Of a stretch of DNA of 64,000 nucleotides, positions 1 through 64,000 are shown in pieces. Origin of the DNA: Euzebya rosea. GTDB lineage: Bacteria > Actinomycetota > Nitriliruptoria > Euzebyales > Euzebyaceae. The stretch covers positions 1 to 64,000 of the forward strand of contig NZ_PGDQ01000012.1 in the NCBI RefSeq assembly GCF_003073135.1, in the 5' to 3' direction. Numbering within the stretch: the first letter of the stretch is position 1; every line of letters begins with the position of its first letter. The notes beneath the pieces are model-generated. The model was not told the DNA's origin. It ran no database searches and saw nothing but the letters and a program-made list of their open reading frames with translations. The position numbers and the translations under genes were made by a program.

Positions 1-31
1 GCTGTTGGGTCATCGTGTGGGTCCTTCGCGT

Positions 32-90
32 TGTAGGAGACATGAAGTTCACACGGTGGCCCGCCCTATCGGGCGGACCCTGCTCCTACA
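32..90. repeat. Nested inverted repeat in a gene-free stretch
   Basis: The arms TGTAGGAG (32-39) and CTCCTACA (83-90) are perfect inverted copies. Between them lies a second hairpin, CCGCCC-TATC-GGGCGG (61-76), and directly after comes the palindrome CCACGTGG (91-98). This could be a structured transcript end, the edge of a mobile element or a REP-like element; the sequence does not decide. The rest of 1-342 holds no gene I can support. It lies downstream of the minus-strand gene ending at 343. Confidence 0.5.
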
Positions 91-342
91 CCACGTGGTG
101 GGACTCACCCCTTGCCTGCACCCCTTGGACCTAGTAAGAGCCTGAAGCGGTGTTGAGCGGCATCCCTGCCTGAGAGGGTGTGGAGGTTCCGATCAGCTTC
201 CTGTGGATACCGAAGGCGTCCATCGGTCAGGTCCCACCCATCCCTGCTGGCAGTGTGTGCGGCGTGCAACTTGCCGGACCCTCCGTCCGGCATCTGGCAG
301 CGTAGACCACCCAAACGTGCGGTGCGCGCACAGCCATCGAGT

Positions 343-1446
343 TCAGAAACATTGCCGCGACCCGTCCCAGTAGATGGAGCAGTCCATCTCCTCGTCGCGG
401 AGGACCCGCATGCCGCACAGTGGTGAGGCGGACTCCCGACAGAAGTAGTCGCCTTGAGGATCCGTGCACACGACATCGCCGTCCGTGGGATGCGGGCTGC
501 AGGTTCCATAGGCCCATGTCTCGATCTCTGGACCGCAGTCCACGTCTGCGTTGCCGTAGTTGAAGCACCCGTCTCCCTGGAAGACGATGGCCTCCGGGTC
601 GCCGCATGCGGCCTGGTAGTAATCGCTGGTGGGGTCGAGAGTGCAGAAGATCTCGCCAGATCCTCCGGAGGCGCAGTAGAGGTCGACACCGGTGCCGTGG
701 CACCGCCCTTCGATCCGGGTCGTTGACGCCGGGGCGGGTGTTGGTTGCTGGGCGTCGGTGGGGGCGACGGTGTCGATGTCGAAGTCCTCGGGCTCGAGGA
801 GCCACTCCGTGCACAGGTGCATCACGGATGCCGCCAGCAGGCTCTGGGCGTCACTCCGTTCGAACCCGATCGCTTCGATCACCTCCCAGGCGTCGACGAA
901 CGCGTCCAGGATTTCGCGGGCGTCGTCGGGGCTGGCGATCACCGACACCACGAAGGTGCCTTCGGCTAGGTCCAGCTCTATGTCGTGCGTGTTCCCGCTG
1001 GCAACGAACTCCGCAACGGTCTCTCCGCCAACCGACACCTCGACGGTGCTGCTCGCCTCAGCGGTGATGGACAGGCTCACCCGTGACCCGGTGACCTGGT
1101 CCCGCACGACGGGCTTGGGCGGAGGGGTCGTGTCCCGCGGGGGCGGGGGCGGGGGTGGCGGAGGAGGTGGGGGCGGGGGTGGCGGGGCGGCCGAGGAATT
1201 CGACCCGCTGCTGGACGACCCACTACCCCCGTGGCAGTGACGCTCGCCGGTGGTGTATCCGTGGCTTGCACAGTTGGTCCGGCACACATGACACCCCGAG
1301 GAGTCGGTACCACCCGAGTGCGCCTCCGCCGGTTGGGTGAGAGGCGTGACCGCCGACGCCAGCAGCAGTGCGAGCCCGAACAACAAGCTGTACACGACCC
1401 TTCGGCGGTGATCCCGTGTCGTGATGGCGATCGTCTCGGTGCTCAT
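343..1446 (-). CDS. Secreted YHYH-like protein with poly-proline linker and six-cysteine C-terminal module
   Basis: This 367-residue exported protein has unknown function. It opens with a basic stretch and hydrophobic segment (about residues 14-42, ending in a PAEA cleavage-like site). A Cys/His-rich patch follows (about 43-72, HSGGTDSSGCH to ERHCH) and resembles YHYH-type secreted proteins. Next come a Ser/Gly linker and an uninterrupted run of 16 prolines (about 88-103) encoded by a G/C microsatellite. The middle looks like a mixed alpha/beta domain. The tail carries six cysteines spaced C-x10-C-x8-C-x7-C-x11-C-x9-C with the signatures SASPLCG and YWDGSR. The same module closes two coiled-coil lipoproteins near 20.7 kb and 35.6 kb. 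The ATG at 1446 overlaps the TGA of the upstream gene (ATGA), implying translational coupling. Confidence 0.8.
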   Translation of the reverse strand: MSTETIAITTRDHRRRVVYSLLFGLALLLASAVTPLTQPAEAHSGGTDSSGCHVCRTNCASHGYTTGERHCHGGSGSSSSGSNSSAAPPPPPPPPPPPPPPPPRDTTPPPKPVVRDQVTGSRVSLSITAEASSTVEVSVGGETVAEFVASGNTHDIELDLAEGTFVVSVIASPDDAREILDAFVDAWEVIEAIGFERSDAQSLLAASVMHLCTEWLLEPEDFDIDTVAPTDAQQPTPAPASTTRIEGRCHGTGVDLYCASGGSGEIFCTLDPTSDYYQAACGDPEAIVFQGDGCFNYGNADVDCGPEIETWAYGTCSPHPTDGDVVCTDPQGDYFCRESASPLCGMRVLRDEEMDCSIYWDGSRQCF

Positions 1447-1930
1447 GCCCCGTGCACCATCTGCAGGTCCTGCTCGAACTCCTGCGACCGGACCCGCAGC
1501 GCCCCCACGTAGACGGCGACTTCTCGGGCACCGTTCAGGTCACCAGATGCGACAGGCGTCGCCGCACACCGTCGAGGACCGCTGCGAAGACACAAAGGAC
1601 CGAGGGGTCTGGTGTCTCGACCGTCACGCTGCGCACACCGGGGTCGAGCTCGGCCTGCCGGGTGAGCGTGCTGATCAACGAGCGCTCGCGCTCGTCCGTC
1701 GCGGTAACCAACGGGGCGTACCGCCGCCACGTCTTTACCCTCAGCCCCCATTCCACGACGCCGCCGGTGGGTCGCGTGCGCATGTGGTTCAGCGCGTCGC
1801 GGTGACGCCGGACACTCACCCGCTCGCCGGTGTCGAGCGTGGCGAACGCTTCCGGCTGCTCGAACTCCTCGAGCTGTGATCGGGTGGTGGGGACGAACGC
1901 ACCGGATCGTGGGTCGTTGACATCGTGCAC
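1443..1930 (-). pseudogene. Small gene with apparent frameshift, coupled to the YHYH-like protein gene
   Basis: The reading frame from GTG at 1930 (preceded by GGAGGA with good spacing) looks protein-like, with EEFEQPEAF and ERVSVRRHRDAL, but stops at 1535. The adjacent frame continues at once with coding-like sequence (DLNGAREVAVYVGALRVRS and QEFEQDLQMVHGA) and ends with TGA at 1443-1445, inside an ATGA overlap with the next gene. A single -1 shift near 1535-1560 would restore about 162 residues. No classic slippery heptamer is present, so a mutation or sequence error is likelier than programmed frameshifting. A third frame from ATG 2034 (MLARSFCNLCDPRDAV) also looks coding and may be the original 5' part. 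The family is not recognised. Confidence 0.5.
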
Positions 1931-2072
1931 AGGGCTTCCTCCAGGAACTCGCGTGCGCGCGGATCCTCCGCACACCCGGTCGTCGTGACTGCGTCGCGCG
2001 GGTCGCACAGATTGCAGAACGACCGAGCCAGCATGGCGTTACGGCGAGGTCAGGTCTGACGGTAGATCACCC

Positions 2073-2405
2073 CTCGACAACGAGAACCAGCGTCTAGGGT
2101 CCGGATGCTCCGGGCAATCGGACCCGACGACGTTCCCGGGATACCTCGAGAACCTGTGCGAGGCCCACGATCTCAAGAGCGACTACTACGCACACACCGG
2201 CGCGGCCGTCGGCGAGGAGTCCGTACACACGCTGTGGCGGAGGTCCAACCCCGACGCCGGCTTCCACTGCGACTTCGTGCTGGTCCCCCGCTCCTGGATC
2301 GTCCACGACGTCGTCGTGGGCAGCTACGAGGAAGGGGGCCACCCGGCGCTACCGGTGAAGAGCGACCACGCGCCCCTCATCGCCCGCGTCTCCCCCGGCG
2401 GCTGA
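2073..2405 (+). pseudogene. C-terminal remnant of an endonuclease/exonuclease/phosphatase (EEP) family protein
   Basis: The frame ending with TGA at 2403-2405 reads PGYLENLCEAHDLKSDYY, then GFHCDFVLVPRSWIVHDV and SDHAPLIARV. These match the end of EEP-superfamily hydrolases: a (H/D)xDFVxVP strand, then a glycine-centred turn and the terminal SDHxPL catalytic motif. The N-terminal half with the metal-binding N and E residues is missing. No start codon with a ribosome site is evident, and the open frame fades before 2073. The fragment therefore looks like a dead remnant. Its neighbours are also damaged genes, so this end of the window has probably undergone deletion. Confidence 0.6.
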
Positions 2406-2437
2406 CACGAGGATAGCATTGCCGCGGAACGGACCTT

Positions 2438-2451
2438 CGTCACATGTGACG
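2438..2451. promoter_or_regulatory. 14-base palindrome CGTCACATGTGACG, copy 1
   Basis: A perfect 14-base palindrome lies 80 bases before the ATG of the downstream CWB2 protein. The identical sequence occurs once more at 20093-20106, upstream of another surface-protein gene. It is the size and symmetry of a dimeric regulator's operator. No regulator gene is nearby to assign it to. Confidence 0.5.
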
Positions 2452-2531
2452 CATTGCATGGGCAACGATGACAACAGCCGAGTCGGAACCACCGGTCGGC
2501 ACGCAGTCATCGACGTCAGAAGGAACGACCC

Positions 2532-3323
2532 ATGAACCGCCCTGTGATCCTCGCGATCCTCATCCTTGCCATCCTCGCCGCCGGCGCGACCGTCGCCTCG
2601 TCCCAGAACCAGGTCTGGCGGATCACCGATGCCACATCGACCGTCGAGGACAAGCAGATCGTCCTCCGCACGACCATCGAGAACCCACGCTCCTTCGGTG
2701 AGCTGAGCTGGTACGAGGACAGCGACGACAATGTCAACAGGCTCTACGTCTCCGCCGGCAACCTCGGTTCGTCCACGAGCGTCCGGCAGAACGGTGAGTC
2801 GATCGACTGCCCCGGCATCACCACGACGTTCGACAGCAGCAGCGGGCAGGAGGAATGGACCACCACCATCCCTGCGGGATGCATCCAGGAAGGCACCTAC
2901 TCGATGTTCGTCAACCGCAGCAACATCGAGGGCGGCGACACTTCCAACACCTTCGGCCCGGTCGAGCTGACCTCCCCCGGCGGCGACATCCCCGCCCCGG
3001 AGTTCGAGCCCGCCGCCATCGAGCGACTCGCTGGGGCATCCCGCTACGAGACCGCCGTTGAGGTCAGCCGCTTCGCCTTCCCCAACCGCGCGTCCCGGGT
3101 CATCCTCTCCAACGCCAACGTCCAGGTTGACGCACTCCCCGGCTCACAGCTGAGCGGCGGTCCCATCCTCTACGTCCCGGCCGACGGACCGGTGCCGCAG
3201 ATCGTCCTCGACGAGGTCGCCCGGCTTAACCCCACAGAGGTCATCGTGCTCGGTGGCGCCTTCGCGGTCAGCGACGACGTGGCCGCCCAAGTCCAGGCGC
3301 AGACGTCCCACCGCACCAACTGA
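2532..3323 (+). CDS. Secreted protein with a single CWB2 cell-wall-binding repeat
   Basis: The 263-residue product starts with a hydrophobic signal segment (residues 4-23, AILILAILAAGATVASS). A beta-rich domain follows (about 24-155), with two cysteines that could pair and no family I recognise. One CWB2 repeat lies at about 165-258, with ERLAGASRYETAVEVSR at its start and VIVLGGAFAVSDDV near its end. CWB2 proteins usually carry three tandem repeats, which together bind secondary cell-wall polymer; here the protein ends after one, so it may be truncated. AGAAGGAACGACCC before the ATG gives a good ribosome site. The remains of another CWB2 protein follow within 150 bases. Confidence 0.8.
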   Translation: MNRPVILAILILAILAAGATVASSQNQVWRITDATSTVEDKQIVLRTTIENPRSFGELSWYEDSDDNVNRLYVSAGNLGSSTSVRQNGESIDCPGITTTFDSSSGQEEWTTTIPAGCIQEGTYSMFVNRSNIEGGDTSNTFGPVELTSPGGDIPAPEFEPAAIERLAGASRYETAVEVSRFAFPNRASRVILSNANVQVDALPGSQLSGGPILYVPADGPVPQIVLDEVARLNPTEVIVLGGAFAVSDDVAAQVQAQTSHRTN

Positions 3324-3465
3324 CCCCCCGAGGAGACGGGCAGAAACAGTCGCGGTCGGCCCATGACGACGGGCGGCAATCCGCCCGGCCAGTACTCGTC
3401 AGCCAGACCGGATCGGCACCGATCTCGACGGCACCACCAGCCTCGGGAACGGCAGCGGCATCTAC

Positions 3466-5514
3466 GTGTTCGGCACGGGTGTGCGGATCGGCGGAACGGC
3501 CCCCGGGGCGGGCAACACCATCTCCGGAAACGACGGCCACGGGGTTGTGCTCCAAGGGGGCGGCGCCGTTTTGCAGGGCAACCTGACCGGCACCACCGCT
3601 GACGGGGCCTCAGCGCTCGGCAACCGTGGCGGCATCAACTCCGGCGAAGGCATCTACGTCCTGGGCTCCGCGTCCGGTGCCCTCATCGGCGGCACCGACC
3701 CCGCCGCCGGCAACACGATCGCCGACAACGGCAACCACGGCATCTTCGTGCAGGGCCCGGACGCCCTCGTCCAGAACAACCGGATCGACACCAACGCCGC
3801 TGGCACCGCCGCACTGGGCAACACCAACGACGGCATCGCCTCGTGGTCCTCGGCCACCGGTCTGCGCGTCGGCACCCCCGGAGCGGGGAACCTGCTGTCC
3901 GGCAACGGCCGCTTCGGGGTGTACGCCCTCACCGAGGGCATGACCGTCGAGGGCAACCTGATCGGCACCGACGCCGCAGGCACGGGCACGGTGCCCAACG
4001 ACGACGGTGGCGTGGTCGTCCAACAGGTCGACGTTCGAGTTGGCGGCGCCGACGCCGGGGCCGGGAACACCATCGCCGGCAATGACGATTTCGGCCTGCT
4101 CGTGGTCGCGGGCGCGAGTGCCGCCGTCAGCCGCAACACCATCCACGACAACGGGGCGCTCGGCATCGACCTGGGTAAGTCCTTTCTGGCAGATGGGGTG
4201 ACCCCCAACGACACCGGTGACGGCGATGTCGGTCCCAGCGGGTTCCAGAACTTCCCGGTGCTCAACACCCCGACCGCCGGCCGGGCCCTGCGCGGGTCGC
4301 TGGACAGCACGCCCGACACCGACTTCGTCATCGAGGTGTTCGCCTCCGACGAATGCGACCCCTCCGGCTACGGCGAGGGGGAGCGGTTCCTCGGCGCGGT
4401 GGACGCACGGACCGACGCGACCGGAACGACAACCTTCTTCGTGGGTGTGCCGCTGGCCGTTGGCGAGGTGGTCACCGCGACCGCGACCGGTCCGGAGGGG
4501 ACCTCGGAGTTCTCCCCCTGCCGGGAGGTTCGGGCGCCCTCGCCCACACCCACCATCGACCCTGCCGACGTGTCCGCGGCCAGCAGCGCCGACGACCCCA
4601 TCCAGGCGGCCATCGACCTGTCGAACCTGCGGTTCACCGAACCAACCGCATTCGCCCAGGACACCAGGACGGTCCCGTTCGCGGTTCTCGCCCGCGCTGA
4701 CGTCTTCGCTGACGCGCTCGGCGGATCGGTCCTCACCGGCGACGCGCCGCTGCTGTACACGGCGGGCGACACCCTCGACCCCCGCACCGCCACCGAGCTC
4801 GACCGCATCCTCGACGACGGCACCGTCTACCTGCTCGGCGGCACCGCCGCCCTGTCCGACGACGTCGAACGAGCCATCACCGACGCCGGCCACACCCCAG
4901 TCCGACTCGCCGGCCCCAGCCGGGTCGAGACCGCCCTCGCCGTCGCCGACCTCGCCCTGACCCTCACCCCCGATCCCGACGGGGTGATGCTCGCCCGCGC
5001 CGACGGCCCGGCCGACAACCCAACCGCAGCCTGGGCCGATGCCATCACCGCCGGCGGACTCGCCGCCGACATCGGCCAGCCGATCCTCCTCACCCCCACC
5101 GACACCCTCCACCCGGCCGTCGCCGACTGGCTCGACGGACAGGACCTGCCCGTCACCGCGCTCGGTGGCCCGGCCGCCATCTCCGACGACGTGGTCGACC
5201 GGATCAGCGCGACCCGCGCCAACGGCACCACCCGGTACGGCACCGCCGTGACGGTGGCCGACCTCTGGCCCGCCACCTCCGGCGGCTACGTCATCGCCAA
5301 CGGCACCGCCGACGACGCCTGGGCGTTCACCCTCGCCGCCGCCGGCGCCGCTGCCGACCTCGACCAGCCGACCCTTCTGGTCGACTCCGACCGGCTGCCC
5401 GACGAGACCGACGACCGCCTCTGCGCCACCGGCACACGCGCGGACACCACCCTCATCGGCTCCGACCGGCTCATCGACCAGGCCGTCCGCGACGCCCTCA
5501 CCCAACCCTGCTGA
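3466..5514 (+). CDS. NosD-like beta-helix protein with three CWB2 repeats, 5' end lost
   Basis: From GTG 3466 the product is 682 residues. Residues 1-230 are parallel beta-helix repeats of the GNxIGTDxxGTxxLGN type (e.g. NLIGTDAAGTGTVPNDDGG). Then comes a beta-sandwich-like segment (about 235-350) common at the end of such helices, and three CWB2 repeats (about 370-680, e.g. VYLLGGTAALSDDV). Coding character continues upstream of the start in the same frame (DRIGTDLDGTTSLGNGSG) back to a TGA at 3364-3366. The true N-terminus and signal peptide are therefore missing. As it stands the product could not be exported by Sec, so the gene is probably a remnant of a larger surface protein, perhaps lost through recombination with its CWB2 neighbour. 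Confidence 0.75.
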   Translation: MFGTGVRIGGTAPGAGNTISGNDGHGVVLQGGGAVLQGNLTGTTADGASALGNRGGINSGEGIYVLGSASGALIGGTDPAAGNTIADNGNHGIFVQGPDALVQNNRIDTNAAGTAALGNTNDGIASWSSATGLRVGTPGAGNLLSGNGRFGVYALTEGMTVEGNLIGTDAAGTGTVPNDDGGVVVQQVDVRVGGADAGAGNTIAGNDDFGLLVVAGASAAVSRNTIHDNGALGIDLGKSFLADGVTPNDTGDGDVGPSGFQNFPVLNTPTAGRALRGSLDSTPDTDFVIEVFASDECDPSGYGEGERFLGAVDARTDATGTTTFFVGVPLAVGEVVTATATGPEGTSEFSPCREVRAPSPTPTIDPADVSAASSADDPIQAAIDLSNLRFTEPTAFAQDTRTVPFAVLARADVFADALGGSVLTGDAPLLYTAGDTLDPRTATELDRILDDGTVYLLGGTAALSDDVERAITDAGHTPVRLAGPSRVETALAVADLALTLTPDPDGVMLARADGPADNPTAAWADAITAGGLAADIGQPILLTPTDTLHPAVADWLDGQDLPVTALGGPAAISDDVVDRISATRANGTTRYGTAVTVADLWPATSGGYVIANGTADDAWAFTLAAAGAAADLDQPTLLVDSDRLPDETDDRLCATGTRADTTLIGSDRLIDQAVRDALTQPC

Positions 5515-5540
5515 GGCGCGGCACGACCCGGCGATCCCGA

Positions 5541-5570
5541 CGCTCCCCGTGCCCTCGCGCACGGGGAGCG
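5541..5570. terminator. Bidirectional hairpin terminator between convergent genes
   Basis: A perfect 12-base stem, CGCTCCCCGTGC, pairs with its inverse around the loop CCTCGC. It lies between a plus-strand gene ending at 5514 and a minus-strand gene ending at 5605, so it can serve both. Confidence 0.75.
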
Positions 5571-5604
5571 CCGCCATCGTGGGACGACGGCGCTGTGCCG
5601 GCGG

Positions 5605-6357
5605 CTACTCGGGGGGAGCCATCCCGGCAGTCTCGCCGCCGTCGGCCACGAACTCCGCGCCCGTGGAGAAGCTGGACTCGTCGCTGGCGAGGAACACGAT
5701 CATGTTCGACACCTCCTCGGGCTGGCCGACCCGCTTCATCGCCACGTGGGTCTGCGGCGTCTCCATGCCGTCGGTCATCGGCGTGGCGATCACACCCGGG
5801 TGCACGGTGTTGACGCGGACGTCGTGGACGCCGAGGTCCAGGGCGGCGGACTTGGACAGGCCGACGAGGCCGTGCTTGGCCGCGCTGTAGCCGGGAAGGC
5901 TCGCGAAGCCCATCAGCCCGGCGGTGGAAGAGATGTTGATGATCGAGCTGGGCGCGCCGGCCTTGAGCGCCTCGACGCTGGCGGTCATGCCGTTGAACAC
6001 GCCGGTCAGGTTGATGGCGATGAGGGTGTCCCACTGCTCGCCGGTGTACTCCCCGATGGGCGCGAAGTTGGCGATGCCGGCGTTGTTGACCAGGACGTTG
6101 AGCCCGCCGAACCGCTCGACGGCCGTGGACACGGCCTCGGCCCACTGTGCCCGGTCGGTCACGTCGAGGTGGACGTAGACCGCAGCATCGCCGAGCTCGT
6201 CGGCGAGGGCGTTGCCCTCCTCGTCGAGGATGTCGGCGATGACGACCCGGGCCCCCTCGGCGACCATCGCCCGGGCGTGGCTGGCGCCCATCCCCCTCGC
6301 CCCTCCGCTGATCAGGGCGACCTTGCCCTCGAGTCGGGTTCCGGTGGTCGTGCTCAT
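5605..6357 (-). CDS. Short-chain dehydrogenase/reductase (SDR)
   Basis: This 250-residue classical SDR is a cytoplasmic NAD(P)-dependent oxidoreductase. The Rossmann glycine motif is SGGARGMGASHA, a slight variant of TGxxxGxG. NNAG follows the fourth strand. The catalytic Ser lies in ISSTAG, and Tyr/Lys in YSAAK. The C-terminus VHPGVIATPMTDGM and the EFVADGG strand are typical of the 3-alpha/20-beta-hydroxysteroid dehydrogenase-like subgroup. The substrate cannot be read from sequence. The start at 6357 is chosen over 6399 because GGAGGAGACAACGAG precedes this ATG and homology begins here. The gene stands alone, convergent to the CWB2 gene across a strong terminator. Confidence 0.9.
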   Translation of the reverse strand: MSTTTGTRLEGKVALISGGARGMGASHARAMVAEGARVVIADILDEEGNALADELGDAAVYVHLDVTDRAQWAEAVSTAVERFGGLNVLVNNAGIANFAPIGEYTGEQWDTLIAINLTGVFNGMTASVEALKAGAPSSIINISSTAGLMGFASLPGYSAAKHGLVGLSKSAALDLGVHDVRVNTVHPGVIATPMTDGMETPQTHVAMKRVGQPEEVSNMIVFLASDESSFSTGAEFVADGGETAGMAPPE

Positions 6358-6467
6358 CTCGTTGTCTCCTCCGTCGGCGGATGTCGTGTCAGGGCCCAAC
6401 CACTACCCCGTCGGTGGGGATTCCCACGCTCGGCCGGTGCGCTTCGTTCGAATCCGAGCGCTGGCGG

Positions 6468-7856
6468 CTATCGGGGCTCGGAGACCTCGACGCCGTCCGG
6501 CGGGTCCGTCAGCAGCTCGACCCGGCCGGAGCCCGACCCGATCATCAGCTGCAGCGCCGCCGAGGTGATCGCCTCGGTTAGCCGGTGGGTCTCGGCAGGG
6601 TCGAGGGTTCCCGACAGGCCGATCCGGCTCGCGAGCGGGGTGAGGAGCGGGAGCACGGTGACGTCACGATGCAGCGTGCCGGGGATCGCCAGGCCGACCG
6701 CCTGCTCGGTGTCCGCGTGCACCTCGACCAGCAGGGCGTCGTTGTCGTCGCCCATCCACGGGTCGCTGCGCAACGACACCAGCGGCACGTCAAGCCCGGC
6801 CGACCGGACCGCCGGGGGCAGCGGCTCGACCCAGGGGTCGTGGCCGATCACGCCGTCGCACGCCGGGACGCCGAGCTCGGCGCAGGCCCAGATGGCCGCC
6901 CCTCCGCCGGTCGAGTGGCCCTGGATGACCAGCCGGTCGAGGTCGGCCGCGGCGACCACCTCGACGGGCGCACCCTCCCCCGCCGGTCCGCCGCCGTCGA
7001 CCAGGTCGGCGACAAGCGCGAGGACGTCGTCGCGGAACAGCCGCTCGAGCTCGGTCGAGGCGCGGTCGTACTCCTCGTCCGACACCCCGTCGGGCAGCAG
7101 GTCGGGGTCGATGCCGATGACCTCCCCACCGTCGATGGGCTGGCTGACCAGCGCGCCGTAGGCGTGGTCCATCGCGATGACGAGGTGGCCGTCGGCGGCC
7201 AGCGCCTCCAGCAGCTGGGCCTGCGCGGCACGGAACCCTCCCCAACCGTGGACCGACACCACGACCGGCAACGGCTCGGTGGGCAAGGGCGCGTCGACGA
7301 TCGCGGCGGTCCTGGCCATCCCGAGGTGTCGCAGGAGGAGGGACGGCAGGCCGAGGAAGTCACCGGCGATGGCCGCGAACTCGGCCGGCTGCGTCGTGAC
7401 GGGGTTGCGTGGCCCCTCGGTCGCGTCGGTCGGATACCAGACCTGCACCGGCAGGGCCCGAGGCACGCCGGCCGGGCCCGACGGGTGGGTTCGGTCGCCG
7501 TCGAGGAGGGTGTAGCTGGTCGTGCCGACACCCGCCGGTTCGGTGAGGGACAGGACCGGCAGGGCGGTCCCCGCCACCAGGCTCACGAGCGCGAGCGAGG
7601 CCGCCAGCAGCCCGACCAGCTTCTGTCCCCGACGGGATGGGACGTCCCGCCCGCCCGCGCGGACCACGCCGATGACCAGCAGGACCGCCGCCGCCACGTA
7701 CGCAGGAACCATCTGCCACCGGGCGGCAGCCACGGCCTGCAGCGCGACGATGGCCGTCGCCATGACGGCTGCGGGAAGCGCCAACCGGGGCCGCCACCAC
7801 GCCGTTGCCGCAGCGAGGAGGACGGCCACCACCGTGGTGAGGTCGAGGAAGGTCAT
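6468..7856 (-). CDS. Membrane-anchored alpha/beta hydrolase, PAF-acetylhydrolase-like
   Basis: The 462-residue product begins with three to four hydrophobic segments (about residues 5-105). An alpha/beta hydrolase domain follows (about 120-450). The oxyanion strand PVVVSVHGWGG and the nucleophile elbow GHSTGG are clear. TLHRDV near the C-terminus probably supplies the catalytic His. The layout resembles platelet-activating-factor acetylhydrolase/dienelactone-hydrolase relatives, which cleave short acyl or ester bonds. With the anchor it should act at the membrane surface. It could equally be a lipase or esterase. It lies 25 bases downstream of a small membrane-protein gene on the same strand and may be co-transcribed with it. 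Confidence 0.8.
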   Translation of the reverse strand: MTFLDLTTVVAVLLAAATAWWRPRLALPAAVMATAIVALQAVAAARWQMVPAYVAAAVLLVIGVVRAGGRDVPSRRGQKLVGLLAASLALVSLVAGTALPVLSLTEPAGVGTTSYTLLDGDRTHPSGPAGVPRALPVQVWYPTDATEGPRNPVTTQPAEFAAIAGDFLGLPSLLLRHLGMARTAAIVDAPLPTEPLPVVVSVHGWGGFRAAQAQLLEALAADGHLVIAMDHAYGALVSQPIDGGEVIGIDPDLLPDGVSDEEYDRASTELERLFRDDVLALVADLVDGGGPAGEGAPVEVVAAADLDRLVIQGHSTGGGAAIWACAELGVPACDGVIGHDPWVEPLPPAVRSAGLDVPLVSLRSDPWMGDDNDALLVEVHADTEQAVGLAIPGTLHRDVTVLPLLTPLASRIGLSGTLDPAETHRLTEAITSAALQLMIGSGSGRVELLTDPPDGVEVSEPR

Positions 7857-7881
7857 GGCGCCGGACAGGTGTCGGCGGACC

Positions 7882-8307
7882 TCAACGTCGGCGCACGCTT
7901 GTCCACCGGCTCAGCCCTCCCGCAAGCAGTGCGAGCGTCAGCACCGCGAACAGCGGCAGGTCAGTGGCCGGGTTGCCACCGAGGTCCAGGCCCACGACGT
8001 GGGAGACGAGGTGGGCCGCCGAACCGACGCCCACGCCGGTGAGCGCGACCACCAGCGCATCGGTGTGCACCGCGGCCAGCAGCAGCACCGCGCCCAAGCC
8101 GATCTGGAACGCCCCGATGTCCTGGAGGAAGTGCGGGTTGTAGGGCTCGAAGGTTGCCACGGCGTCGAAGAACGCTCGTGGGGCGGCCAGCGCACCGAGA
8201 CCGGTCAGCAGGAAGAACACGCCCGCGATGGTGGCCACCACTCGCGGCCAGCCGGGCGTGGGCGACGCCGATCGCGCCGAGGGGCTGGCCGTCGGGTCGT
8301 CGGTCAT
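7882..8307 (-). CDS. Small integral membrane protein, about four helices
   Basis: The 141-residue protein has a polar 20-residue N-terminus and four hydrophobic segments (about 23-42, 63-82, 84-107 and 117-133). The conserved-looking FFDAVATFEPYNPHFLQDI lies between the first and second. I do not recognise a named family; actinobacterial proteins of this size and pattern are usually annotated as hypothetical membrane proteins. It precedes the membrane-anchored hydrolase on the same strand. Confidence 0.7.
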   Translation of the reverse strand: MTDDPTASPSARSASPTPGWPRVVATIAGVFFLLTGLGALAAPRAFFDAVATFEPYNPHFLQDIGAFQIGLGAVLLLAAVHTDALVVALTGVGVGSAAHLVSHVVGLDLGGNPATDLPLFAVLTLALLAGGLSRWTSVRRR

Positions 8308-8416
8308 CGTGGGTGCCCCTGGTCGTCGGTCACTCGGGCTCGCAGCCTACGTGGGTCAGTCGTCGTCGACGAAGGAGGGCGTGTCGTGACGAGGGCGCGG
8401 TCCCCATCGAACGCCG

Positions 8417-9067
8417 TCATCCGTCGGACGGGATCACAGCGGTGCCGCGGATCATGATGCGCGCGTTGAAGGACCGCCACCCCTCGTCGATCGTGGTCAG
8501 CTGCAGGTCGTCGAAGCCGGCCTGCTCGAGGGTCGCGCCGGTGTCGCGCATGACATCGCAGCCGTTGGCCACCCACTTCTGCACCGGCCGGGTCACCCGC
8601 TGGAGCGCTCGGATCCCCGGGGTGGTCGCCACCACGTGCTCGAGGAAGAAGTAGGTCCCGCCGGGCTTGACCACCCGTTGGATCTCCGACAGCACGCTCG
8701 CCGGGTCGGCCACCCCGCACAGCACCAACGTCCCGACCGCGTGGTCGGCCTCGTCGTCGGCCAGGTCCATCCGCTCCCCCGCCACGGTCCGGATCTCCAG
8801 GTCCACCCCGTGCTCGTCGGCCTTCTCCCGCAGCCGGGCGTGCATGACCGGGTTCGGCTCGACCGCGATGACCTTCACCCCCGGCGCGTAGTACCGCATG
8901 TTCGCGCCGGTCCCCGCCCCGACGTCGACGACCGTGCCGGTCATCGCCCCGATCACGTCCTGCTTGGCCTGGCCGTGCACACGCCGGACCCCCGGGTCGA
9001 TCAGGTCGAGCGTGCGCGCCTCGAACTTCGAACGCAGGCGGCCGAACGTGGGCAGGTCATCAGGCAT
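8417..9067 (-). CDS. Class I SAM-dependent methyltransferase
   Basis: The 216-residue product is a soluble methyltransferase with the type-11 fold. The SAM-binding glycine motif is VVDVGAGTGANMRYY. The acidic end of strand 2 is IAVEPNPVM. Motif IV-like LVLCGVADP and post-motif FFLEHV follow. The pattern resembles methyltransferases of the UbiE/METTL7 type that act on small molecules or lipids; the acceptor is unknown. ATG 9067 is preceded by a G-rich ribosome site (TATGGGGGC). The frame is open further upstream, but no homology is seen there. The C-terminal half (about 130-216) is well conserved in character, with paired cysteines at the start of strand 5 and in ANGCDVMRD. Confidence 0.85.
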   Translation of the reverse strand: MPDDLPTFGRLRSKFEARTLDLIDPGVRRVHGQAKQDVIGAMTGTVVDVGAGTGANMRYYAPGVKVIAVEPNPVMHARLREKADEHGVDLEIRTVAGERMDLADDEADHAVGTLVLCGVADPASVLSEIQRVVKPGGTYFFLEHVVATTPGIRALQRVTRPVQKWVANGCDVMRDTGATLEQAGFDDLQLTTIDEGWRSFNARIMIRGTAVIPSDG

Positions 9068-9156
9068 GCCCCCATACAAGCAGCCGTGACGAGTCGAGCT
9101 CCCCGGGAAGTCCACGACTGGCTGACGGGCCCAGCCACGGGCAGCCCGCCAGCACG

Positions 9157-10173
9157 TCAGCGGCGAAGCAGGCCGAGGGTGTACTCGATGGCGGCGGCCG
9201 TGGCCGGGTCGGCGGCGGACCGGTGGGCGTCGAGGGCGCTCAGGTGGTCGGCGGTGATCGACGTCGTCATGCCGGCGAGGGAGTACGCGGCCCTCGCGCG
9301 GACAGCGGGGGCCGGGTCGTCGAGCGCGGCGACCAGCGCATCGGCCACCACCGGGGCGTCGTAGGGGTCGAGGAACCCCGCGGCCGTCTCGCGAAGCGCG
9401 GGCTGGTCGCCGTGGGCAAGGATGTCGACCAGGCGGCGTTGGGCGTCCGGGCCGCCCACCTGCGCGATCAGCTCGATGGCCCTCGTCCTGGTCCACTCCA
9501 ACGGGGCCGACTGCACCGCGCGGCCGAGTCCGGCCAGGAAGTCCGGGGACAGCCGGGAGGCGATGGCCTCGGTTGCCTCCCACGTCGTGTCCTCGTCGTC
9601 GGACGCGAGGGAGTCCAGCAGCTCGACGTCCGCCGCCGTCAGCGGTCCGGCGAGGGGGGCACCATCGACCCGCCGGGCCCGGCCGTCGTCCTCGGCAACG
9701 AGGGCCCCGGACGCCCAGGCCGTGCCGAGCTCCGCAACCATGTCCGCCAGGGAGCCGAACGCCGTCGCCGGATCGGGGTCCTCGGCGTCCACCCGCAGCA
9801 CCGGTGGGTCCGGCAGCCGGCAGTCCACCACCCAGCACGTTTCCTCCTGGTGAGAGGCGATCACCGGCAGCCACCCCTCGTCCCATCCGATGGGCTGTGC
9901 CATCCCGATGTCGCGCGCGACCGACTCGGCGGTGTCCCATCGTGCCCGGGCAACCGTCAGGGCCCGGTCCAGCGGCAACGGTCGACCTCCGACGAGCAGC
10001 TCGTGGTCCGATGCCGTCCCGTCGTGCCAGGCGAACCATTCCACGACGGGTTCGGGCAGGGGGTGGCCGTGCAGCCGTGCCGCCGTCAGCTCGTCCCGGC
10101 CACGGCCGGGACGCCACGAGTCCACCAGGGGGGAACGTCCCTGCATGGCCGCGGTGAGGTGCTGGGTGTCCAT
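9157..10173 (-). CDS. SMI1/KNR4-like domain fused to HEAT repeats, predicted immunity protein of the adjacent Rhs toxin
   Basis: The 338-residue cytoplasmic protein has an N-terminal SMI1/KNR4-type fold (about 20-165): GHPLPEPVVEWFAWHDGT, then a leucine/arginine helix and WDEGWLPVI. An alpha-helical stretch follows (about 185-338) with HEAT-like repeats, e.g. AVRARAAYSLAGM. Both folds are established immunity modules in bacterial polymorphic toxin systems. The gene starts 22 bases after the stop of the giant Rhs/nuclease gene on the same strand, exactly where an immunity gene is expected. I infer that it binds and blocks the NucA/NucB-like tail of that protein. The start at 10173 has GGAAGGA upstream. 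Confidence 0.75.
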   Translation of the reverse strand: MDTQHLTAAMQGRSPLVDSWRPGRGRDELTAARLHGHPLPEPVVEWFAWHDGTASDHELLVGGRPLPLDRALTVARARWDTAESVARDIGMAQPIGWDEGWLPVIASHQEETCWVVDCRLPDPPVLRVDAEDPDPATAFGSLADMVAELGTAWASGALVAEDDGRARRVDGAPLAGPLTAADVELLDSLASDDEDTTWEATEAIASRLSPDFLAGLGRAVQSAPLEWTRTRAIELIAQVGGPDAQRRLVDILAHGDQPALRETAAGFLDPYDAPVVADALVAALDDPAPAVRARAAYSLAGMTTSITADHLSALDAHRSAADPATAAAIEYTLGLLRR

Positions 10174-10195
10174 GTCGTGCCGTTTCCTTCCTGAT

Positions 10196-13100
10196 CTACT
10201 GCCCGCAGACCCAGGACGGGCCGGGCAGGCTGACGGGCTGGACGCCGAATCCGGACCGTGCACGGTTCGGATGGTTTCGCTTGACGTCGCAGACCCGGAA
10301 GAAGGCGGTGAGCAAGCCGGCCTGACGACGTTGTTCCCACTCCGGGACCAGCCGCAGCGACGAGGCCCGGCTGGCCTCCCGCGTGGCATAGAACGGGTAC
10401 TCGTCGCACCAGAAGCCTGCCGTCGCCGGGTCGTTGGACTGGCATCTGGCGTCGCCGCGGTACCAGCCGCGGGGGATCGCGTTGTCGCCACGGGTCAGGA
10501 ACGACCACGACCGGTTCCCGGTGATGGCGTCCCTGATGTGATCCGTGGTCCGGGGCGTGTCGCGGCCGGGGAAGAGCATGTGGGCCTTGGTGACGTCGCA
10601 CTTGCCGGCCGGTCCGTCGACGTCGGCGAAGGCGCTGAGGACGGCGGATCCGACACAGGCGACGACCGCGGCCTCGACCGCAAGTCCGACCACGGTGGTC
10701 AGGCTCGGCAGGCTGATGGCCGCCAGCGTCGGCATGGTCCACGTCGGAGCGATGGCGGCGGTCATGGCCATGTAGCCGTTGGGGTCGACGTGGTTCACGG
10801 GGTCACCGTTGCCGTAGGCGTACCGGTGCAGCGTCGCTGGCTCGGTCAACGAGGGTGGGAACGGGTCGACGGTGGTGAAGCGGCCGGACCACGGGTCGTA
10901 GTCACGGTTGCGCAGGTCGACCAGTCCGGACGCCTCGACGCGCTCGCCGGCGAACCGGTAGGGGTTGACTGTGGCCCCTGTCGTGCTGCGCGGCACACCG
11001 AAGGGGTCGTGGTCGTAGGTGTCGGTGACCGCACCCACGGAGTCCGTCACGTCGCGGACGCTGTCGAGGTGGTCGGCGTGGAACATCGACGGCACGCCGC
11101 CCCGTACCTGCGCGAGCACGTCGTCGTCGGCCAGGACCGTGCTGGCCATGACGGCGCCGCCGGGCTCCATCTCGGCCAGCACATGGCTGAGCCCGCCGCG
11201 GTCGTCCACCAGCAGGTCGGTGTGGACGCCGTCCACGTCGGTGGAGACCCGGTTGCCGAGTGCGTCGTACTCGTGGTCCACCACACGGCCGTCGACGCTG
11301 GCCGAGACGATCCGGTTGCGGCTGTCGTAGACGTAGAGGGCCGTCCGACCGCCGCCGCTCTCGCCCAGCATGTTGCCGGCGGCGTCCCACGAGTAGGTCC
11401 GTGCGCCCATCGTCAGCAGGCGGTCGTTGTCGTCGAAGGTGGCGGTCTCCACCGTCCCGCCGTGGTCGACGCCGATCCGGTTCCCGACGGCGTCCCACGT
11501 GTAGGCGGTCACCTGGGGGGATCCACCGATCGGGGTGACGGTCTCGCTGGCGAGTCGGCCGGCGGGGTCCAGGTGGTAGGACGACGTACCGAGGACCGAG
11601 TCGACGACCTCGGTCACGAGCCCGCGCGGGTCGTAGGTGTAGCTGCGGCTGCGAACCGGACCGGCGGGGCCATCGGTGACGACGGTCGTCGGACGTGCAA
11701 GCGGATCGAGGGAGGTGGTGGTCACGAGCCCGTTGGGATAGCGCACCTCGGTGATGGCACCGGTGACACTCCGGGTGAGGGCGAACCGTCCGGCGTTCGG
11801 GTCGACGACCTCGACCAGGCGTCCGGCCGCATCGTGCACCATGCTCGTCGTCCCGGCAGGGGTCGTGCGCGAGGTCAGGTTGCCGACCACGTCGTAGGCG
11901 TAGCCGATCGTGCCGGCAACCGGGTCGGTGCGCTGGACCAGCCGGTCCCGGGCGTCGTAGTCGAAGGTGATCGTGCCGCGGGCGTCGGTGGCGGTGGCCA
12001 GCAGACCAGTCGCGGTCCATGTGAACGACCGGGCGCCCGCTGGGCTGTCCTCGGCCAGCAGCTGACCCATCGCGTCGTGCGTGCGCGTGATCGTCACACC
12101 GTTGGGATCAGTCGTGGACTCGAGGTTGCCCGCGAGGTCGTAGGTCGCGGCGGTGTGCTGCCCGAGGGGCAGGGTGTGGCCGACTTGCCGGTCGAGGGCA
12201 TCGTGGCTCCACGTCGTCGTACGGCCCAGCGCATCGACCTGGCGGATCAGGTTGCCCGCCTCGTCGTGGGTGTAGGTCGTCGTGGCGCCGAGCGGGTCGG
12301 TGACGGTCGCCAGGTTCCCGACGGCGTCGTGGGTCCAGCTGGTGGTGGAACCCGCTTGGTCGGTGTGGCTGGCCAGGCGCCCCGCGGTGTCGTAGGTGCG
12401 GGTCTCCACCGATCCATCGGGATGCTCGATGCGGATCGGGTTGCCCTCCCCATCGCGGTCCGTCCGGGTGGTGTGGCCAGCAGCATCGGTGACGGCCACG
12501 ATGTGGTCGTCGCCGTCGCGGACCCATGTCGTCGTGCCACCGAGCGGATCGGTCGTCGAGACGAGGCGGTTGCGCGCGTCGTAGGTCATCGTCGTGGTGT
12601 TTCCGGCGGCATCTCGCACGGCGAGGAGGTTGCCGACGGCGTCGTACTCACGGGTCTCCACCGCCCCGTCGGGATACGTGGTCGACACGAGCCGGTCCAG
12701 CGCGTCGTAGGCGTGGGTCGTGGTCCGCCCGGCACGGTCGGTACTCGACACCACGTTGCCCTCGGGGTCGTGGACGAACGCCTCGGTCGAGCCGTCGGGG
12801 TGGGTGATGGTGACCAGGTTGCCGCGACGGTCGTAGGCATGGCTGGTGGTGTGACCGGCGGGATCGGTGACGGCCGTCTGCCGGCCGTGGCTGTCGTAGG
12901 TGTAGGTCGTCGTGCCACCGGCGGCGTCGGTGATCGCCACCGGACGGTTGGACGCGTCGTAGGTGATGGCGGTCTCGAGCGTGGCCGTGGTGCCGTCCGC
13001 GGACGTCCGCGTCTCGGTGGTCCGTGTCCTGTTGCCGTTGGCGTCGTAGGTGCTGGTCGTCACCGAACCGGACGGGTCGGTGGTCGTCGTGCCGCGGCCG

Positions 13101-16100
13101 GTCGCGTCGTAGCCGTCCTGCCACGCCGCGCCGTCCGGCCCCACGGTTCGCGTGGTGTTGCCCCTCGCGTCGTGGGTGAAGGTGGTGGCGGCTCCGCGGC
13201 GGTCGGTGGCCCGGGTCACGTTGCCGTTGGCGTCGTAGGCGAACGTTGCCGTGGTCCCGTCCGGGCCGGTGGTGGACAGCAACCGATCCCGGTTGTCGTA
13301 GGCGAACGTGGTCACGTCGCCGTTGGGGAGCGTGGCGCTGGTCACGTTGCCGCGGGCGTCGAAGGTCCGGGTGGTCGTGTTGCCGTTGGCGTCGGTGACG
13401 CTGGTCTCGTTGCCGTTCGCGTCATGGGTGAAGCTGGTCGTGCCACCCATGGCGTCCACGATGCTGGTGACGTTGCCGTCGACGTCGTATGCGGTGACGG
13501 TGACGTGGCCGTTGCGGTCGGTCGTGGCCACCTGCCGGCTGCCCGGCTGGAAGTCGAAGGTCCGTCGGTTGCCGTCGGCATCGACCACGGCGGTCAGCCG
13601 TCCATCCGCGCCGTACTCGTTGCGGGTCGTCGGTGTCCCGTCGCCGGCCACGATGGCGAGCAGGCCGTGTCGGCGGTTGTAGGCGAACCCGGTCGTGTCC
13701 CCCACGGGGGAGGTGTGGGCGATGAGGTCGCCTCGGTCGTCGTAGTCGTAGGCATGGACGTTGCCGGCGGGGTCGGTGATCTCCGTGATGCGTCCGTCGG
13801 CGTCACGGGTGAAGCGCAGCTGCGGCCCTGCGGAGTGGGTCACGCCGCTGTCGTCGAAGGTGAGGGTGTTGCCGTTGGGGTCGCGTCGGGACCGGACCCC
13901 GTCGGCGATGGACAGGACGTAGACCTCGCCGTTGGGGGCGGTGTACTCGAACGCGTCCGGGTCGTACACGTCCAGCGTGCCGTCGTAGTAGAGGGTGACG
14001 TCACCGGGTTGGCCATCGGGAATCCACAGGCGAGTGGCGCCGAGGGGCCGCAGGCGGCCGAGGGTGCCGGGCCTGGCGGTGTAGGCCGCCGTGGTCTGCT
14101 CGAGCTTGGAGATGGCCTGGGAGCCGGGGGTGGGCGTCAGGTCGAACTCCTCGACATCACCGCTGGGGGTGGTGACGGTGACGACGGCGGGCCGGTTGGG
14201 CGACAGGACATACCGGACGTTGAAGCCGCTGCCGACACGGTCGACGCGCCACTCCTCGCCCTGGAGGCGGTTCGACTGGACCGTCATGGACGAGACAGCC
14301 AGGTTCCAGCCGTACCCGAAGTCGCCGGGCCGTCGATCACGGGAGTCATAGACCCGGTCGACGGTGAGGTCCAGCCCGGCCACGTCGACCTCGAGATCGG
14401 TCATCTGGATGGTGAACAGGCCAACCTTCTGGTCGCCGGAGACCTGGACGCCGACGGCAGTGGTGACGGTGGTGCCGCCACGGTCGGTCACCTCCAGGCG
14501 CAGTTCGTACTGCCCGTTGCGGAGCAGGGTCGGGTCGAGTTGGCCGAGCGCGCCGTCGACGACGGGGGTGACGGACTCGGCGAGGACCGTGAAGTCCGCG
14601 GTGCCCACCGGGGCAAGGGCAAGCTCGTAGCGCAACAGGTTGGCGTCGTCGGCGGTCCCCACGACCTCGACGATGTCGCCGATGTCCTGCCCGTCGGTCG
14701 GAGCGGTGATGGCCGCCGTCGGGGCGATGTCGTCGTCGGGGACCGCGGCGGCAACGTCGACCTGGATGCTGCCGCTCGTGCCACCTGCGGAGGCGGTGAT
14801 CGTGGCGGTTCCCGGGCCGGTGGCGGTGACGAGTCCACGGTCGTCCACTGTGGCGACCGCGGGGTCGGTGGATGTCCACTGGGCGCGGTCGGCGATGTCG
14901 GTGGCCGTGCCGTCTGCTCGGACGCCATCGGCGACCAGCTGCTGCTGCCCGCCGGGGAGCAGCGCGGTGGCGGCGGACTCCACGACCACATGGTCGAAGG
15001 CGTCGTCGCCGCTGCCGTCCGGGATGACGTCGATGGTGACGACGGCCTGGTCGCTGCCCGCGGAGTTGCTGGCGGTGTAGGTGAACCGGTCCGTACCGCT
15101 GAAGCCGGCGGGCGGGGTGTAGCGAAGGCTGCCGTCGCTGCCTAGCTGCAGCGTTCCGGTGGGCTGGTCGACCGCGGTCGCCACGAGGGCGTCACCGGTG
15201 CCGGCGTCGTCGTTGCCGAGGACGCCGGGAGCGTCCACGACGAGCTCGACGTCCACCGGGGTGGTGTGGCGGTCGTCCACAGCGGTCGGCGGGGTGACGT
15301 CGGCGGGGCTGACCACGACCGTCACGGTGGCGGGAGCGGACTCGGCGTCCCCGTCGGAGGCGGTGTAGGTGAACGAGTCGGTCCCCGTGAAGCCGACGGT
15401 CGGGGTGTAGGTCAGGTCCGGGGCGGTCCCATCGAGGTTGCCGTTGGACGGCGGGTCGAGGACCGCGAACGCCAAGGGGCTGCCCTCGACGTCGCGGCCG
15501 GTCAGCGTCACCGACACGGCGGTGTCGGTCGTCGTCGTGACGCGCACGTCGTCGGCGGTGGGGATGTCGTTGACCGGAGTGACCGTGATGTCGAGCCGTG
15601 CGGTCGCCTGCAGGCCGGAGGGGTCCTCCACGGTGTAGCGGAGCGAGTCGGCGCCGGCGAAGTCGACGGCGGGGGTGTAGGTGACCCTCGCTCCGTCGTG
15701 GGTGGCGCTGCCGTTGACCGGCGGGTCGAGGAGGACGATCGTCAGCGGGTCCCCGTCGGGGTCGCGGTCGTTGGCCAGCACGTCGATGGTCGTTGCGGTG
15801 TCCTCGTCGGTCGTCGCCTGGTCATCGGTGGCGATCGGTGCGTCTGGGGTGGGGACGACCGTGATGGTGACCGTGGCCGGGGCAGAGCGGTCCTCGCCGT
15901 CATCGGTGGCGAACCGCAGCTCGTCGGTGCCCGCGTAGTCCGGGTCGGGGGTGTAGGTCCGTGTGTTCCCACTCCCGGTCAGCGACCCGTGGGCCGGGTG
16001 GGAGAGGATGTGCCAGGCCAGCGGATCGCCGTCGGGATCACTGCCCGACAGGACGACCTGGACGGGGGTGTCCTCGTCGGTGGTCACGCTGCCGTCGGCG

Positions 16101-18943
16101 GCGACTGGGGGTGCATTGACCCGGTTGACCGTCACCTCGACGGCACCGATCGTGCACCGCGGGTCGGGGCTGCCCGCGGTGGTGCCGTCGTCGCAGACCG
16201 TCGCGGTAAAGGTGGCCAGTCCTTCGTAGCCGGTGTCCGGGGTGTAGGTGATCAGCCCCGTGTCGCTGTCCAGGCGCGCGGTGCCGTGGGAGTCGGGGCC
16301 GACGCTGACCGCGGTGAGGGCGAGGGCCTGGGTGGACTCGTTGTCCGGGCCGGGCAGGTCGTTGCCAAGGAGGTCGGCCACCGCGAGGTCGACGGGCACG
16401 TCCTCGTCGGTGATGGCCGCGTCCGGACCGACGAGCGGCGGGTCGTTGACCTCGGTGACCGTGACCGTGACCCAGTCGTGGTCGATTCCACCGGCCCCGT
16501 CGTCGATCCGGTAGGCGAAGGTCGCAATGCCGTTGCCGTCGGGGACGGGGGTGTAGTGCGCGGTTCCGGCGTCGGTGTCGATCGTCGTGTCACCGCCGTC
16601 GTCTGGCTGCGTGATGCCGGTGGCCGTCACGCTGTCGCCGTCGATGTCGATGACGTCGTTGAGCAGGTCGATGGTGGCGGACGTGTCCTCCGCGATCGTG
16701 GCCAGGTGGGGCGCGGCAGTGGGCCGGTCGTTGGCCGGGGCCACGACCACGGTGACGGTGGCGGGGGGCGACACGGCCTCGCCGTCGGTGGCGAGGAGGG
16801 TGAAGGTGTCGGTGCCGTGGAAGTCGGCGTCCGGCGAGTAGACGACGCCGGTGCCCTCGAGGTGTGCCGTCCCGTGGGTCGGCGTGACGTCCACGGCGAG
16901 GGTGGTCAGGTCCCCGTCGGCGTCGTTGGCCTGCGAGGACACGACGATCGGGACGTCCTCGTCCGTGACGGCGTCGGTGCTGCCCAGCGTGGGCGGGGTG
17001 TTGGCAACGCCGTCACGGGCTGGTGCGACGTGCAGCTGCACCGTGGCCGCCGGTGAGTCGTGGGCACCGTCGGAAGCCGTGTAGCGGAAGGTGACGAGGC
17101 CGACGTGGTCCGTGGGTGGGGTGTACTCGAACGCACCGTCGGGCTGGAGAACGAGGGTGCCTACCGTGACGTCCTCGACGAGCGCGGCTGCCAGCGCATC
17201 GCCGTCAGGGTCGGTGTCGTTGCCCAGCACTCCGGGCGCCGGGACGGTGATGGTGCGGCCCTCGGTGAGGTGGAATCGGTCGTCGGTGGAGAACGGCGCA
17301 TCCGGTGCGGGCGCGGTGCCTGCGGTCGCGTCGTACAGCGGGCCGTCGTCGACGGCAGCGCCCCGGGGCCCCCTGCTGTGCGGGACCGCCACGGTGGCGG
17401 TGACCTGGCATGCCCCACCCAGGTGGTCGGTGGCGGTCCAGGTGACGTGGTACACGCGGCCGTTCCCGCCGCCCTGCCGTTCTGCACGAAGGCTGGCGGT
17501 CCCCGTGCCGATACCCGAGCCATCGGGAGAGCCGGTGCCGTCGCCGTTCGCCTCGACCGGCTCGTCGGCGCGGATCTGGGTGACGACGACGTCGATGGGG
17601 TCACCATCGCCGTCGACGACCCCGTCGAGGGTGACGTCGACCACGCGGTGGTCGGGCGGCCACAGCTCACCGGTGGAAGGCGCGGCGGCGCTGCAGTCGG
17701 GGGGCTGGTTCAGGACCCTGACGGTCAGGCCGCCGGTTCCGGTGGCGCCGTCGGCATCAGTGACGTCGAGCCTCGCCTCGTAGGTTCCGGGGGTCGTGAA
17801 GGACAGCGTGTGACCCGCCGTCTGCCCGTGCTCGAGGTCGGCATCCACCGGGTCGCCGATGGGGTCGCCGGTATCCCGGTCGGCGATCGTCCAGCGGGTG
17901 GCATAGCGGTCGTCCAGCGACCCGGCAGGGTCTGCGAAGCGCCCGTTCAGGGCCACGAGCTCGTCACGGAAGACGGTGCGGTCACGGCCAGCTGACACCT
18001 GCGGGGCGACGTTGAGGACGTCCACGGTGGCGGTATCGGTGGCGCACTGACCCAGGACGTCGCAGACCCTGGCCGTGACCACGAGGGAGGTGGGACCATC
18101 GATGTCGACGGTCGACAGCCGCGGCGTGCGGCCCGGCGTCTCGAAGGTCCCATCACCGTCGAGGTCCCAGTCGTGGATGGCCGGCTGGGCGTCGGGGGCA
18201 ACGGTGCCGGTGGCCAGGAGGGTCAGGGCCGCGCCCTCGTCGACGGTGTAGGGACCGCCGGCGTCGACGGTGGGGGCCGGGCAGAGGTCGTCGTTGGTCT
18301 CCTCGCGGATGTCGGCAAAGGCGGTGATGAGGTCCTGCGCGGCCTCGGCGTAGACGTAGCGCCCCCCGGTGGGCTCGGCGACCCCCCGCAGGAAGCCCGC
18401 GTTGTGTCCCCGACCGAGACCGACGGCGTAGATCACCACGCCTTCGTCGATCGCCCGCTGGGTCAGGCCGTTGGAGTACGAGCCCTGCCCGTCGGTCAGC
18501 AGGATGAGGTACTGGGGACGGTCGGGGTCCGGGGTTGCGGCAAGGGCGTTGAGCCCCGTCTGCACGCCGGCACCGATGTTCGTGCCACCGCTTGCGGCGC
18601 CGGCGGAGGTGAGCCGCTGCTTGACCAGGTCGCGGTCCGCGGTCAGGGCCTGCAGCAGGCTTGCGCTGCTGGAGAACCGGACGGCCGCCCCCTGATCACC
18701 GTCGATGAAGGCGTCCACGAAGTTCTGGGAGGCGGTGACACGGATCCGCTGCGGATCGTTGCTGCTCATCGAGCCCGACGTGTCGATGACGAACGCGAAG
18801 TCCGCGGCCCCACCGGTGGCGCCTCCGTCCTGGGGATCACAGAACGGCGCTGCTGAGGGCTGCGCCGACGCCGGCAGCCCAGTCAGCAACACGCCCAGCA
18901 CGACAACGATCGCCGCAGCGCGACGCGAACGATTCCCACCCAT
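10196..18943 (-). CDS. Giant secreted VWA/cadherin-like/Rhs protein with NucA/NucB-type nuclease tail
   Basis: The 2915-residue product has a Sec signal (about 1-27), then a von Willebrand A domain (about 45-220) with intact MIDAS DTSGSMSS. PKD-like domains (about 225-415) and roughly eight cadherin-like/Big-type repeats (about 540-1310, each with GVLGND or DPDGDPL and FTYTASDG signatures) follow. A Big_2 domain lies at about 1318-1398. YD repeats run from about 1530 to 2620 (units such as YDANGNVT), ending in the Rhs core YRFAGERVEASGLVDLRNRD and DPWSGRFTTVDP (about 2665-2700). A hydrophobic linker precedes the C-terminal toxin (about 2785-2915), whose GFWCDEYPFYATREA and GLLTAFFRVC fit the NucA/NucB DNase family (CDEYPF core). 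Rhs proteins enclose their toxin in a YD shell. VWA and cadherin-like parts suggest adhesion. The gene is followed at once by a predicted immunity gene. AAGGGGA precedes the ATG. Confidence 0.85.
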   Translation of the reverse strand: MGGNRSRRAAAIVVVLGVLLTGLPASAQPSAAPFCDPQDGGATGGAADFAFVIDTSGSMSSNDPQRIRVTASQNFVDAFIDGDQGAAVRFSSSASLLQALTADRDLVKQRLTSAGAASGGTNIGAGVQTGLNALAATPDPDRPQYLILLTDGQGSYSNGLTQRAIDEGVVIYAVGLGRGHNAGFLRGVAEPTGGRYVYAEAAQDLITAFADIREETNDDLCPAPTVDAGGPYTVDEGAALTLLATGTVAPDAQPAIHDWDLDGDGTFETPGRTPRLSTVDIDGPTSLVVTARVCDVLGQCATDTATVDVLNVAPQVSAGRDRTVFRDELVALNGRFADPAGSLDDRYATRWTIADRDTGDPIGDPVDADLEHGQTAGHTLSFTTPGTYEARLDVTDADGATGTGGLTVRVLNQPPDCSAAAPSTGELWPPDHRVVDVTLDGVVDGDGDPIDVVVTQIRADEPVEANGDGTGSPDGSGIGTGTASLRAERQGGGNGRVYHVTWTATDHLGGACQVTATVAVPHSRGPRGAAVDDGPLYDATAGTAPAPDAPFSTDDRFHLTEGRTITVPAPGVLGNDTDPDGDALAAALVEDVTVGTLVLQPDGAFEYTPPTDHVGLVTFRYTASDGAHDSPAATVQLHVAPARDGVANTPPTLGSTDAVTDEDVPIVVSSQANDADGDLTTLAVDVTPTHGTAHLEGTGVVYSPDADFHGTDTFTLLATDGEAVSPPATVTVVVAPANDRPTAAPHLATIAEDTSATIDLLNDVIDIDGDSVTATGITQPDDGGDTTIDTDAGTAHYTPVPDGNGIATFAYRIDDGAGGIDHDWVTVTVTEVNDPPLVGPDAAITDEDVPVDLAVADLLGNDLPGPDNESTQALALTAVSVGPDSHGTARLDSDTGLITYTPDTGYEGLATFTATVCDDGTTAGSPDPRCTIGAVEVTVNRVNAPPVAADGSVTTDEDTPVQVVLSGSDPDGDPLAWHILSHPAHGSLTGSGNTRTYTPDPDYAGTDELRFATDDGEDRSAPATVTITVVPTPDAPIATDDQATTDEDTATTIDVLANDRDPDGDPLTIVLLDPPVNGSATHDGARVTYTPAVDFAGADSLRYTVEDPSGLQATARLDITVTPVNDIPTADDVRVTTTTDTAVSVTLTGRDVEGSPLAFAVLDPPSNGNLDGTAPDLTYTPTVGFTGTDSFTYTASDGDAESAPATVTVVVSPADVTPPTAVDDRHTTPVDVELVVDAPGVLGNDDAGTGDALVATAVDQPTGTLQLGSDGSLRYTPPAGFSGTDRFTYTASNSAGSDQAVVTIDVIPDGSGDDAFDHVVVESAATALLPGGQQQLVADGVRADGTATDIADRAQWTSTDPAVATVDDRGLVTATGPGTATITASAGGTSGSIQVDVAAAVPDDDIAPTAAITAPTDGQDIGDIVEVVGTADDANLLRYELALAPVGTADFTVLAESVTPVVDGALGQLDPTLLRNGQYELRLEVTDRGGTTVTTAVGVQVSGDQKVGLFTIQMTDLEVDVAGLDLTVDRVYDSRDRRPGDFGYGWNLAVSSMTVQSNRLQGEEWRVDRVGSGFNVRYVLSPNRPAVVTVTTPSGDVEEFDLTPTPGSQAISKLEQTTAAYTARPGTLGRLRPLGATRLWIPDGQPGDVTLYYDGTLDVYDPDAFEYTAPNGEVYVLSIADGVRSRRDPNGNTLTFDDSGVTHSAGPQLRFTRDADGRITEITDPAGNVHAYDYDDRGDLIAHTSPVGDTTGFAYNRRHGLLAIVAGDGTPTTRNEYGADGRLTAVVDADGNRRTFDFQPGSRQVATTDRNGHVTVTAYDVDGNVTSIVDAMGGTTSFTHDANGNETSVTDANGNTTTRTFDARGNVTSATLPNGDVTTFAYDNRDRLLSTTGPDGTTATFAYDANGNVTRATDRRGAATTFTHDARGNTTRTVGPDGAAWQDGYDATGRGTTTTDPSGSVTTSTYDANGNRTRTTETRTSADGTTATLETAITYDASNRPVAITDAAGGTTTYTYDSHGRQTAVTDPAGHTTSHAYDRRGNLVTITHPDGSTEAFVHDPEGNVVSSTDRAGRTTTHAYDALDRLVSTTYPDGAVETREYDAVGNLLAVRDAAGNTTTMTYDARNRLVSTTDPLGGTTTWVRDGDDHIVAVTDAAGHTTRTDRDGEGNPIRIEHPDGSVETRTYDTAGRLASHTDQAGSTTSWTHDAVGNLATVTDPLGATTTYTHDEAGNLIRQVDALGRTTTWSHDALDRQVGHTLPLGQHTAATYDLAGNLESTTDPNGVTITRTHDAMGQLLAEDSPAGARSFTWTATGLLATATDARGTITFDYDARDRLVQRTDPVAGTIGYAYDVVGNLTSRTTPAGTTSMVHDAAGRLVEVVDPNAGRFALTRSVTGAITEVRYPNGLVTTTSLDPLARPTTVVTDGPAGPVRSRSYTYDPRGLVTEVVDSVLGTSSYHLDPAGRLASETVTPIGGSPQVTAYTWDAVGNRIGVDHGGTVETATFDDNDRLLTMGARTYSWDAAGNMLGESGGGRTALYVYDSRNRIVSASVDGRVVDHEYDALGNRVSTDVDGVHTDLLVDDRGGLSHVLAEMEPGGAVMASTVLADDDVLAQVRGGVPSMFHADHLDSVRDVTDSVGAVTDTYDHDPFGVPRSTTGATVNPYRFAGERVEASGLVDLRNRDYDPWSGRFTTVDPFPPSLTEPATLHRYAYGNGDPVNHVDPNGYMAMTAAIAPTWTMPTLAAISLPSLTTVVGLAVEAAVVACVGSAVLSAFADVDGPAGKCDVTKAHMLFPGRDTPRTTDHIRDAITGNRSWSFLTRGDNAIPRGWYRGDARCQSNDPATAGFWCDEYPFYATREASRASSLRLVPEWEQRRQAGLLTAFFRVCDVKRNHPNRARSGFGVQPVSLPGPSWVCGQ

Positions 18944-19127
18944 CCCGCAATCCCCTTGACCCCGCCGCCTGCCGACCGTCGGTCAGACACTAGTCACGGT
19001 AGGTCATGCCCCCGGATGGTGGCAAGGACGGACAGGTTCCGATCAGCACGGTCCGCAACGACCGCACCCTGCCAGCAGATCTCGCCGTCGGTGTTGGAGG
19101 GAGAGCTGCGGTCGGCTCGACGTGTCG

Positions 19128-19889
19128 CTAGTTCAGGGTGATCGCCAGCTGTGAGGCCAGCAGGGCCCGGATGGCCGGGGCGCCGAGGTCGTCGACCTCG
19201 TGGCGGGTGTTGCCGGCGTCGATGGCGGCGACCAGCTCGTCGTAGGGGTTGACCCGGCCGGAGGCGCCCCAGTCGTAGCCCTCCCAGATCTCGAAGTGGA
19301 TGTGGTCCACGCCGCAGTCGGCGTTGCCGGAGGAGCCGGTGTAGCCGATGTGCTCCCCGGCTTCGACACGGACGCCCTCGAGGGTGCCGCGCTGCCGGAG
19401 CTCCTCGACGAGCCGTGGGGCGAAGGCGTGCTCGACCCCGCCGAGGCCGTCACAGCCGTTGGGCCGGTGGGGGGTGTCGTCGTTGAGGTGGATGTAGAGG
19501 TACCCGCGGCCGTCGTCGCCGGCGATCGCCAGGTAGTAGTCCCGACAGACCTGGCCATCGACGCAGTCCTCGCCCCTGGCGCGGATGATCTCGCCGTCGA
19601 CGGTGGCGTAGGCGGGGGCCATCTGCGGGGCGAGGATGTCGGTGCCCTGGTGGCTGCGGCCGCCGGACCGCGGCGCGCCCCAGGTGTTGTCCATCGCGTC
19701 GAGCGGCAGGCGGACCGGGAAGAAGATCCCCTCCTCGGCGTCGGGCTCGGCGTCGGCGTCGTCCTCGGGCTCGGTGGTCAGGCTGTCGGTCGGGGCGGTG
19801 GGGCCGAGGGGAAGGGCGGAGGCCGTCGATGGCAGCAGGGCCATCACGGCGATCAGCAGGAACGGGGACAGGCGTCGAAGGACGGGCAT
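19128..19889 (-). CDS. Secreted M23 (LytM-type) metallopeptidase
   Basis: The 253-residue product starts at ATG 19889 with GAGGAG eight bases upstream. It has a signal peptide (about 6-27, LLIAVMALLPSTASA) and an acidic linker. The M23 domain (about 75-220) has Zn ligands in HQGTD and in VDHIHFEIW, plus the usual GYTGSSGNADCG turn before the second motif. Several cysteines (DCVDGQVC, GCDG, ADCG) suggest disulfides. M23 enzymes cut peptidoglycan cross-bridges, or act as regulators of cell-wall hydrolysis when sites are lost; here the ligands look intact. It is divergent from the six-cysteine lipoprotein gene at 20228. The 338 bases between them hold a 14-base palindrome but no gene. Confidence 0.85.
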   Translation of the reverse strand: MPVLRRLSPFLLIAVMALLPSTASALPLGPTAPTDSLTTEPEDDADAEPDAEEGIFFPVRLPLDAMDNTWGAPRSGGRSHQGTDILAPQMAPAYATVDGEIIRARGEDCVDGQVCRDYYLAIAGDDGRGYLYIHLNDDTPHRPNGCDGLGGVEHAFAPRLVEELRQRGTLEGVRVEAGEHIGYTGSSGNADCGVDHIHFEIWEGYDWGASGRVNPYDELVAAIDAGNTRHEVDDLGAPAIRALLASQLAITLN

Positions 19890-20092
19890 GGGGGAAAGCT
19901 CCTCACGTCGGTCGACGCGCCGCGGGGGGAAGGTCAGGGCAAGCGCAGGCGCGGAGCGGGAGGGTGGGCTCGGGCGCGGCGGCATGGCGGCACGTCGACG
20001 GTCCACTGTGCGGCGCCCCCTCAGGCCCGCACCCGACCGTTCGGCCCCTGCCCGGCCGGCCACGGCTCGAAGTGACCATCGGTCTGCGCCAC

Positions 20093-20106
20093 CGTCACAT
20101 GTGACG
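20093..20106. promoter_or_regulatory. 14-base palindrome CGTCACATGTGACG, copy 2
   Basis: This is identical to the site at 2438-2451. It lies 121 bases before the lipoprotein gene at 20228 and about 200 bases before the divergent M23 gene start, so it could control either or both. Confidence 0.5.
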
Positions 20107-20227
20107 CCACTGGCGGAGGAGGCTGGTGCGTAACACCGGGGACATTCGCTCGTTCCCTCCTCCGGCGCCCTGCGACCGCAGTCGCGGGGCCGGTCACGTC
20201 CTCAACGCAGTCAGGAACCCAGCAACC

Positions 20228-21052
20228 ATGAGCAGTCCTTCGCGGACCGTCGCGGCATGGCTGACGGCGGCAGCCCTCCTCGCGGGATGCGCGCCGCCGT
20301 CGACCCCGGATGCCATCGCACCGACCGACATCAGCGAGCTTCGCGAGGAACGGGCCGAGCTGCTGAGCCGCAACGAGCAGCTCGCCGGTCAGGCGCTGTC
20401 CACCCAGCGGAGGGTCGAGGACGCGGAGGCCGAGCTCGTGGCCCTCGGCGAGCTGCTCGACGAGCGGCGAGGTGAGGTCGAGGAGCTGGACGCCGAGATC
20501 GACGACCTCAACGACGAACGTCGTGCCCTGGATGCCGAGCGCCGGCGGCTCGAACGAGAGGTCCGCGATGCCCGAACGACCCTGGAAGAGGACACGACGG
20601 CAACCCTCCAGCCGGTGGCCGCACCCGCACCTCGGCCTGCCTCCACGACCGCCCATCGAGGCAACTGCGTGATCAACCCCGACCGGGGCGACATCGTGTG
20701 CGAGACCAACACCGGCGAGTACGTCTGTCGGGGGTCGGCCTCACCAGCCTGCGGCACCAGGTCGCGCATGGAGACCCGCGGCACCTGCGACGTCTACTGG
20801 AACGGCGGCCGGGTGTGCGGACCGAACCGGGGGAGCCACGACCCGCCCGCCCACACGGGCGTGTCGCCGGACGACGTCACGACCAGCCCCTCCCCCGCCC
20901 AGCAACCCGCTGACACGCACACCTCGGGCGCGGGTGTCGGCCGCAACTGCAGCGAGGAACGCGCGCACGGGCACTCCAACATGTCCCGCTCGCATCCGCA
21001 CTACCGGTCACAGTTCGACGGGGACGGCGACGGCATCGCCTGCGAGACCTGA
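20228..21052 (+). CDS. Coiled-coil lipoprotein with six-cysteine module and excalibur domain
   Basis: The 274-residue lipoprotein starts at ATG 20228 (signal WLTAAALLAGC, lipobox LAGC). Residues about 33-125 form a charged heptad coiled coil (e.g. ERAELLSRNEQLAGQ). The six-cysteine module follows at about 145-200, spaced C-x10-C-x8-C-x7-C-x11-C-x9-C, with NPDRGDIVC, SASPACG and YWNGGR. After a Pro/Ser linker the C-terminus holds an excalibur-type calcium loop, DGDGDGIACE, and its partner NCSEERAHG. Excalibur motifs are short extracellular calcium-binding motifs found in surface proteins and nucleases. I infer a cell-envelope structural or sensory role. Its nearest relative in the window is the lipoprotein at 35551-36114, which lacks the excalibur part. 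Confidence 0.85.
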   Translation: MSSPSRTVAAWLTAAALLAGCAPPSTPDAIAPTDISELREERAELLSRNEQLAGQALSTQRRVEDAEAELVALGELLDERRGEVEELDAEIDDLNDERRALDAERRRLEREVRDARTTLEEDTTATLQPVAAPAPRPASTTAHRGNCVINPDRGDIVCETNTGEYVCRGSASPACGTRSRMETRGTCDVYWNGGRVCGPNRGSHDPPAHTGVSPDDVTTSPSPAQQPADTHTSGAGVGRNCSEERAHGHSNMSRSHPHYRSQFDGDGDGIACET

Positions 21053-21096
21053 CACCAGCGACGACGTGAGCGAGACCGACACCGCCCACACAGCCG

Positions 21097-21636
21097 TCAC
21101 CCCGTGGTCGCGGCCACAAGCTGGGCCAGCCGTTCCTCCGGCCGCCCGCTGACCTCCAGGACCCGCGTCCCTGCGACGACCGCTGGGGCATCGACGAGGT
21201 CCAGCAGGGCCGCATCCATCGCCGTGCGCAGCTCGGGGTCCTCGTCCTCCGACACCTCGATGCGGTCGTGCGTCGACAGCGGCAGCACCACGAGCAGGTC
21301 GACGTGCTGCATCGCGTCCGCCGCCGCCCCGACCTCTCGCTCGCGTTCCGCCTCCGGGGCGGCCGGACGACCCAGCGCCTCCAGCGCGTCGAGGTAGGCG
21401 ACGAAGTCCAACGGCCCACGCTCGGCGATCACCCGCGCCCCGGCCGGCACCTCGACGAGCCGGTCGGCCGAAAGCCACAGCTGGGCCAGGAACACGTCCA
21501 CGTCGGGATCGTCCGGGGTCTCGTCGAGCAGCTCGAAGGGGTCGGGGAACACCTCGAACCCCGCTGCCCTGCGCGCGAAGTCGGCGACGAGGGTGCTCTT
21601 GCCGCTTGCATGGGTGCCCGAGACGACGATCCGCAT
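21097..21636 (-). CDS. P-loop kinase-like ATPase
   Basis: The 179-residue cytoplasmic protein opens with MRIVVSGTHASGKST, a Walker A motif at residues 7-15. Then come an ELLDETPDD segment, an acidic helix region, RVIAERGPLDFVAYLDAL (a lid or Walker-B-like region as in dephospho-CoA and NadR-type kinases) and LLVVLPLSTHDRI. Size and motif order fit AAA_28/NadR-like small-molecule kinases. The substrate is unknown. It lies 45 bases after the convergent lipoprotein gene and 72 bases from the TRAP operon, probably under its own promoter. Confidence 0.75.
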   Translation of the reverse strand: MRIVVSGTHASGKSTLVADFARRAAGFEVFPDPFELLDETPDDPDVDVFLAQLWLSADRLVEVPAGARVIAERGPLDFVAYLDALEALGRPAAPEAEREREVGAAADAMQHVDLLVVLPLSTHDRIEVSEDEDPELRTAMDAALLDLVDAPAVVAGTRVLEVSGRPEERLAQLVAATTG

Positions 21637-21707
21637 GCGGAGGACGCTAGTACAGCAACATCCCGGGAGATGAACGGGGGCGAGCCGACACCCGTCGGCC
21701 CGCCCCG

Positions 21708-22979
21708 CTACAACGCAAGGGACGGGAGCCAGACGGTCAGCTCGGGCACGAACGCCACCACGACGACGACCAGCGCCAACACGGCGAGGAACGGCGTGAC
21801 CGCACGCACCGCCTGACCCGTACCGACGTCGGCCAGGCCGGCGCAGATGTACAGCAGGATCCCCACGGGCGGGGTCACCGTGCCGACCAGCAGCGCGGTG
21901 ATGATGATCATGCCGAGGTGCAGCGGGTCCAGTCCCAGCTCGGGCCCGAGGGGCAGCAGCACCGGGGTGATGATCGTGGCCGCGGCGACGGTCTCGACGA
22001 ACATGCCGAACACCAGCAGGAACCCGATGACGACCAGCAGGATGATCCGCGGGTTGTCGCTCAGGCCGACCAGCGCATCCACGACCAGGCGGGGCAGGCC
22101 GACGAACGCCAGCACCCATGCGAAGCTCGTCGCCACGAACAGCAGCAGCAGCAGGACGCCGGTCAGCTCACCGGTCCGGATCGCCATGCGGCCAACCATC
22201 GACCAGGTCAGCTCGCGGTAGACCAGCTTGCCGATCACCAGCGAGTAGACGACGGCGACGACGCCACCCTCGGTCGCGGTGAACAGCCCCTCGAGGATCC
22301 CGTAGACCAGCAGCGCGGGCAGCACCCCGGCGAGGATCGAGCGCTTGGCGGTGCGCCAGACGTTGGCCAGCGAGAACGGCACCTGTGCACCGACCTGCTT
22401 GCGTCCCGACCACCACGTGATGATGCCCAGCGCCAGCCCGACGGACAGGCCCGGCAGGACCCCGGCGAGGAAGAGGTCGCCGATCGACAACCCCGAGATG
22501 CCGCCGTAGATGATCAGCAGCACGCTCGGTGGGATCAGCGACCCGATCGTCGCCGAGCTGGCGGTCACCGCGGCGGCGAAGCCCGGCTCGTAGCCGGCCT
22601 TCTTCATGGCGGGGATCATGACCCCGCCGATGGCTGCGGTGTCCGCCGCGGACGACCCGGACACCCCGGCGAACAGCACGCTGCCGCCGACGTTCACCAG
22701 GCCGAGCCCACCCTTGACCCAGCCGATCAGGGAGTTGGCGAAGTCGATGATGCGCTGGGACATCCCTCCACCGGTCAGCAGCTCGCCGACGAAGATGAAG
22801 AACGGGATCGCCAGCAGGCTGAAGGAGTCGATGCCGGCGAACGAGCGGCTGAACAGGGCCGTCAGCGGGATGTCGAGCCACAGCATCGCCGCCAGCGTCG
22901 ACACCCCCATGGCGTAGGCCAGCGGCACACCGATGGCCGACATGACGAGGAAGACCCCGATGAGCGCGACGCCTTCCAC
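21708..22979 (-). CDS. dctM: TRAP transporter large permease DctM
   Basis: The 423-residue protein is the 12-helix large membrane subunit of a tripartite ATP-independent periplasmic transporter, which couples Na+ flow to organic-acid uptake. Hydrophobic helices span the length. Typical DctM stretches include FIFVGELLTGGGMSQRI, GSSAADTAAIGGVMIPAM and GTVTPPVGILLYICAGLADV. GTG 22979 directly abuts the TAG of dctQ, so the two are translated in series. It is the last gene of dctPQM. Confidence 0.93.
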   Translation of the reverse strand: MEGVALIGVFLVMSAIGVPLAYAMGVSTLAAMLWLDIPLTALFSRSFAGIDSFSLLAIPFFIFVGELLTGGGMSQRIIDFANSLIGWVKGGLGLVNVGGSVLFAGVSGSSAADTAAIGGVMIPAMKKAGYEPGFAAAVTASSATIGSLIPPSVLLIIYGGISGLSIGDLFLAGVLPGLSVGLALGIITWWSGRKQVGAQVPFSLANVWRTAKRSILAGVLPALLVYGILEGLFTATEGGVVAVVYSLVIGKLVYRELTWSMVGRMAIRTGELTGVLLLLLFVATSFAWVLAFVGLPRLVVDALVGLSDNPRIILLVVIGFLLVFGMFVETVAAATIITPVLLPLGPELGLDPLHLGMIIITALLVGTVTPPVGILLYICAGLADVGTGQAVRAVTPFLAVLALVVVVVAFVPELTVWLPSLAL

Positions 22980-23537
22980 CTAGACCACCCCTCCCCGCTC
23001 GACGACGACCGCATCGGCGTCGCCATCAACGGCCACGGACTCCTCGATCCGGACCGGGTCCGGCTCCCCGAGGAGGACCCGGCCGAGGAAGGCCAGCAGG
23101 AACAGCAGGCCACCGATCGGGCCGCTGGCGAAGGTCCACGTCGTCGAGACCTCCATGGCCGGGCTCAGCCGGTCGAGGTTGGCGACGGCGAACCGCAGGC
23201 CCTCCGTCGCGAGCAGCAGGAAGAACACCACCGACAGCCCGCCGACGATCCAGCGCAGCACCCTGCCGGCCCGGCTGTCGGCGTCGACCGACAGGGTGTC
23301 GATCCGCAGGTGCGAGCCGTTGGCGACCGCCAGCGCACCGCCGACGAACGTCATCCACACGAGGATCCGTCGGGCCGTCTCGTCGGTCCAGTCGACGGTC
23401 ACCAGCCCCACGTACCGGTTGAGGACGTTCGTCAGCGTGATGCCGATCACCAGCAGCAGCAGGCCCGCCACGGTGACCTGCAGCGCCCTGACGTAGAGCC
23501 GCCAGGCGGAGTCCAGCCGGGAGGGCGCCCGGGTCAC
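22980..23537 (-). CDS. dctQ: TRAP transporter small permease DctQ
   Basis: This 185-residue, four-helix small permease subunit has NVLNRYVG after helix 1 and WTDETARRILVWMTFVGGA before helix 2, both diagnostic of DctQ. GTG 23537 overlaps the dctP stop (GTGA), which fixes the start. It bridges the binding protein and DctM. The acidic C-terminal tail (about 165-185) is poorly conserved in the family. Confidence 0.92.
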   Translation of the reverse strand: MTRAPSRLDSAWRLYVRALQVTVAGLLLLVIGITLTNVLNRYVGLVTVDWTDETARRILVWMTFVGGALAVANGSHLRIDTLSVDADSRAGRVLRWIVGGLSVVFFLLLATEGLRFAVANLDRLSPAMEVSTTWTFASGPIGGLLFLLAFLGRVLLGEPDPVRIEESVAVDGDADAVVVERGGVV

Positions 23538-24646
23538 CGCCCGAGCTCCGCCCGCATGCGGGTGAACAGGTCGGTGGTGGCGTTGGCCTCGAACTCCTCC
23601 CACTGCGGCAGCACGAGCTGGCGGAAGGCGTCGACGTCCTCGACCTCGGCGACCTCGATGCCCTGCTCGATGAGGTACTCGCGGTCGGCGACGTCAGCGG
23701 CCGGCCAGCCCTCGCGGTTGGCGGCCTCGGCGTTGCTGGCGGCGGTCCGGATGGCGGCCTGGTCGGCCTCGCACAGCCCGGACAGGAAGTTGGGGTCGAC
23801 GGCGATGGCGAGGTTGGCGTAGGCGACCGGCAGCTCGCTCATGCTGTCGCTGACCTCGTACATCGAGGTTGCACGGGTCGCCCAGTACGGCAGCCAGTAG
23901 GCGTTGATCGCCCCGGTCTGCAGCGCGGTGTAGGCGTCACCGAGCGGCATGGCGACCGGCTCGGCACCGAGCAGCCGCCAGGCCTCGACGGCGACGGGGG
24001 CCTCGGGCACGCGGATGGCCAGGCCCTGCAGATCCTCTGGGGTGGTCGCGGCGTCGACGCCGCCGAAGAAGGGGATGAGCGCGCCCACGGAGGACCAGCC
24101 GAGGATCTCGATACCGGCCTCCTCGAGGATCAGCGCGTTGATGTCCTCACCGATCGGCCCGTCCATGATCTGGTGGAACTCCTCCTCGTTCTCGAAGAGG
24201 AACGGCAGGTTCGGTGCGGCGACGTCGGGCACGACCGCACCCAGGGTCGAGGCGTCGGACCACGCGAACTCGATCACGCCGTCGCGGAGCAGGCCCGCCC
24301 ACTCGGCGATGCCGCCCAGCTGCCCGGCGGGGAAGACCTCCATGGTGATCCGGCCGTCGGTGGCCGCCTCGATCTCCTCGCCCATGGCGACGAACGCGTC
24401 GTGGCCGATCACGGTGTCACCGAGGTGGTGGGCGAACCGCGTTTCGATGCCGGACTCGCAGTCCTCGGTTCCCGCAGCCTCGTCGTCGGGCCCTGCGGCC
24501 TCGGTTGCGTCGGTCGCGTCCGCGGCCTCGTCGGTGCCGGTGTCTGCGGCGTCACCGTCGCTGGAGCTGCAAGCGGTCAGCATCATGACCAGCAGCAGCG
24601 CGAACGCGATCGCCCGGGTCGGTGTCGTGGTGGCCCTGTCGTGCAT
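23534..24646 (-). CDS. dctP: TRAP transporter substrate-binding lipoprotein DctP
   Basis: The 370-residue extracytoplasmic binding protein has a lipobox (MMLTAC), an acidic Asp/Ala/Thr linker and then a DctP fold. FAHHLGDTVIGHDAFVAM near the start of the domain, GGIAEWAGLLRDGVIEFAW and LQGLAIRVPEAPVAVEAW are characteristic. The Arg in AIRVPE is the conserved carboxylate-binding residue, so the substrate is probably an organic acid. The lipid anchor fits a cell without an outer membrane. ATG 24646 with GGAG upstream is preferred to 24670. It is the first gene of the operon, and a candidate operator lies 108-127 bases upstream of the start. Confidence 0.92.
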   Translation of the reverse strand: MHDRATTTPTRAIAFALLLVMMLTACSSSDGDAADTGTDEAADATDATEAAGPDDEAAGTEDCESGIETRFAHHLGDTVIGHDAFVAMGEEIEAATDGRITMEVFPAGQLGGIAEWAGLLRDGVIEFAWSDASTLGAVVPDVAAPNLPFLFENEEEFHQIMDGPIGEDINALILEEAGIEILGWSSVGALIPFFGGVDAATTPEDLQGLAIRVPEAPVAVEAWRLLGAEPVAMPLGDAYTALQTGAINAYWLPYWATRATSMYEVSDSMSELPVAYANLAIAVDPNFLSGLCEADQAAIRTAASNAEAANREGWPAADVADREYLIEQGIEVAEVEDVDAFRQLVLPQWEEFEANATTDLFTRMRAELGR

Positions 24647-24753
24647 CGTGTGTTCTCCATGTGTCATCACCGCCCGAGGGGGCGGTCGGCTCTCGCCACG
24701 AGGGCGACTGATGCGCCTGTCGTTCGCGCCGTTCCCCAGCGCGCAACAGACGA

Positions 24754-24773
24754 TCTACTGACTGGTCGGTAGA
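24754..24773. promoter_or_regulatory. Imperfect 20-base palindrome upstream of dctPQM
   Basis: TCTACTGACTGGTCGGTAGA matches its own inverse at 8 of 10 pairs and has the GAC/GTC-centred look of TetR-family operators. It lies in the gap between dctP and the antiporter gene, where the dctP promoter must be. No regulator gene is adjacent, so the assignment is inference. Confidence 0.4.
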
Positions 24774-24851
24774 ACACTAGGGCACCACGACAAGCAGGCG
24801 CATCAATATCCGTGAACTCCACGACAACGAGACCGCGGGGGCGGGAGGGTG

Positions 24852-26429
24852 TCAGGTGCCGTGGATCGCGCCGAGCGTGTCGTCGGCGAGGGCCTGCCCG
24901 GCTTCTTCGTGAAGGTTGCGGGCCACGTCGACGCCGGCGGCCTGCAGCTCGGCGACCTGGTCGGGGTAGTTGGCGACGGCGGCGATGCGCACGTCGGGGA
25001 GGAACTCGCGGACCCGCTTGACGCACTCGACGTTGGCGTGGTGGCGGCCCATGGTCACCACGACGAGCTCGACGTCGGGGTGCAGCCGGACCCGCTCCCA
25101 GAAGTCCCGATCCAGCGCGTCGCCCCGGATGACGTTGCGCCCCCTCCCGACATGGCGCAGCAGCTTGGCCTCGTCGACATCGACGCCGAGCACGCAGTTG
25201 CCTCGACGGATGACCAGCTCGTCGAAGGCGCCCGTGCCGACCCGCCCCATCCCGAAGACCAGGATCCGCGCGTCGGCGATGTCGATGACCGCGTCCTCGG
25301 CCACGGTCGGATGTCGCTCGAGGGAGGCCAGGGCGTCGCCCACCCGCCCGTGAAGCGCGTACCGCAGCCGCCCCCCGATCGACGCCGCCACGAACGACAG
25401 CCCGACCGCCACGGCGAGGGCGGCCAGCCACTCCTCGTCGATGAGCCCCTCCCCCAGCGCGGCCGCCGCCACGATCAGGCCGAACTCGCTGTGGGTCGAC
25501 AGGTGGAGCGCCGCGCCGAGGGAGGTTCGGGCCCGCAGTCGGAACCGGGTGAACAACCAGACCAGCAGGAGGGTGCGCAGGGGGAGGACGACCAGGACGA
25601 TGCCGCCGATCGCCCATGCGGGCCCCGTCGGGATGCCGGCCAGCCCGATGGACAGGAAGAACCCGACGAGGAGCAGGTCCTTGAAGTCCAGCAGCCGGCT
25701 GGCCAGCTCGGGGGCACGTCGATGGTTGGCGAGCAGGATCCCGGCGACGAGCGCGCCCAGGTCCGGCTTGAGGTCGACCAGCGAGAACAGCTCGGCGCCG
25801 ACACCGACGGCCGCGGTGAACCCGAGGAGCACCAGCGTCTCGCCGTGGCCGACCCGGTCGAGGAGCCAGCCGAGCAGCGGACCGACGATCAGGAACGCCG
25901 GGACGACAAGCAGCGCCCAAGGGGAGGGCTGGGTGCCGCCGACCGCGACGAGGAAGGCCACGGCGAAGACGTCCTGCAGGATCAGCACGCCGATGGCGAC
26001 GCGGCCGGCGACCGACGCCGTTTCGTTGCCCTGCTCCAGGACCTTGACGGTGAACACGGTGGAGCAGAAGGAGAAGGCGAACCCGATGACGACCAGCCCG
26101 ACGGGGTCGAGGTCGGCGGCCAGCGGGAGGCCGAGCCATCCGACGAGCCAGAGCAGGCCAGCCATCCCGGCGGTGGCCAGGACCGCGAAGGCGGTGGCGG
26201 TGCCCCAGACCTGCGGCGCGGCCAGCGTGCGGACCCGCAGCTTCAGGCCGATGCCGAAGAGCAGCAGGAGGATCCCGACGTCGGCGACGACCTCGATGGC
26301 GGAGGTGGCCTCGAACCCGAACCCGTGGAGGACGAACCCGGCGGCGATGTACCCGATCAGCGGGGGCAGCCCAACGGTGCGCGCAAGGAAGCCGAACCCG
26401 AAGGCGGCCAGCAGGAGCGCGATGTCCAT
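24852..26429 (-). CDS. CPA2-type cation:proton antiporter with C-terminal RCK (TrkA-N) domain
   Basis: The 525-residue membrane protein has about 12 hydrophobic helices (residues 1-375) with KefB/KefC family signatures: LPPLIGYIAAGFVLHG, IGVLILQDVFAVAFL (the QD motif in the transport core) and HSEFGLIVAAAALGEG. An RCK_N nucleotide-binding domain follows (about 385-510), with VFGMGRVGTGAFDEL and GVDVDEAKL. The family exchanges K+ or Na+ for H+ and is gated by NAD(H) or glutathione adducts through the RCK domain. The ion is not certain from sequence. No KefF/KefG ancillary gene is present. Confidence 0.9.
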   Translation of the reverse strand: MDIALLLAAFGFGFLARTVGLPPLIGYIAAGFVLHGFGFEATSAIEVVADVGILLLLFGIGLKLRVRTLAAPQVWGTATAFAVLATAGMAGLLWLVGWLGLPLAADLDPVGLVVIGFAFSFCSTVFTVKVLEQGNETASVAGRVAIGVLILQDVFAVAFLVAVGGTQPSPWALLVVPAFLIVGPLLGWLLDRVGHGETLVLLGFTAAVGVGAELFSLVDLKPDLGALVAGILLANHRRAPELASRLLDFKDLLLVGFFLSIGLAGIPTGPAWAIGGIVLVVLPLRTLLLVWLFTRFRLRARTSLGAALHLSTHSEFGLIVAAAALGEGLIDEEWLAALAVAVGLSFVAASIGGRLRYALHGRVGDALASLERHPTVAEDAVIDIADARILVFGMGRVGTGAFDELVIRRGNCVLGVDVDEAKLLRHVGRGRNVIRGDALDRDFWERVRLHPDVELVVVTMGRHHANVECVKRVREFLPDVRIAAVANYPDQVAELQAAGVDVARNLHEEAGQALADDTLGAIHGT

Positions 26430-26578
26430 GGGTGTGGATCATCGCCTGTCTCGCGGACGCGCACATCCCCCAGATCGCGTAGGGGCCGGGAGGAACAAGG
26501 CTGTGCACAACCGTTCGGGCCCTCGTGCGGCTCGCGCTAGATTGCCCCCGACATGGTGGTGGCAGGGGGTAGGGCCGG

Positions 26579-27382
26579 ATGACGACGGCAGGGATCGACA
26601 GGAACGACGCCGAGCTGGAGATGACGGTGTCCCTCGCGCCCGGACACGGGCGGATGCAGCCCGGCAGCCTTCGTGCCTACACCGACGGCCGCGTCGTGCT
26701 CCGACGAGGCGCACGGGAGTGGCAGTTCGGGCCGAAGGCCAGCGTCGACGCGAGCGAGCAAGGTGAGGTCGTGGTCGCCGACGCCGCAACCCCGGAGCGG
26801 CTGGTACGCCTGCGGTTCGGGGACGTGCCGACGATCACCGTCGAGCAGCGCTTGGCGATCGTCGCGGCACTGCTCGTCGTGGTGCCCACTGCCGTCCTCC
26901 TCCTCGGGGTGAGCGCCCAGGTCGTCGGGGTCGGGGTGATCCTCGTCATCAGCCTTGCCCTACGCGGCCGGAGCGACGGCACCGCCGAACGCCAGCGGTT
27001 CCTCGAGCACGCCGAGCTCGTGGGTCATGGCCACTTCGACGATGCGAAGGCCGACCTGACCTGGGTGCCCACCGTGGCCCTCGCGGGCCCCGTCGATCGC
27101 CGAGACCGTCGACTGATGTTCGTGGAGTACGCGGCCGGTTCGCTCGGGGCCCTTCCCTTCGTGCTGGCGGCGCCGTTCCCCCTGACCACGTCCGAGACGG
27201 CGAACCTCGTGCTCAGCGTGGCCATCGACATGGCTGTCCTGTGGTTGGCGGCCATCCGGGTGGCCCGGTTGCCATGGCGCCGGGTGAGTCGTGACGTCCT
27301 CTTCGCCCTGGTCATCGTCGGCGGGGTGTGGGTTCCGCACATCGTTGCGCTGGCCTGGCGCACCGGGGCCATGGGCCCATGA
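26579..27382 (+). CDS. Hypothetical membrane protein
   Basis: The 267-residue protein has a soluble N-terminal beta-rich part (about 1-85, AYTDGRVVLRRGAREW, resembling a PH-like fold). Two hydrophobic helices follow (about 88-127), then a polar loop with FDDAKADLTWV and three further helices (about 180-265). I do not recognise the family. It is convergent to the broken WXG-type gene, whose end it nearly touches. Confidence 0.65.
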   Translation: MTTAGIDRNDAELEMTVSLAPGHGRMQPGSLRAYTDGRVVLRRGAREWQFGPKASVDASEQGEVVVADAATPERLVRLRFGDVPTITVEQRLAIVAALLVVVPTAVLLLGVSAQVVGVGVILVISLALRGRSDGTAERQRFLEHAELVGHGHFDDAKADLTWVPTVALAGPVDRRDRRLMFVEYAAGSLGALPFVLAAPFPLTTSETANLVLSVAIDMAVLWLAAIRVARLPWRRVSRDVLFALVIVGGVWVPHIVALAWRTGAMGP

Positions 27383-27387
27383 GGGGA

Positions 27388-28697
27388 CGTCCACCAGCAC
27401 GGGAATCCGGGGGTCGACGAGCGCGGCCGGTGACGTCGGCAGGTCGATCCCGGAGGTGACGTCGCGCCGTTGGGCATCGATGCGGGCCAGGACCTCGAGC
27501 ACCGGACCGAGCGTGTCCTCCGGAACGTCGAGGAGGAAGCCCGGCGAATTGCCGGGGTGTGCGCCGTCCAGGGCGAAACCCAGCGACGTCGCCATCTGAC
27601 CGGGAACGCCGGCGAGCGCACCGGGCAGCCGCACGACCCCTCCCGCCGCAACTGCGCCCGCGAGCAACCCATGGTCCACGTGTTCGGGTTCTCCGGCGAC
27701 GGCACCCGCGATCGCTTCCGTCGCGCCAAGGGCGATGCTCCCGACCAGCAGGAGGGTCCCCCCCGGAACCGATGACGAAGGCCACCGTGCCGACCAGGCC
27801 GAGGATCGCCTGCCCCACCTGCGCCACGTCCGCCACACCCGCCGCCACCCCGTTGCGCACGACCGGCGTCGCGACCAGCTGTGGCTCGTCGAAGACCCGG
27901 CCATGACCTCGGCGAGCTCGGGGGCGTGTGTTCGCAGCTCGGCCATGACGCGACCGCTGAAGGTGTCGAACACCGCGGCCACGAAGGCGTCTCGGGGCGC
28001 GGCACCGCACACGGCACACCTCCGTCGAACGTCACCCGGCCGTCCATGGTCGGCGTGTTCGCCCGGAGGGTCCGTGCCACCGCGGCGGCACCATCGGCGA
28101 ACGCCTCGTCCAGCTGCCGAGCCCGGACATGCAGCCGCGCGAGGTCGGCCTCGAGCGTCGTGCATCGGTCCCGAGCAGCGTTCGCGGCCTCGTACCGCGA
28201 CGACGCCCGCATGCGGAGGGACCGCTGGTGGGGTTCCTGGCCCTGCACTCCCTCGAGTCGGTCTGCACGGCGAGTCAGGTCGTCGGCCTCGCCCAGCAGC
28301 TGCACCCGTCGATCGTCCTGCTGGTGCCACTCGCGATGTGTGCCTCCACGTCGGCCAGGAGCCTTCGTGCCTCGGCCCGCAGGAGTTGCAGCGTCTCGGC
28401 CCACCCCGAGAGGGCACGACCTGCGTACTCGGCAGTCTCGGCCATGCCCTTGCAGGGTTCGACCAGCGTCTGCCACGACCCCATGTAGGCGTCAGCCATC
28501 GCACCGGCCCAGCCCGAGTCGGCCATGTCGAACCCCAACCGGTCGACCCCGTCCGCGATCGCGACGGCTGCCGACCCGCCCGCCAGCAGCCGCTCGGCAG
28601 CTGCTGCGACCTCTCCTTCGTCGGCCTCCTCCAGCACGGCCAACCCCAGGTCCGACCCCAACAAGCCCCATCCGTTCACGTGTACGTGGTTCCGCAT
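27388..28697 (-). pseudogene. WXG-type (ESX-like) protein gene broken by at least four frameshifts
   Basis: Reading from ATG 28697 (AAGGGG upstream) gives a helical N-terminus with a W-A-G turn (SGWAGAMADAYMGSWQ), then LRAEARRLLADVEAH. The coding signal then jumps frame near 28335 (DRRVQLLGEADDLTRR), near 28015 (AAPRDAFVAAVFDTF), near 27895 (EPQLVATPVVRNGVA) and at a run of seven C's at 27758-27764. Six C's there would join FVIGSGG to TLLLVGSIALG. The last part reads PTSPAALVDPRIPVLVDVP. Restored length would be about 435 residues. The helical WXG head plus a long Gly/Ala tail resembles type VII secretion substrates or polymorphic-toxin carriers. The 3' limit is approximate. Many lesions argue for true decay, though assembly errors are possible. 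Confidence 0.65.
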
Positions 28698-28730
28698 GTC
28701 GAGCACCCCTTGTCCAACAGTGCTGTTCAT

Positions 28731-28800
28731 TACATCTTAAATCTCGTAAAGCTGTGTCCACACCTGTTGACAACTGTCGATTAGTCATTGCTCGAGGCCG
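28731..28800. promoter_or_regulatory. AT-rich island upstream of the broken WXG-type gene
   Basis: Roughly 60% A+T over about 70 bases, far from the window's norm. On the minus strand it holds TTGTCA about 17 bases before a weak TTTACG, a possible promoter for the pseudogene. The composition could also mark acquired DNA. No small gene is visible in it. Confidence 0.35.
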
Positions 28801-28902
28801 GCCCACGGCACCGCCACGGGCGCCTCGGATGGACTACGGTTGTCCACGGCGCCCGGCCGTCGCACGGCCCGGCGGGCTCCATCCGGCGACCATCAACGGG
28901 AG

Positions 28903-29478
28903 ATGACCACGTTGCTCGCGCCACCCACGACGCTCCCCGACGAGTTCCGCCCGCTCACGCGGGAGGAGTACAACCGCCTGATCGACCTCGGGGTCTTCGA
29001 GGGCTCGAAGGTGCAGCTCGTCGGAGGGCTGCTGATCGAGATGACCCCGCAGAAGGACCCCCACTTCCAGCTGATCGTCGACCTGACGATGATCCTGGCC
29101 CACCAGGTCCACGGGCGACACTCGGTCAGCGTCCAGGGGCCCCTGCAGGTCGACGACATCTCCGAACCCGAACCCGACCTGTCGATCCTCCCGCTGCCCA
29201 GGTACGGCGGCGTCGGGAAGACCAGCGAAGCGCTGCTGGTGATCGAGGTGGCCGAGTCGAGCCTCGCGTTCGACCTCGGCGAGAAGGCCAGGCGATACGC
29301 GGCCGCTGGTTATCCCGAGTACTGGGTCATCGACGCCGTCCATCGCGTGGTGATCCGCCACACCGACCCCCGGCCAGACGGCACGTGGGCAACCATCGAC
29401 CGCCTGACCAGCGGTCTCCTCGAGCCCGTTGGGGTGACCGACGTGACCGTCGACCTCGACGAGCTCTTCGACTTCTGA
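28903..29478 (+). CDS. Uma2-family (DUF820) PD-(D/E)XK nuclease-like protein
   Basis: The 191-residue protein has the full Uma2 pattern: VQLVGGLLIEMTPQ (start of the core), SEPEPDLSIL with the catalytic PDL aspartate, LVIEVAESS with the glutamate of the ExE/D-x-K type core, and a YAAAGYPEYWVID strand. Uma2 proteins are predicted endonuclease-fold proteins of unknown biological role that occur in many copies in cyanobacteria and actinobacteria. ATG 28903 is the start best aligned with the family, though the GGGAG before it sits unusually close. Neighbours do not help with function. Confidence 0.88.
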   Translation: MTTLLAPPTTLPDEFRPLTREEYNRLIDLGVFEGSKVQLVGGLLIEMTPQKDPHFQLIVDLTMILAHQVHGRHSVSVQGPLQVDDISEPEPDLSILPLPRYGGVGKTSEALLVIEVAESSLAFDLGEKARRYAAAGYPEYWVIDAVHRVVIRHTDPRPDGTWATIDRLTSGLLEPVGVTDVTVDLDELFDF

Positions 29479-29485
29479 CGGCGGT

Positions 29486-29507
29486 GTGCCGGGCCTCAGC
29501 CGGGCAC
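29486..29507. terminator. Short hairpin between convergent genes
   Basis: GTGCC-g-GGC / GCC-g-GGCAC pair around CTCA, eight pairs with one mismatch. It lies just after the Uma2 gene and overlaps the stop codon of the minus-strand lipoprotein gene. Confidence 0.45.
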
Positions 29508-29957
29508 GGCCACGGTGACCGTCCGGCCGCCCCAGCCGTTGGCGAGGTCACGGCCCTCCACGGTGATCTCCTCGACGCCGTCGGGGATGACCAAGCCGGT
29601 CAGGGACCGCGTGAACGGCTGCTCGTTGGCATGGTCGTGGGTCAGCACGCGCACACCGAGCTCGGACCCGTCGGGCGCCAGCGCACGGAAGGCGTCGGCG
29701 TACCGCTCGGGTGAGTCGTACGGCGAGGAGATCGTCGCCGACAGCGTCCACGCCTCCCCGGACCGTGCCAGCTCGGCGTCGATGACGTCCGGGAACGACT
29801 GCTGCACCGTCGCGTCCTCCACGGTCGGGCTGGCCGCGCCGGCGCCGTCGGTCGACGCCGTGTCCTCGGCGCAGCCAACCATGGCAGCCAGCAGGGCCAA
29901 TGCGACGATCATCCCTCCGGCACCGCGCCGCACCGGCCGGCCCACGGTGGTCAACAC
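29496..29957 (-). CDS. Small lipoprotein with beta-sandwich-like domain
   Basis: The 153-residue product starts at GTG 29957, which overlaps the stop of the upstream glycoside-hydrolase-like gene (GTGTTGA). The signal GMIVALALLAAMVGC has a clear lipobox (MVGC). After a Ser/Thr/Ala linker the domain (about 45-153) reads as beta strands (EAWTLSATISSPYDSPERYA, GSELGVRVLTHDHANEQPF), reminiscent of the Gmad2/IPT immunoglobulin-like fold seen in other exported lipoproteins. Coupled translation suggests it works with the CWB2 lipoprotein before it, for example as a surface cofactor; that is inference. Confidence 0.75.
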   Translation of the reverse strand: MLTTVGRPVRRGAGGMIVALALLAAMVGCAEDTASTDGAGAASPTVEDATVQQSFPDVIDAELARSGEAWTLSATISSPYDSPERYADAFRALAPDGSELGVRVLTHDHANEQPFTRSLTGLVIPDGVEEITVEGRDLANGWGGRTVTVAVPG

Positions 29958-32341
29958 CCCAGGACGCCGGCGATCGCCCGCTCGTGCGAGGCGGAGATCG
30001 CGGCGGCCCCACCAACCAGTCGAACCTGCGAGCGACACGTCCCCAGCGATCCGAGCGCCGACGCGGTTGACGACGGGACGGCGCCGGCCAGCCCCTCGGT
30101 CAGCAGGACGACACCGTCGTCGCGAACGGCGGCTGCCGCGGCGGACAGCGCGTCGGGGAAGTCACGGCCGGTCGCGATCCACACCGATGCCGGCTGGCCC
30201 GTCCGGGCGACGGCTTCCTCCGCCGCCAGCCGGGAGGTGTCGTAGCGGCCATCGCCCCCGAGGCGGGTCACGGTGGCGCCCTGCGCCCGCAGGTCGTCCA
30301 GCACCTGCTCGTCGACGACCGCCTGCCCACCGACCACCAGCACCTCGGCCTGCCCGATCACCGCTCCGGTCCCCGCCGACACCGTGCGGCCGTCGGTCAG
30401 CAGCAGCGGCGCCTCGAGTGCGCCGGCCAGGGCCGCCCCGGACAGCCCGTCGGGGAAGGCGAAGCCCGATGCGAGGACCACGATCGACGGGTTCCCGCCG
30501 GTCCGCTGGGCGGCCGCCACAGCCGTGGCGATGCGGTCCTCGCCGCTCACCCGCTCGACGTCGAGCCCCCGCTGGCGCAGGGCCCGCACCACCGCCTCGT
30601 CGATGGCCGCCGGGCCGCCCAGCACGATCACCCGTCCGGCCCCCAGCCGGTCGATCTCGTCCAGCGTCACCTGCGGGACCGCCGACCGGTCGGTCAGCAG
30701 CAGGGCGGCGTCCTCGGCGATCGCCAGGGGCGCGCTCACCAGCGCGTCGGGAAACGTCGCCGCGCTGGCGAGGACCACCGCCCCCGCACCGTCGAGCACG
30801 CGCTGGGACACCGCGACGGCAGTGGCGATCCGCTCGCTGCCCTCGATCCTCGACAGCTCCTCGGCCCCGCCGTCGCCACCTGCCTCGACCAGCAGGACCC
30901 AGTCGTCGTCACCACCGGCGTTGCTTCCCGGCGGTGCCACGCGGACCCCGGTGGCGGTCAGCTCGGGGGCGGCGTCAACGGTGGTGCCGTCGACGGGGTC
31001 GTACCACCGCACGGTCGCCCCTGACGGGTCCTGCCGGAGGTCCAGCGCGATGGACCGCAAGGTGGGCAGGTACACCACGGACACGCTGCGGTCGGCGGTG
31101 GCCGCTGCCACGGCGAAGTCCTCCTGGCCGTAGTTGCCGGATCCCTCCACGACCAGCGATGCGTCGAGGTCGGGTTCGAGCACCGTCCACGGCAGGCGTT
31201 CGAAGAGGGTGCGGACGTGGACCTGGTCCCGTGCGCCGGGCGCGTCCAGGGCGTCCCGCCAGACGGACACGAACTGCCAGATGGCAGAGTGGCCGTAGAC
31301 CTGCCCGGCGGCGCCGCTCAGCAGCGACCCGTAGGACTGGGCCCGGAGCTCCTGCCGGGTGACGTCGCGCTCCTCCTCGTAGGCGGTCTCGAACAGGAAG
31401 TGCGGGATGTCGATCTCGTCGGTGTGGTCGTCCCGCGACTTCACGTAGGCGGGGTCGTAGGTGTAGGTGGCGTCGATGTCGAGCGCGAGGTCGAGGCCGA
31501 GGTCGGTGGCGCTGTCCCCGGGCGTGCCGTGGGCGGTGCGGAGCTGGGACGCCCCAGCGGCTGCCAGCCCACGCTCGACGGCCTCGACCAGCCGGAGGCC
31601 CTCGGGCGGCGGGGAGTAGTCGCCGGCGTGCAACCACACGACGTTGTCGGCGTCGGCGAACTTCTGTCCGACGTAACGACCGTAGTCCTCCATGACCTGT
31701 TCGCCGGCCGCCAGCATGTCCTGGTACCAGCCCTCCGTGCCCCCGTCGAACCCGAGGTAGGCGGGCGCGAGCAGGACCATGAACCCCTCGTCGGCGGCCT
31801 GCCGCACCTGATCGACCGCCGCATCGAAGTAGGCGTCGTTGGGGGCGGAGAAGTCACCGGGCGAGGCGAACGGGTCGTTGCCCGCTTCGTCACGTGGCGG
31901 GTCATCGGCGAACTCGTGCTCGATCAGGTTGACGACGAGGGTGTTGAACCCCTGCTCGCGCCTGGTGGTGAGGTAGTCGGCGGTCTCCTGGGCGTCGAGC
32001 TGCAGGACGAGTGACCAGGCCGCGTCGCCATGGATGAGGAAGGGGTCGCCGTCGGCGTCGACCAGGTGACGGTTCGTCGCGTCGACCGCGAGGGGGAAGG
32101 TGGGTCGTGTCAGCTGGGCCGCGTCGGCGATGCCCTGCCCGTCCGTCGCCTCGTCGAACGCCGGGCCGGTGGTTGCGGGGGCGTCCTCGGTCGACGGATC
32201 GTCGGGGCCGACAGCCGGGGTGGCTGTTCGTTCCGCGCTGGACGAACCGACAGGGGACGATACGTCCGCCTCGCCGGCGCAGGCGGCCAGGACGAGGGCG
32301 AGGGACAGCAGGATCAGGACGAAACGACGGTGCGGTGCCAC
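29951..32341 (-). CDS. DUF4038/apiosidase-like glycoside hydrolase lipoprotein with three CWB2 repeats
   Basis: The 796-residue lipoprotein (lipobox LAAC, Cys21) has an acidic linker and then a TIM-barrel domain of the DUF4038 type (about 85-400): HLVDADGDPFLIHGDAAWSL, then EQGFNTLVVNLIEHEF and NVVWLHAGDYSP. This family contains GH140-like apiosidases. A small beta domain (about 410-495, YLPTLRSIALDL) of the kind that follows DUF4038 comes next, then three CWB2 repeats (about 503-796, e.g. VIVLGGPAAIDEAV). I infer a cell-wall-attached enzyme acting on a plant or algal polysaccharide, or on the cell's own wall sugars. It is doubly attached, by lipid and by CWB2. A small lipoprotein gene is coupled downstream. 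Confidence 0.82.
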   Translation of the reverse strand: MAPHRRFVLILLSLALVLAACAGEADVSSPVGSSSAERTATPAVGPDDPSTEDAPATTGPAFDEATDGQGIADAAQLTRPTFPLAVDATNRHLVDADGDPFLIHGDAAWSLVLQLDAQETADYLTTRREQGFNTLVVNLIEHEFADDPPRDEAGNDPFASPGDFSAPNDAYFDAAVDQVRQAADEGFMVLLAPAYLGFDGGTEGWYQDMLAAGEQVMEDYGRYVGQKFADADNVVWLHAGDYSPPPEGLRLVEAVERGLAAAGASQLRTAHGTPGDSATDLGLDLALDIDATYTYDPAYVKSRDDHTDEIDIPHFLFETAYEEERDVTRQELRAQSYGSLLSGAAGQVYGHSAIWQFVSVWRDALDAPGARDQVHVRTLFERLPWTVLEPDLDASLVVEGSGNYGQEDFAVAAATADRSVSVVYLPTLRSIALDLRQDPSGATVRWYDPVDGTTVDAAPELTATGVRVAPPGSNAGGDDDWVLLVEAGGDGGAEELSRIEGSERIATAVAVSQRVLDGAGAVVLASAATFPDALVSAPLAIAEDAALLLTDRSAVPQVTLDEIDRLGAGRVIVLGGPAAIDEAVVRALRQRGLDVERVSGEDRIATAVAAAQRTGGNPSIVVLASGFAFPDGLSGAALAGALEAPLLLTDGRTVSAGTGAVIGQAEVLVVGGQAVVDEQVLDDLRAQGATVTRLGGDGRYDTSRLAAEEAVARTGQPASVWIATGRDFPDALSAAAAAVRDDGVVLLTEGLAGAVPSSTASALGSLGTCRSQVRLVGGAAAISASHERAIAGVLGC

Positions 32342-32390
32342 ACGAGAGGAGTCTACGACCGTCCCGAAGCTGCAGGACGCCCGCCCCTGA

Positions 32391-32909
32391 TCACATGGTC
32401 ACCCGGGAAAGGATCTCCTCGAAGGCCGCGTCGGCCAGCGCGACGAGCTCCGCGTCGGTGCGGTCCTGGATCGGGTGGGGCACGAACACGCGAGCGGCGT
32501 CGAACCCGAGCGCGTCGGCCTGGGTGTCGGCAGCTTGGACGAACTCCGTCGAGGCGACCATCACGCCCACGAGACCTCGTCGTTCGAGGTCGGCGATGTC
32601 ATGCACACTGCACGACGTGCAGGAGCCTCAGTCGGCCAGCGCCTCGATGACGACGTAGCACTGCTCGGCGATCTCCTGCCGCAGGTCAACGGGGGCGGGC
32701 TTGGCGAACGTCGGCTTGCGGTACCGCTCGACCGCCACCCCACGATCCCGCAGCCGCTCCTCGATGCGGTCGAGGAACACGTCGCCACGCGCCTTGGAGA
32801 TGTCGAGCAACCCGACCACCTTCCCGTCGAGGCTCGCCGGGCGAGGGTTGCGCGACCGCACCGCCGGGGTGCGCTCGTCGGTCGGGTCGAGCACCCACCT
32901 GGTCGTCAC
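32391..32909 (-). CDS. UGSC-family selenoprotein with in-frame TGA read as selenocysteine
   Basis: The frame from GTG 32909 runs 93 codons to TGA (32628-32630) and continues in the same frame for 78 more to the true stop at 32391. Across the TGA it reads ALAD-U-GSCTSCSVHDIADLE, the hallmark of the UGSC (seleno)protein family (also found with Cys as CGSC). Both sides are needed for a complete protein of 172 residues: VVGLLDISKARGDVFLDRI before, and ERRGLVGVMVASTEFVQAA after. Sec94 and Cys97 would form a UxxC redox pair, with Cys100 close by. A bacterial SECIS hairpin starts 11 bases after the TGA (apical loop 19 bases after). GTG overlaps the stop of the thioredoxin-domain gene (GTGA), so the two are co-translated. 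An ordinary gene finder would split this gene. The sel genes needed are not in the window. Confidence 0.85.
32598..32616 (-). promoter_or_regulatory. Bacterial SECIS element
   Basis: In the mRNA, GUCGUGCA-GUG-UGCAUGAC forms an eight-pair stem (one G-U) with a GUG loop. The loop begins 19 bases after the UGA codon and has G first and U second. This agrees with the known bacterial SECIS model: spacing about 16-37 bases, short apical loop, G in the first two loop positions. It would bind SelB for Sec insertion. Confidence 0.8.
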
Positions 32910-34351
32910 GCCTGCACCTCCACGGTCGTCGGGTCGCTACCGGCCTCGCCGCTGACCCATCCGCCGATGATGCCAGAGAACATCCCAGCGGCGCCGCCGG
33001 CATGGACGATCAGCAGGCCACCGGGCCGGAACTTGGGGATGTCCATGTCCGCGACCTGCTCGGGCAGCCCCTCGTCGATCCCGCCGGCGCCGCGGACCAT
33101 CTCCTTGCCCGGGATGGTCAGCAGCGTCGCCAGCTCGGCGTGGAGCCGTTCGCGGTCCCAGCCGGCGTCGGCGAAGACCCGGGCGTGTTCGGGGGCGACG
33201 ACCAGCATCGCGTCGAACGCCATGGCCAGCTTGGGGTGGGCGACGCTGCGCAGGCTGGCGGCCATCGATGCGGCCAGCGACTCGGGGCGTCGGCTGATCT
33301 GGTCGATCATGCCGTGCACCCCGCACCCGGCGAACACCGTCACGGTGGTCGCGTCGGCGGAGAAGCCGCGCTCGACGGCGAGGGAGGTCCAGGGCGAACC
33401 GTCCTCGTCCTCGGCGAAGCAGAACGTGTACTTGCCGGGCTGGCCGAGGGTGGCCCGGTCGACCCCGCCGGGGCGCCCGCCGCCGAGGTTGCGCACGATC
33501 AGGTTCAGCGCCCGGCCGATGGTGGCGTTGGCGCGGTTGCCCTGGCCGAGGGCGTTGATGCCGCTGTTCATGCCGATCCGTCGGGCGCCGGGTCCGTTGA
33601 CCACCACGACCGGTCCGGCGAAGTAGGTGGTCGCCAGCAGGCCGTGCATGTTGAAGGAGTCCGAGCAGGCCGCCTGGACGGCGGCGATGACGACGGGGAG
33701 GTACTCCGGCCGGCAGCCGGCCATGACGGCGTTGACCGCGACCTTCTCCACGGTTGCCTCGGCCAGGTTCGGCGGGACGACGGCGACGACCTCGTCGGGC
33801 GCACGGGTGGTGCCGGTCAGCATCGCGGCGACCCGTTCGGGGGTGGGCGGGACGACGGGCAGCCCGTCGGTCCAGCCACGGTCGTACATCGCCTCGATGT
33901 CGTCATCGGCCGACGCGAGCTCCACCCGGCGGCTGGCCAGCCCGTCACCGGCGAAGCGTGCCCGCAGCCGGTCGGCGACGTCGGGGTCGGCCGACAGCGA
34001 GCCGCAGCCGGGCCGGAAGTCCGGCAGGTCCGGCCCCAGCCCGGACAGACGGGTGAACGCCTCCCACTCGTCGCGATCCCACCCGACGATCCGGTCGACC
34101 ACCTCACCGTCGGCGACCCTGAGCACCGTCGGCACCACCTCGATGTCGTGGTGCCACGACAGCGACAGGTCCTCGTCGTGGAGGGGGTCGACGGTCGCCG
34201 GCCACGCGGGGTCGTCCTGGGTGACGACGGTCACGAGGCCGGTGGACCACAGCCGTTCCAGGACGGGGACCACCAGCACGCAGGTCGGGCAGTCGCGCTT
34301 GACCACGACGACCAGGCCCTCGGGCAGGTCCGGCACGGTCGGTGAAGCCAT
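32906..34351 (-). CDS. Thioredoxin-like domain fused to a UGSC-associated domain
   Basis: The 481-residue cytoplasmic protein has an N-terminal thioredoxin-fold domain (about 8-100) with the redox motif CPTC in VVVKRDCPTCVLVVPV and a cis-Pro-like VVPTVLRV. After the linker FRPGCGSLSADP comes a long conserved domain (about 145-481): YDRGWTDGLPVVPPTPERV, ATVEKVAVNAVMAGCRPEYL, NGPGARRIGMNSG and GHAGGAAG-like glycine turns near the end (IVHAGGAAGMFSG). I recall this large domain as a frequent neighbour of UGSC-family proteins; its chemistry is not known to me. It is translationally coupled to the UGSC selenoprotein gene, so a thiol/selenol relay between the two is likely. ATG 34351 faces a divergent gene 135 bases away. 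Confidence 0.78.
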   Translation of the reverse strand: MASPTVPDLPEGLVVVVKRDCPTCVLVVPVLERLWSTGLVTVVTQDDPAWPATVDPLHDEDLSLSWHHDIEVVPTVLRVADGEVVDRIVGWDRDEWEAFTRLSGLGPDLPDFRPGCGSLSADPDVADRLRARFAGDGLASRRVELASADDDIEAMYDRGWTDGLPVVPPTPERVAAMLTGTTRAPDEVVAVVPPNLAEATVEKVAVNAVMAGCRPEYLPVVIAAVQAACSDSFNMHGLLATTYFAGPVVVVNGPGARRIGMNSGINALGQGNRANATIGRALNLIVRNLGGGRPGGVDRATLGQPGKYTFCFAEDEDGSPWTSLAVERGFSADATTVTVFAGCGVHGMIDQISRRPESLAASMAASLRSVAHPKLAMAFDAMLVVAPEHARVFADAGWDRERLHAELATLLTIPGKEMVRGAGGIDEGLPEQVADMDIPKFRPGGLLIVHAGGAAGMFSGIIGGWVSGEAGSDPTTVEVQA

Positions 34352-34486
34352 CGACGATGACGCTACACCGCAGGCGCCGTCCCGGTCCTCGCCGGGGGAG
34401 CTGTGGACAAACGGGCATCGACCCGCCCGTCGCTGTCGCACCCCCGGAGCACGGTGAGCCCCATCGCACCGACAAGGGAGGATCCC

Positions 34487-35068
34487 ATGGACCAGCACGA
34501 CATCTCCGACTTCATCGACCGGCTCGACGACCCCAGCGGGTTCGAGGCGGGGGCAACCAGGACCGCGACCGCCATGCCCGCCCTCATCCAGCATCGCCGG
34601 GCGGGCAGGGTCGACGACTGGCTCGCGCTGGCGGCCGACGCACTGCGGGCCTGCCTCCGTGATGGCTGGCAACCGCCCTCGGCCCACGCGCTGCTGCAGA
34701 CGCCCGACGCCGTCCGGACGATCGAGGCCGAGCCGTGCTGCGAGACCAGCTGGTTCATGGCCGAGCTGAACCGTACGGCCGCGACGCTCCCCGACGTCTG
34801 GGTGGCGCTGGCGGTCCCCGACAGCGAGCCACACGGCATCCCGGTCGGGTACTGGAACCCGGCCAACCGCGGCCCGGTCGACATCGACCACGTGCGGTTC
34901 TACGCCGAGGTGCGGGGGCGCGGGCTCGGCCTGCCGCGGGGCGTCAGCATCCGGACCGCTCGGCTGGCGCTCGACGACGGGCCGGTCGACCTGACACCCA
35001 CCGACGACGCGAGCCTGCGGCGGCTGGGCCGGCGCATCCTGCATCGCCACCCGATCCGGCGACGGTGA
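34487..35068 (+). CDS. Hypothetical protein
   Basis: The 193-residue soluble protein starts at ATG 34487 after a strong GGGAGGA site. The N-terminal half is helical (DISDFIDRLDDPSGFEAG, DWLALAADALRACL). A helix with AEPCCETSWFMAELNR and the strand VWVALAVPDSEPHGIPVGYW follow. The basic C-terminus is RILHRHPIRRR. I recognise no family. It is divergent from the thioredoxin/UGSC operon and shares its 135-base control region. Confidence 0.6.
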   Translation: MDQHDISDFIDRLDDPSGFEAGATRTATAMPALIQHRRAGRVDDWLALAADALRACLRDGWQPPSAHALLQTPDAVRTIEAEPCCETSWFMAELNRTAATLPDVWVALAVPDSEPHGIPVGYWNPANRGPVDIDHVRFYAEVRGRGLGLPRGVSIRTARLALDDGPVDLTPTDDASLRRLGRRILHRHPIRRR

Positions 35069-35119
35069 GGTGGTCGCTGGATTTCAGCTGAGGGGAGGTT
35101 CCCCGGCGGTCCTCGAGCG

Positions 35120-35512
35120 TCAGGTCGGGGCGGGTCCGTCGACGTTGATCGTCGGCGCGCCCTCCCCCGCCCGGACGATCACGGCCCGCGAGGTCACCTC
35201 GCCGGGGTTGGACTCCCGGTGGACGGCGTACGGCGGGACGTGGAGGAAGTCACCGGGGCCGGCGTCCTCGACGACCGTCCCGCCAGGCCCGGACTGCATG
35301 CGGAGCGTGCCGGCGACGACGTAGAGCGTGCTGTCGTGGTCGCCGTGGTGATGCCAGCCGCTGGCCACGCCGGGGGCGGTCTCCACCGTCCCCGTCCACG
35401 TGCGGTCGGTCCGGAACGCCAGGCGTCGGGTCATGCCGGGCGTGGGGTCGGCCACGGACAGGTCGTCCTCGTGGACGACGCGGGCGGGTCGTGCAGGGTC
35501 CTGGTCGTGCAT
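35120..35512 (-). CDS. Cupin-domain protein
   Basis: The 130-residue protein is a single small beta-barrel. The cupin metal-binding motif 1 is GWHHHGDHDSTLYVVAG (three His and a downstream acidic position). Motif 2 is PGDFLHVPPYAVHRE with the last His. Small stand-alone cupins bind Fe, Mn or Zn and act as dioxygenases, isomerases or ligand sensors; the sequence does not choose. It is convergent to the hypothetical gene at 34487 and lies downstream of the six-cysteine lipoprotein gene on the same strand. Confidence 0.85.
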   Translation of the reverse strand: MHDQDPARPARVVHEDDLSVADPTPGMTRRLAFRTDRTWTGTVETAPGVASGWHHHGDHDSTLYVVAGTLRMQSGPGGTVVEDAGPGDFLHVPPYAVHRESNPGEVTSRAVIVRAGEGAPTINVDGPAPT

Positions 35513-35550
35513 GCCCCGATCCTCGCACCACTGCCCCACCCGGCGGCGGG

Positions 35551-36114
35551 TCAGCAGCGCCGGCTGCCGTCCCAGTACAGGTCGCACCCACCCTGGCTCC
35601 GGAACCACCCGGACCCGCCACACATCGGCGACGCCGAGCCGCGGCAGACGTAGTCCCCGCTGGAGGTCGAGCACACGATGTCGCCGCGGTCGGGGTTGGT
35701 CGTGCACCGGCCCGGATACCAGGCCCCGACGGGCGCGGGCGCTGGACGGGGAGGGGCGGGCGTTTGGGCCACCACGACCTGTCGGACCGGTTCGGGAGCG
35801 TCACCGGCCGAGGGGTCGGCATCCATCGAGGACAGGGCAGCCACCGCGTCCTCGGCATCGTCCGCACGATCCAGCGCCTCGTCGAGCTGGGCGTCGAGGT
35901 CGGCGATGATCCGGTCGAGGTCGGCGTTCTCGGCCAGCAGCTCGCCGTTGACGGTCCGCAGGTCCTCCACCTGCTGTTGGAGCACGTCGACGGTCCTCGT
36001 GTCCCAGCTGGCGGAATCACCGCGGACGATCCGGACCTCCTTGTCGGCGCGCACCGCCGAGCACCCCCCGGTCAGCACCGCCAGCACCAGCGCCAGCACG
36101 ATCCACGTTCGCAT
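35551..36114 (-). CDS. Coiled-coil lipoprotein ending in the six-cysteine module
   Basis: The 187-residue lipoprotein starts at ATG 36114 (signal IVLALVLAVLTGGC, lipobox LTGGC). A heptad coiled coil (about 45-100, e.g. VLQQQVEDLRTVNGELLAE) and a Pro/Ala linker (PAPPRPAPAPVGAW) lead to the six-cysteine module (about 136-187): C-x10-C-x8-C-x7-C-x11-C-x9-C with NPDRGDIVC, GDYVCRGSASPMCG and YWDGSRRC. The layout is the same as in the lipoprotein at 20228, minus the excalibur tail. I infer that the coiled coil projects the module away from the membrane. Confidence 0.85.
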   Translation of the reverse strand: MRTWIVLALVLAVLTGGCSAVRADKEVRIVRGDSASWDTRTVDVLQQQVEDLRTVNGELLAENADLDRIIADLDAQLDEALDRADDAEDAVAALSSMDADPSAGDAPEPVRQVVVAQTPAPPRPAPAPVGAWYPGRCTTNPDRGDIVCSTSSGDYVCRGSASPMCGGSGWFRSQGGCDLYWDGSRRC

Positions 36115-36335
36115 GTCCTCATCCATCCATCCTCGACGACAGGTCGCTGTCGTCACGCCACCACCGTCCACCCCGGGTGCCGTCAGATCGGACGGCACTG
36201 GCGGGCAGGTGGCAGGCGGGGGAACGACCGGGGCGGCTTGTCCCTACCGCGTGCGGCACTTCTCCGGCCGACTGGGGTTGCACGGCGGCACGAGTTGGCC
36301 GTCCGTCGCGCGTGCACCACGGAGCGTCGGGCACC

Positions 36336-37601
36336 ATGCATCCGCTGATGACCTCGTTGGACCTGCCACCGTCTGCTGCGGAGCGCCGCCATGCGGACCT
36401 GCTGCGGTCCGAACGCACCATGCTCTGGGTGCGGACCCTCGCCGCGGTCTTCGGCCTGGTCCAGATCGTGACCTACGCGGCCCTGCCCTACCCGGATGGC
36501 TGGGCGGGGGCGGCGCTCGGCCTGGTCGTGGTCATGGCCGTGGTCAACATGGTGGTCCTCGTCCTGCTGATGACGCGGTGGCCGTCCACGTTGCCCCGCG
36601 CCCGTGGCCTCGCGCTGACCACGACCACCCTCGACGTCCTCGTCGCCAACGGGCTGGTGCTGGCCTACAGCTTCGACCCCGGTTCGGCGCACTGGGCGAT
36701 CCTCTTCCTCACCCCGCTGCTCGGCGCCGCCCGGTTCCGCCTGCCCGGTGCGCTCGTCGCGTGGGGCGCCACCACCGTGCTGTACATCGCCCGCCAGTCC
36801 TTCGCGGCCGCACGGTTCGACGACATCAGCTTCTCCCCCTCCTCCATCGGGTTCCGCATGGGGCTGGCGCTGCTCGTTGCCCTCGTCGCCGGCCTGCTGG
36901 CCCGTGACCTGGCCCGCGAGCGGGAACGCACCGCCCAGGCGTTGACAGAGGTCGCCCGCGTCGACCTGCTGCGGGCCCGCCTGGTCGGATCGTTGGCCCA
37001 CGACCTCCGCTCGCCGCTGACCGCCATCGCCGGCGCCCTCAAGGCCATCACCCCCGGCCAGCCGCCGGACATGCAGGCCCAGCTGCTCGACCTCGCCCGC
37101 CGGCAGGCCGCCCGGCTGTCCCGGGTCGCCGACGGCATGATCGACCTCGCCCGCGTCGAACGGGGCCAGCTGGAGCTGGAGACTCACCCGACCGTGCTGG
37201 CCGACGTGGTGACCGCGACCCTCGAGGCGCTCGCCCCGAAGGACGGCGAGGTGGAGGTGACCGTCCCCGGCGACCTGATGGTCGATGCCGACCCCGACCG
37301 GCTGGACCAGATCCTCTACAACCTGATCGGCAACGCGATGCGCCACGGCCGGCCGCCGGTGGAGGTCACCGCCGTCGAGGACGGGCAGACGGTCGTCCTG
37401 GCCGTCACCGACCACGGCAGGGGGGTGCCGGAGGAACGGCAGGACGAGCTGTTCGACGCGTTCACGACATCGGGGTCCGGCGGGATCGGCCTGGGCCTGT
37501 GGCTGGTGCAGGAGCTGGCCCGCGCCCACGGCGGCGAGGCCCGGTACCGCACGACCGAGCACGGTGGCGCCTGCTTCGAGGTCGTCCTCCCTCGCGCCTG
37601 A
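36336..37601 (+). CDS. Orphan membrane sensor histidine kinase
   Basis: The 421-residue protein has about five to six transmembrane helices (residues 25-190), a short coiled linker (DLARERERTAQALTEVARV) and a HisKA domain with the phospho-acceptor in SLAHDLRSPLTAI. The HATPase domain (about 300-421) has N-box NLIGNAMRHG, G1 DHGRGVPEE and G2 GGIGLGLWLVQ. The membrane part is the likely sensor. No response regulator gene is next to it, so its partner lies elsewhere. It ends four bases before the convergent sulfotransferase gene. Confidence 0.9.
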   Translation: MHPLMTSLDLPPSAAERRHADLLRSERTMLWVRTLAAVFGLVQIVTYAALPYPDGWAGAALGLVVVMAVVNMVVLVLLMTRWPSTLPRARGLALTTTTLDVLVANGLVLAYSFDPGSAHWAILFLTPLLGAARFRLPGALVAWGATTVLYIARQSFAAARFDDISFSPSSIGFRMGLALLVALVAGLLARDLARERERTAQALTEVARVDLLRARLVGSLAHDLRSPLTAIAGALKAITPGQPPDMQAQLLDLARRQAARLSRVADGMIDLARVERGQLELETHPTVLADVVTATLEALAPKDGEVEVTVPGDLMVDADPDRLDQILYNLIGNAMRHGRPPVEVTAVEDGQTVVLAVTDHGRGVPEERQDELFDAFTTSGSGGIGLGLWLVQELARAHGGEARYRTTEHGGACFEVVLPRA

Positions 37602-37605
37602 CCCG

Positions 37606-38520
37606 TCACGTCGGTGGGTCCGCCGCCGGCTCGCCGCCGTGCAGCCACTCCAGCAGGTCCGGCGGGAACAGCTCGGCCGCACGTTCCTCGTAGCGCTGGA
37701 TGAGGCGGGGGTCGTGCCGGCGCCCGTCGCCGATCCGCCCGCCACGGAAGAACTGGCTGGGGTCGAGGATGATGCCAACGGGGTCGGGGACCATCCGGTG
37801 GGCGTTGTCGCGCATGGCCTCCAGCGACGTCGCCGCCACGGTGCAGTCGACGTGCTCGAGCGGCAGGTCCAGGGCCGTCGCCAGCCGCTCGACCTCGCGT
37901 CGCCGGTCGACCACGAGGTCGGCGTAGCGGACCAGCACCACGTTCGGTTCGTCCCGCCGGTTCCACGCGTCGACCAGGTGGTGGGCAACCCCGTTGAGGG
38001 AGTCGAGGTGCTGCCGCGGGTCGGCGTCGTCGACGACCCAGCGGCTCAGCCACGTGCCCAGCTCGACGACCGGCCGGCCAGCCGGGACCGGCTGGCCAGC
38101 CAGCTCGGCCATCCGCCGCCGGTCGAGGTTGCGGATGTGGTGGAACAACGACGTCGCCGCGTCCAGCGGATGGCGGGCCACCACCACGTAGGACAGGCCG
38201 TCCCGCCAGGGCAGCCCGTCCAGCGGCGTGTGGGTCTTGATGACCCGCCGGTGGTCCTGTGCCTCCAGCCGGCCGAGCACCTCCAGCAACGGCTCGACGA
38301 GGTGGTCGATCCACGGCGAGACCACCGGCAGCGGCGCCGGCAGCTCGGGGCCGTGGATCAGGTGGAGCAGGATCGCCTGTGCCCATGTAGTCCCGTGCTT
38401 GCTCCGCGTCGAGACGATGATGTCGCCGTCGCGGCGCGACAGCGCACCCCAGCGGCTGGAGTCCTCGTCGCGCGATCGGTATCTCGGTCGGCCCACCACA
38501 CGCAGTGTGCCGTGCCGCAC
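37606..38520 (-). CDS. Sulfotransferase (PAPS-dependent)
   Basis: The 304-residue protein carries the cytosolic-type sulfotransferase signatures. The 5'-phosphosulfate loop STRSKHGTTWAQ (about 37-48) usually reads PKSGTTW. VIKTHTPLDGLPW contains the catalytic-His-like THxP. The 3'-phosphate motif is VARHPLDAATSLFHH, and the C-terminal GRIGDGRRH matches the family's RKGxxGDWK region only loosely. The family moves sulfate from PAPS to hydroxyl groups of small molecules, lipids or glycans. The acceptor is unknown. Confidence 0.85.
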   Translation of the reverse strand: MRHGTLRVVGRPRYRSRDEDSSRWGALSRRDGDIIVSTRSKHGTTWAQAILLHLIHGPELPAPLPVVSPWIDHLVEPLLEVLGRLEAQDHRRVIKTHTPLDGLPWRDGLSYVVVARHPLDAATSLFHHIRNLDRRRMAELAGQPVPAGRPVVELGTWLSRWVVDDADPRQHLDSLNGVAHHLVDAWNRRDEPNVVLVRYADLVVDRRREVERLATALDLPLEHVDCTVAATSLEAMRDNAHRMVPDPVGIILDPSQFFRGGRIGDGRRHDPRLIQRYEERAAELFPPDLLEWLHGGEPAADPPT

Positions 38521-38590
38521 TTGACGGCCGGGGGCAGGAGCGCAACCGTGACGGGGCCGCCCAGTCCGACACCGTCAGGAGCACACCGAG

Positions 38591-38974
38591 ATGTCCGAGG
38601 AGATCAGCGCCGAGATCGACGACTGGCTGGACCAGCTGGGCGACTGACGTGGGGACGTGCTCGGCCGGCTGCGGACGTTGATCCTGCGCGCCGACAGCAA
38701 CGTGGTCGAGGACATCAAGTGGCGCAAGCCGTCCAACGACATGCGGGGCGTGCCGGCGTGGTCCAGGGACGGGATGATCTGTACCGGTGAGCCCTACAAG
38801 GACAAGGTGAAGCTGACGTTCGCCAAGGGGGCGTCGGTGGACGATCCGACGGGGCTGTTCAACGCCAGCCTCGGCGGCGGCACCCGACGGGCCATCGACA
38901 TCCGCGAGGGCGACACGATCGACGAGGACGCCTTCGTCGAGCTGGTCCGGGCGGCCATCGCCGTCAACGGCTGA
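38591..38974 (+). pseudogene. DUF1801-family protein with TGA at a conserved Trp position
   Basis: ATG 38591 (MSEEISAEIDDWLDQLGD) runs 18 codons to TGA (38645-38647). The frame then continues without interruption for 109 residues as typical DUF1801: GRLRTLILRADSNVVEDIKWR, ICTGEPYKDKVKLTFAKGA and FNASLGGGTRRAIDI. In the family as I remember it, the motif across the stop is GDWRGE, so the TGA replaces TGG (Trp) by one base. This is either a nonsense mutation, a read-through site or a sequence error. A start at GTG 38657 would give a 105-residue short form lacking the N-terminal helix. The function of DUF1801 is unknown. Confidence 0.72.
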
Positions 38975-39014
38975 CGAGGACCCCACCCCCCGGCCGGCGT
39001 AGGATCAGCTGCTC

Positions 39015-39752
39015 GTGAAGCCGTTCCTCCTCCTCGCCCACCGCACCGTCGACCGTGCCGCCGACGACGAATACGCCGCCATGCTGCGCTTCTCGGGCCT
39101 GGAGGAGTCCACCCTCCGCCGGGTCCGGATGGAGCAGGGCCCGCTCGGCCCTATCGACCTCGACGACTTCTCCGGCGTGATCCTCGGCGGCGGCCCCTAC
39201 AACGTCACCGAACCGCAGAAATCGGTCGTCCAGCAGCGGGTCGAGGCCGAGATCAACGCGCTGCTGGACCAGGTCGTCGCCCGCGACCTGCCGTTCCTCG
39301 GCGCGTGCTACGGCATCGGCACGCTGGGCACCCACCAGGGTGCGATCGTGGACCGCACCCACTCCGAGCCGGTCGGGCCGATGACCATCACCCTCACCGC
39401 CGAGGGCCGGGTCGACCCGCTGATGGCCGGCCTGCCGGAGACGTTCGAGGCCTACCTCGGCCACAAGGAAGCGATCCGGCAGCTGCCCGACCACGCGGTG
39501 CGCCTCGCCTTTTCACCCACCTGTCCGGTCCAGGCCTTCCGGATCGGGCGCAACGTCTACGCCACCCAGTTCCACCCCGAGCTGGACCTGCCCGGCATCG
39601 AGACGCGCATCGATGTCTACTCCGACGCCGGCTACTTCGAGCCGCACGAGGCCGAGGTGCTGATCGCGAAGGCCCGCCAGCGCACCGTCGAGCACCCGAT
39701 GCGGATCCTCGCGACGTTCGTCGACCGGTACGCCCGCACCCGCGTCGCCTGA
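39015..39752 (+). CDS. Class I glutamine amidotransferase, GMP-synthase-like
   Basis: The 245-residue protein has the class I glutaminase triad: the nucleophile Cys in FLGACYGIGTLG, then His and Glu in ATQFHPEL. Other typical parts are GVILGGGPYNVTEP and the cap segment AYLGHKEAIRQLP. Stand-alone members (GuaA-like amidotransferase domain without a synthetase) are often annotated as glutamine amidotransferases of unknown acceptor; gamma-glutamyl hydrolysis is another possibility. The start is GTG 39015. Confidence 0.88.
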   Translation: MKPFLLLAHRTVDRAADDEYAAMLRFSGLEESTLRRVRMEQGPLGPIDLDDFSGVILGGGPYNVTEPQKSVVQQRVEAEINALLDQVVARDLPFLGACYGIGTLGTHQGAIVDRTHSEPVGPMTITLTAEGRVDPLMAGLPETFEAYLGHKEAIRQLPDHAVRLAFSPTCPVQAFRIGRNVYATQFHPELDLPGIETRIDVYSDAGYFEPHEAEVLIAKARQRTVEHPMRILATFVDRYARTRVA

Positions 39753-39815
39753 ACCGAACCGTCGCGGCAGGAATCCGCGACGACCACGTCGAACCCCCTC
39801 CCGGAGGCGACCCGA

Positions 39816-39849
39816 AGAGCCGACCGCTCGAGCCGACCGCTCGAGCCGA
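39816..39849 (+). repeat. 13-base tandem repeat in a leader region
   Basis: GAGCCGACCGCTC occurs two and a half times head to tail, ending 24 bases before the ceramidase-like start codon. Each junction forms CTCGAG. It may be a slippage product or influence the leader RNA. Confidence 0.5.
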
Positions 39850-39873
39850 CATCGCCTCCACGAGGAGAGCAAG

Positions 39874-41973
39874 ATGTCACGTCGTCGTTCGTTCCTGCCG
39901 ATCGCCGTCGCCACGCTGGCCATCGCCCTGGTCCTGCCGCTGCTGAGCGTTGCCGCGCCGGCCACCGCCGAGGACCCCGTCGTGCGGGTCGGCTTCGGCG
40001 TGCGGGCCATCACCCCGGTCGGTGAGCCGCCGGCGGAATGGGCGCAGTTCTTCACCCCCCACCCCGAGACGGGCGTGTGGGGCGAGCCCTACGTCGACCT
40101 CGACGAGGACGGCTGCTACTCCGGCGCCACGAACGAGGATGCCGCACCGCTGCTGGACGGTGACCCGCCGACCGGCGCGGCGCCCGAGCCGTTCGTCGAC
40201 CAGCCGTGGAACTCCGCCGGCGACGGTGTGCAGGAGCCCGGCCCCTGGTCGGTCCGTGGCGTCGACATCTACGGCGACCCGGACTCGACCGGCAAGTGGG
40301 ACGGGGTCTGGGGCAACGCCGGGTTCGGGGCGATCTGCGCGCTGGGCGCCAACGACGACACCCTCGCCTCGGCCATGGTCGTCGACGACGGCGAGACGAC
40401 GGTGGCGATGGTGTCCCTCGACGTCGTCGGGCTGTTCAACATCGAGGTCCAGCGGATGCGTCGCGAGCTGGTCGCCCGCTACCCCGACATGGACATCGAC
40501 GAGCTGGTCGTCAGCTCCACCCACACCCACGAGGGCGTGGACACGATGGGCTACTGGGGGCAGCTGTTCCTCAACACCGACGGCAAGTTCCCGGCCTACC
40601 AGGCGTTCATCCGCTCCCAGATCATCGACTCGGTCCGCGAGGCGTGGGAGGGACGGGTGGCCGCGGAGGTGAAGTGGGCCAGCGGGGCGCAGCCGATGGG
40701 CATCCGCGACAGCCGGCCGCCGTTCGTCGTCGACGGCGAGGTGCCCTCGGGGCAGTTCCTCGACGCCGACACCGGCGAGGTCATCGGCACGATCGTCAAC
40801 TGGTCCAACCACCCCGAGGCGCAGGGCTCCAACAACCCCTACGTGTCCTCGGACTTCCCCCACTGGACCCGCGAGTACCTGACCGACCGGACCGGCGCGC
40901 CGGCCATCTTCTTCACCGGTGCCGTCGGTGGGCTGCAGACACCGCTCGGCGTCAACATCACCGGGCCCGACGGAACGGAGTACGGCTCGCGGGTCAGCTG
41001 GGAGCGGACGCAGGCCATCGGCGAGCTGGTCGCCATCTCGGCCCTCGAGGCGCTGGAGGACGCGCCGGTCGAGACGTTGCCGACCATCGACGCGCAGCGC
41101 CGGGTCTTCACCTTCGACGCCGACAACAACGTGCTGCGGGCCCTCAGCTTCCGCGGGGTCTTCGACCTGCCGACGTTCGTCGGCGCCGAGTCGTGGGGTG
41201 CGCCGGAGGACCGCACCGACGGGGTGTACGCGGACTCCTTCGGCCCGCAGAACCAGACGGAGATGGTGCGGGTGACCATCGGCGACGCCGTGTTCCTGAC
41301 CGTCCCCGGCGAGCTGTCGCCGGAGATCGAGCTGGGCGGCTACGGCCGCGTCGACCAGACGTTCCCGCACTGGAACGGTGGGGAGGGGACCTACGACGCC
41401 TGCCCGGAGGCCGACACCGGCCGTCCCCACGAGCCCGTCATCAGCGACACCTACCCCGACGCCGAGCACCTGTTCGTGCTGGGCCTGGGCCAGGACGAGC
41501 TGGGCTACATCATCCCCGGCTACGACTTCCACCTGATCAACGCCCCGGGCGACCCGATCGCCGACGCCGGCTTCCCCGGTGTGGGCCCGCGGCTGATCCC
41601 GCTCGGCGGGCTGGAGTACGAGTCCTGCGGCGAGGGGCACTACGAGGAGACGGTGTCGGTGTCCTCGACCTTCGCGCCGTGGGTGGCGTGCGTGGCCGTG
41701 GAGCTGTCGGGCATCCAGCCGTGGGGCCACGACGACTACCCGGCGTGCAGCCACGCCAACACCCACACCAACCCCTACGGCGTGCGCACCGACGACCTCC
41801 CCGGCGGCGGGTCGATGGCCGGGTTCACCGAGGCAGAGGCCCGCGAACGGCTGATCGAGGCGATCGAGGCGTCCCACGGCCACTCCCACCTGCCCGAGGC
41901 GCACGTCGTGTCCCCCGACGCGGTCGTGGAGACGGGCCACACCCACGCCGACGGGGTCAGCCACGACCACTGA
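39874..41973 (+). CDS. Secreted neutral-ceramidase-like hydrolase with His-rich tail
   Basis: The 699-residue exported protein has a Sec signal (about 1-32, ending ATAEDP). A domain related to neutral/alkaline non-lysosomal ceramidases follows (about 35-560): VRVGFGVRAITPVG at the start, MVSLDVVGLFNIEVQR, the metal-site-like VSSTHTHEGVDT, NWSNHPEAQG and APAIFFTGAVGG. Zn-ligand histidines look present. The C-terminus ends in a histidine-rich tail (SHGHSHLPEAHVV, GHTHADGVSHDH) that may bind metal. Ceramidases free sphingosine from ceramide; members in bacteria without sphingolipids probably use other amides. GAGGAG precedes the ATG. The 13-base repeat lies in the leader. Confidence 0.8.
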   Translation: MSRRRSFLPIAVATLAIALVLPLLSVAAPATAEDPVVRVGFGVRAITPVGEPPAEWAQFFTPHPETGVWGEPYVDLDEDGCYSGATNEDAAPLLDGDPPTGAAPEPFVDQPWNSAGDGVQEPGPWSVRGVDIYGDPDSTGKWDGVWGNAGFGAICALGANDDTLASAMVVDDGETTVAMVSLDVVGLFNIEVQRMRRELVARYPDMDIDELVVSSTHTHEGVDTMGYWGQLFLNTDGKFPAYQAFIRSQIIDSVREAWEGRVAAEVKWASGAQPMGIRDSRPPFVVDGEVPSGQFLDADTGEVIGTIVNWSNHPEAQGSNNPYVSSDFPHWTREYLTDRTGAPAIFFTGAVGGLQTPLGVNITGPDGTEYGSRVSWERTQAIGELVAISALEALEDAPVETLPTIDAQRRVFTFDADNNVLRALSFRGVFDLPTFVGAESWGAPEDRTDGVYADSFGPQNQTEMVRVTIGDAVFLTVPGELSPEIELGGYGRVDQTFPHWNGGEGTYDACPEADTGRPHEPVISDTYPDAEHLFVLGLGQDELGYIIPGYDFHLINAPGDPIADAGFPGVGPRLIPLGGLEYESCGEGHYEETVSVSSTFAPWVACVAVELSGIQPWGHDDYPACSHANTHTNPYGVRTDDLPGGGSMAGFTEAEARERLIEAIEASHGHSHLPEAHVVSPDAVVETGHTHADGVSHDH

Positions 41974-42057
41974 CGGGGCGCGGCCACCCGGTCGACATGG
42001 GTAACGATCAGGTGAACTGCCGACGCGCGCCGTCACTCTCCGCTATGGTCTCCCACC

Positions 42058-45000
42058 ATGCTCGGAGGAGCGGCTGAGGGGCCGCGTGCTGGACGGCTCG
42101 TGTCGCGACGCCAGGTACTGCGTGCCGGCGGCGTGCTGGCCACCGCCGTGGTGCTCGAGCGCACCGTCGGCCTCCCCCAGCTGCACGCCCAGTCCGGCGA
42201 CGATGCGCCGACCGCGGTGTACGACGTCATCCGCTCCGACCTGCAGATGCGGTTCACCCTCGAGACCTACGGGCTGGAGCTCGACACGGCCACGCAGACG
42301 CTGGTCGCCGCCGCCGGTGCCACTCGCACGCGGATCGCCTTCACCATCGGTGCCCAGCACGTCGACGACGAGATCCCCGTCGACGGCACGTACACCGCCG
42401 CCCCCGTCCAGCATCGGGCTGCCGCCCCGTCCCGCCTGGCCTTCGACGTCACCCCGCCGGTTGCCTTCGACCTCGACACGCTGCTGGACTGGCAGGACAT
42501 GGCGCTGGCGCTCGACGGCCGCGCCGCGAAGGGGCAGGCCACGGCCGACCAGTCCAACACCGGCGCACCGCACGGCGACGTCACCGTCGTGGAGGTCGTG
42601 GAGGGGTTGCAGCTCTCACCGATCCCGACCGACGGGTTCGTCGGGGAGGACGACCCACGGGTCCTCCTGTCCGCGGACCCCCAGCGGTTCGGCGCGACCA
42701 GCGTCTCGTGGCAGGCGTTGCTCGTCGGCGACAGCACGGTCCGTCCCGGGCCGCCGACGTTGCGGGCCATCTGGGCACCCGGGTACACCACCGGCGCGGT
42801 CCCGACCGACCCCGGCGAACCGTTCCTCCGTGCCGTCACCGCCCTGGACCGCCGCCGGATCGTCCAGGCCACCGGCGACTGGTCCGCCGCGGCCCTGGAC
42901 GCCTACCCGGCCCACGAGCCGATCACCGCCGCCGCGCCGATCGCGCTGTCCCCGGTCGGGGCGACGGCCGCGATGCAGGGCGCGTGGACCGGCGGGGGGG
43001 CGCTGACCAGCTGGCTCACCGACACCGCGCTCGGCCGGACGATGCGGGCCACGACCGTCACCGCCGGTCACCTCCTGCCCTTCGGCCACCCCGCCGCCGT
43101 CACCCGCGTGGCGGTGCGGACCTTCGTGGTCGACTCGGCTGGCGCCGTCGTCGACGGGCTCAGCATCGTGGAGTCCCTCGTCATCCCGCCCTCCACGGTC
43201 ACCCCGGACGTCGACCTGCAGCCCGACGGCGGGCGCGGCTGGCCGCTGCCGACCATCACGATCGTCCCGCCCGAGCAGGTCCCGCAGGGTCGCGGCGCCA
43301 TCCCCGGCCAGCACGCCAACCTCGACACCGAGGTGGCCTTCCTGGTCCAGCCGGCCGACGGCACCGCCAACGCCGGCGCCGCCCCGCGCATGACCTTCGA
43401 GGCCACCGACCGGGCCGGCAGCCACGGCATCACCTTCGACGCGCCGGTGGTGTTCGTGTCCGCCGACGTCGGGTTCGAGCCCGACGGCGAGACGATGTAC
43501 CGGGTCCGGGAGTGGATGAACAGCGGGGCACGGGACACCGCCTTCACCATCGACCTGGGCGGGCAGGTCGTGGCGCTGGCCGACGTGCCCGAGCCCGGCA
43601 AGGAGGGGCAGGTCGCCAAGGCCACCGAGTCGCTGCGCCTCACCATCGACCCGCCCGCCGCCGGTACCAGCCCGGAGGACCTCGAGGCTGCCGGGCAGGT
43701 CGGGGCGTTCCCCCGCATGCGCGAGGCCACCATCACCGACCAGGTCGTGGAGAGCCTCGGCGGCACCGCCGACCCGCAGGTCGTCGTCCCCCACCCCGAC
43801 TGGCTGGCCCATGGCTACGCCCCCGACAACGTCGGCGGGTCCTACCTGCAGATGCCCGACCCGCTGACCCTTGGCTACCAGGGCGGCGGCGGGAGCCTCA
43901 CCAACCCCGGCCTGGTGGTGCAGGAGTACAACCTCGACCTCGGGGTGTCCGCCCCGCTGGACGACCTGGTCGACGGCTGGAACCCGCTGGAGAACCTCGA
44001 CATCACCTCCACGCTGTTCGGGGCCGTCCCGCTGGCCTGGATCCTCCCGGACTCCATCCCGGTGGACCTCGGCAACCTCGGGGCGCAGGCGGACATCCCC
44101 GGGTTCACCATCGAGCTGCTGGGTGGCACCCCGCCGACGAGCGCGGTCTTCACCTTCTGCTGGGAGCCGCCGCTCCGCTCGCTGGAGATCGGCGGATCGC
44201 TGACGTTCGTCACCAGCGACGACCTGCCGGCGAACCAGGGCGAGGCCGCCTCCAGCGACTTCGACTACGTGCTGACCGAACCGACGGCAGCGTCGTTCTG
44301 CGTCACCCAGACCGTCGCCTTCGACGACGGCGTCGACGGCAGCTCGCGGCTGGAGATCAGCATCGCCAACGTCGCGCTGCAGCTGCCACCGCTGTACCCG
44401 CTGGTCCAGCTGTACCTGCGCGAGGTCGCCCTGACCGTCGACGCGGAGGAGGGAGAGCAGCTCGACGTCGACCTCGCCGAGATCGCCTTCACCGGCCCGC
44501 TGAACTTCCTCGACATCATCCAGGACTACCTGGGCGGCCTGCTGGGCGACGACCCGTTCAGCCAGGGCGACGCCGACACGATCGTCCTCGCCGCCGGGAT
44601 CACCATCCCCGGCTTCGCCCTGGGCGTGTTCGCCGTCTCCGACTTCTACGCCGCCACCCGGCTGGAGCTGCCGCGCGGCGACGACGGCCAGACCCTGGTC
44701 GAGCTGGACCTCGGTCCGATCAGCGCGACGGTCAACGGCTTCGGGGCGGGCGGGGAGTTCTACCTGCTGTGCGGCCCCCACCCCGACGGGATCGTGGAGC
44801 TGCGCGCCGCCCTGTTCGGGGTGGTGGAGATCAGCGTCGACGTGTTCATCGCCAAGGCGTGGGCGCGCGTCATCTTCGGGGCCGAGCTGCACCTGGAGGC
44901 CCACAACGAGACCAACCCGCGCACCGGCGAGCTGGACCGGGTGGAGGAGTGGACGATCTCCATCTTCCTGGAGATCTCCGCCGGCCTGTCGCTGCTCGGG

Positions 45001-45321
45001 ATCATCTCGGTGTCGGGCCTGGTCCGGCTGGAGGCCACCTACAACCTGACCTCCCGCATCTTCAGCGGGTCGGTCACCGCCTGCTTCGCCGTGGACTACC
45101 TGATCGGCGAGACCTCCAAGTCGGTCACGTTCACCCAGTCCTTCCTGGTCGGGGAGATCCCCATCGGTGGACCCGGCGGCCTGCGGTCCGGCGCGGCGGC
45201 GGCCCAGCTGGGCACGGGGTCGGCCACCCGGCAGGGGTCAGGGGCCACGCCCGACCGGGTTGCCTTCGCCGACCGGTTCACCGAGGAGCAGTGGCTGGCC
45301 CGCTGCGGGAAGTTCGCCTGA
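42058..45321 (+). CDS. Giant Tat-exported protein of unknown function, first gene of a three-gene operon
   Basis: The 1087-residue product has a twin-arginine signal (VSRRQVLRAGG, then AVVLERTVGLPQLHA), implying export of a folded protein. The mature part is rich in beta strand and acidic residues. It has regions such as YGLELDTATQTLVAAAGA, DGWNPLENLDITSTLFG, and near the end a run of amphipathic strands (SIFLEISAGLSLLGIISVSG, ATYNLTSRIFSGSVTACF) that look like a closed beta structure. Few cysteines are present. I do not recognise any domain. Its TGA shares a base with the ATG of the next gene (TGATG), so the two are translated together. The function is unknown; the pairing suggests a surface complex. 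Confidence 0.78.
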   Translation: MLGGAAEGPRAGRLVSRRQVLRAGGVLATAVVLERTVGLPQLHAQSGDDAPTAVYDVIRSDLQMRFTLETYGLELDTATQTLVAAAGATRTRIAFTIGAQHVDDEIPVDGTYTAAPVQHRAAAPSRLAFDVTPPVAFDLDTLLDWQDMALALDGRAAKGQATADQSNTGAPHGDVTVVEVVEGLQLSPIPTDGFVGEDDPRVLLSADPQRFGATSVSWQALLVGDSTVRPGPPTLRAIWAPGYTTGAVPTDPGEPFLRAVTALDRRRIVQATGDWSAAALDAYPAHEPITAAAPIALSPVGATAAMQGAWTGGGALTSWLTDTALGRTMRATTVTAGHLLPFGHPAAVTRVAVRTFVVDSAGAVVDGLSIVESLVIPPSTVTPDVDLQPDGGRGWPLPTITIVPPEQVPQGRGAIPGQHANLDTEVAFLVQPADGTANAGAAPRMTFEATDRAGSHGITFDAPVVFVSADVGFEPDGETMYRVREWMNSGARDTAFTIDLGGQVVALADVPEPGKEGQVAKATESLRLTIDPPAAGTSPEDLEAAGQVGAFPRMREATITDQVVESLGGTADPQVVVPHPDWLAHGYAPDNVGGSYLQMPDPLTLGYQGGGGSLTNPGLVVQEYNLDLGVSAPLDDLVDGWNPLENLDITSTLFGAVPLAWILPDSIPVDLGNLGAQADIPGFTIELLGGTPPTSAVFTFCWEPPLRSLEIGGSLTFVTSDDLPANQGEAASSDFDYVLTEPTAASFCVTQTVAFDDGVDGSSRLEISIANVALQLPPLYPLVQLYLREVALTVDAEEGEQLDVDLAEIAFTGPLNFLDIIQDYLGGLLGDDPFSQGDADTIVLAAGITIPGFALGVFAVSDFYAATRLELPRGDDGQTLVELDLGPISATVNGFGAGGEFYLLCGPHPDGIVELRAALFGVVEISVDVFIAKAWARVIFGAELHLEAHNETNPRTGELDRVEEWTISIFLEISAGLSLLGIISVSGLVRLEATYNLTSRIFSGSVTACFAVDYLIGETSKSVTFTQSFLVGEIPIGGPGGLRSGAAAAQLGTGSATRQGSGATPDRVAFADRFTEEQWLARCGKFA

Positions 45322-48300
45322 TGGTCGACCGCATGATCGTCATCCCGGCTGCCCACGGGTTCGTGGGCGAACCGGACACCCCCGACAGCGACCACGGCCG
45401 TGTCTCGGTGGTGTTCCTCCCGCGCCTGGACGGCAGCAGGGGCCAGCACCTGGACGGCTGGCCCGGCTGGAGCGTGTGGCCCAACGAGCTGGCCCAGCTG
45501 ACCCCCGCCCTGTGGGTCAACGGCATCAACGTGTCGGGGGCCATCACCGACACCGGCCTGCCTGACCCGACCCTGCCGGGCAGCCACCCGCGGTCGCTGG
45601 CCGAGGCCCGCCGGTTCTGGCAGGCCGTCATCCCCGACCCCGCCGAGGTCCCCGTCCGGACCTTCACCTTCACCGACCCCTCCGACGGTGGGCAGCTGCA
45701 GACCTTCCCCGAGGCCGAGGCGGCCGCAGCCCTGGAGGAGATCAGCCGGCTGCTGCGCGAGGCCCACCCCTCGGAGGCGCCGAGGACCGTCGGCGAGCTG
45801 CGGGCGGCCGTCGGCCCGCTGGTGGACGACCTGCCCTTTGACGAGCTGCGTGCCTACATGGCCGACCGGCCTGTGGACCCGACCGCCGACGAGCGGATCG
45901 AGTTCCACCAGGGCATCTCCCAGCTGCGCCGACACCCGCTGGCCTGCCGCCGACTGGGCCTGACCATCGAGATGCGGGTCAACCTGGCCGCGATCCGCAA
46001 CCTGCTGCCCCCCGGCACCACCCGCTGGGAGGTGCAGGTCGGCACCGACTGGGCCAGCCGGCTCGGCGGCCGGGCCGAGGCCAGCCCGGTGGTCCTGGTC
46101 GACGCCGAGACCTTCTGGCCGCACGTCCCCAACGACCCCGACATCGTGATCCGGGACGGGCAGATGCTGCTGGGCCGCCCCGAGTTCCGCCTCGGCATCG
46201 GCGGGGTCACCACCCAGATGACCGCGTGGGAGGGGCTGGTCGACGCCGAGGACGCCGACCCGCTGCAGCTGCCCGCGGCGCTGGGCAACCCCGGGCTGTC
46301 GCTGTACCGGGACGGCGCCGCCCAGGCCCTGAAGGACCGCTGGAAGCGGCAGGAGGAGATCGAGACGGGCCTGGTGTTCGACCCGGGCGGCAACCCCGAC
46401 CTGCGGCCCGACAGCTCGGTGGTGCTCACCGACGACGACCTGTTCGGGCCCTACCGGATCGACGTCACCACCACCGACCCGGCCGACAAGGTCGATGAGG
46501 TCCTCGCCCTGTTCGCCCGCCACGCCCCCGCCGGGTACCACACCGCCAACCCGGCCTACGACGGCGTGGCGGTCCCAGCCGACGAGGGCTGGATCGGTGC
46601 GCTCATCACCGTGTCCCCGGGGCAGGCCCCACGGCTCGGGGAGTCCCTGGGCGCCTGGAACGGCTGGTCGCTGGCCGCCCCGCCGCCCAGCACCGTCTTC
46701 GACCCGGTGACCGGTGAGGCGGTGGACATCCCCGCCAACACCCCGCCCGACGACGCCTCGATCATCTTCGGCGTGGACTACGAGGTGCCCGACGCCACGC
46801 TGCCGCGGCTGCGGTACGGATGGCGCTACCGCTGGCGCATCCGGATGGTCGACATCGCCGGCAACTCCATCGCCCGCATCGACCCGTCCCGCAGCCCGGT
46901 CCACTCCAACGAGGTGTTCTACGGCCGGCCGAACCCGGTGCCGGGCCCGACGATCCTGCGCCGCTCCCCGCAGGTCCAGCCGCCCGTGCGCGGCGCCGAC
47001 ACCCTCCACATGGTCCTGCGCAGCGGGGTCACCCAGCCCGACGAGGAGATCCCGGCCCAGGACCGGATGCTGTTCCCGCCGCCGGCCGCGCCAGACGAGT
47101 GGATCCTGGTGGAGCAGCCGCCCGACCACCACCTCGCCAGCGGCTACCAGCGCCTCGTCGACGCCGACGCCTCGGCGCTGGCCGACCAGATGGTCCCCGA
47201 CCCGGTGACCGGCGAGTCCATCGCGGCCGCGGTCGACGGCCGCGACGGCGTCGTCCCCGGCCCCATCGCGCCGGTCGCGGACTACCTGCGCGACCCCGCC
47301 GTGGCCGGGGTGTCGCTGGCCAACCTGCCCAACGCCGGCGGCCGGATCCGGATGGACTACGCCGCCCCCGGCGCCGGCCCGCCCCAGGTGCTGGAGCTGA
47401 TCGCCCGACGGCTGGTCCTCCACGCCGGGGAGAAGGCGCCCGAGGAGCGGACCGGCGCCGACGCCGGCCTGCACATCTGGCTGCCGAAGGCCTGGATGCT
47501 GGAGGTCCCGGTCGCCTCCACGGTGCGGCCGGACCTGGCCAACCGGTTCCTGCCCGGCGCCGATGAGCAGGCCCGCCTGGTCGAGGGCACCCAGTGGTCC
47601 CACAACGGCGTCACGCGCCTGCAGATCGTCCATGCCATCCCCAACGGCCGGTTCGCGCCGACGATGCCCGACACCGCCAGCTTCGGCCGGCCCCACCTGG
47701 AGGCCACCGACGCGACACTGCAGGCCGACGTCGGGGTGGACGTGCCCGCCACCGGCACGTTCACCTTCCGCGGCCGCTGGGAGGACCCGGTCGACGACCT
47801 CGCCGTCGACGGCCCCTCGACCGTGGTGCGCCGGGCGGTGCTGGGCACCGCGACGGTCGGCTACAGCCTGACCGCCACCCAGACGGGGCTGCAGGTCACC
47901 CACGAGTTCCTCGACACCCGACGCCACGAGGTCGCGGTCCAGGGCCTGGCCACCGCCCGATACACCTCCTACTTCATCGACCCCCACCCGGTCAGCTTCG
48001 ACGCCAGCGACGAGATCGCCCTGGGTGAACCGGTCGTCGCCACGACCTTCTCCCTGCGCCACGCCGACACCGGGCAGGTCTACGCCGAGGGAACCGACTG
48101 GGCCCTCGACCCCGCCGACGGTCGGCTGCGCCGTGTCCCCGACGGGGCGATCGTCCGGGGGGAACCGCTGGTCGCGGAGTACGCGTTCGGGCCCAACACC
48201 CTCACCACGCTGGAGGGGGACCAGCCGACCGTCGTCACCGTCGTGCCCAGCAGCTCGGTGCCGCCCACCCCGCAGGTCACCGCCGTGCAGCCCGCGTCGC

Positions 48301-49175
48301 GGCGTCGGCAGCGCCGCCGCTGGGGCGCCCAGATGCTGCAGTCCGACGGGCGGATCCTGCGGCTGCGGATCGCCCGCCCGTGGTGGGTCACCGGTGCCGA
48401 GGAGCGCCTCGCCGTCGTCGTGGACGGGGCGACCCCGCCGCTGACGACCCGCTACTCCCGCGACCCGGTCCAGTCCGGCGTGGGGGCGGGCGCGCCGTCC
48501 GTGGCGGACTTCACCGCCGCCGACCGCACCCTCGATCAGCTGGTGGCGACCGTCCCGGGCGGGGAGTCCCGCACCGTCAGCCTCGCCGGGCACACCCCGG
48601 TGTACGACGCCGAGCGGGGCGACTGGGTGGTGGACGTGGAGGTCCACGCCCCCGGCTACCGCCCGACCGTCCGGCTGGCGATCGCCCGCTGGCAGCCGGA
48701 CTCCGTCGCCGGGGCCGAGCTGTCGGCGATCAGCCTGCTGGACCCCGTCCGGCTCGGGGTCACCCGCACCATGGCGGTCCGCCCGGCCATCGGCGCCACC
48801 GCCGCCGCCCCGGTCGCGCAGGTCGTCGTCACCGGCGAGGACCACGCCGGCCGCCTGGGCGCCGACGGCGTCACCCTGCGGTTCAACGTGGTGCGTGTCA
48901 CCGTCCAGGAGGCCGACGCGGCCATCGACGACCCGGACCTGCGGTGGCGCTCGACGACCACGGTGGTCGACCTTGCCCGGACCGCCGGCGCGGACGAGAC
49001 GACGTGGTTGGGCGACGTGGCGTTGCCACCGGCGCTCGGCCCACTCCGACTGCTGGTGGAGGAGCTCGAACCGGTCGTGCGCACCGACCCGGCCAGCTCG
49101 GCCGGGGTCGACGACCTCGAGGTCATCGCCGTGGAGACCATCGCCCTGCCCGAGGGGGTCACCGGTGGCCGCTGA
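45321..49175 (+). CDS. Giant 1284-residue protein without visible signal, middle gene of the operon
   Basis: The product starts [18 protein letters not shown] with no signal peptide or membrane helix. It contains long beta-rich segments: [18 protein letters not shown] resembles a fibronectin-III/Ig-like strand pair, and [18 protein letters not shown] and [18 protein letters not shown] look similar. It has many W/R/D-rich loops and no motif of a known enzyme. The ATG overlaps the stop before it, and its last 11 bases overlap the next gene. With a Tat-exported partner before and a wall-bound protein after, it could travel out bound to the Tat substrate (hitchhiker export) or stay inside as an assembly factor. 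No family is recognised. Confidence 0.75.
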
Positions 49176-52100
49176 CCGTCCTGGGATCCTGCGCGGTCGG
49201 CCTGGCGTGCGCGGCCTGCTCGGCCACCCGTACCTGGTCGGCGTCGCCGTCGTGCTGGTCATCGCGCTGCTGAGCCCCGCCACGCCCGTCGGCCGGGGCC
49301 TGCCCTGGCTGTCCGGAGAGGCGCTGACGGTGGGGCCGCAGGAGTACGGCCAGACCCAGGGCGGCGACGTGGAGATCCTGCAGGTCGAGGCCGAGCCGGT
49401 GGACACCACCGGCGCCAACGATGCCGCCGACACCGCCGAGCTGGTCGACGGGTTCGGCACCGGCGACGGCGACGCCCGCCACGCCGTCATCACCGGGGAC
49501 TTCGCCGCCCCTGCAGCGACCGTCGCCGTCGATCCACCCGCGGCGGCCGAGGATGACGGCGCCGTCGACCTCGCCGTCCCGCTGGGACTGGCCGCCGGGG
49601 AGCAGGTCCTCGCGACCGGGACGATCGGCGACGGGCCGCACGGCTCGGCCGGCACCCGTCGGGGCGACGTGGACATGTGGGCGGTCACCGTCCCCGCCGG
49701 GCTGCGGCTGCAGGTGGAGGTGCGCGCCCCCGACGGGTCGGACCTGCAGGCCGTCCTCGGCCTGTACGACACCGGCGGGACCCTGTGGGCCAGCGACGAG
49801 CGGGGCGGCGGTGGCGCCGACGCCCGGCTGGTCCACCGCCCGGTCAGCGACGCCGACATGGTCATCGCCGTCGGCGCGCTCGGCAGCGGCCGGCCGCTGG
49901 ACCCCTTCGACAGCGCCAGCGGGCTGGGCGTGGCCAGCGAGGGCGACTACGAGCTGCGCGTCCAGCTGGTCGACGACGACCTGGACGTCTACGCCGTGGA
50001 CCTGACCGGCGGCGACGTGCTCGGGGCGACCGTGACCGGGGCCGGCCTGCAGGTACAGGTCTTCGACGGGATCGAGGGCGTGCTCGCGCTGTCCTCCACC
50101 ACCGACCTCTCGGCCCAGCACCCGCCCGGCTCGCCGCTGGGCGGTGGCGGGCCGCACGTGGACCACGTCGTGGCCGACCACGTCACCGAGCAGCGCTGGT
50201 TCGTCGCGGTGTCGGGCCGTCACGCCGGCGGCACCCAGGGCACCTACGAGCTGGCCCTGGAGGCCATGCGCCCCGCCATGGAGCGGGCGCCGACCGGGAT
50301 CGCCCAGACCTTCCTGCTCGACCTCGACGGCGCCAGCGTCGACGGCCAGCCGTTCGGCGGGACCCAGCCCGTCGGGATCGACCCGCTGGCCGACCAGCTG
50401 GCCGCGTTCGGCCTGGGCCCGGGCGACCTGCCCGCCGTGGAGCAGGCCATGCTGGCGGAGTTCACCCGGATCATCGACGAGCAGGGCCCGCCCGCCGGCT
50501 GGACGGTCACCACCGACCCGCTGGCCGCACCCGCCGGGACCACCTCCACCATCGTCGTCGGCGGGACGTCGTCGCCGCTGGGCGCCTCGATCATCGCTGC
50601 CGCCCCGACCGTCGACGTCGGCAACGTCGACCCGGCCGAGACCGGCGTCGTGCTCACCGACCTGCTGGCCGGCCCGGCCGGGGCTACCGGATCCCTGCGC
50701 GGCGCCGAGGGCGGCGTCACCCCGGCCCTGCTGGGCCGGGCCCTCGGCATCCTGTCGGTCCACGTGGCCGGCGGCATGCTCGGCGCCCGTGTGAGCGTGC
50801 CCTCGACCTTCCCGCACGTCATGGACGACCCGGCGACCATCCTCGCCGCGGTCGAGGCCGACTTCCCCGTCAGCGCCTACGGCGGCTTCGTGGACCCGCG
50901 GCAGGGTGCGGTGGGGTACGAGGACACCGGCGCCCGCATCGTCGCCGGCCTTGCCGTCGGCGCCGACGACGTCGACGACCCGCCGGTGGTGGCTGACGAC
51001 GCCGTCGACCTGCCGCTCGGCGTGCTCGACGTACCTGCACCCGGCGTGCTGGCCAACGACCGCGACCCCGAGCTCGGCCCGCTGACCGTGGCCCTGGTGG
51101 ACGGGCCGTCCGCGGGCGTGCTGGACCTGCGCGCCGACGGCGGGTTCACCTACACCCCCGACGACCCCGACGCGCCCGTCGTCGACGCGTTCACCTACAC
51201 GGCCTCCGACGGCGGCCCTCCCGTGGGGCCCGCCACGGTCACCCTGGCTCCATGCGGCGGTACCGAGCTGGTCAACGGGTCCTTCGAGACCGGCGACCTG
51301 ACCGGCTGGTGCGTGTCGGAGTCCGCGACCGTGCTGTTCCCGGCGACCGTCGTGGGGTCCGACGACCCCGTGCCCGGGCTGGGCGCGGTCGCCCCGAGCG
51401 ACGGCGACCAGGCGCTGGTGTCGGCGTGGGAGGGGCTGGTCGACGGCGCCACCACCACGCTGATCCAGCTGCTCGACGTCCCGACCGGCGTCGACCCGAC
51501 CGCGGTCACCCTCGACTGGCGGGCGCGCTGGGACCTCGCCGAGTGCGGCGGGTGCGCCCCGCGGACCCTCGGCGTGGTCGTCGAGGCGGTCGGTGGCCCC
51601 GGCCTGCTGGACCAGACCGTCCTGACCGCGGCCGCGGGCACCACCGAGGAAGGCACGGCCGGCACGGTCGACCTGCCGCTCGACCTCTCCTCGGTGGCGG
51701 GGGACCGCATCCGGCTGTCCTTGGTCATCGACCACGGTGACGGCCTGTCCGGCCCGGCCCAGCTCGAGCTCGACGCCGTCACCCTCGCGCTGGTCGGCGA
51801 CCCCGAGCCGACCCCGACCCCGACCCCCACGCCCACCGGGTCACCGACCCCCACGCCCACCGGGTCACCGACCCCCACCGCCTCGCCCAGCGCCACCCCC
51901 ACGCCCGGCCCGGGCGGCGGGCTGCCGGGCGGTCCCGGCCTGCCGGGCCCGACCCCGACGCCCTCAGCCGAGCCGACGGCGACCCCGACCCCCGGACCGA
52001 CCGTCGACCCGAACCCCACGACCGGCCCCGCCGAGGTGCCGCCGGGCGTCACCCGGCTGCAGGGCGCCGGACGTGAGCAGACCGCTGTGGCCGCCTCACG

Positions 52101-52935
52101 GATGGCCTACCCGCAGGCCCGGTCCGCCGGCGCCGTGGTCCTCGCCCGCCGCGACAGCTTCGCCGACGGCCTGGCCGGTGCCCCGCTCGCCGCAGCCGTC
52201 GACGGTCCGCTGCTGCTGACCGGGACCGACGGCCTGCACCCGGCCACTCGGGACGAGATCATCCGCGTCCTCGGCGGGGGCGGCACCGTGCACGTCCTCG
52301 GCGGCACCGCGGCCATCAGCGACCGGGTCGTGGCCGAGCTCGAGCAGCTCGCCTACCGGGTGGTCCGCTCGGCCGGGGCCTCCCGCTTCCAGACGGCGGT
52401 GGCGATCGCCGACCGGGTGGAAGCCGCGCTCGGTGAGGTGCAGGTGGCCTTCCTCGTCACCGGCAACCAGTTCCCCGACGCCCTGGCCGCAGGGCCCGTC
52501 GCCATCGACCTCGGTGGCGCCATCCTGCTGACCGACGACGACAGCCCGCACCCCGACACCCAACGGTGGCTGGACGCCCACACCCGGACCAGCCGCGTCG
52601 CCATCGGCGGTCAGGCGGCGCAGGCCCACCCGACGATCGAAGGGATCTTCGGCGCCGGCCGGGAGGCCACCGCGGTCGCCGTGGCCGAGCGCTTCTTCCG
52701 CCGCACCGACGTGGTCGGCGTGGCACGCAACGACGACTTCGCCGACGCGCTGGGTGGCGGGGTGGTGATGGGTCGTCTCGGCGGTCCGCTCCTGCTCACC
52801 GGCGGGGACGAGCTGCACCAGGCGCCTCGTGGCTGGCTGGAGGAACACGATGCGGTCGCGTCGGCCCTGCTGTTCGGTGGGCCCGCGGCCCTGACGGAGA
52901 CCGTACGCCGGGATGTCGCCGCCCTCGTCGAGTGA
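49165..52935 (+). CDS. Membrane-anchored modular surface protein with PPC-like, cadherin-like and CWB2 domains
   Basis: The 1256-residue product starts at GTG 49165 and has one hydrophobic anchor or uncleaved signal (about 22-40, [15 protein letters not shown]). Domains in order are: pre-peptidase-C-like beta domains (about 125-375, [35 protein letters not shown]); an alpha/beta stretch; a cadherin-like/Big_9 repeat (about 610-690, [27 protein letters not shown]); a carbohydrate-binding-like jelly roll (about 697-870, [17 protein letters not shown]); a Pro/Thr linker of [10 protein letters not shown] units (about 875-955); and three CWB2 repeats (about 965-1256). It should anchor the products of this operon to the cell wall. 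Confidence 0.82.
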
Positions 52936-52996
52936 GCTCCCCCGGTCCGACCTCACGATCAGTTCGCGTCCACTCGTCGTGGGGTAGACCGGGGGC

Positions 52997-53904
52997 ATGC
53001 GCATCTTCTTCACCGGCGGCAGCGGCAAGGCCGGCCGCCACGTGGTCCCGTACCTGGCCGAGCAGGGCCACCGCATCACCAACGCCGACCGGGTCCCGCT
53101 GGGCCACCCGGGTGTCCATGACCTGCGGGTCGAGCTGACCGACGCCGGCCAGGTCGTGTCCGCCCTGAAGGCCCCGGCCGGCTTCGACGAGCTCGACCTC
53201 GACGCCATCCCCGCCTACGACGCCATCGTGCACTTCGCCGCCATCCCGGCGATCCTCGTCGAACCCGACGTGGAGACGTTCCGCATCAACGTCCTGTCGA
53301 CCTACAACGTCTTCGAGGCGGCGATGGCGCTGGGCATCCCGAAGGTGATCTTCGCGTCGTCGGAGACCACCTACGGCATCTGCTTCGCCCAGGGCGAACG
53401 CCAGCCCGAGTACGTCCCCATCGACGAGGACCACCCGACGGTCCCCGAGGACAGCTACGCCATGTCGAAGGTCGCCAACGAGGTGACCGCCCGGTCGTTC
53501 CAGGCCCGGTCCGGCATCGACGCCTACGGCCTGCGGATCAACAACGTGATCGAGCCGCACGAGTACGCCGAGCAGTTCCCCGCCTACGTCGACGACCCGT
53601 CGCTGCGCCGACGCAACATCTTCGCCTACATCGACGCCCGGGACCTGGGGCAGATGGTCCAGCGGTGCCTGGAGACCGACGGCCTGGGCTACGAGGTCTT
53701 CAACGTCGCCAACGCCGACACCTCGGTGGCCGCCACCAGCGAGGAGATCATCGAGCGGTTCTACGCCGGGGTTGAGGTGCGCCACGACATGGGGCCGCAC
53801 GAGACGTTCTACGCCATCGACAAGGCCCGTCGGCTGGTCGGGTTCGACCCCGTCCATTCGTGGCGCGGCGAGCTCGGCGTCACGGGCCCGGACGGAGCCG
53901 GCCG

Positions 53905-53908
<4 letters not shown>
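52997..53908 (+). CDS. NAD-dependent epimerase/dehydratase (extended SDR)
   Basis: The 303-residue protein has the Rossmann start FFTGGSGKAGRHVVPYL (GxxGxxG), the strand DAIVHFAAIPA, the catalytic Ser/Thr ASSETTYG and YAMSK (Tyr/Lys). The family acts on nucleotide sugars: epimerases, dehydratases or uronate dehydrogenases. The short substrate domain and NVANADTSVAATSEE favour a uronate-dehydrogenase-like or sugar epimerase role, which is not certain. The aldo/keto reductase gene overlaps its stop (GTGA), so the two are probably one pathway. Confidence 0.87.
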
Positions 53909-54891
<983 letters not shown>

Positions 54892-54908
54892 CGGGGTAGG
54901 GAGCGGTC

Positions 54909-55553
54909 ATGCGCCACAACCCCACGACGGTCCTGTCCGACGACGACGTCGTCAAGGGGGTCATCCGCCGACACCCGTGGGCGACGATGATCAGCCACAC
55001 CGACGACGGGCTGGTGGCGTCCCACTACCCGTTCCTGCTGGAGGAGGGGGCGGAGGACATCGTGCTGCTCAGCCACGTCGGCCGGCCCGACGAGGAGCTG
55101 CACCGGCTGGGCACCCGCGAGGTGTTGGTCGTCTTCCAGGGCCCCCACGGCTACGTGTCGCCGGGGTGGTACGGGAGCAGCCCGGCGGTACCGACGTGGA
55201 ACTTCGTGGTCGTCCACTGCCACGGGACGCCGGAGGTGATGGACACCGACACCAACCTGGCCGTGCTTCAGCGGCTGGTCGACCACTTCGAGGCCCCGCT
55301 GCCCGAGCCGTTCCGCCTGCACCGCGACGCCGAGAACAGCGACCTGGCCCACCGGCTGGTGTCGGGGACGGTCGGGTTCTCGTTGCGGGTCGAGCGGTAC
55401 GAGGCCAAGGACAAGATGAGCCAGGACAAGCCGCCGGAGGTGGTCGACCGGGTCATCCACGAGCTCCGCCAGCCCGGCCCCCACCACAACCCCGCCCTGG
55501 CCGAGCGGATGGCCGCCCACCAACGCCTCCGATCCGCACCCGAGGACACCTGA
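54909..55553 (+). CDS. PaiB-like FMN-binding protein
   Basis: The 214-residue protein belongs to the PaiB family (split-barrel flavin-binding fold): SHYPFLLEEG, LSHVGRPDEELHRL, VLVVFQGPHGYVSPGWYG and WNFVVVHCHGTPEVM are characteristic, as is GFSLRVERYEAKDKMSQDKP. Bacillus PaiB is a negative regulator of sporulation and protease genes; in others it is best called an FMN-binding protein of uncertain role. It lies 17 bases after the aldo/keto reductase and may be in the same transcript. Confidence 0.92.
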   Translation: MRHNPTTVLSDDDVVKGVIRRHPWATMISHTDDGLVASHYPFLLEEGAEDIVLLSHVGRPDEELHRLGTREVLVVFQGPHGYVSPGWYGSSPAVPTWNFVVVHCHGTPEVMDTDTNLAVLQRLVDHFEAPLPEPFRLHRDAENSDLAHRLVSGTVGFSLRVERYEAKDKMSQDKPPEVVDRVIHELRQPGPHHNPALAERMAAHQRLRSAPEDT

Positions 55554-55565
55554 CCCTGGGCCGGC

Positions 55566-55779
55566 GTGTGCGATCCCCAACCCCTCGGGCCGTCCATCGC
55601 ACGCGGCCCCTCCTCCTGCGTGTGTGATCCACGACCGCCCGGGCCGTCCGACGCCGGCACCCCCTCCCCTCGCGTGTGCGATCCCCAACCCCCTGGGGCC
55701 GTCCATCGCGCACACCCTCCCCCGCCGTGTGCGATGCCCCGCCCGGAGGGGCGTCCAACCCCCACACCAGGTCGACCCG
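55566..55779. repeat. 54-base tandem repeat, four copies, each with inverted arms
   Basis: Copies begin with GTGTG(C/T)GAT at 55566, 55620, 55674 and 55727, so the period is 54, 54 and 53 bases; the last copy is diverged and shorter. Copies 1 and 3 contain GTGCGAT ... ATCGC(G)CAC arms that could fold back. A related inverted end (GATCGCACACG) follows near 55808. It fills most of the 326 bases between the PaiB-like gene and the S10 peptidase gene. No coding role is evident. It may form a clustered terminator or a slippage-grown palindromic repeat. Confidence 0.7.
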
Positions 55780-55879
55780 GGTGGCATGGGCCGGCCACTG
55801 GGCCGCCGATCGCACACGCCCACCGGCGCCGGGGCGCCGGTGGGCGCCCGGCCGGGACGACGCGAATAGGCTGACCCGC

Positions 55880-57418
55880 ATGCCGACCGACGACCGTTCC
55901 AGCGACCAGCCCACCGAACAGCCCGCCGCGCCGCCTGCTGACTCCGTCACCCCCGACCACCGGCCGCCCGCCGGGGCGAGCGCCTCCATGACGTGGGCGC
56001 CGGACGGCCACGACCCTCTCACCGTCACCGCGACCGCCGGGTGGACGGTGCTGCGGCGCGAGGAGTCTCCGGCCGCGGAGATGTTCGCGGTCGCCTACAC
56101 CCTCGACGGGGCCGACCCGGGCGAGCGGCCGGTCACGTTCGTCTTCAACGGCGGGCCCGGGGCCTCGTCGGCGTTCCTCCATGTCGGCGCGATCGGCCCC
56201 CGCCGGATCGTCGTGCCCGACGACGGCTCGTTGCCCGCCATGCCCGTCCGGCTGACCGACAACGACGCGTCGTGGCTGCCGTGGACCGACCTGGTGTTCG
56301 TCGACCCGGTCGGCACGGGCTTCTCCCGCCCGGTGCCCGCCGACAAGGACGGCAAGGGGGCGAAGGACACGAAGGCCGACGACCCCGGCTACTACAGCTT
56401 CGCCAGCGACCTGGCTGCCCTGCGCGAGTTCACCTCCCGCTGGTTGTCGGCCAACGGGCGCTGGGCCTCGCCGGTGTGGCTCGCCGGGGAGAGCTACGGC
56501 GGCTACCGGATCGGGCGGCTGGCCCGGTCGCTCCCCGTGGACGAGGGCGTCGGCCTGGCCGGCGTGGTGCTGATCTCGCCGGCCATGGAGCTCGCACCGC
56601 TGACGATGACCGACTACTCCGTGGAGGGCTTCGTCGACGTCGTGCCGACGATGGCCGCCGCCGCGCTGCACCACGGGCGGATCCGCGGCGTCGACGCCGA
56701 CGCCGGAGTGGAGGAGGTCATGGCGGCCGCCGCCAGCTTCGCCTCCACCGACTACGTGACCTTCCTCGCCCAGGGTGCCGCGATGGCTCCCGAACGACGC
56801 ACGGCCGTCCTGGCCCGCCTCGCCGACCTGACCGGCCTGGACCCGACGCTGGTGGACCGGCTGCACGGCCGCATCCCCATCGACCGGTTCGCCCGCGAGC
56901 TGCTGCGCGACGACCAGCAGGTCCTCGGCCTGTACGACGCCACCCAGACCGTCGTCGACCCGTTCCCGGACCGCGAGCCGTTCGGCGGCGCCGAGCACAC
57001 CCTCCACGGCATGACCGCCGCGTTCACGATGGGCGCCAACCAGGTGATCCGCGGGGAGATCGGCGTGACCACCGAACGGCAGTACCACCTGCTGAGCATG
57101 GCGGTGAACAAGGCGTGGCGGGCCGACGAGGACGCCCATGCGCTGGAGAGTCCCGGCGGGGCCACCGACGACCTTCGCTACGGGCTGGCCGTCAACCCGC
57201 ACCTGCAGGTGCTCGTCGTGCACGGCCGGCACGACCTCGTGACGGCGCTGCACACCTCCCAGCGGCTGGTCAACCAGATGCGCCTGGACCCGACCGCGGC
57301 CGACCGGGTGCGCCTGCGGGCCTACGACGGCGGCCACATGTTCTACACACTGGCCGACAGCCGCCGGGCGTTCACCGCCGACGTCGCCGACCTGTACGGG
57401 GGCACCGTCCCGGCGTAG
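55880..57418 (+). CDS. S10-family serine carboxypeptidase
   Basis: The 512-residue protein has all S10 landmarks: FNGGPGASS (oxyanion region), VDPVGTGFSRPV, the nucleophile in WLAGESYGGYR, Asp in VVHGRHDLVT and His in YDGGHMFYT. No signal peptide is visible; the first 35 residues are Pro/Ala-rich and polar. It may be intracellular, as for other bacterial S10 members. These enzymes release C-terminal amino acids. It stands alone, after the 54-base repeat region. Confidence 0.9.
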   Translation: MPTDDRSSDQPTEQPAAPPADSVTPDHRPPAGASASMTWAPDGHDPLTVTATAGWTVLRREESPAAEMFAVAYTLDGADPGERPVTFVFNGGPGASSAFLHVGAIGPRRIVVPDDGSLPAMPVRLTDNDASWLPWTDLVFVDPVGTGFSRPVPADKDGKGAKDTKADDPGYYSFASDLAALREFTSRWLSANGRWASPVWLAGESYGGYRIGRLARSLPVDEGVGLAGVVLISPAMELAPLTMTDYSVEGFVDVVPTMAAAALHHGRIRGVDADAGVEEVMAAAASFASTDYVTFLAQGAAMAPERRTAVLARLADLTGLDPTLVDRLHGRIPIDRFARELLRDDQQVLGLYDATQTVVDPFPDREPFGGAEHTLHGMTAAFTMGANQVIRGEIGVTTERQYHLLSMAVNKAWRADEDAHALESPGGATDDLRYGLAVNPHLQVLVVHGRHDLVTALHTSQRLVNQMRLDPTAADRVRLRAYDGGHMFYTLADSRRAFTADVADLYGGTVPA

Positions 57419-57441
57419 GGACGGCCGGCGGACCGGGGCGG

Positions 57442-60117
57442 TCAGCGGACGAGCGCCTCCAGGCGGGCGATCGTGCCGGGGGTGACCGCGGCGGTGCCGC
57501 CGACGACGAGCAGGTCGCGGATGACGCGGTCCTGCTGCGCGATCAGCCCGGCGGTCCACGACGAGGCGTCCAGGTCGGTGCCGTCGACCAGCAGCAGCAT
57601 GCCGCCGGCCCCTCCCGCGGCCGCGGCAGCGGCCAGCCCGTCGGGCCAGTTCCTGCCGGTGGCGACGAGCGCGGTGGACGGGTCGACGCCCCGTCGCTGT
57701 GCCTCGAGCGCGACGTCGTGGCTGGTGGCATAGCGGTCCGGCCCCGCCAGTCGGATGACCCGGGACGTGCCCTGCGCGGCCTCGGCGGCGATCGTCTCCG
57801 ACACCGCGGCCTCGCCCCCGACCAGCAGCACCTCCTCCACGTCCAGCAGGCGTTCGGCGGTCGGGACGGGCATCACGTCGGTCGTGGTCAGCAGCACCGG
57901 CACGCCCAGCCCGGCGGCGAGGCCGGCCCCGGTGACGGCGTCGGGCCAGCCGCGGGCCGGGTCGTTGTTGGCCCCCTCCGCCAGCACGACGACGTCGCCG
58001 ATGCCGATGGTGTCGGCGACCAGCGCGGCCGTCTCGAACCGGCTGTCCCCCGCCAGCCGCTCGACGGCCAGGCCCATCGCGACCAGGTCCTGCTCGACGG
58101 TGGCGGGCACGGCCGACGTCCCGCCGAGCACGATGGCCCGCTCGGCACCCAGCCGGGTGATCTCCGCTGCGACGGTCGCTTCCAGCCCGGTCGCGGTGGT
58201 CAGCAGCAGCGGGGCGTCGAGGGTCGCGGCCAGCGGTGATCCGGTGAGCGCGTCGGGGTAGGCCGACCCGGTGGCGAGGACCACGGTGTCGGCGCTGGCC
58301 CGCCGTTCGGACAGGGCCACGGCGGTCGCGACACGGTCGGCGCCGCCCACACGGCCGAGGGTCGGGGCGGGACGGTCGTCGGGCTGGGCCTCCGCCGATG
58401 GGCTGCCGAGCACGTCCCCGCCGGGGTCGGTCGGGAACGGCCCGAGACCCGCCTCGAACGGGTCGAGCCGACGGCCGCAGGTCGCCTGCGCAACCGGGTC
58501 GCACTGCTCGAACCGCGTGATGCCGCCGAAGTTGCCGGTCCACACCGACCCGTCGGGGCCGACCTGGGTGGCGGCGTAGAAGGAGTTGTTGGACGGGAAA
58601 CCGGTGGTCGGGACGGTCAGGACGGCCTCGCCGGTCTCGAAGTCGATGCCCTCGAGGGTCCACACGCCGTCGCGCGACCCGATGCCGTAGATCAGCCCGG
58701 TCGCAGCCGACATGCTCGGGATGCCGTTGGGGATGGAGATGTCGGGGTTGCCCCACACCTCCTCGCACGTCCGGGTGGTGGGGTTCCAGTCGATGCGTTG
58801 CAGGCCGGTCGGCTGGTTGCCGGGCAGGCCGGACAGCAGCTGGCTGTACGGCGCGAACTGCGGCGGGAACTGCCCGAGCACCGGGTCGAGCTGCTGGTAG
58901 TTGTCGACCACGACCACGCTGTTGCCGCGGATCAGCAGCGACTGCTCCGACAGCGACGACTCGGCGTCGGGGTCACCGAAGGTGACGGGGAACTCGCACG
59001 CGATCCGCGGGTCGTAGCCCTCGGCGATCGGCTGCCAGCCGTCGGGGATCTCGTCGCGCCACAGCAGGATGACGTGCATCAGGTCGCGGCCGTCGGTGAT
59101 GGCGACGAAGCGGTCATCGGCGGGGTCGGTACCCATCAGCGACGGGGTCGAGCCGGATCCCACGCCCAGCCGGCCGCCGCCACCGATGCCGGTGCCACCA
59201 GCGGCATCGTCGGTCGGGTAGGTCGCCCGCCAGGTGAGGGTGGGGGCCGCACCGTTCGGCGCGTCGACGCGGTACTGGGCGGCGGAGGTGACGACGTAGA
59301 TGCCGCCCTGCTCGTCGGCGGCGATGGAGTTGGAGACGCTCTCCAGCTGGTCGTCCTCGACGGCCTCGTCGGCGCAGGCGTCACCGTTGAGGGACAGGAC
59401 CTGCAGCGCCTCGGCGGTCATGCGTGCCGGCTGGCGGGGGACGACGCCGACCACCCCGAGCTCGGTGGCGAAGGCGATGCGACCGTCGGCGGCCATGGTG
59501 ATGCCGACGAGCTTGTCGGTGTCGCGGCACAGGGCCTCGGGGGGCAGCTCGAAGCGGTGCAGCTGGGCGACTGGGGACATGCGGTCGCCGGGGATGGCGT
59601 CGCCGTAGACCTCCAGGGCGGTCTCGCGGCCGACGATCAGGTGGTCGTCGGCATCGATCAGGTTGTAGGCGCCGCTGATCGAGCCGGGGCCGGGCGCCTC
59701 GCCGCCTTCCGCGGTCGGGCTGTAGCGGTCGATGAAGCTGTTGGTCTCCGGGTCGAACTTGAAGATCGATCCGTCGAACCCGACCGTCGACCCCCAGGCG
59801 ACCCGCCGCCCGTCGGCGTACGGGGTGGAGAACTGGATCTGGATGGGGGCGTCGAACAGGAAGTCGTGGAAGACGTCGACCTCCTCGGCGGGCGCGACGG
59901 GGCCGGGAAGCGGGGATGACGCCTGGGCGTAGGGGCCCCGATGGGACGCCGACCAGATCGGCTGGGCCAGATGCGGGTTGCAGGGCGGCTCGTTGCCGTC
60001 CGGCGCCTCGATGGTCACGCAGTCCCGCGCACTGCCCTGCGCGTCGGCAGGTGGCGCCCCACCGAGCAGTGGCGCGGCCAGGAGCACGGACAGCAACAGG
60101 ACGACAGGGCGGCTCAT
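57442..60117 (-). CDS. Secreted propeller-like protein with three CWB2 repeats
   Basis: The 891-residue exported protein has a Sec signal (about 1-26, LLLSVLLAAPLLGGAPPADA). A long beta domain (about 60-560) contains repeated blades of the type GSIFKFDPETNSFIDRY, GLIYGIGSRDGVWTLEGI and VGPDGSVWTGNFGG, consistent with a beta-propeller of the quinoprotein/ligand-gated class. Three CWB2 repeats follow (about 592-891, e.g. AIVLGGTSAVPATV). Cysteines occur in the propeller part (about residues 33-45, 200-250 and 540-560). The ligand or enzyme activity is unknown. It is convergent to the S10 peptidase gene. Confidence 0.82.
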   Translation of the reverse strand: MSRPVVLLLSVLLAAPLLGGAPPADAQGSARDCVTIEAPDGNEPPCNPHLAQPIWSASHRGPYAQASSPLPGPVAPAEEVDVFHDFLFDAPIQIQFSTPYADGRRVAWGSTVGFDGSIFKFDPETNSFIDRYSPTAEGGEAPGPGSISGAYNLIDADDHLIVGRETALEVYGDAIPGDRMSPVAQLHRFELPPEALCRDTDKLVGITMAADGRIAFATELGVVGVVPRQPARMTAEALQVLSLNGDACADEAVEDDQLESVSNSIAADEQGGIYVVTSAAQYRVDAPNGAAPTLTWRATYPTDDAAGGTGIGGGGRLGVGSGSTPSLMGTDPADDRFVAITDGRDLMHVILLWRDEIPDGWQPIAEGYDPRIACEFPVTFGDPDAESSLSEQSLLIRGNSVVVVDNYQQLDPVLGQFPPQFAPYSQLLSGLPGNQPTGLQRIDWNPTTRTCEEVWGNPDISIPNGIPSMSAATGLIYGIGSRDGVWTLEGIDFETGEAVLTVPTTGFPSNNSFYAATQVGPDGSVWTGNFGGITRFEQCDPVAQATCGRRLDPFEAGLGPFPTDPGGDVLGSPSAEAQPDDRPAPTLGRVGGADRVATAVALSERRASADTVVLATGSAYPDALTGSPLAATLDAPLLLTTATGLEATVAAEITRLGAERAIVLGGTSAVPATVEQDLVAMGLAVERLAGDSRFETAALVADTIGIGDVVVLAEGANNDPARGWPDAVTGAGLAAGLGVPVLLTTTDVMPVPTAERLLDVEEVLLVGGEAAVSETIAAEAAQGTSRVIRLAGPDRYATSHDVALEAQRRGVDPSTALVATGRNWPDGLAAAAAAGGAGGMLLLVDGTDLDASSWTAGLIAQQDRVIRDLLVVGGTAAVTPGTIARLEALVR

Positions 60118-60219
60118 GTCGGTCAGGGTGCCGCCGGTCGAACCGGAACATCAAGCGCCAAGTGAGGGATGCGCCACGCACCGTCACGCACGAGGCAGAA
60201 CCGTCAACGGGTGCACGGC

Positions 60220-60252
60220 ACTGCGGCGACGTCCGTTCGACGTCGCCGCAGT
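60220..60252. terminator. Strong hairpin, 14-base perfect stem
   Basis: ACTGCGGCGACGTC pairs fully with GACGTCGCCGCAGT around CGTTC. It lies 24 bases past the stop of the minus-strand cupredoxin gene. No U-run follows, as is common in high-GC actinobacteria. Confidence 0.7.
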
Positions 60253-60276
60253 CCCCCTCCTGCCGTGGCGCGCGGG

Positions 60277-61044
60277 CTACTCGCCGATCACGAGCGTGCC
60301 GGTCATCGACTCGTGGCCGGGGACCGCGCAGTAGTAGGGGTAGGTGCCGGCGGGAAGGTCCAGCGGCACCTCGACCGTGCGGCTGGCGGGGACCTCCATG
60401 TCCACGCCGGTGTCGGCGATCGTGAAGGTGTGGCGGAACGGGTCGGCGTTGTCGACGACCAGCCGCTGGCCGGATGCGACCGCCAGGTCGTCGCCGTCGA
60501 CGAACACCGCGGCCTCGGCGGTCAGGACCGCGTCGCCGGGTTCGGCCACGACGGAGGTCCCGACCACGACCGAGGAGACCACCGCGACGACGGCCAGCCC
60601 GCCGAGGGTGCCGAGGGCGATCCGTCGGGTGGGTCGGGCACCGGTCCCGGCACCGCGCAGGGCGGCGACGGCGGCGACGATCACCACGATCCGCAGGGGG
60701 AGGGAGGTCGCGCCGTGCACGAAGTCGATCGGCGACTCGGGGTGTGCCAGGCCAGCCAGCGCGAACGGGGCACCACCGACGGTCGCGAGGATGCTGATGA
60801 CGAGGAGGGTGATGCGGCCGGGCTTCGGGCGACGCTGCAGCAGCGCCGTGCCGGCCAGGCCGAGCACACCGAAGGCGAGCAGCGGTGGGATGACGCCGGC
60901 GACCAGCTGGATGGCGAGGTCGGCGACGGCGACGACGATCGCCAGGGTGGCGAGGGTCCGGTCCCAGCCGGTGGTCGGGTCGGACGCGGGCGGGTCGAGG
61001 TCGATCGTCCGGCCGGTGGTCGGGGTGGTCAGGTCTGCGGTCAT
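60277..61044 (-). CDS. Membrane-anchored cupredoxin (plastocyanin-like)
   Basis: The 255-residue protein has five to six hydrophobic helices in the N-terminal two thirds (about 30-165) and a C-terminal cupredoxin domain outside (about 170-255). Type-1 copper ligands are all visible: His205 in DPFRHTF and Cys239, His244 and Met247 in YYCAVPGHESM. Such domains carry single electrons or bind copper at the outer face. The next gene upstream on the same strand encodes a second cupredoxin-like lipoprotein, so the two probably work together in copper-linked electron transfer or copper handling. The gap between them is 27 bases. Confidence 0.88.
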   Translation of the reverse strand: MTADLTTPTTGRTIDLDPPASDPTTGWDRTLATLAIVVAVADLAIQLVAGVIPPLLAFGVLGLAGTALLQRRPKPGRITLLVISILATVGGAPFALAGLAHPESPIDFVHGATSLPLRIVVIVAAVAALRGAGTGARPTRRIALGTLGGLAVVAVVSSVVVGTSVVAEPGDAVLTAEAAVFVDGDDLAVASGQRLVVDNADPFRHTFTIADTGVDMEVPASRTVEVPLDLPAGTYPYYCAVPGHESMTGTLVIGE

Positions 61045-61071
61045 GACAGGTCCTCTCGGGGGGGTGCGGGG

Positions 61072-61707
61072 TCAGGCGGCGACGGTCAGCTCGGCCGCCA
61101 TGCCCTGGGTGAAGTGGGGTGGGCCGTCCTGGGGCAGGTCGGCGGCGGTTCCGCCGCTCTCGGCGAGCTCGGCGAACGCCTCGGGCGTGGTGCCGACGGG
61201 GATGAAGCAGACGAGCAGGTAGCGGCCCGGTTCGTCGAGCACGACCGGTCCTTCGGGGGCGAAGCCGGGCGCGCCGCCGGGTGGGGCGATGAGGACCCCC
61301 GCGAACTCGCCCGGGGGTGGGCCGTCGGGGCCGCCCTCGGACAGGATCTCCTGGGCCGAGCGGGTCTCGTCCTCGGCCAGGCGGAAGACGACCGCTTCGT
61401 GGGGTTCGGCGTCGGGGGCACCGACGAGCGCCAGCTCGGTGCCGGCGGCGACCTCGGCGGGGACGCCCTCGTAGACGTAGTCGACGGCGGTCAGCGTCAG
61501 CACGTCGGCGTCACCGGCGTCACCGGCGTCCGGGGCAGCAGCTGCCTCCTCCGTGGGGGTGGTCGTTGCCGCCGGTGCGGCGTCGGCCGGGTCGGACGCC
61601 GTGGCGTCGGATGCCGCGTCGTCGGTTCCGCATCCTGCGAGGAGGAACAGCAGGGTGATCGCGAGGACGAGGGTCGGGGTGTGCGGGTGTCGGGTGGTGT
61701 GTGCCAT
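61072..61707 (-). CDS. Cupredoxin-like lipoprotein
   Basis: The 211-residue lipoprotein (lipobox LLAGC, Cys26) has a long Asp/Ala/Thr linker (about 27-66) and a beta domain (about 67-211). Candidate copper ligands are His103 in EPHEAVVF, Cys167 in LLVCFIPVG, His198 and Met203 in PPHFTQGM. The Cys-His distance is longer than in plastocyanin because of an inserted helix (EAFAELAESGG), so copper binding is likely but not certain. It is followed 27 bases later by the membrane cupredoxin gene. Confidence 0.8.
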   Translation of the reverse strand: MAHTTRHPHTPTLVLAITLLFLLAGCGTDDAASDATASDPADAAPAATTTPTEEAAAAPDAGDAGDADVLTLTAVDYVYEGVPAEVAAGTELALVGAPDAEPHEAVVFRLAEDETRSAQEILSEGGPDGPPPGEFAGVLIAPPGGAPGFAPEGPVVLDEPGRYLLVCFIPVGTTPEAFAELAESGGTAADLPQDGPPHFTQGMAAELTVAA

Positions 61708-61750
61708 GTCGTCACCCTCGTTCGCCGCGACGGCGGGGCCATCCGCAGCA

Positions 61751-61780
61751 CTACGTAATTCGGGGCTCCGGCGCTACGTA
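61751..61780. promoter_or_regulatory. Two CTACGTA boxes 23 bases apart
   Basis: CTACGTA occurs at 61751-61757 and 61774-61780 in direct orientation, each holding the palindrome TACGTA. They lie 44-73 bases upstream of the cupredoxin lipoprotein start. The spacing of about two helix turns would suit a regulator. The second box overlaps the stop of the methyltransferase gene. Confidence 0.35.
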
Positions 61781-62784
61781 CGGTCCGTCGCGGGTCGCCC
61801 GACGGTGCCGGTGACCAGCGACGCGGCGCTGGGGAGACCGAGGCGACGCAGCTGGGTCAGGCCGGCCCGCGCGAACCACCCGGCAAGCCGCGAATAGGGC
61901 CAGATGCCGCCCTGCGGATGCCGCAGGTGCAGGCCGATCTCGTAGGCGGTGATGGCCTCGTCGACCTGCCCGTCCTCCCGCAGCAGCGGCTCGACCACGG
62001 CCACGGTGCCCCCGTCGACGGTGGCGCGGACCGCCCTGCGGAGGATGCGCAGCACGTCGTCGTCGCCGAACAGGTGCAGCACGCCGCTGAGCAGGACCAC
62101 GTCGACGTCCTCGGGAAGGGGATCGACGAGCAGGTCGCCGGCGAGCAACGTGAACCGGGTGGTGTGGCGGTCGTCGAGTCGCTCGGCCAGCACCTGCAGG
62201 ACCTCGGGGTGGTCGACCACCGTCACCCGTGCGTCGGGATGCTGCGAGACCAGCAGCTGGCCGACGGGGGACATGCCCCCGCCGATGTCGAGGAGGTGGC
62301 ACCCGGGCCCACCAACCGAGCGGGCGACCACCCGGTGGGACGGCAACATCCGGTCGGCGAGGACCGGGGTGAGCATGGGGTACAGGTGCGCGGTCGGGGC
62401 GGGCGGGCCGCCGTCGACGACTCGGGGCAGCGTGTGCCACCGATGAAGGGTGTAGCGCAGGCCCTGTTCGTCGACGGTCGCGGCGACCCGGCCGTCGGGG
62501 AGCCGTGTGACGGCACCGGCGAGCTGCAGCTGGCGGACCAGCACCTCGCAGGGCTTGATGTCCAGGCCTGCGGCGGCGGCCAGGGCGACCACGTCCATGG
62601 GGGCTGCTGCCAGCAGGCGGAGCAGTCCCCGGTCCAGCGCGACCCCTGCGGCGGCGACCAGGCCCGCGGCCTCGTCGAGCCGTCGAAGCGTCATCATGGC
62701 GCTGCCCTCGCGATGGGTGGCCACCGCCGGGTTGTCGTCGGAACCGGTGCCCTCGAGCGTCCGGTCGTGGGCAGGCTCAGCCAT
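61774..62784 (-). CDS. O-methyltransferase-like SAM-dependent methyltransferase
   Basis: The 336-residue protein has an N-terminal winged-helix dimerisation part (about 30-110, PCEVLVRQLQLAGAVTRL) and a catalytic domain with motif I CHLLDIGGGMSPVGQLL, acidic VVDHPEVL, ALLSGVLHLFGDD-like motif IV (VVLLSGVLHLFGD) and the motif VAVVEPLLREDG. This is the pattern of small-molecule O-methyltransferases (PF00891) of natural-product or phenolic pathways. ATG 62784 overlaps the stop of the upstream PEP-utilizing-type gene by eight bases, so the two are coupled. The pairing suggests a small biosynthetic or modification pathway. Confidence 0.85.
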   Translation of the reverse strand: MAEPAHDRTLEGTGSDDNPAVATHREGSAMMTLRRLDEAAGLVAAAGVALDRGLLRLLAAAPMDVVALAAAAGLDIKPCEVLVRQLQLAGAVTRLPDGRVAATVDEQGLRYTLHRWHTLPRVVDGGPPAPTAHLYPMLTPVLADRMLPSHRVVARSVGGPGCHLLDIGGGMSPVGQLLVSQHPDARVTVVDHPEVLQVLAERLDDRHTTRFTLLAGDLLVDPLPEDVDVVLLSGVLHLFGDDDVLRILRRAVRATVDGGTVAVVEPLLREDGQVDEAITAYEIGLHLRHPQGGIWPYSRLAGWFARAGLTQLRRLGLPSAASLVTGTVGRPATDRT

Positions 62785-64000
62785 CGAGGACGGTGACGGT
62801 GCCGGCTTCACCGTCGATGCGAAGCCGGGCGCCGTCGGCGATCTCGGTGAGGGCGTCGGGGACCCCGCAGACCGCCGGGATGCCCAGCTCGCGGGCGACG
62901 ATGGCGGCGTGCGACAGCGGACCGCCGTGGGCGGTGACGACGCCGCCGCACCGCTGCAGGACCGCGGTCCACACCGGCCGGGTGTAGGGGCAGACGAGGA
63001 TCTCGCCCTCCTCGAGCACGACCACGTCCTGGTGATCGGCCACGACCCGGGCGGTCCCCTCGACCACGCCGACGGAGGCCGGTACCCCGTGATGCACCCG
63101 GCCCTCGCTGGTCTTGTCGGCGGCGCGCGTTCCCGTGCCGAACATCGCCTCGACGATCCAGGCGATCCGCTCGTTGACGACGCGGAGGGCCCGCGGGGCG
63201 AACCGCAGGTCGGGTGGACCGCCCTCGGGTGGGCTGGGCGCACCGATGACCGCCGGCGGGGTCAGGTGGCGGAGGCGCGCGAGGGTCGCTGCCCGGTGAC
63301 GCGCGGCCTCGGCGACCGGTGCCGGGACGGTCGGCGTGCCCCCGGCGGGACCTGCGGCGGCCACCAGCTCGTCGATCGACAGGCACAGCGCCTGCTCGGC
63401 GGCGTCGAGCTGTCCGGTCCCGGCAAGCGCCTCGCCCACGTGCAGCGCAGCGACGCGCAGCGCGCCGATGCCGGCGCAGAGGGTCATGCCCTGCCGGTCG
63501 CGTTCGTGGTGCTGTGCCCAGGCGGCGCGGATCCCCTCGTGGGCCCACGCGGGCACGTCGGCGAGCAGCCGGTCCGGTTCGCCGGTCCGGGGATCGGCGT
63601 CGGGAACGGGCGTGTCGCCGTCGAGCAGTCCCACCAGCGCCCGGACCAGGACGGCGGGGTGTTCGCCGAGGGTGGGGGCGTCCACGTCGATGCCGACCGA
63701 CTGGACCCTGGCGACGTGCAGCAGGTCGGTGACCGCCTGCCCGAGGTCGTCCCCGCGGTCGGCCAGCCGGCCGAGCACGTCGGCAGCGCGGTCGTCGGCC
63801 TGCGGGTCCTCGCCCACGGCCCGCAGGGCCTCGACGGCAGCCGGGTCGGTCGCGATCCGCCGGGCCAGGTCGCGCACCAGCCTGGCCTGGCGGCCGGTGT
63901 CGTTGCCGGCGCGTTGGGGCCCCGAGACGATGCGCTGGGCCTGCGTGCGGGTGAAGCCGCAGCTCTCCAGCGCCCGGCCGGCGGCGCCGACCCGATGGGC
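62777..64000 (-). CDS. PEP-utilizing-enzyme mobile-domain protein (5' end outside window)
   Basis: The visible part (408 codons) is open to the window edge, so the start is not here. The C-terminus (about the last 100 residues) is a PEP-utilizing-enzyme mobile (swivel) domain with the phospho-His motif GGPLSHAAIVARELGIPAVCG. The region before it is helical and matches the linker of rifampicin-phosphotransferase/PEP-synthase-like proteins. Those enzymes move phosphate from ATP to a substrate through the swivelling His. The N-terminal ATP-grasp domain, if present, lies beyond 64000. It is coupled to the O-methyltransferase. Confidence 0.85.
   Translation of the reverse strand, partial: AHRVGAAGRALESCGFTRTQAQRIVSGPQRAGNDTGRQARLVRDLARRIATDPAAVEALRAVGEDPQADDRAADVLGRLADRGDDLGQAVTDLLHVARVQSVGIDVDAPTLGEHPAVLVRALVGLLDGDTPVPDADPRTGEPDRLLADVPAWAHEGIRAAWAQHHERDRQGMTLCAGIGALRVAALHVGEALAGTGQLDAAEQALCLSIDELVAAAGPAGGTPTVPAPVAEAARHRAATLARLRHLTPPAVIGAPSPPEGGPPDLRFAPRALRVVNERIAWIVEAMFGTGTRAADKTSEGRVHHGVPASVGVVEGTARVVADHQDVVVLEEGEILVCPYTRPVWTAVLQRCGGVVTAHGGPLSHAAIVARELGIPAVCGVPDALTEIADGARLRIDGEAGTVTVLDG

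Follow-up and report, generated by a model that had tools for sequence, protein, structure and literature searches.

A UGSC-family selenoprotein gene of Euzebya rosea and its thioredoxin-fused partner: a possible two-protein reductive enzyme

The stretch of DNA analyzed here (the window) comprises 64,000 nucleotides of contig NZ_PGDQ01000012.1 from the genome of Euzebya rosea (5.5 Mb, 97.6% complete). Two adjoining genes on its minus strand encode a short UGSC-family protein with an internal TGA codon and a larger, thioredoxin-fused partner. The features of the locus are as follows.

32391..32909, minus strand: gene for a UGSC-family selenoprotein of 172 residues, starting with GTG at 32909-32907 and ending with TGA at 32393-32391
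32628..32630, minus strand: in-frame TGA assigned to selenocysteine (Sec), U94 of U-G-S-C-x-x-C, from direct reading, translation and homologues
32598..32616, minus strand: predicted bacterial SECIS hairpin, 8-pair stem and GUG loop, the loop 19 bases after the UGA
32906..34351, minus strand: partner gene, 481 amino acids, thioredoxin (Trx) domain plus uncharacterised core, with invariant C21, C24, C116 and C213
34049..34318, minus strand: the partner's thioredoxin-fold domain, which carries CPTC (C21, C24), from profile and structure matches
34004..34006, minus strand: codon of partner Cys116 (PGCGS), Cys in the window and TGA in 12 other genomes

The UGSC gene is followed immediately by one for a large secreted protein (29951-32341, minus strand), whose domains are apiosidase-like, putatively collagen-binding and cell-wall-binding (CWB2). 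On the other side, an open reading frame (ORF) without a Pfam match (34403-35068, plus strand) separates the partner from a cupin gene; it looks like an insertion, since only about 55 bases separate partner and cupin gene in a near relative (L142).

The UGSC gene and its selenocysteine codon

In the list of open reading frames the gene is split into two short ORFs of the minus strand (32909-32628 and 32606-32391), which the original prediction took for a single frame continuing across a TGA. Direct reading of the sequence bears this out: from the GTG at 32909, the TGA at 32630-32628 is the sole interruption before the TGA at 32391, and the 172-residue frame, with the internal TGA translated as U, places U94 in the context ...EALAD-U-GSC-TSC-SVHD. 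The joined protein matches NCBIfam NF041046 (147.5 bits, cut-off 125) and Pfam PF24696 (146.2 bits, cut-off 25) over its whole length, while the halves, each taken alone, match complementary parts of the NF041046 profile (positions 1-68 and 77-146); the original prediction regarded both as needed for the family pattern. Scores of the joined protein above the family cut-offs, together with the separate matches of its halves, amount to more than chance. The U/C-G-x-C motif and the following Asp are invariant in 29 diverse members (D93, U94, G95, C97, D104). Judged by its sequence, the gene that is apparently broken by a stop codon is one intact gene.

The internal UGA would be translated as selenocysteine by the genome's own SelA, SelB, SelD and tRNA-Sec, with the hairpin just downstream acting as SECIS. 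All four components, on whose presence the original prediction depended, were found: tRNA-Sec with anticodon UCA (C6:152701-152792, labelled tRNA-SeC by ARAGORN), SelB (C9:97090-98919), SelA (C9:102238-103533) and SelD (C2:75998-76924). A different codon is used in Candidatus Blastococcus massiliensis and Geodermatophilus obscurus, where the UGSC Sec site is TAG (loci L057 and L085, position 11665) and tRNA-Sec has the anticodon CUA. ARAGORN labels these CUA genes tRNA-Pyl, and the covariance model for tRNA-Sec scores them above its cut-off. UAG-encoded UGSC proteins of Geodermatophilaceae were reported earlier (PMC5330540); by comparison of the genes, Sec codon and predicted anticodon have changed together in these two members of the family.

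The predicted SECIS hairpin (GUCGUGCA-GUG-UGCAUGAC) has eight pairs, one of them G-U, and the 8-pair stem, GUG loop and 19-base spacing originally claimed for it are all present. Across 80 distinct homologous segments, 7.46 of the 8 pairs form on average, as against 4.85 (sd 0.15) when synonymous codons are drawn freely and 7.28 (maximum 7.375 in 1000 trials) when the real codons are redealt within columns. In addition, five of the eight pairs show two-sided changes among 22 rows chosen by hand for their diversity. These comparisons indicate that the putative SECIS hairpin is conserved beyond coding constraint, its stem covarying across the UGSC family. Folded alone, the window hairpin is no better than shuffled sequences (z -0.29), and the Rfam SECIS_1 model gave no match over the genome, being likewise silent in every control genome. 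Seven to eight stem pairs can also form in three of the four Cys-type UGSC homologues tested, at the SECIS position of genes on haloarchaeal plasmids (L048, L052, L053), where the pairing perhaps reflects codon bias or is a relic of a Sec-containing ancestor.

Our search of 61 related genomes, the source genome included, detected 25 UGSC genes above the family cut-off in 14 genomes. The partner gene is present in 105 of the 395 genomes of one actinobacterial class. With respect to the UGSC gene, these counts make the original description of such genes as rare in actinobacteria an overstatement. Among 80 partner-gene loci from Actinomycetota, Proteobacteria, Acidobacteria, Chloroflexi, Myxococcota and others, 71 contain a complete UGSC frame across TGA or TAG at the same site, and over all sampled loci the Sec-site codon is TGA in 97 cases and TAG in two.

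Were the TGA a true stop, the locus would hold a pseudogene or an error of sequencing, or would encode two small proteins independently, and it is the case that both ORFs have possible starts and stops and that the window hairpin, taken singly, folds like its shuffles. This reading is nevertheless very improbable. Each of the 25 related UGSC genes contains exactly one in-frame stop, which is always a TGA at this position and is read across, the outcome that the original prediction had counted on; loci of several phyla have the codon at the same position, and the alternative codon TAG is paired with a CUA tRNA-Sec. Comparison with a homologue (L033) revealed 17 synonymous and 6 nonsynonymous codon differences after the TGA (18 and 12 before it), which argues for purifying selection past that codon. 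Each half, moreover, fits its corresponding half of one curated family. On the conservation of TGA or TAG in homologues and the selection downstream of it, a pseudogene or a sequencing error in particular was rejected.

The window gene thus adds to a selenoprotein family that had been described by 2008, and the decoding claim is accordingly not new; earlier accounts present UGSC as a predicted selenoprotein of unknown function (PMC2398784, PMC13188914, PMC9312934), and the original remark that its role is undescribed agrees with the 2026 review (PMC13188914). A second UGSC gene in the source genome (C6:255307-255816; L025/L138) has an in-frame TGA within U-G-A-C and a partner without a thioredoxin domain, and lies near genes for an acyl-CoA ligase and for branched-chain ABC transport. 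On the conjugative plasmid p2-T1 of Acidovorax sp. T1, a UGSC gene with an in-frame TGA (L050:7923-8460) is entered in the annotation as a truncated hypothetical protein of 96 aa, an example of how annotation pipelines that stop at UGA split the UGSC gene.

The partner gene and its probable selenocysteine form

The gene immediately upstream, whose end overlaps the UGSC start by four bases (GTGA), was passed over in the original prediction and is the more informative part of the locus. It adjoins UGSC at all 25 UGSC loci in related genomes. In the 71 of 80 partner loci that have complete UGSC frames, the two genes mostly lie within 130 bases of each other, and 28 of these pairs overlap by 4 bases; in L036 they are fused into one ORF. 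Cys-type pairs occur at plasmid loci of haloarchaea and of Arthrobacter, where the gene order is trxB, trxA, partner, UGSC. Taken jointly, membership of the UGSC family, Sec decoding and pairing with the partner gene have, by the sequence evidence, a very high probability of being correct. Other arrangements were also observed. One related genome has three UGSC/partner pairs in a stretch of roughly 10 kb, one of them fused to a single ORF, with genes for dehydrogenases, hydrolases and CoA ligases around them (L139; G050:C21:1-20000), and UGSC is divergent from the partner, not downstream of it, at three loci labelled Acidobacteria or Holophagales (L079, L084, L090). Phage records gave no match.

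Against Pfam and NCBIfam the partner matches no family beyond weak thioredoxin hits. The Trx domain was predicted from profile matches to thioredoxins (best E 4.8e-4) and from structural comparison (Z up to 9.0). The remaining core is conserved as far as haloarchaea, at about 40% identity, and Foldseek returned no convincing fold match for it; the best one, a two-subunit fumarase (E 1.5e-3, TM 0.21), was set aside. We surveyed the neighbours of the Trx-fused subtype at 24 genome loci, where the commonest genes are housekeeping-like and no family recurs beyond a few loci. Pairs with a non-Trx partner are found among acid-CoA ligases, CoA transferases, lyases, hydrolases and transporters, a setting that hints at small-acid metabolism for these pairs.

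Alignment of 81 Trx-type partners showed Cys116 to be invariant except in three sequences, where its codon is TGA. Nine further partner genes with one stop were found among the 395 genomes (the class of G290); all nine belong to one family, and in every one the stop is TGA at the C116 position. For the resulting 12 genomes (L112, L117, L118, L146-L154), a hairpin at SECIS distance from the TGA forms 7.4 of 8 pairs, compared with 4.1 in 74 Cys homologues and 5.9 (maximum 6.67) under synonymous redraw; in the betaproteobacterium L117 only 5 pairs form in that register. tRNA-Sec and SelA are present in those of the genomes with a TGA-containing partner that were tested. The partner matches no NCBIfam or Pfam model and is not recognisable in the selenoprotein inventory of 2026 (PMC13188914). 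It therefore appears to be an unlisted selenoprotein in some bacteria, with C116 probably replaced by Sec, and adds a candidate family to current lists. Two non-Trx partners (G164, G351) were considered for a second Sec site and rejected: the partner homology found in them starts past UGSC and their stops were not placed at C116.

A possible thioredoxin-fed reductase and its alternatives

The structure predicted for UGSC (pLDDT 94) is a five-unit beta-alpha sandwich with flavodoxin-like matches, in which U94 sits where strand 3 gives way to helix 3. The top-scoring structure is a chain from the complex that activates methyl-coenzyme M reductase (Z 12.3), about one unit above a designed protein (Z 11.2), and no thioredoxin is among the matches listed. 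A search of the UGSC profile against PDB sequences gave nothing useful. In a profile comparison by hhalign, UGSC aligns with the GrdB-like Sec region (E 7.6e-5, probability 62%) through U-G-x-x-T-x-C...E-R-x-G-x-P, and a narrower alignment gives 9% and E 0.0036; Pfam PF07355 (GRDB) does not match UGSC up to E 1, and TIGR01917 scores 11.2 bits, below its cut-off of 602.2. UGSC may thus weakly resemble the Sec domain of glycine reductase GrdB, which carries UxxCxxC and belongs to a complex that draws reductant from thioredoxin (PMC13188914).

We tentatively propose, at well short of an even chance, that the UGSC/partner pair is a reductive enzyme whose mode of action resembles that of the Sec subunit in glycine or D-proline reductase. 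The flavodoxin-like UGSC, with U-x-x-C-x-x-C at a strand tip, would attack or reduce a substrate held together with the partner core. Electrons would pass from NADPH through thioredoxin reductase to the CPTC of the partner's Trx domain, then to Cys/Sec116 and to U94 with C97 and C100, and finally to the substrate, and this relay through the partner would regenerate the UGSC selenol. The relay is suggested by the flavodoxin-like model, the GrdB profile alignment, the UxxCxxC of GrdB and the feeding of glycine reductase by thioredoxin. What the genes themselves show is their structure, the signals for decoding, the pairing, the domain of Trx type and the exchange of Cys for Sec; from there we infer complex formation, the electron route, the class of substrate and the reaction.

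That the two proteins make up a redox system of a general kind (thiol-disulfide, peroxide or stress), with no substrate-specific reductive cleavage, is a serious contender, with a likelihood not far below even. Most prokaryotic UxxC selenoproteins are presumed to be redox enzymes (PMC13188914), no catabolic neighbourhood is conserved around the Trx-fused subtype, and thioredoxin and thioredoxin reductase genes adjoin the Arthrobacter pair. However, the fold predicted for UGSC appears flavodoxin-like and not that of a peroxiredoxin or a thioredoxin, the large and highly conserved partner core suggests a specific substrate or cofactor, and the non-Trx pairs stand among the enzyme and transporter genes named above. 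It is unlikely that the pair instead serves as a chaperone or in detoxification, dealing with metals or metalloids or transferring sulfur or selenium, with the Sec/Cys cluster as a ligand set. Metal binding is presumed for several selenoproteins whose Cys and Sec residues are clustered (PMC13188914), and the best structural match of UGSC comes from the methyl-coenzyme M reductase activation complex; yet that match barely exceeds the designed protein, no metal transport or resistance genes stand beside the fully annotated pairs, and a thioredoxin partner suggests redox turnover.

On the reading as a substrate-reducing enzyme, the pair could represent a novel two-protein, thioredoxin-fed reductase of the glycine-reductase type, distributed over many bacterial phyla and some archaea. 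Its partner would be the unlisted selenoprotein family, with C116 changed to Sec and a SECIS of its own in an Actinomycetota family (whose named members are Acidimicrobiia) and in a betaproteobacterium, and some systems would have Sec in both proteins; we regard this broader proposal as conceivable, with the same reserve as the reaction itself. The probable presence of selenium in the partner of some other bacteria points to a two-protein selenium enzyme. With a partner that is always at hand and has its own thioredoxin domain and a residue exchangeable between Cys and Sec, what had been a redox protein of undefined role becomes a two-component enzyme open to testing.

Comparison with known systems

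The window gene does not differ in kind from the known UGSC family (NF041046/PF24696): it matches the UGSC protein of the Global Ocean Sampling study over the full length and has the same U-G-S-C-x-x-C. As described so far, Sec in this family is encoded by UGA, or by UAG in Geodermatophilaceae (PMC2398784, PMC5330540). The 2008 description conjectured a Trx-like fold for UGSC, in contrast to the flavodoxin-like model obtained here. Its Figure S1A also depicts a fusion of UGSC to a domain termed Unknown_1 (PMC2398784), which, as a conserved domain fused to UGSC, is probably the partner core; the relevant passages in the main text of that paper mention neither a thioredoxin fusion nor constant adjacency nor a Sec form.

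With thioredoxin the partner has in common the fold and CxxC of residues about 12-101. It adds a 330-residue core of unknown family, however, and scores far below the thioredoxin equivalog cut-off. GrdB and PrdB (PF07355, TIGR01917) differ from UGSC in their large N-terminal GRDB domain, whereas the 172-residue UGSC is without it and falls below the family thresholds. The likeness to these reductases lies in the Sec motif UxxCxxC, in a weak local profile similarity over 77 columns and, as proposed for UGSC, in thioredoxin as the electron source.
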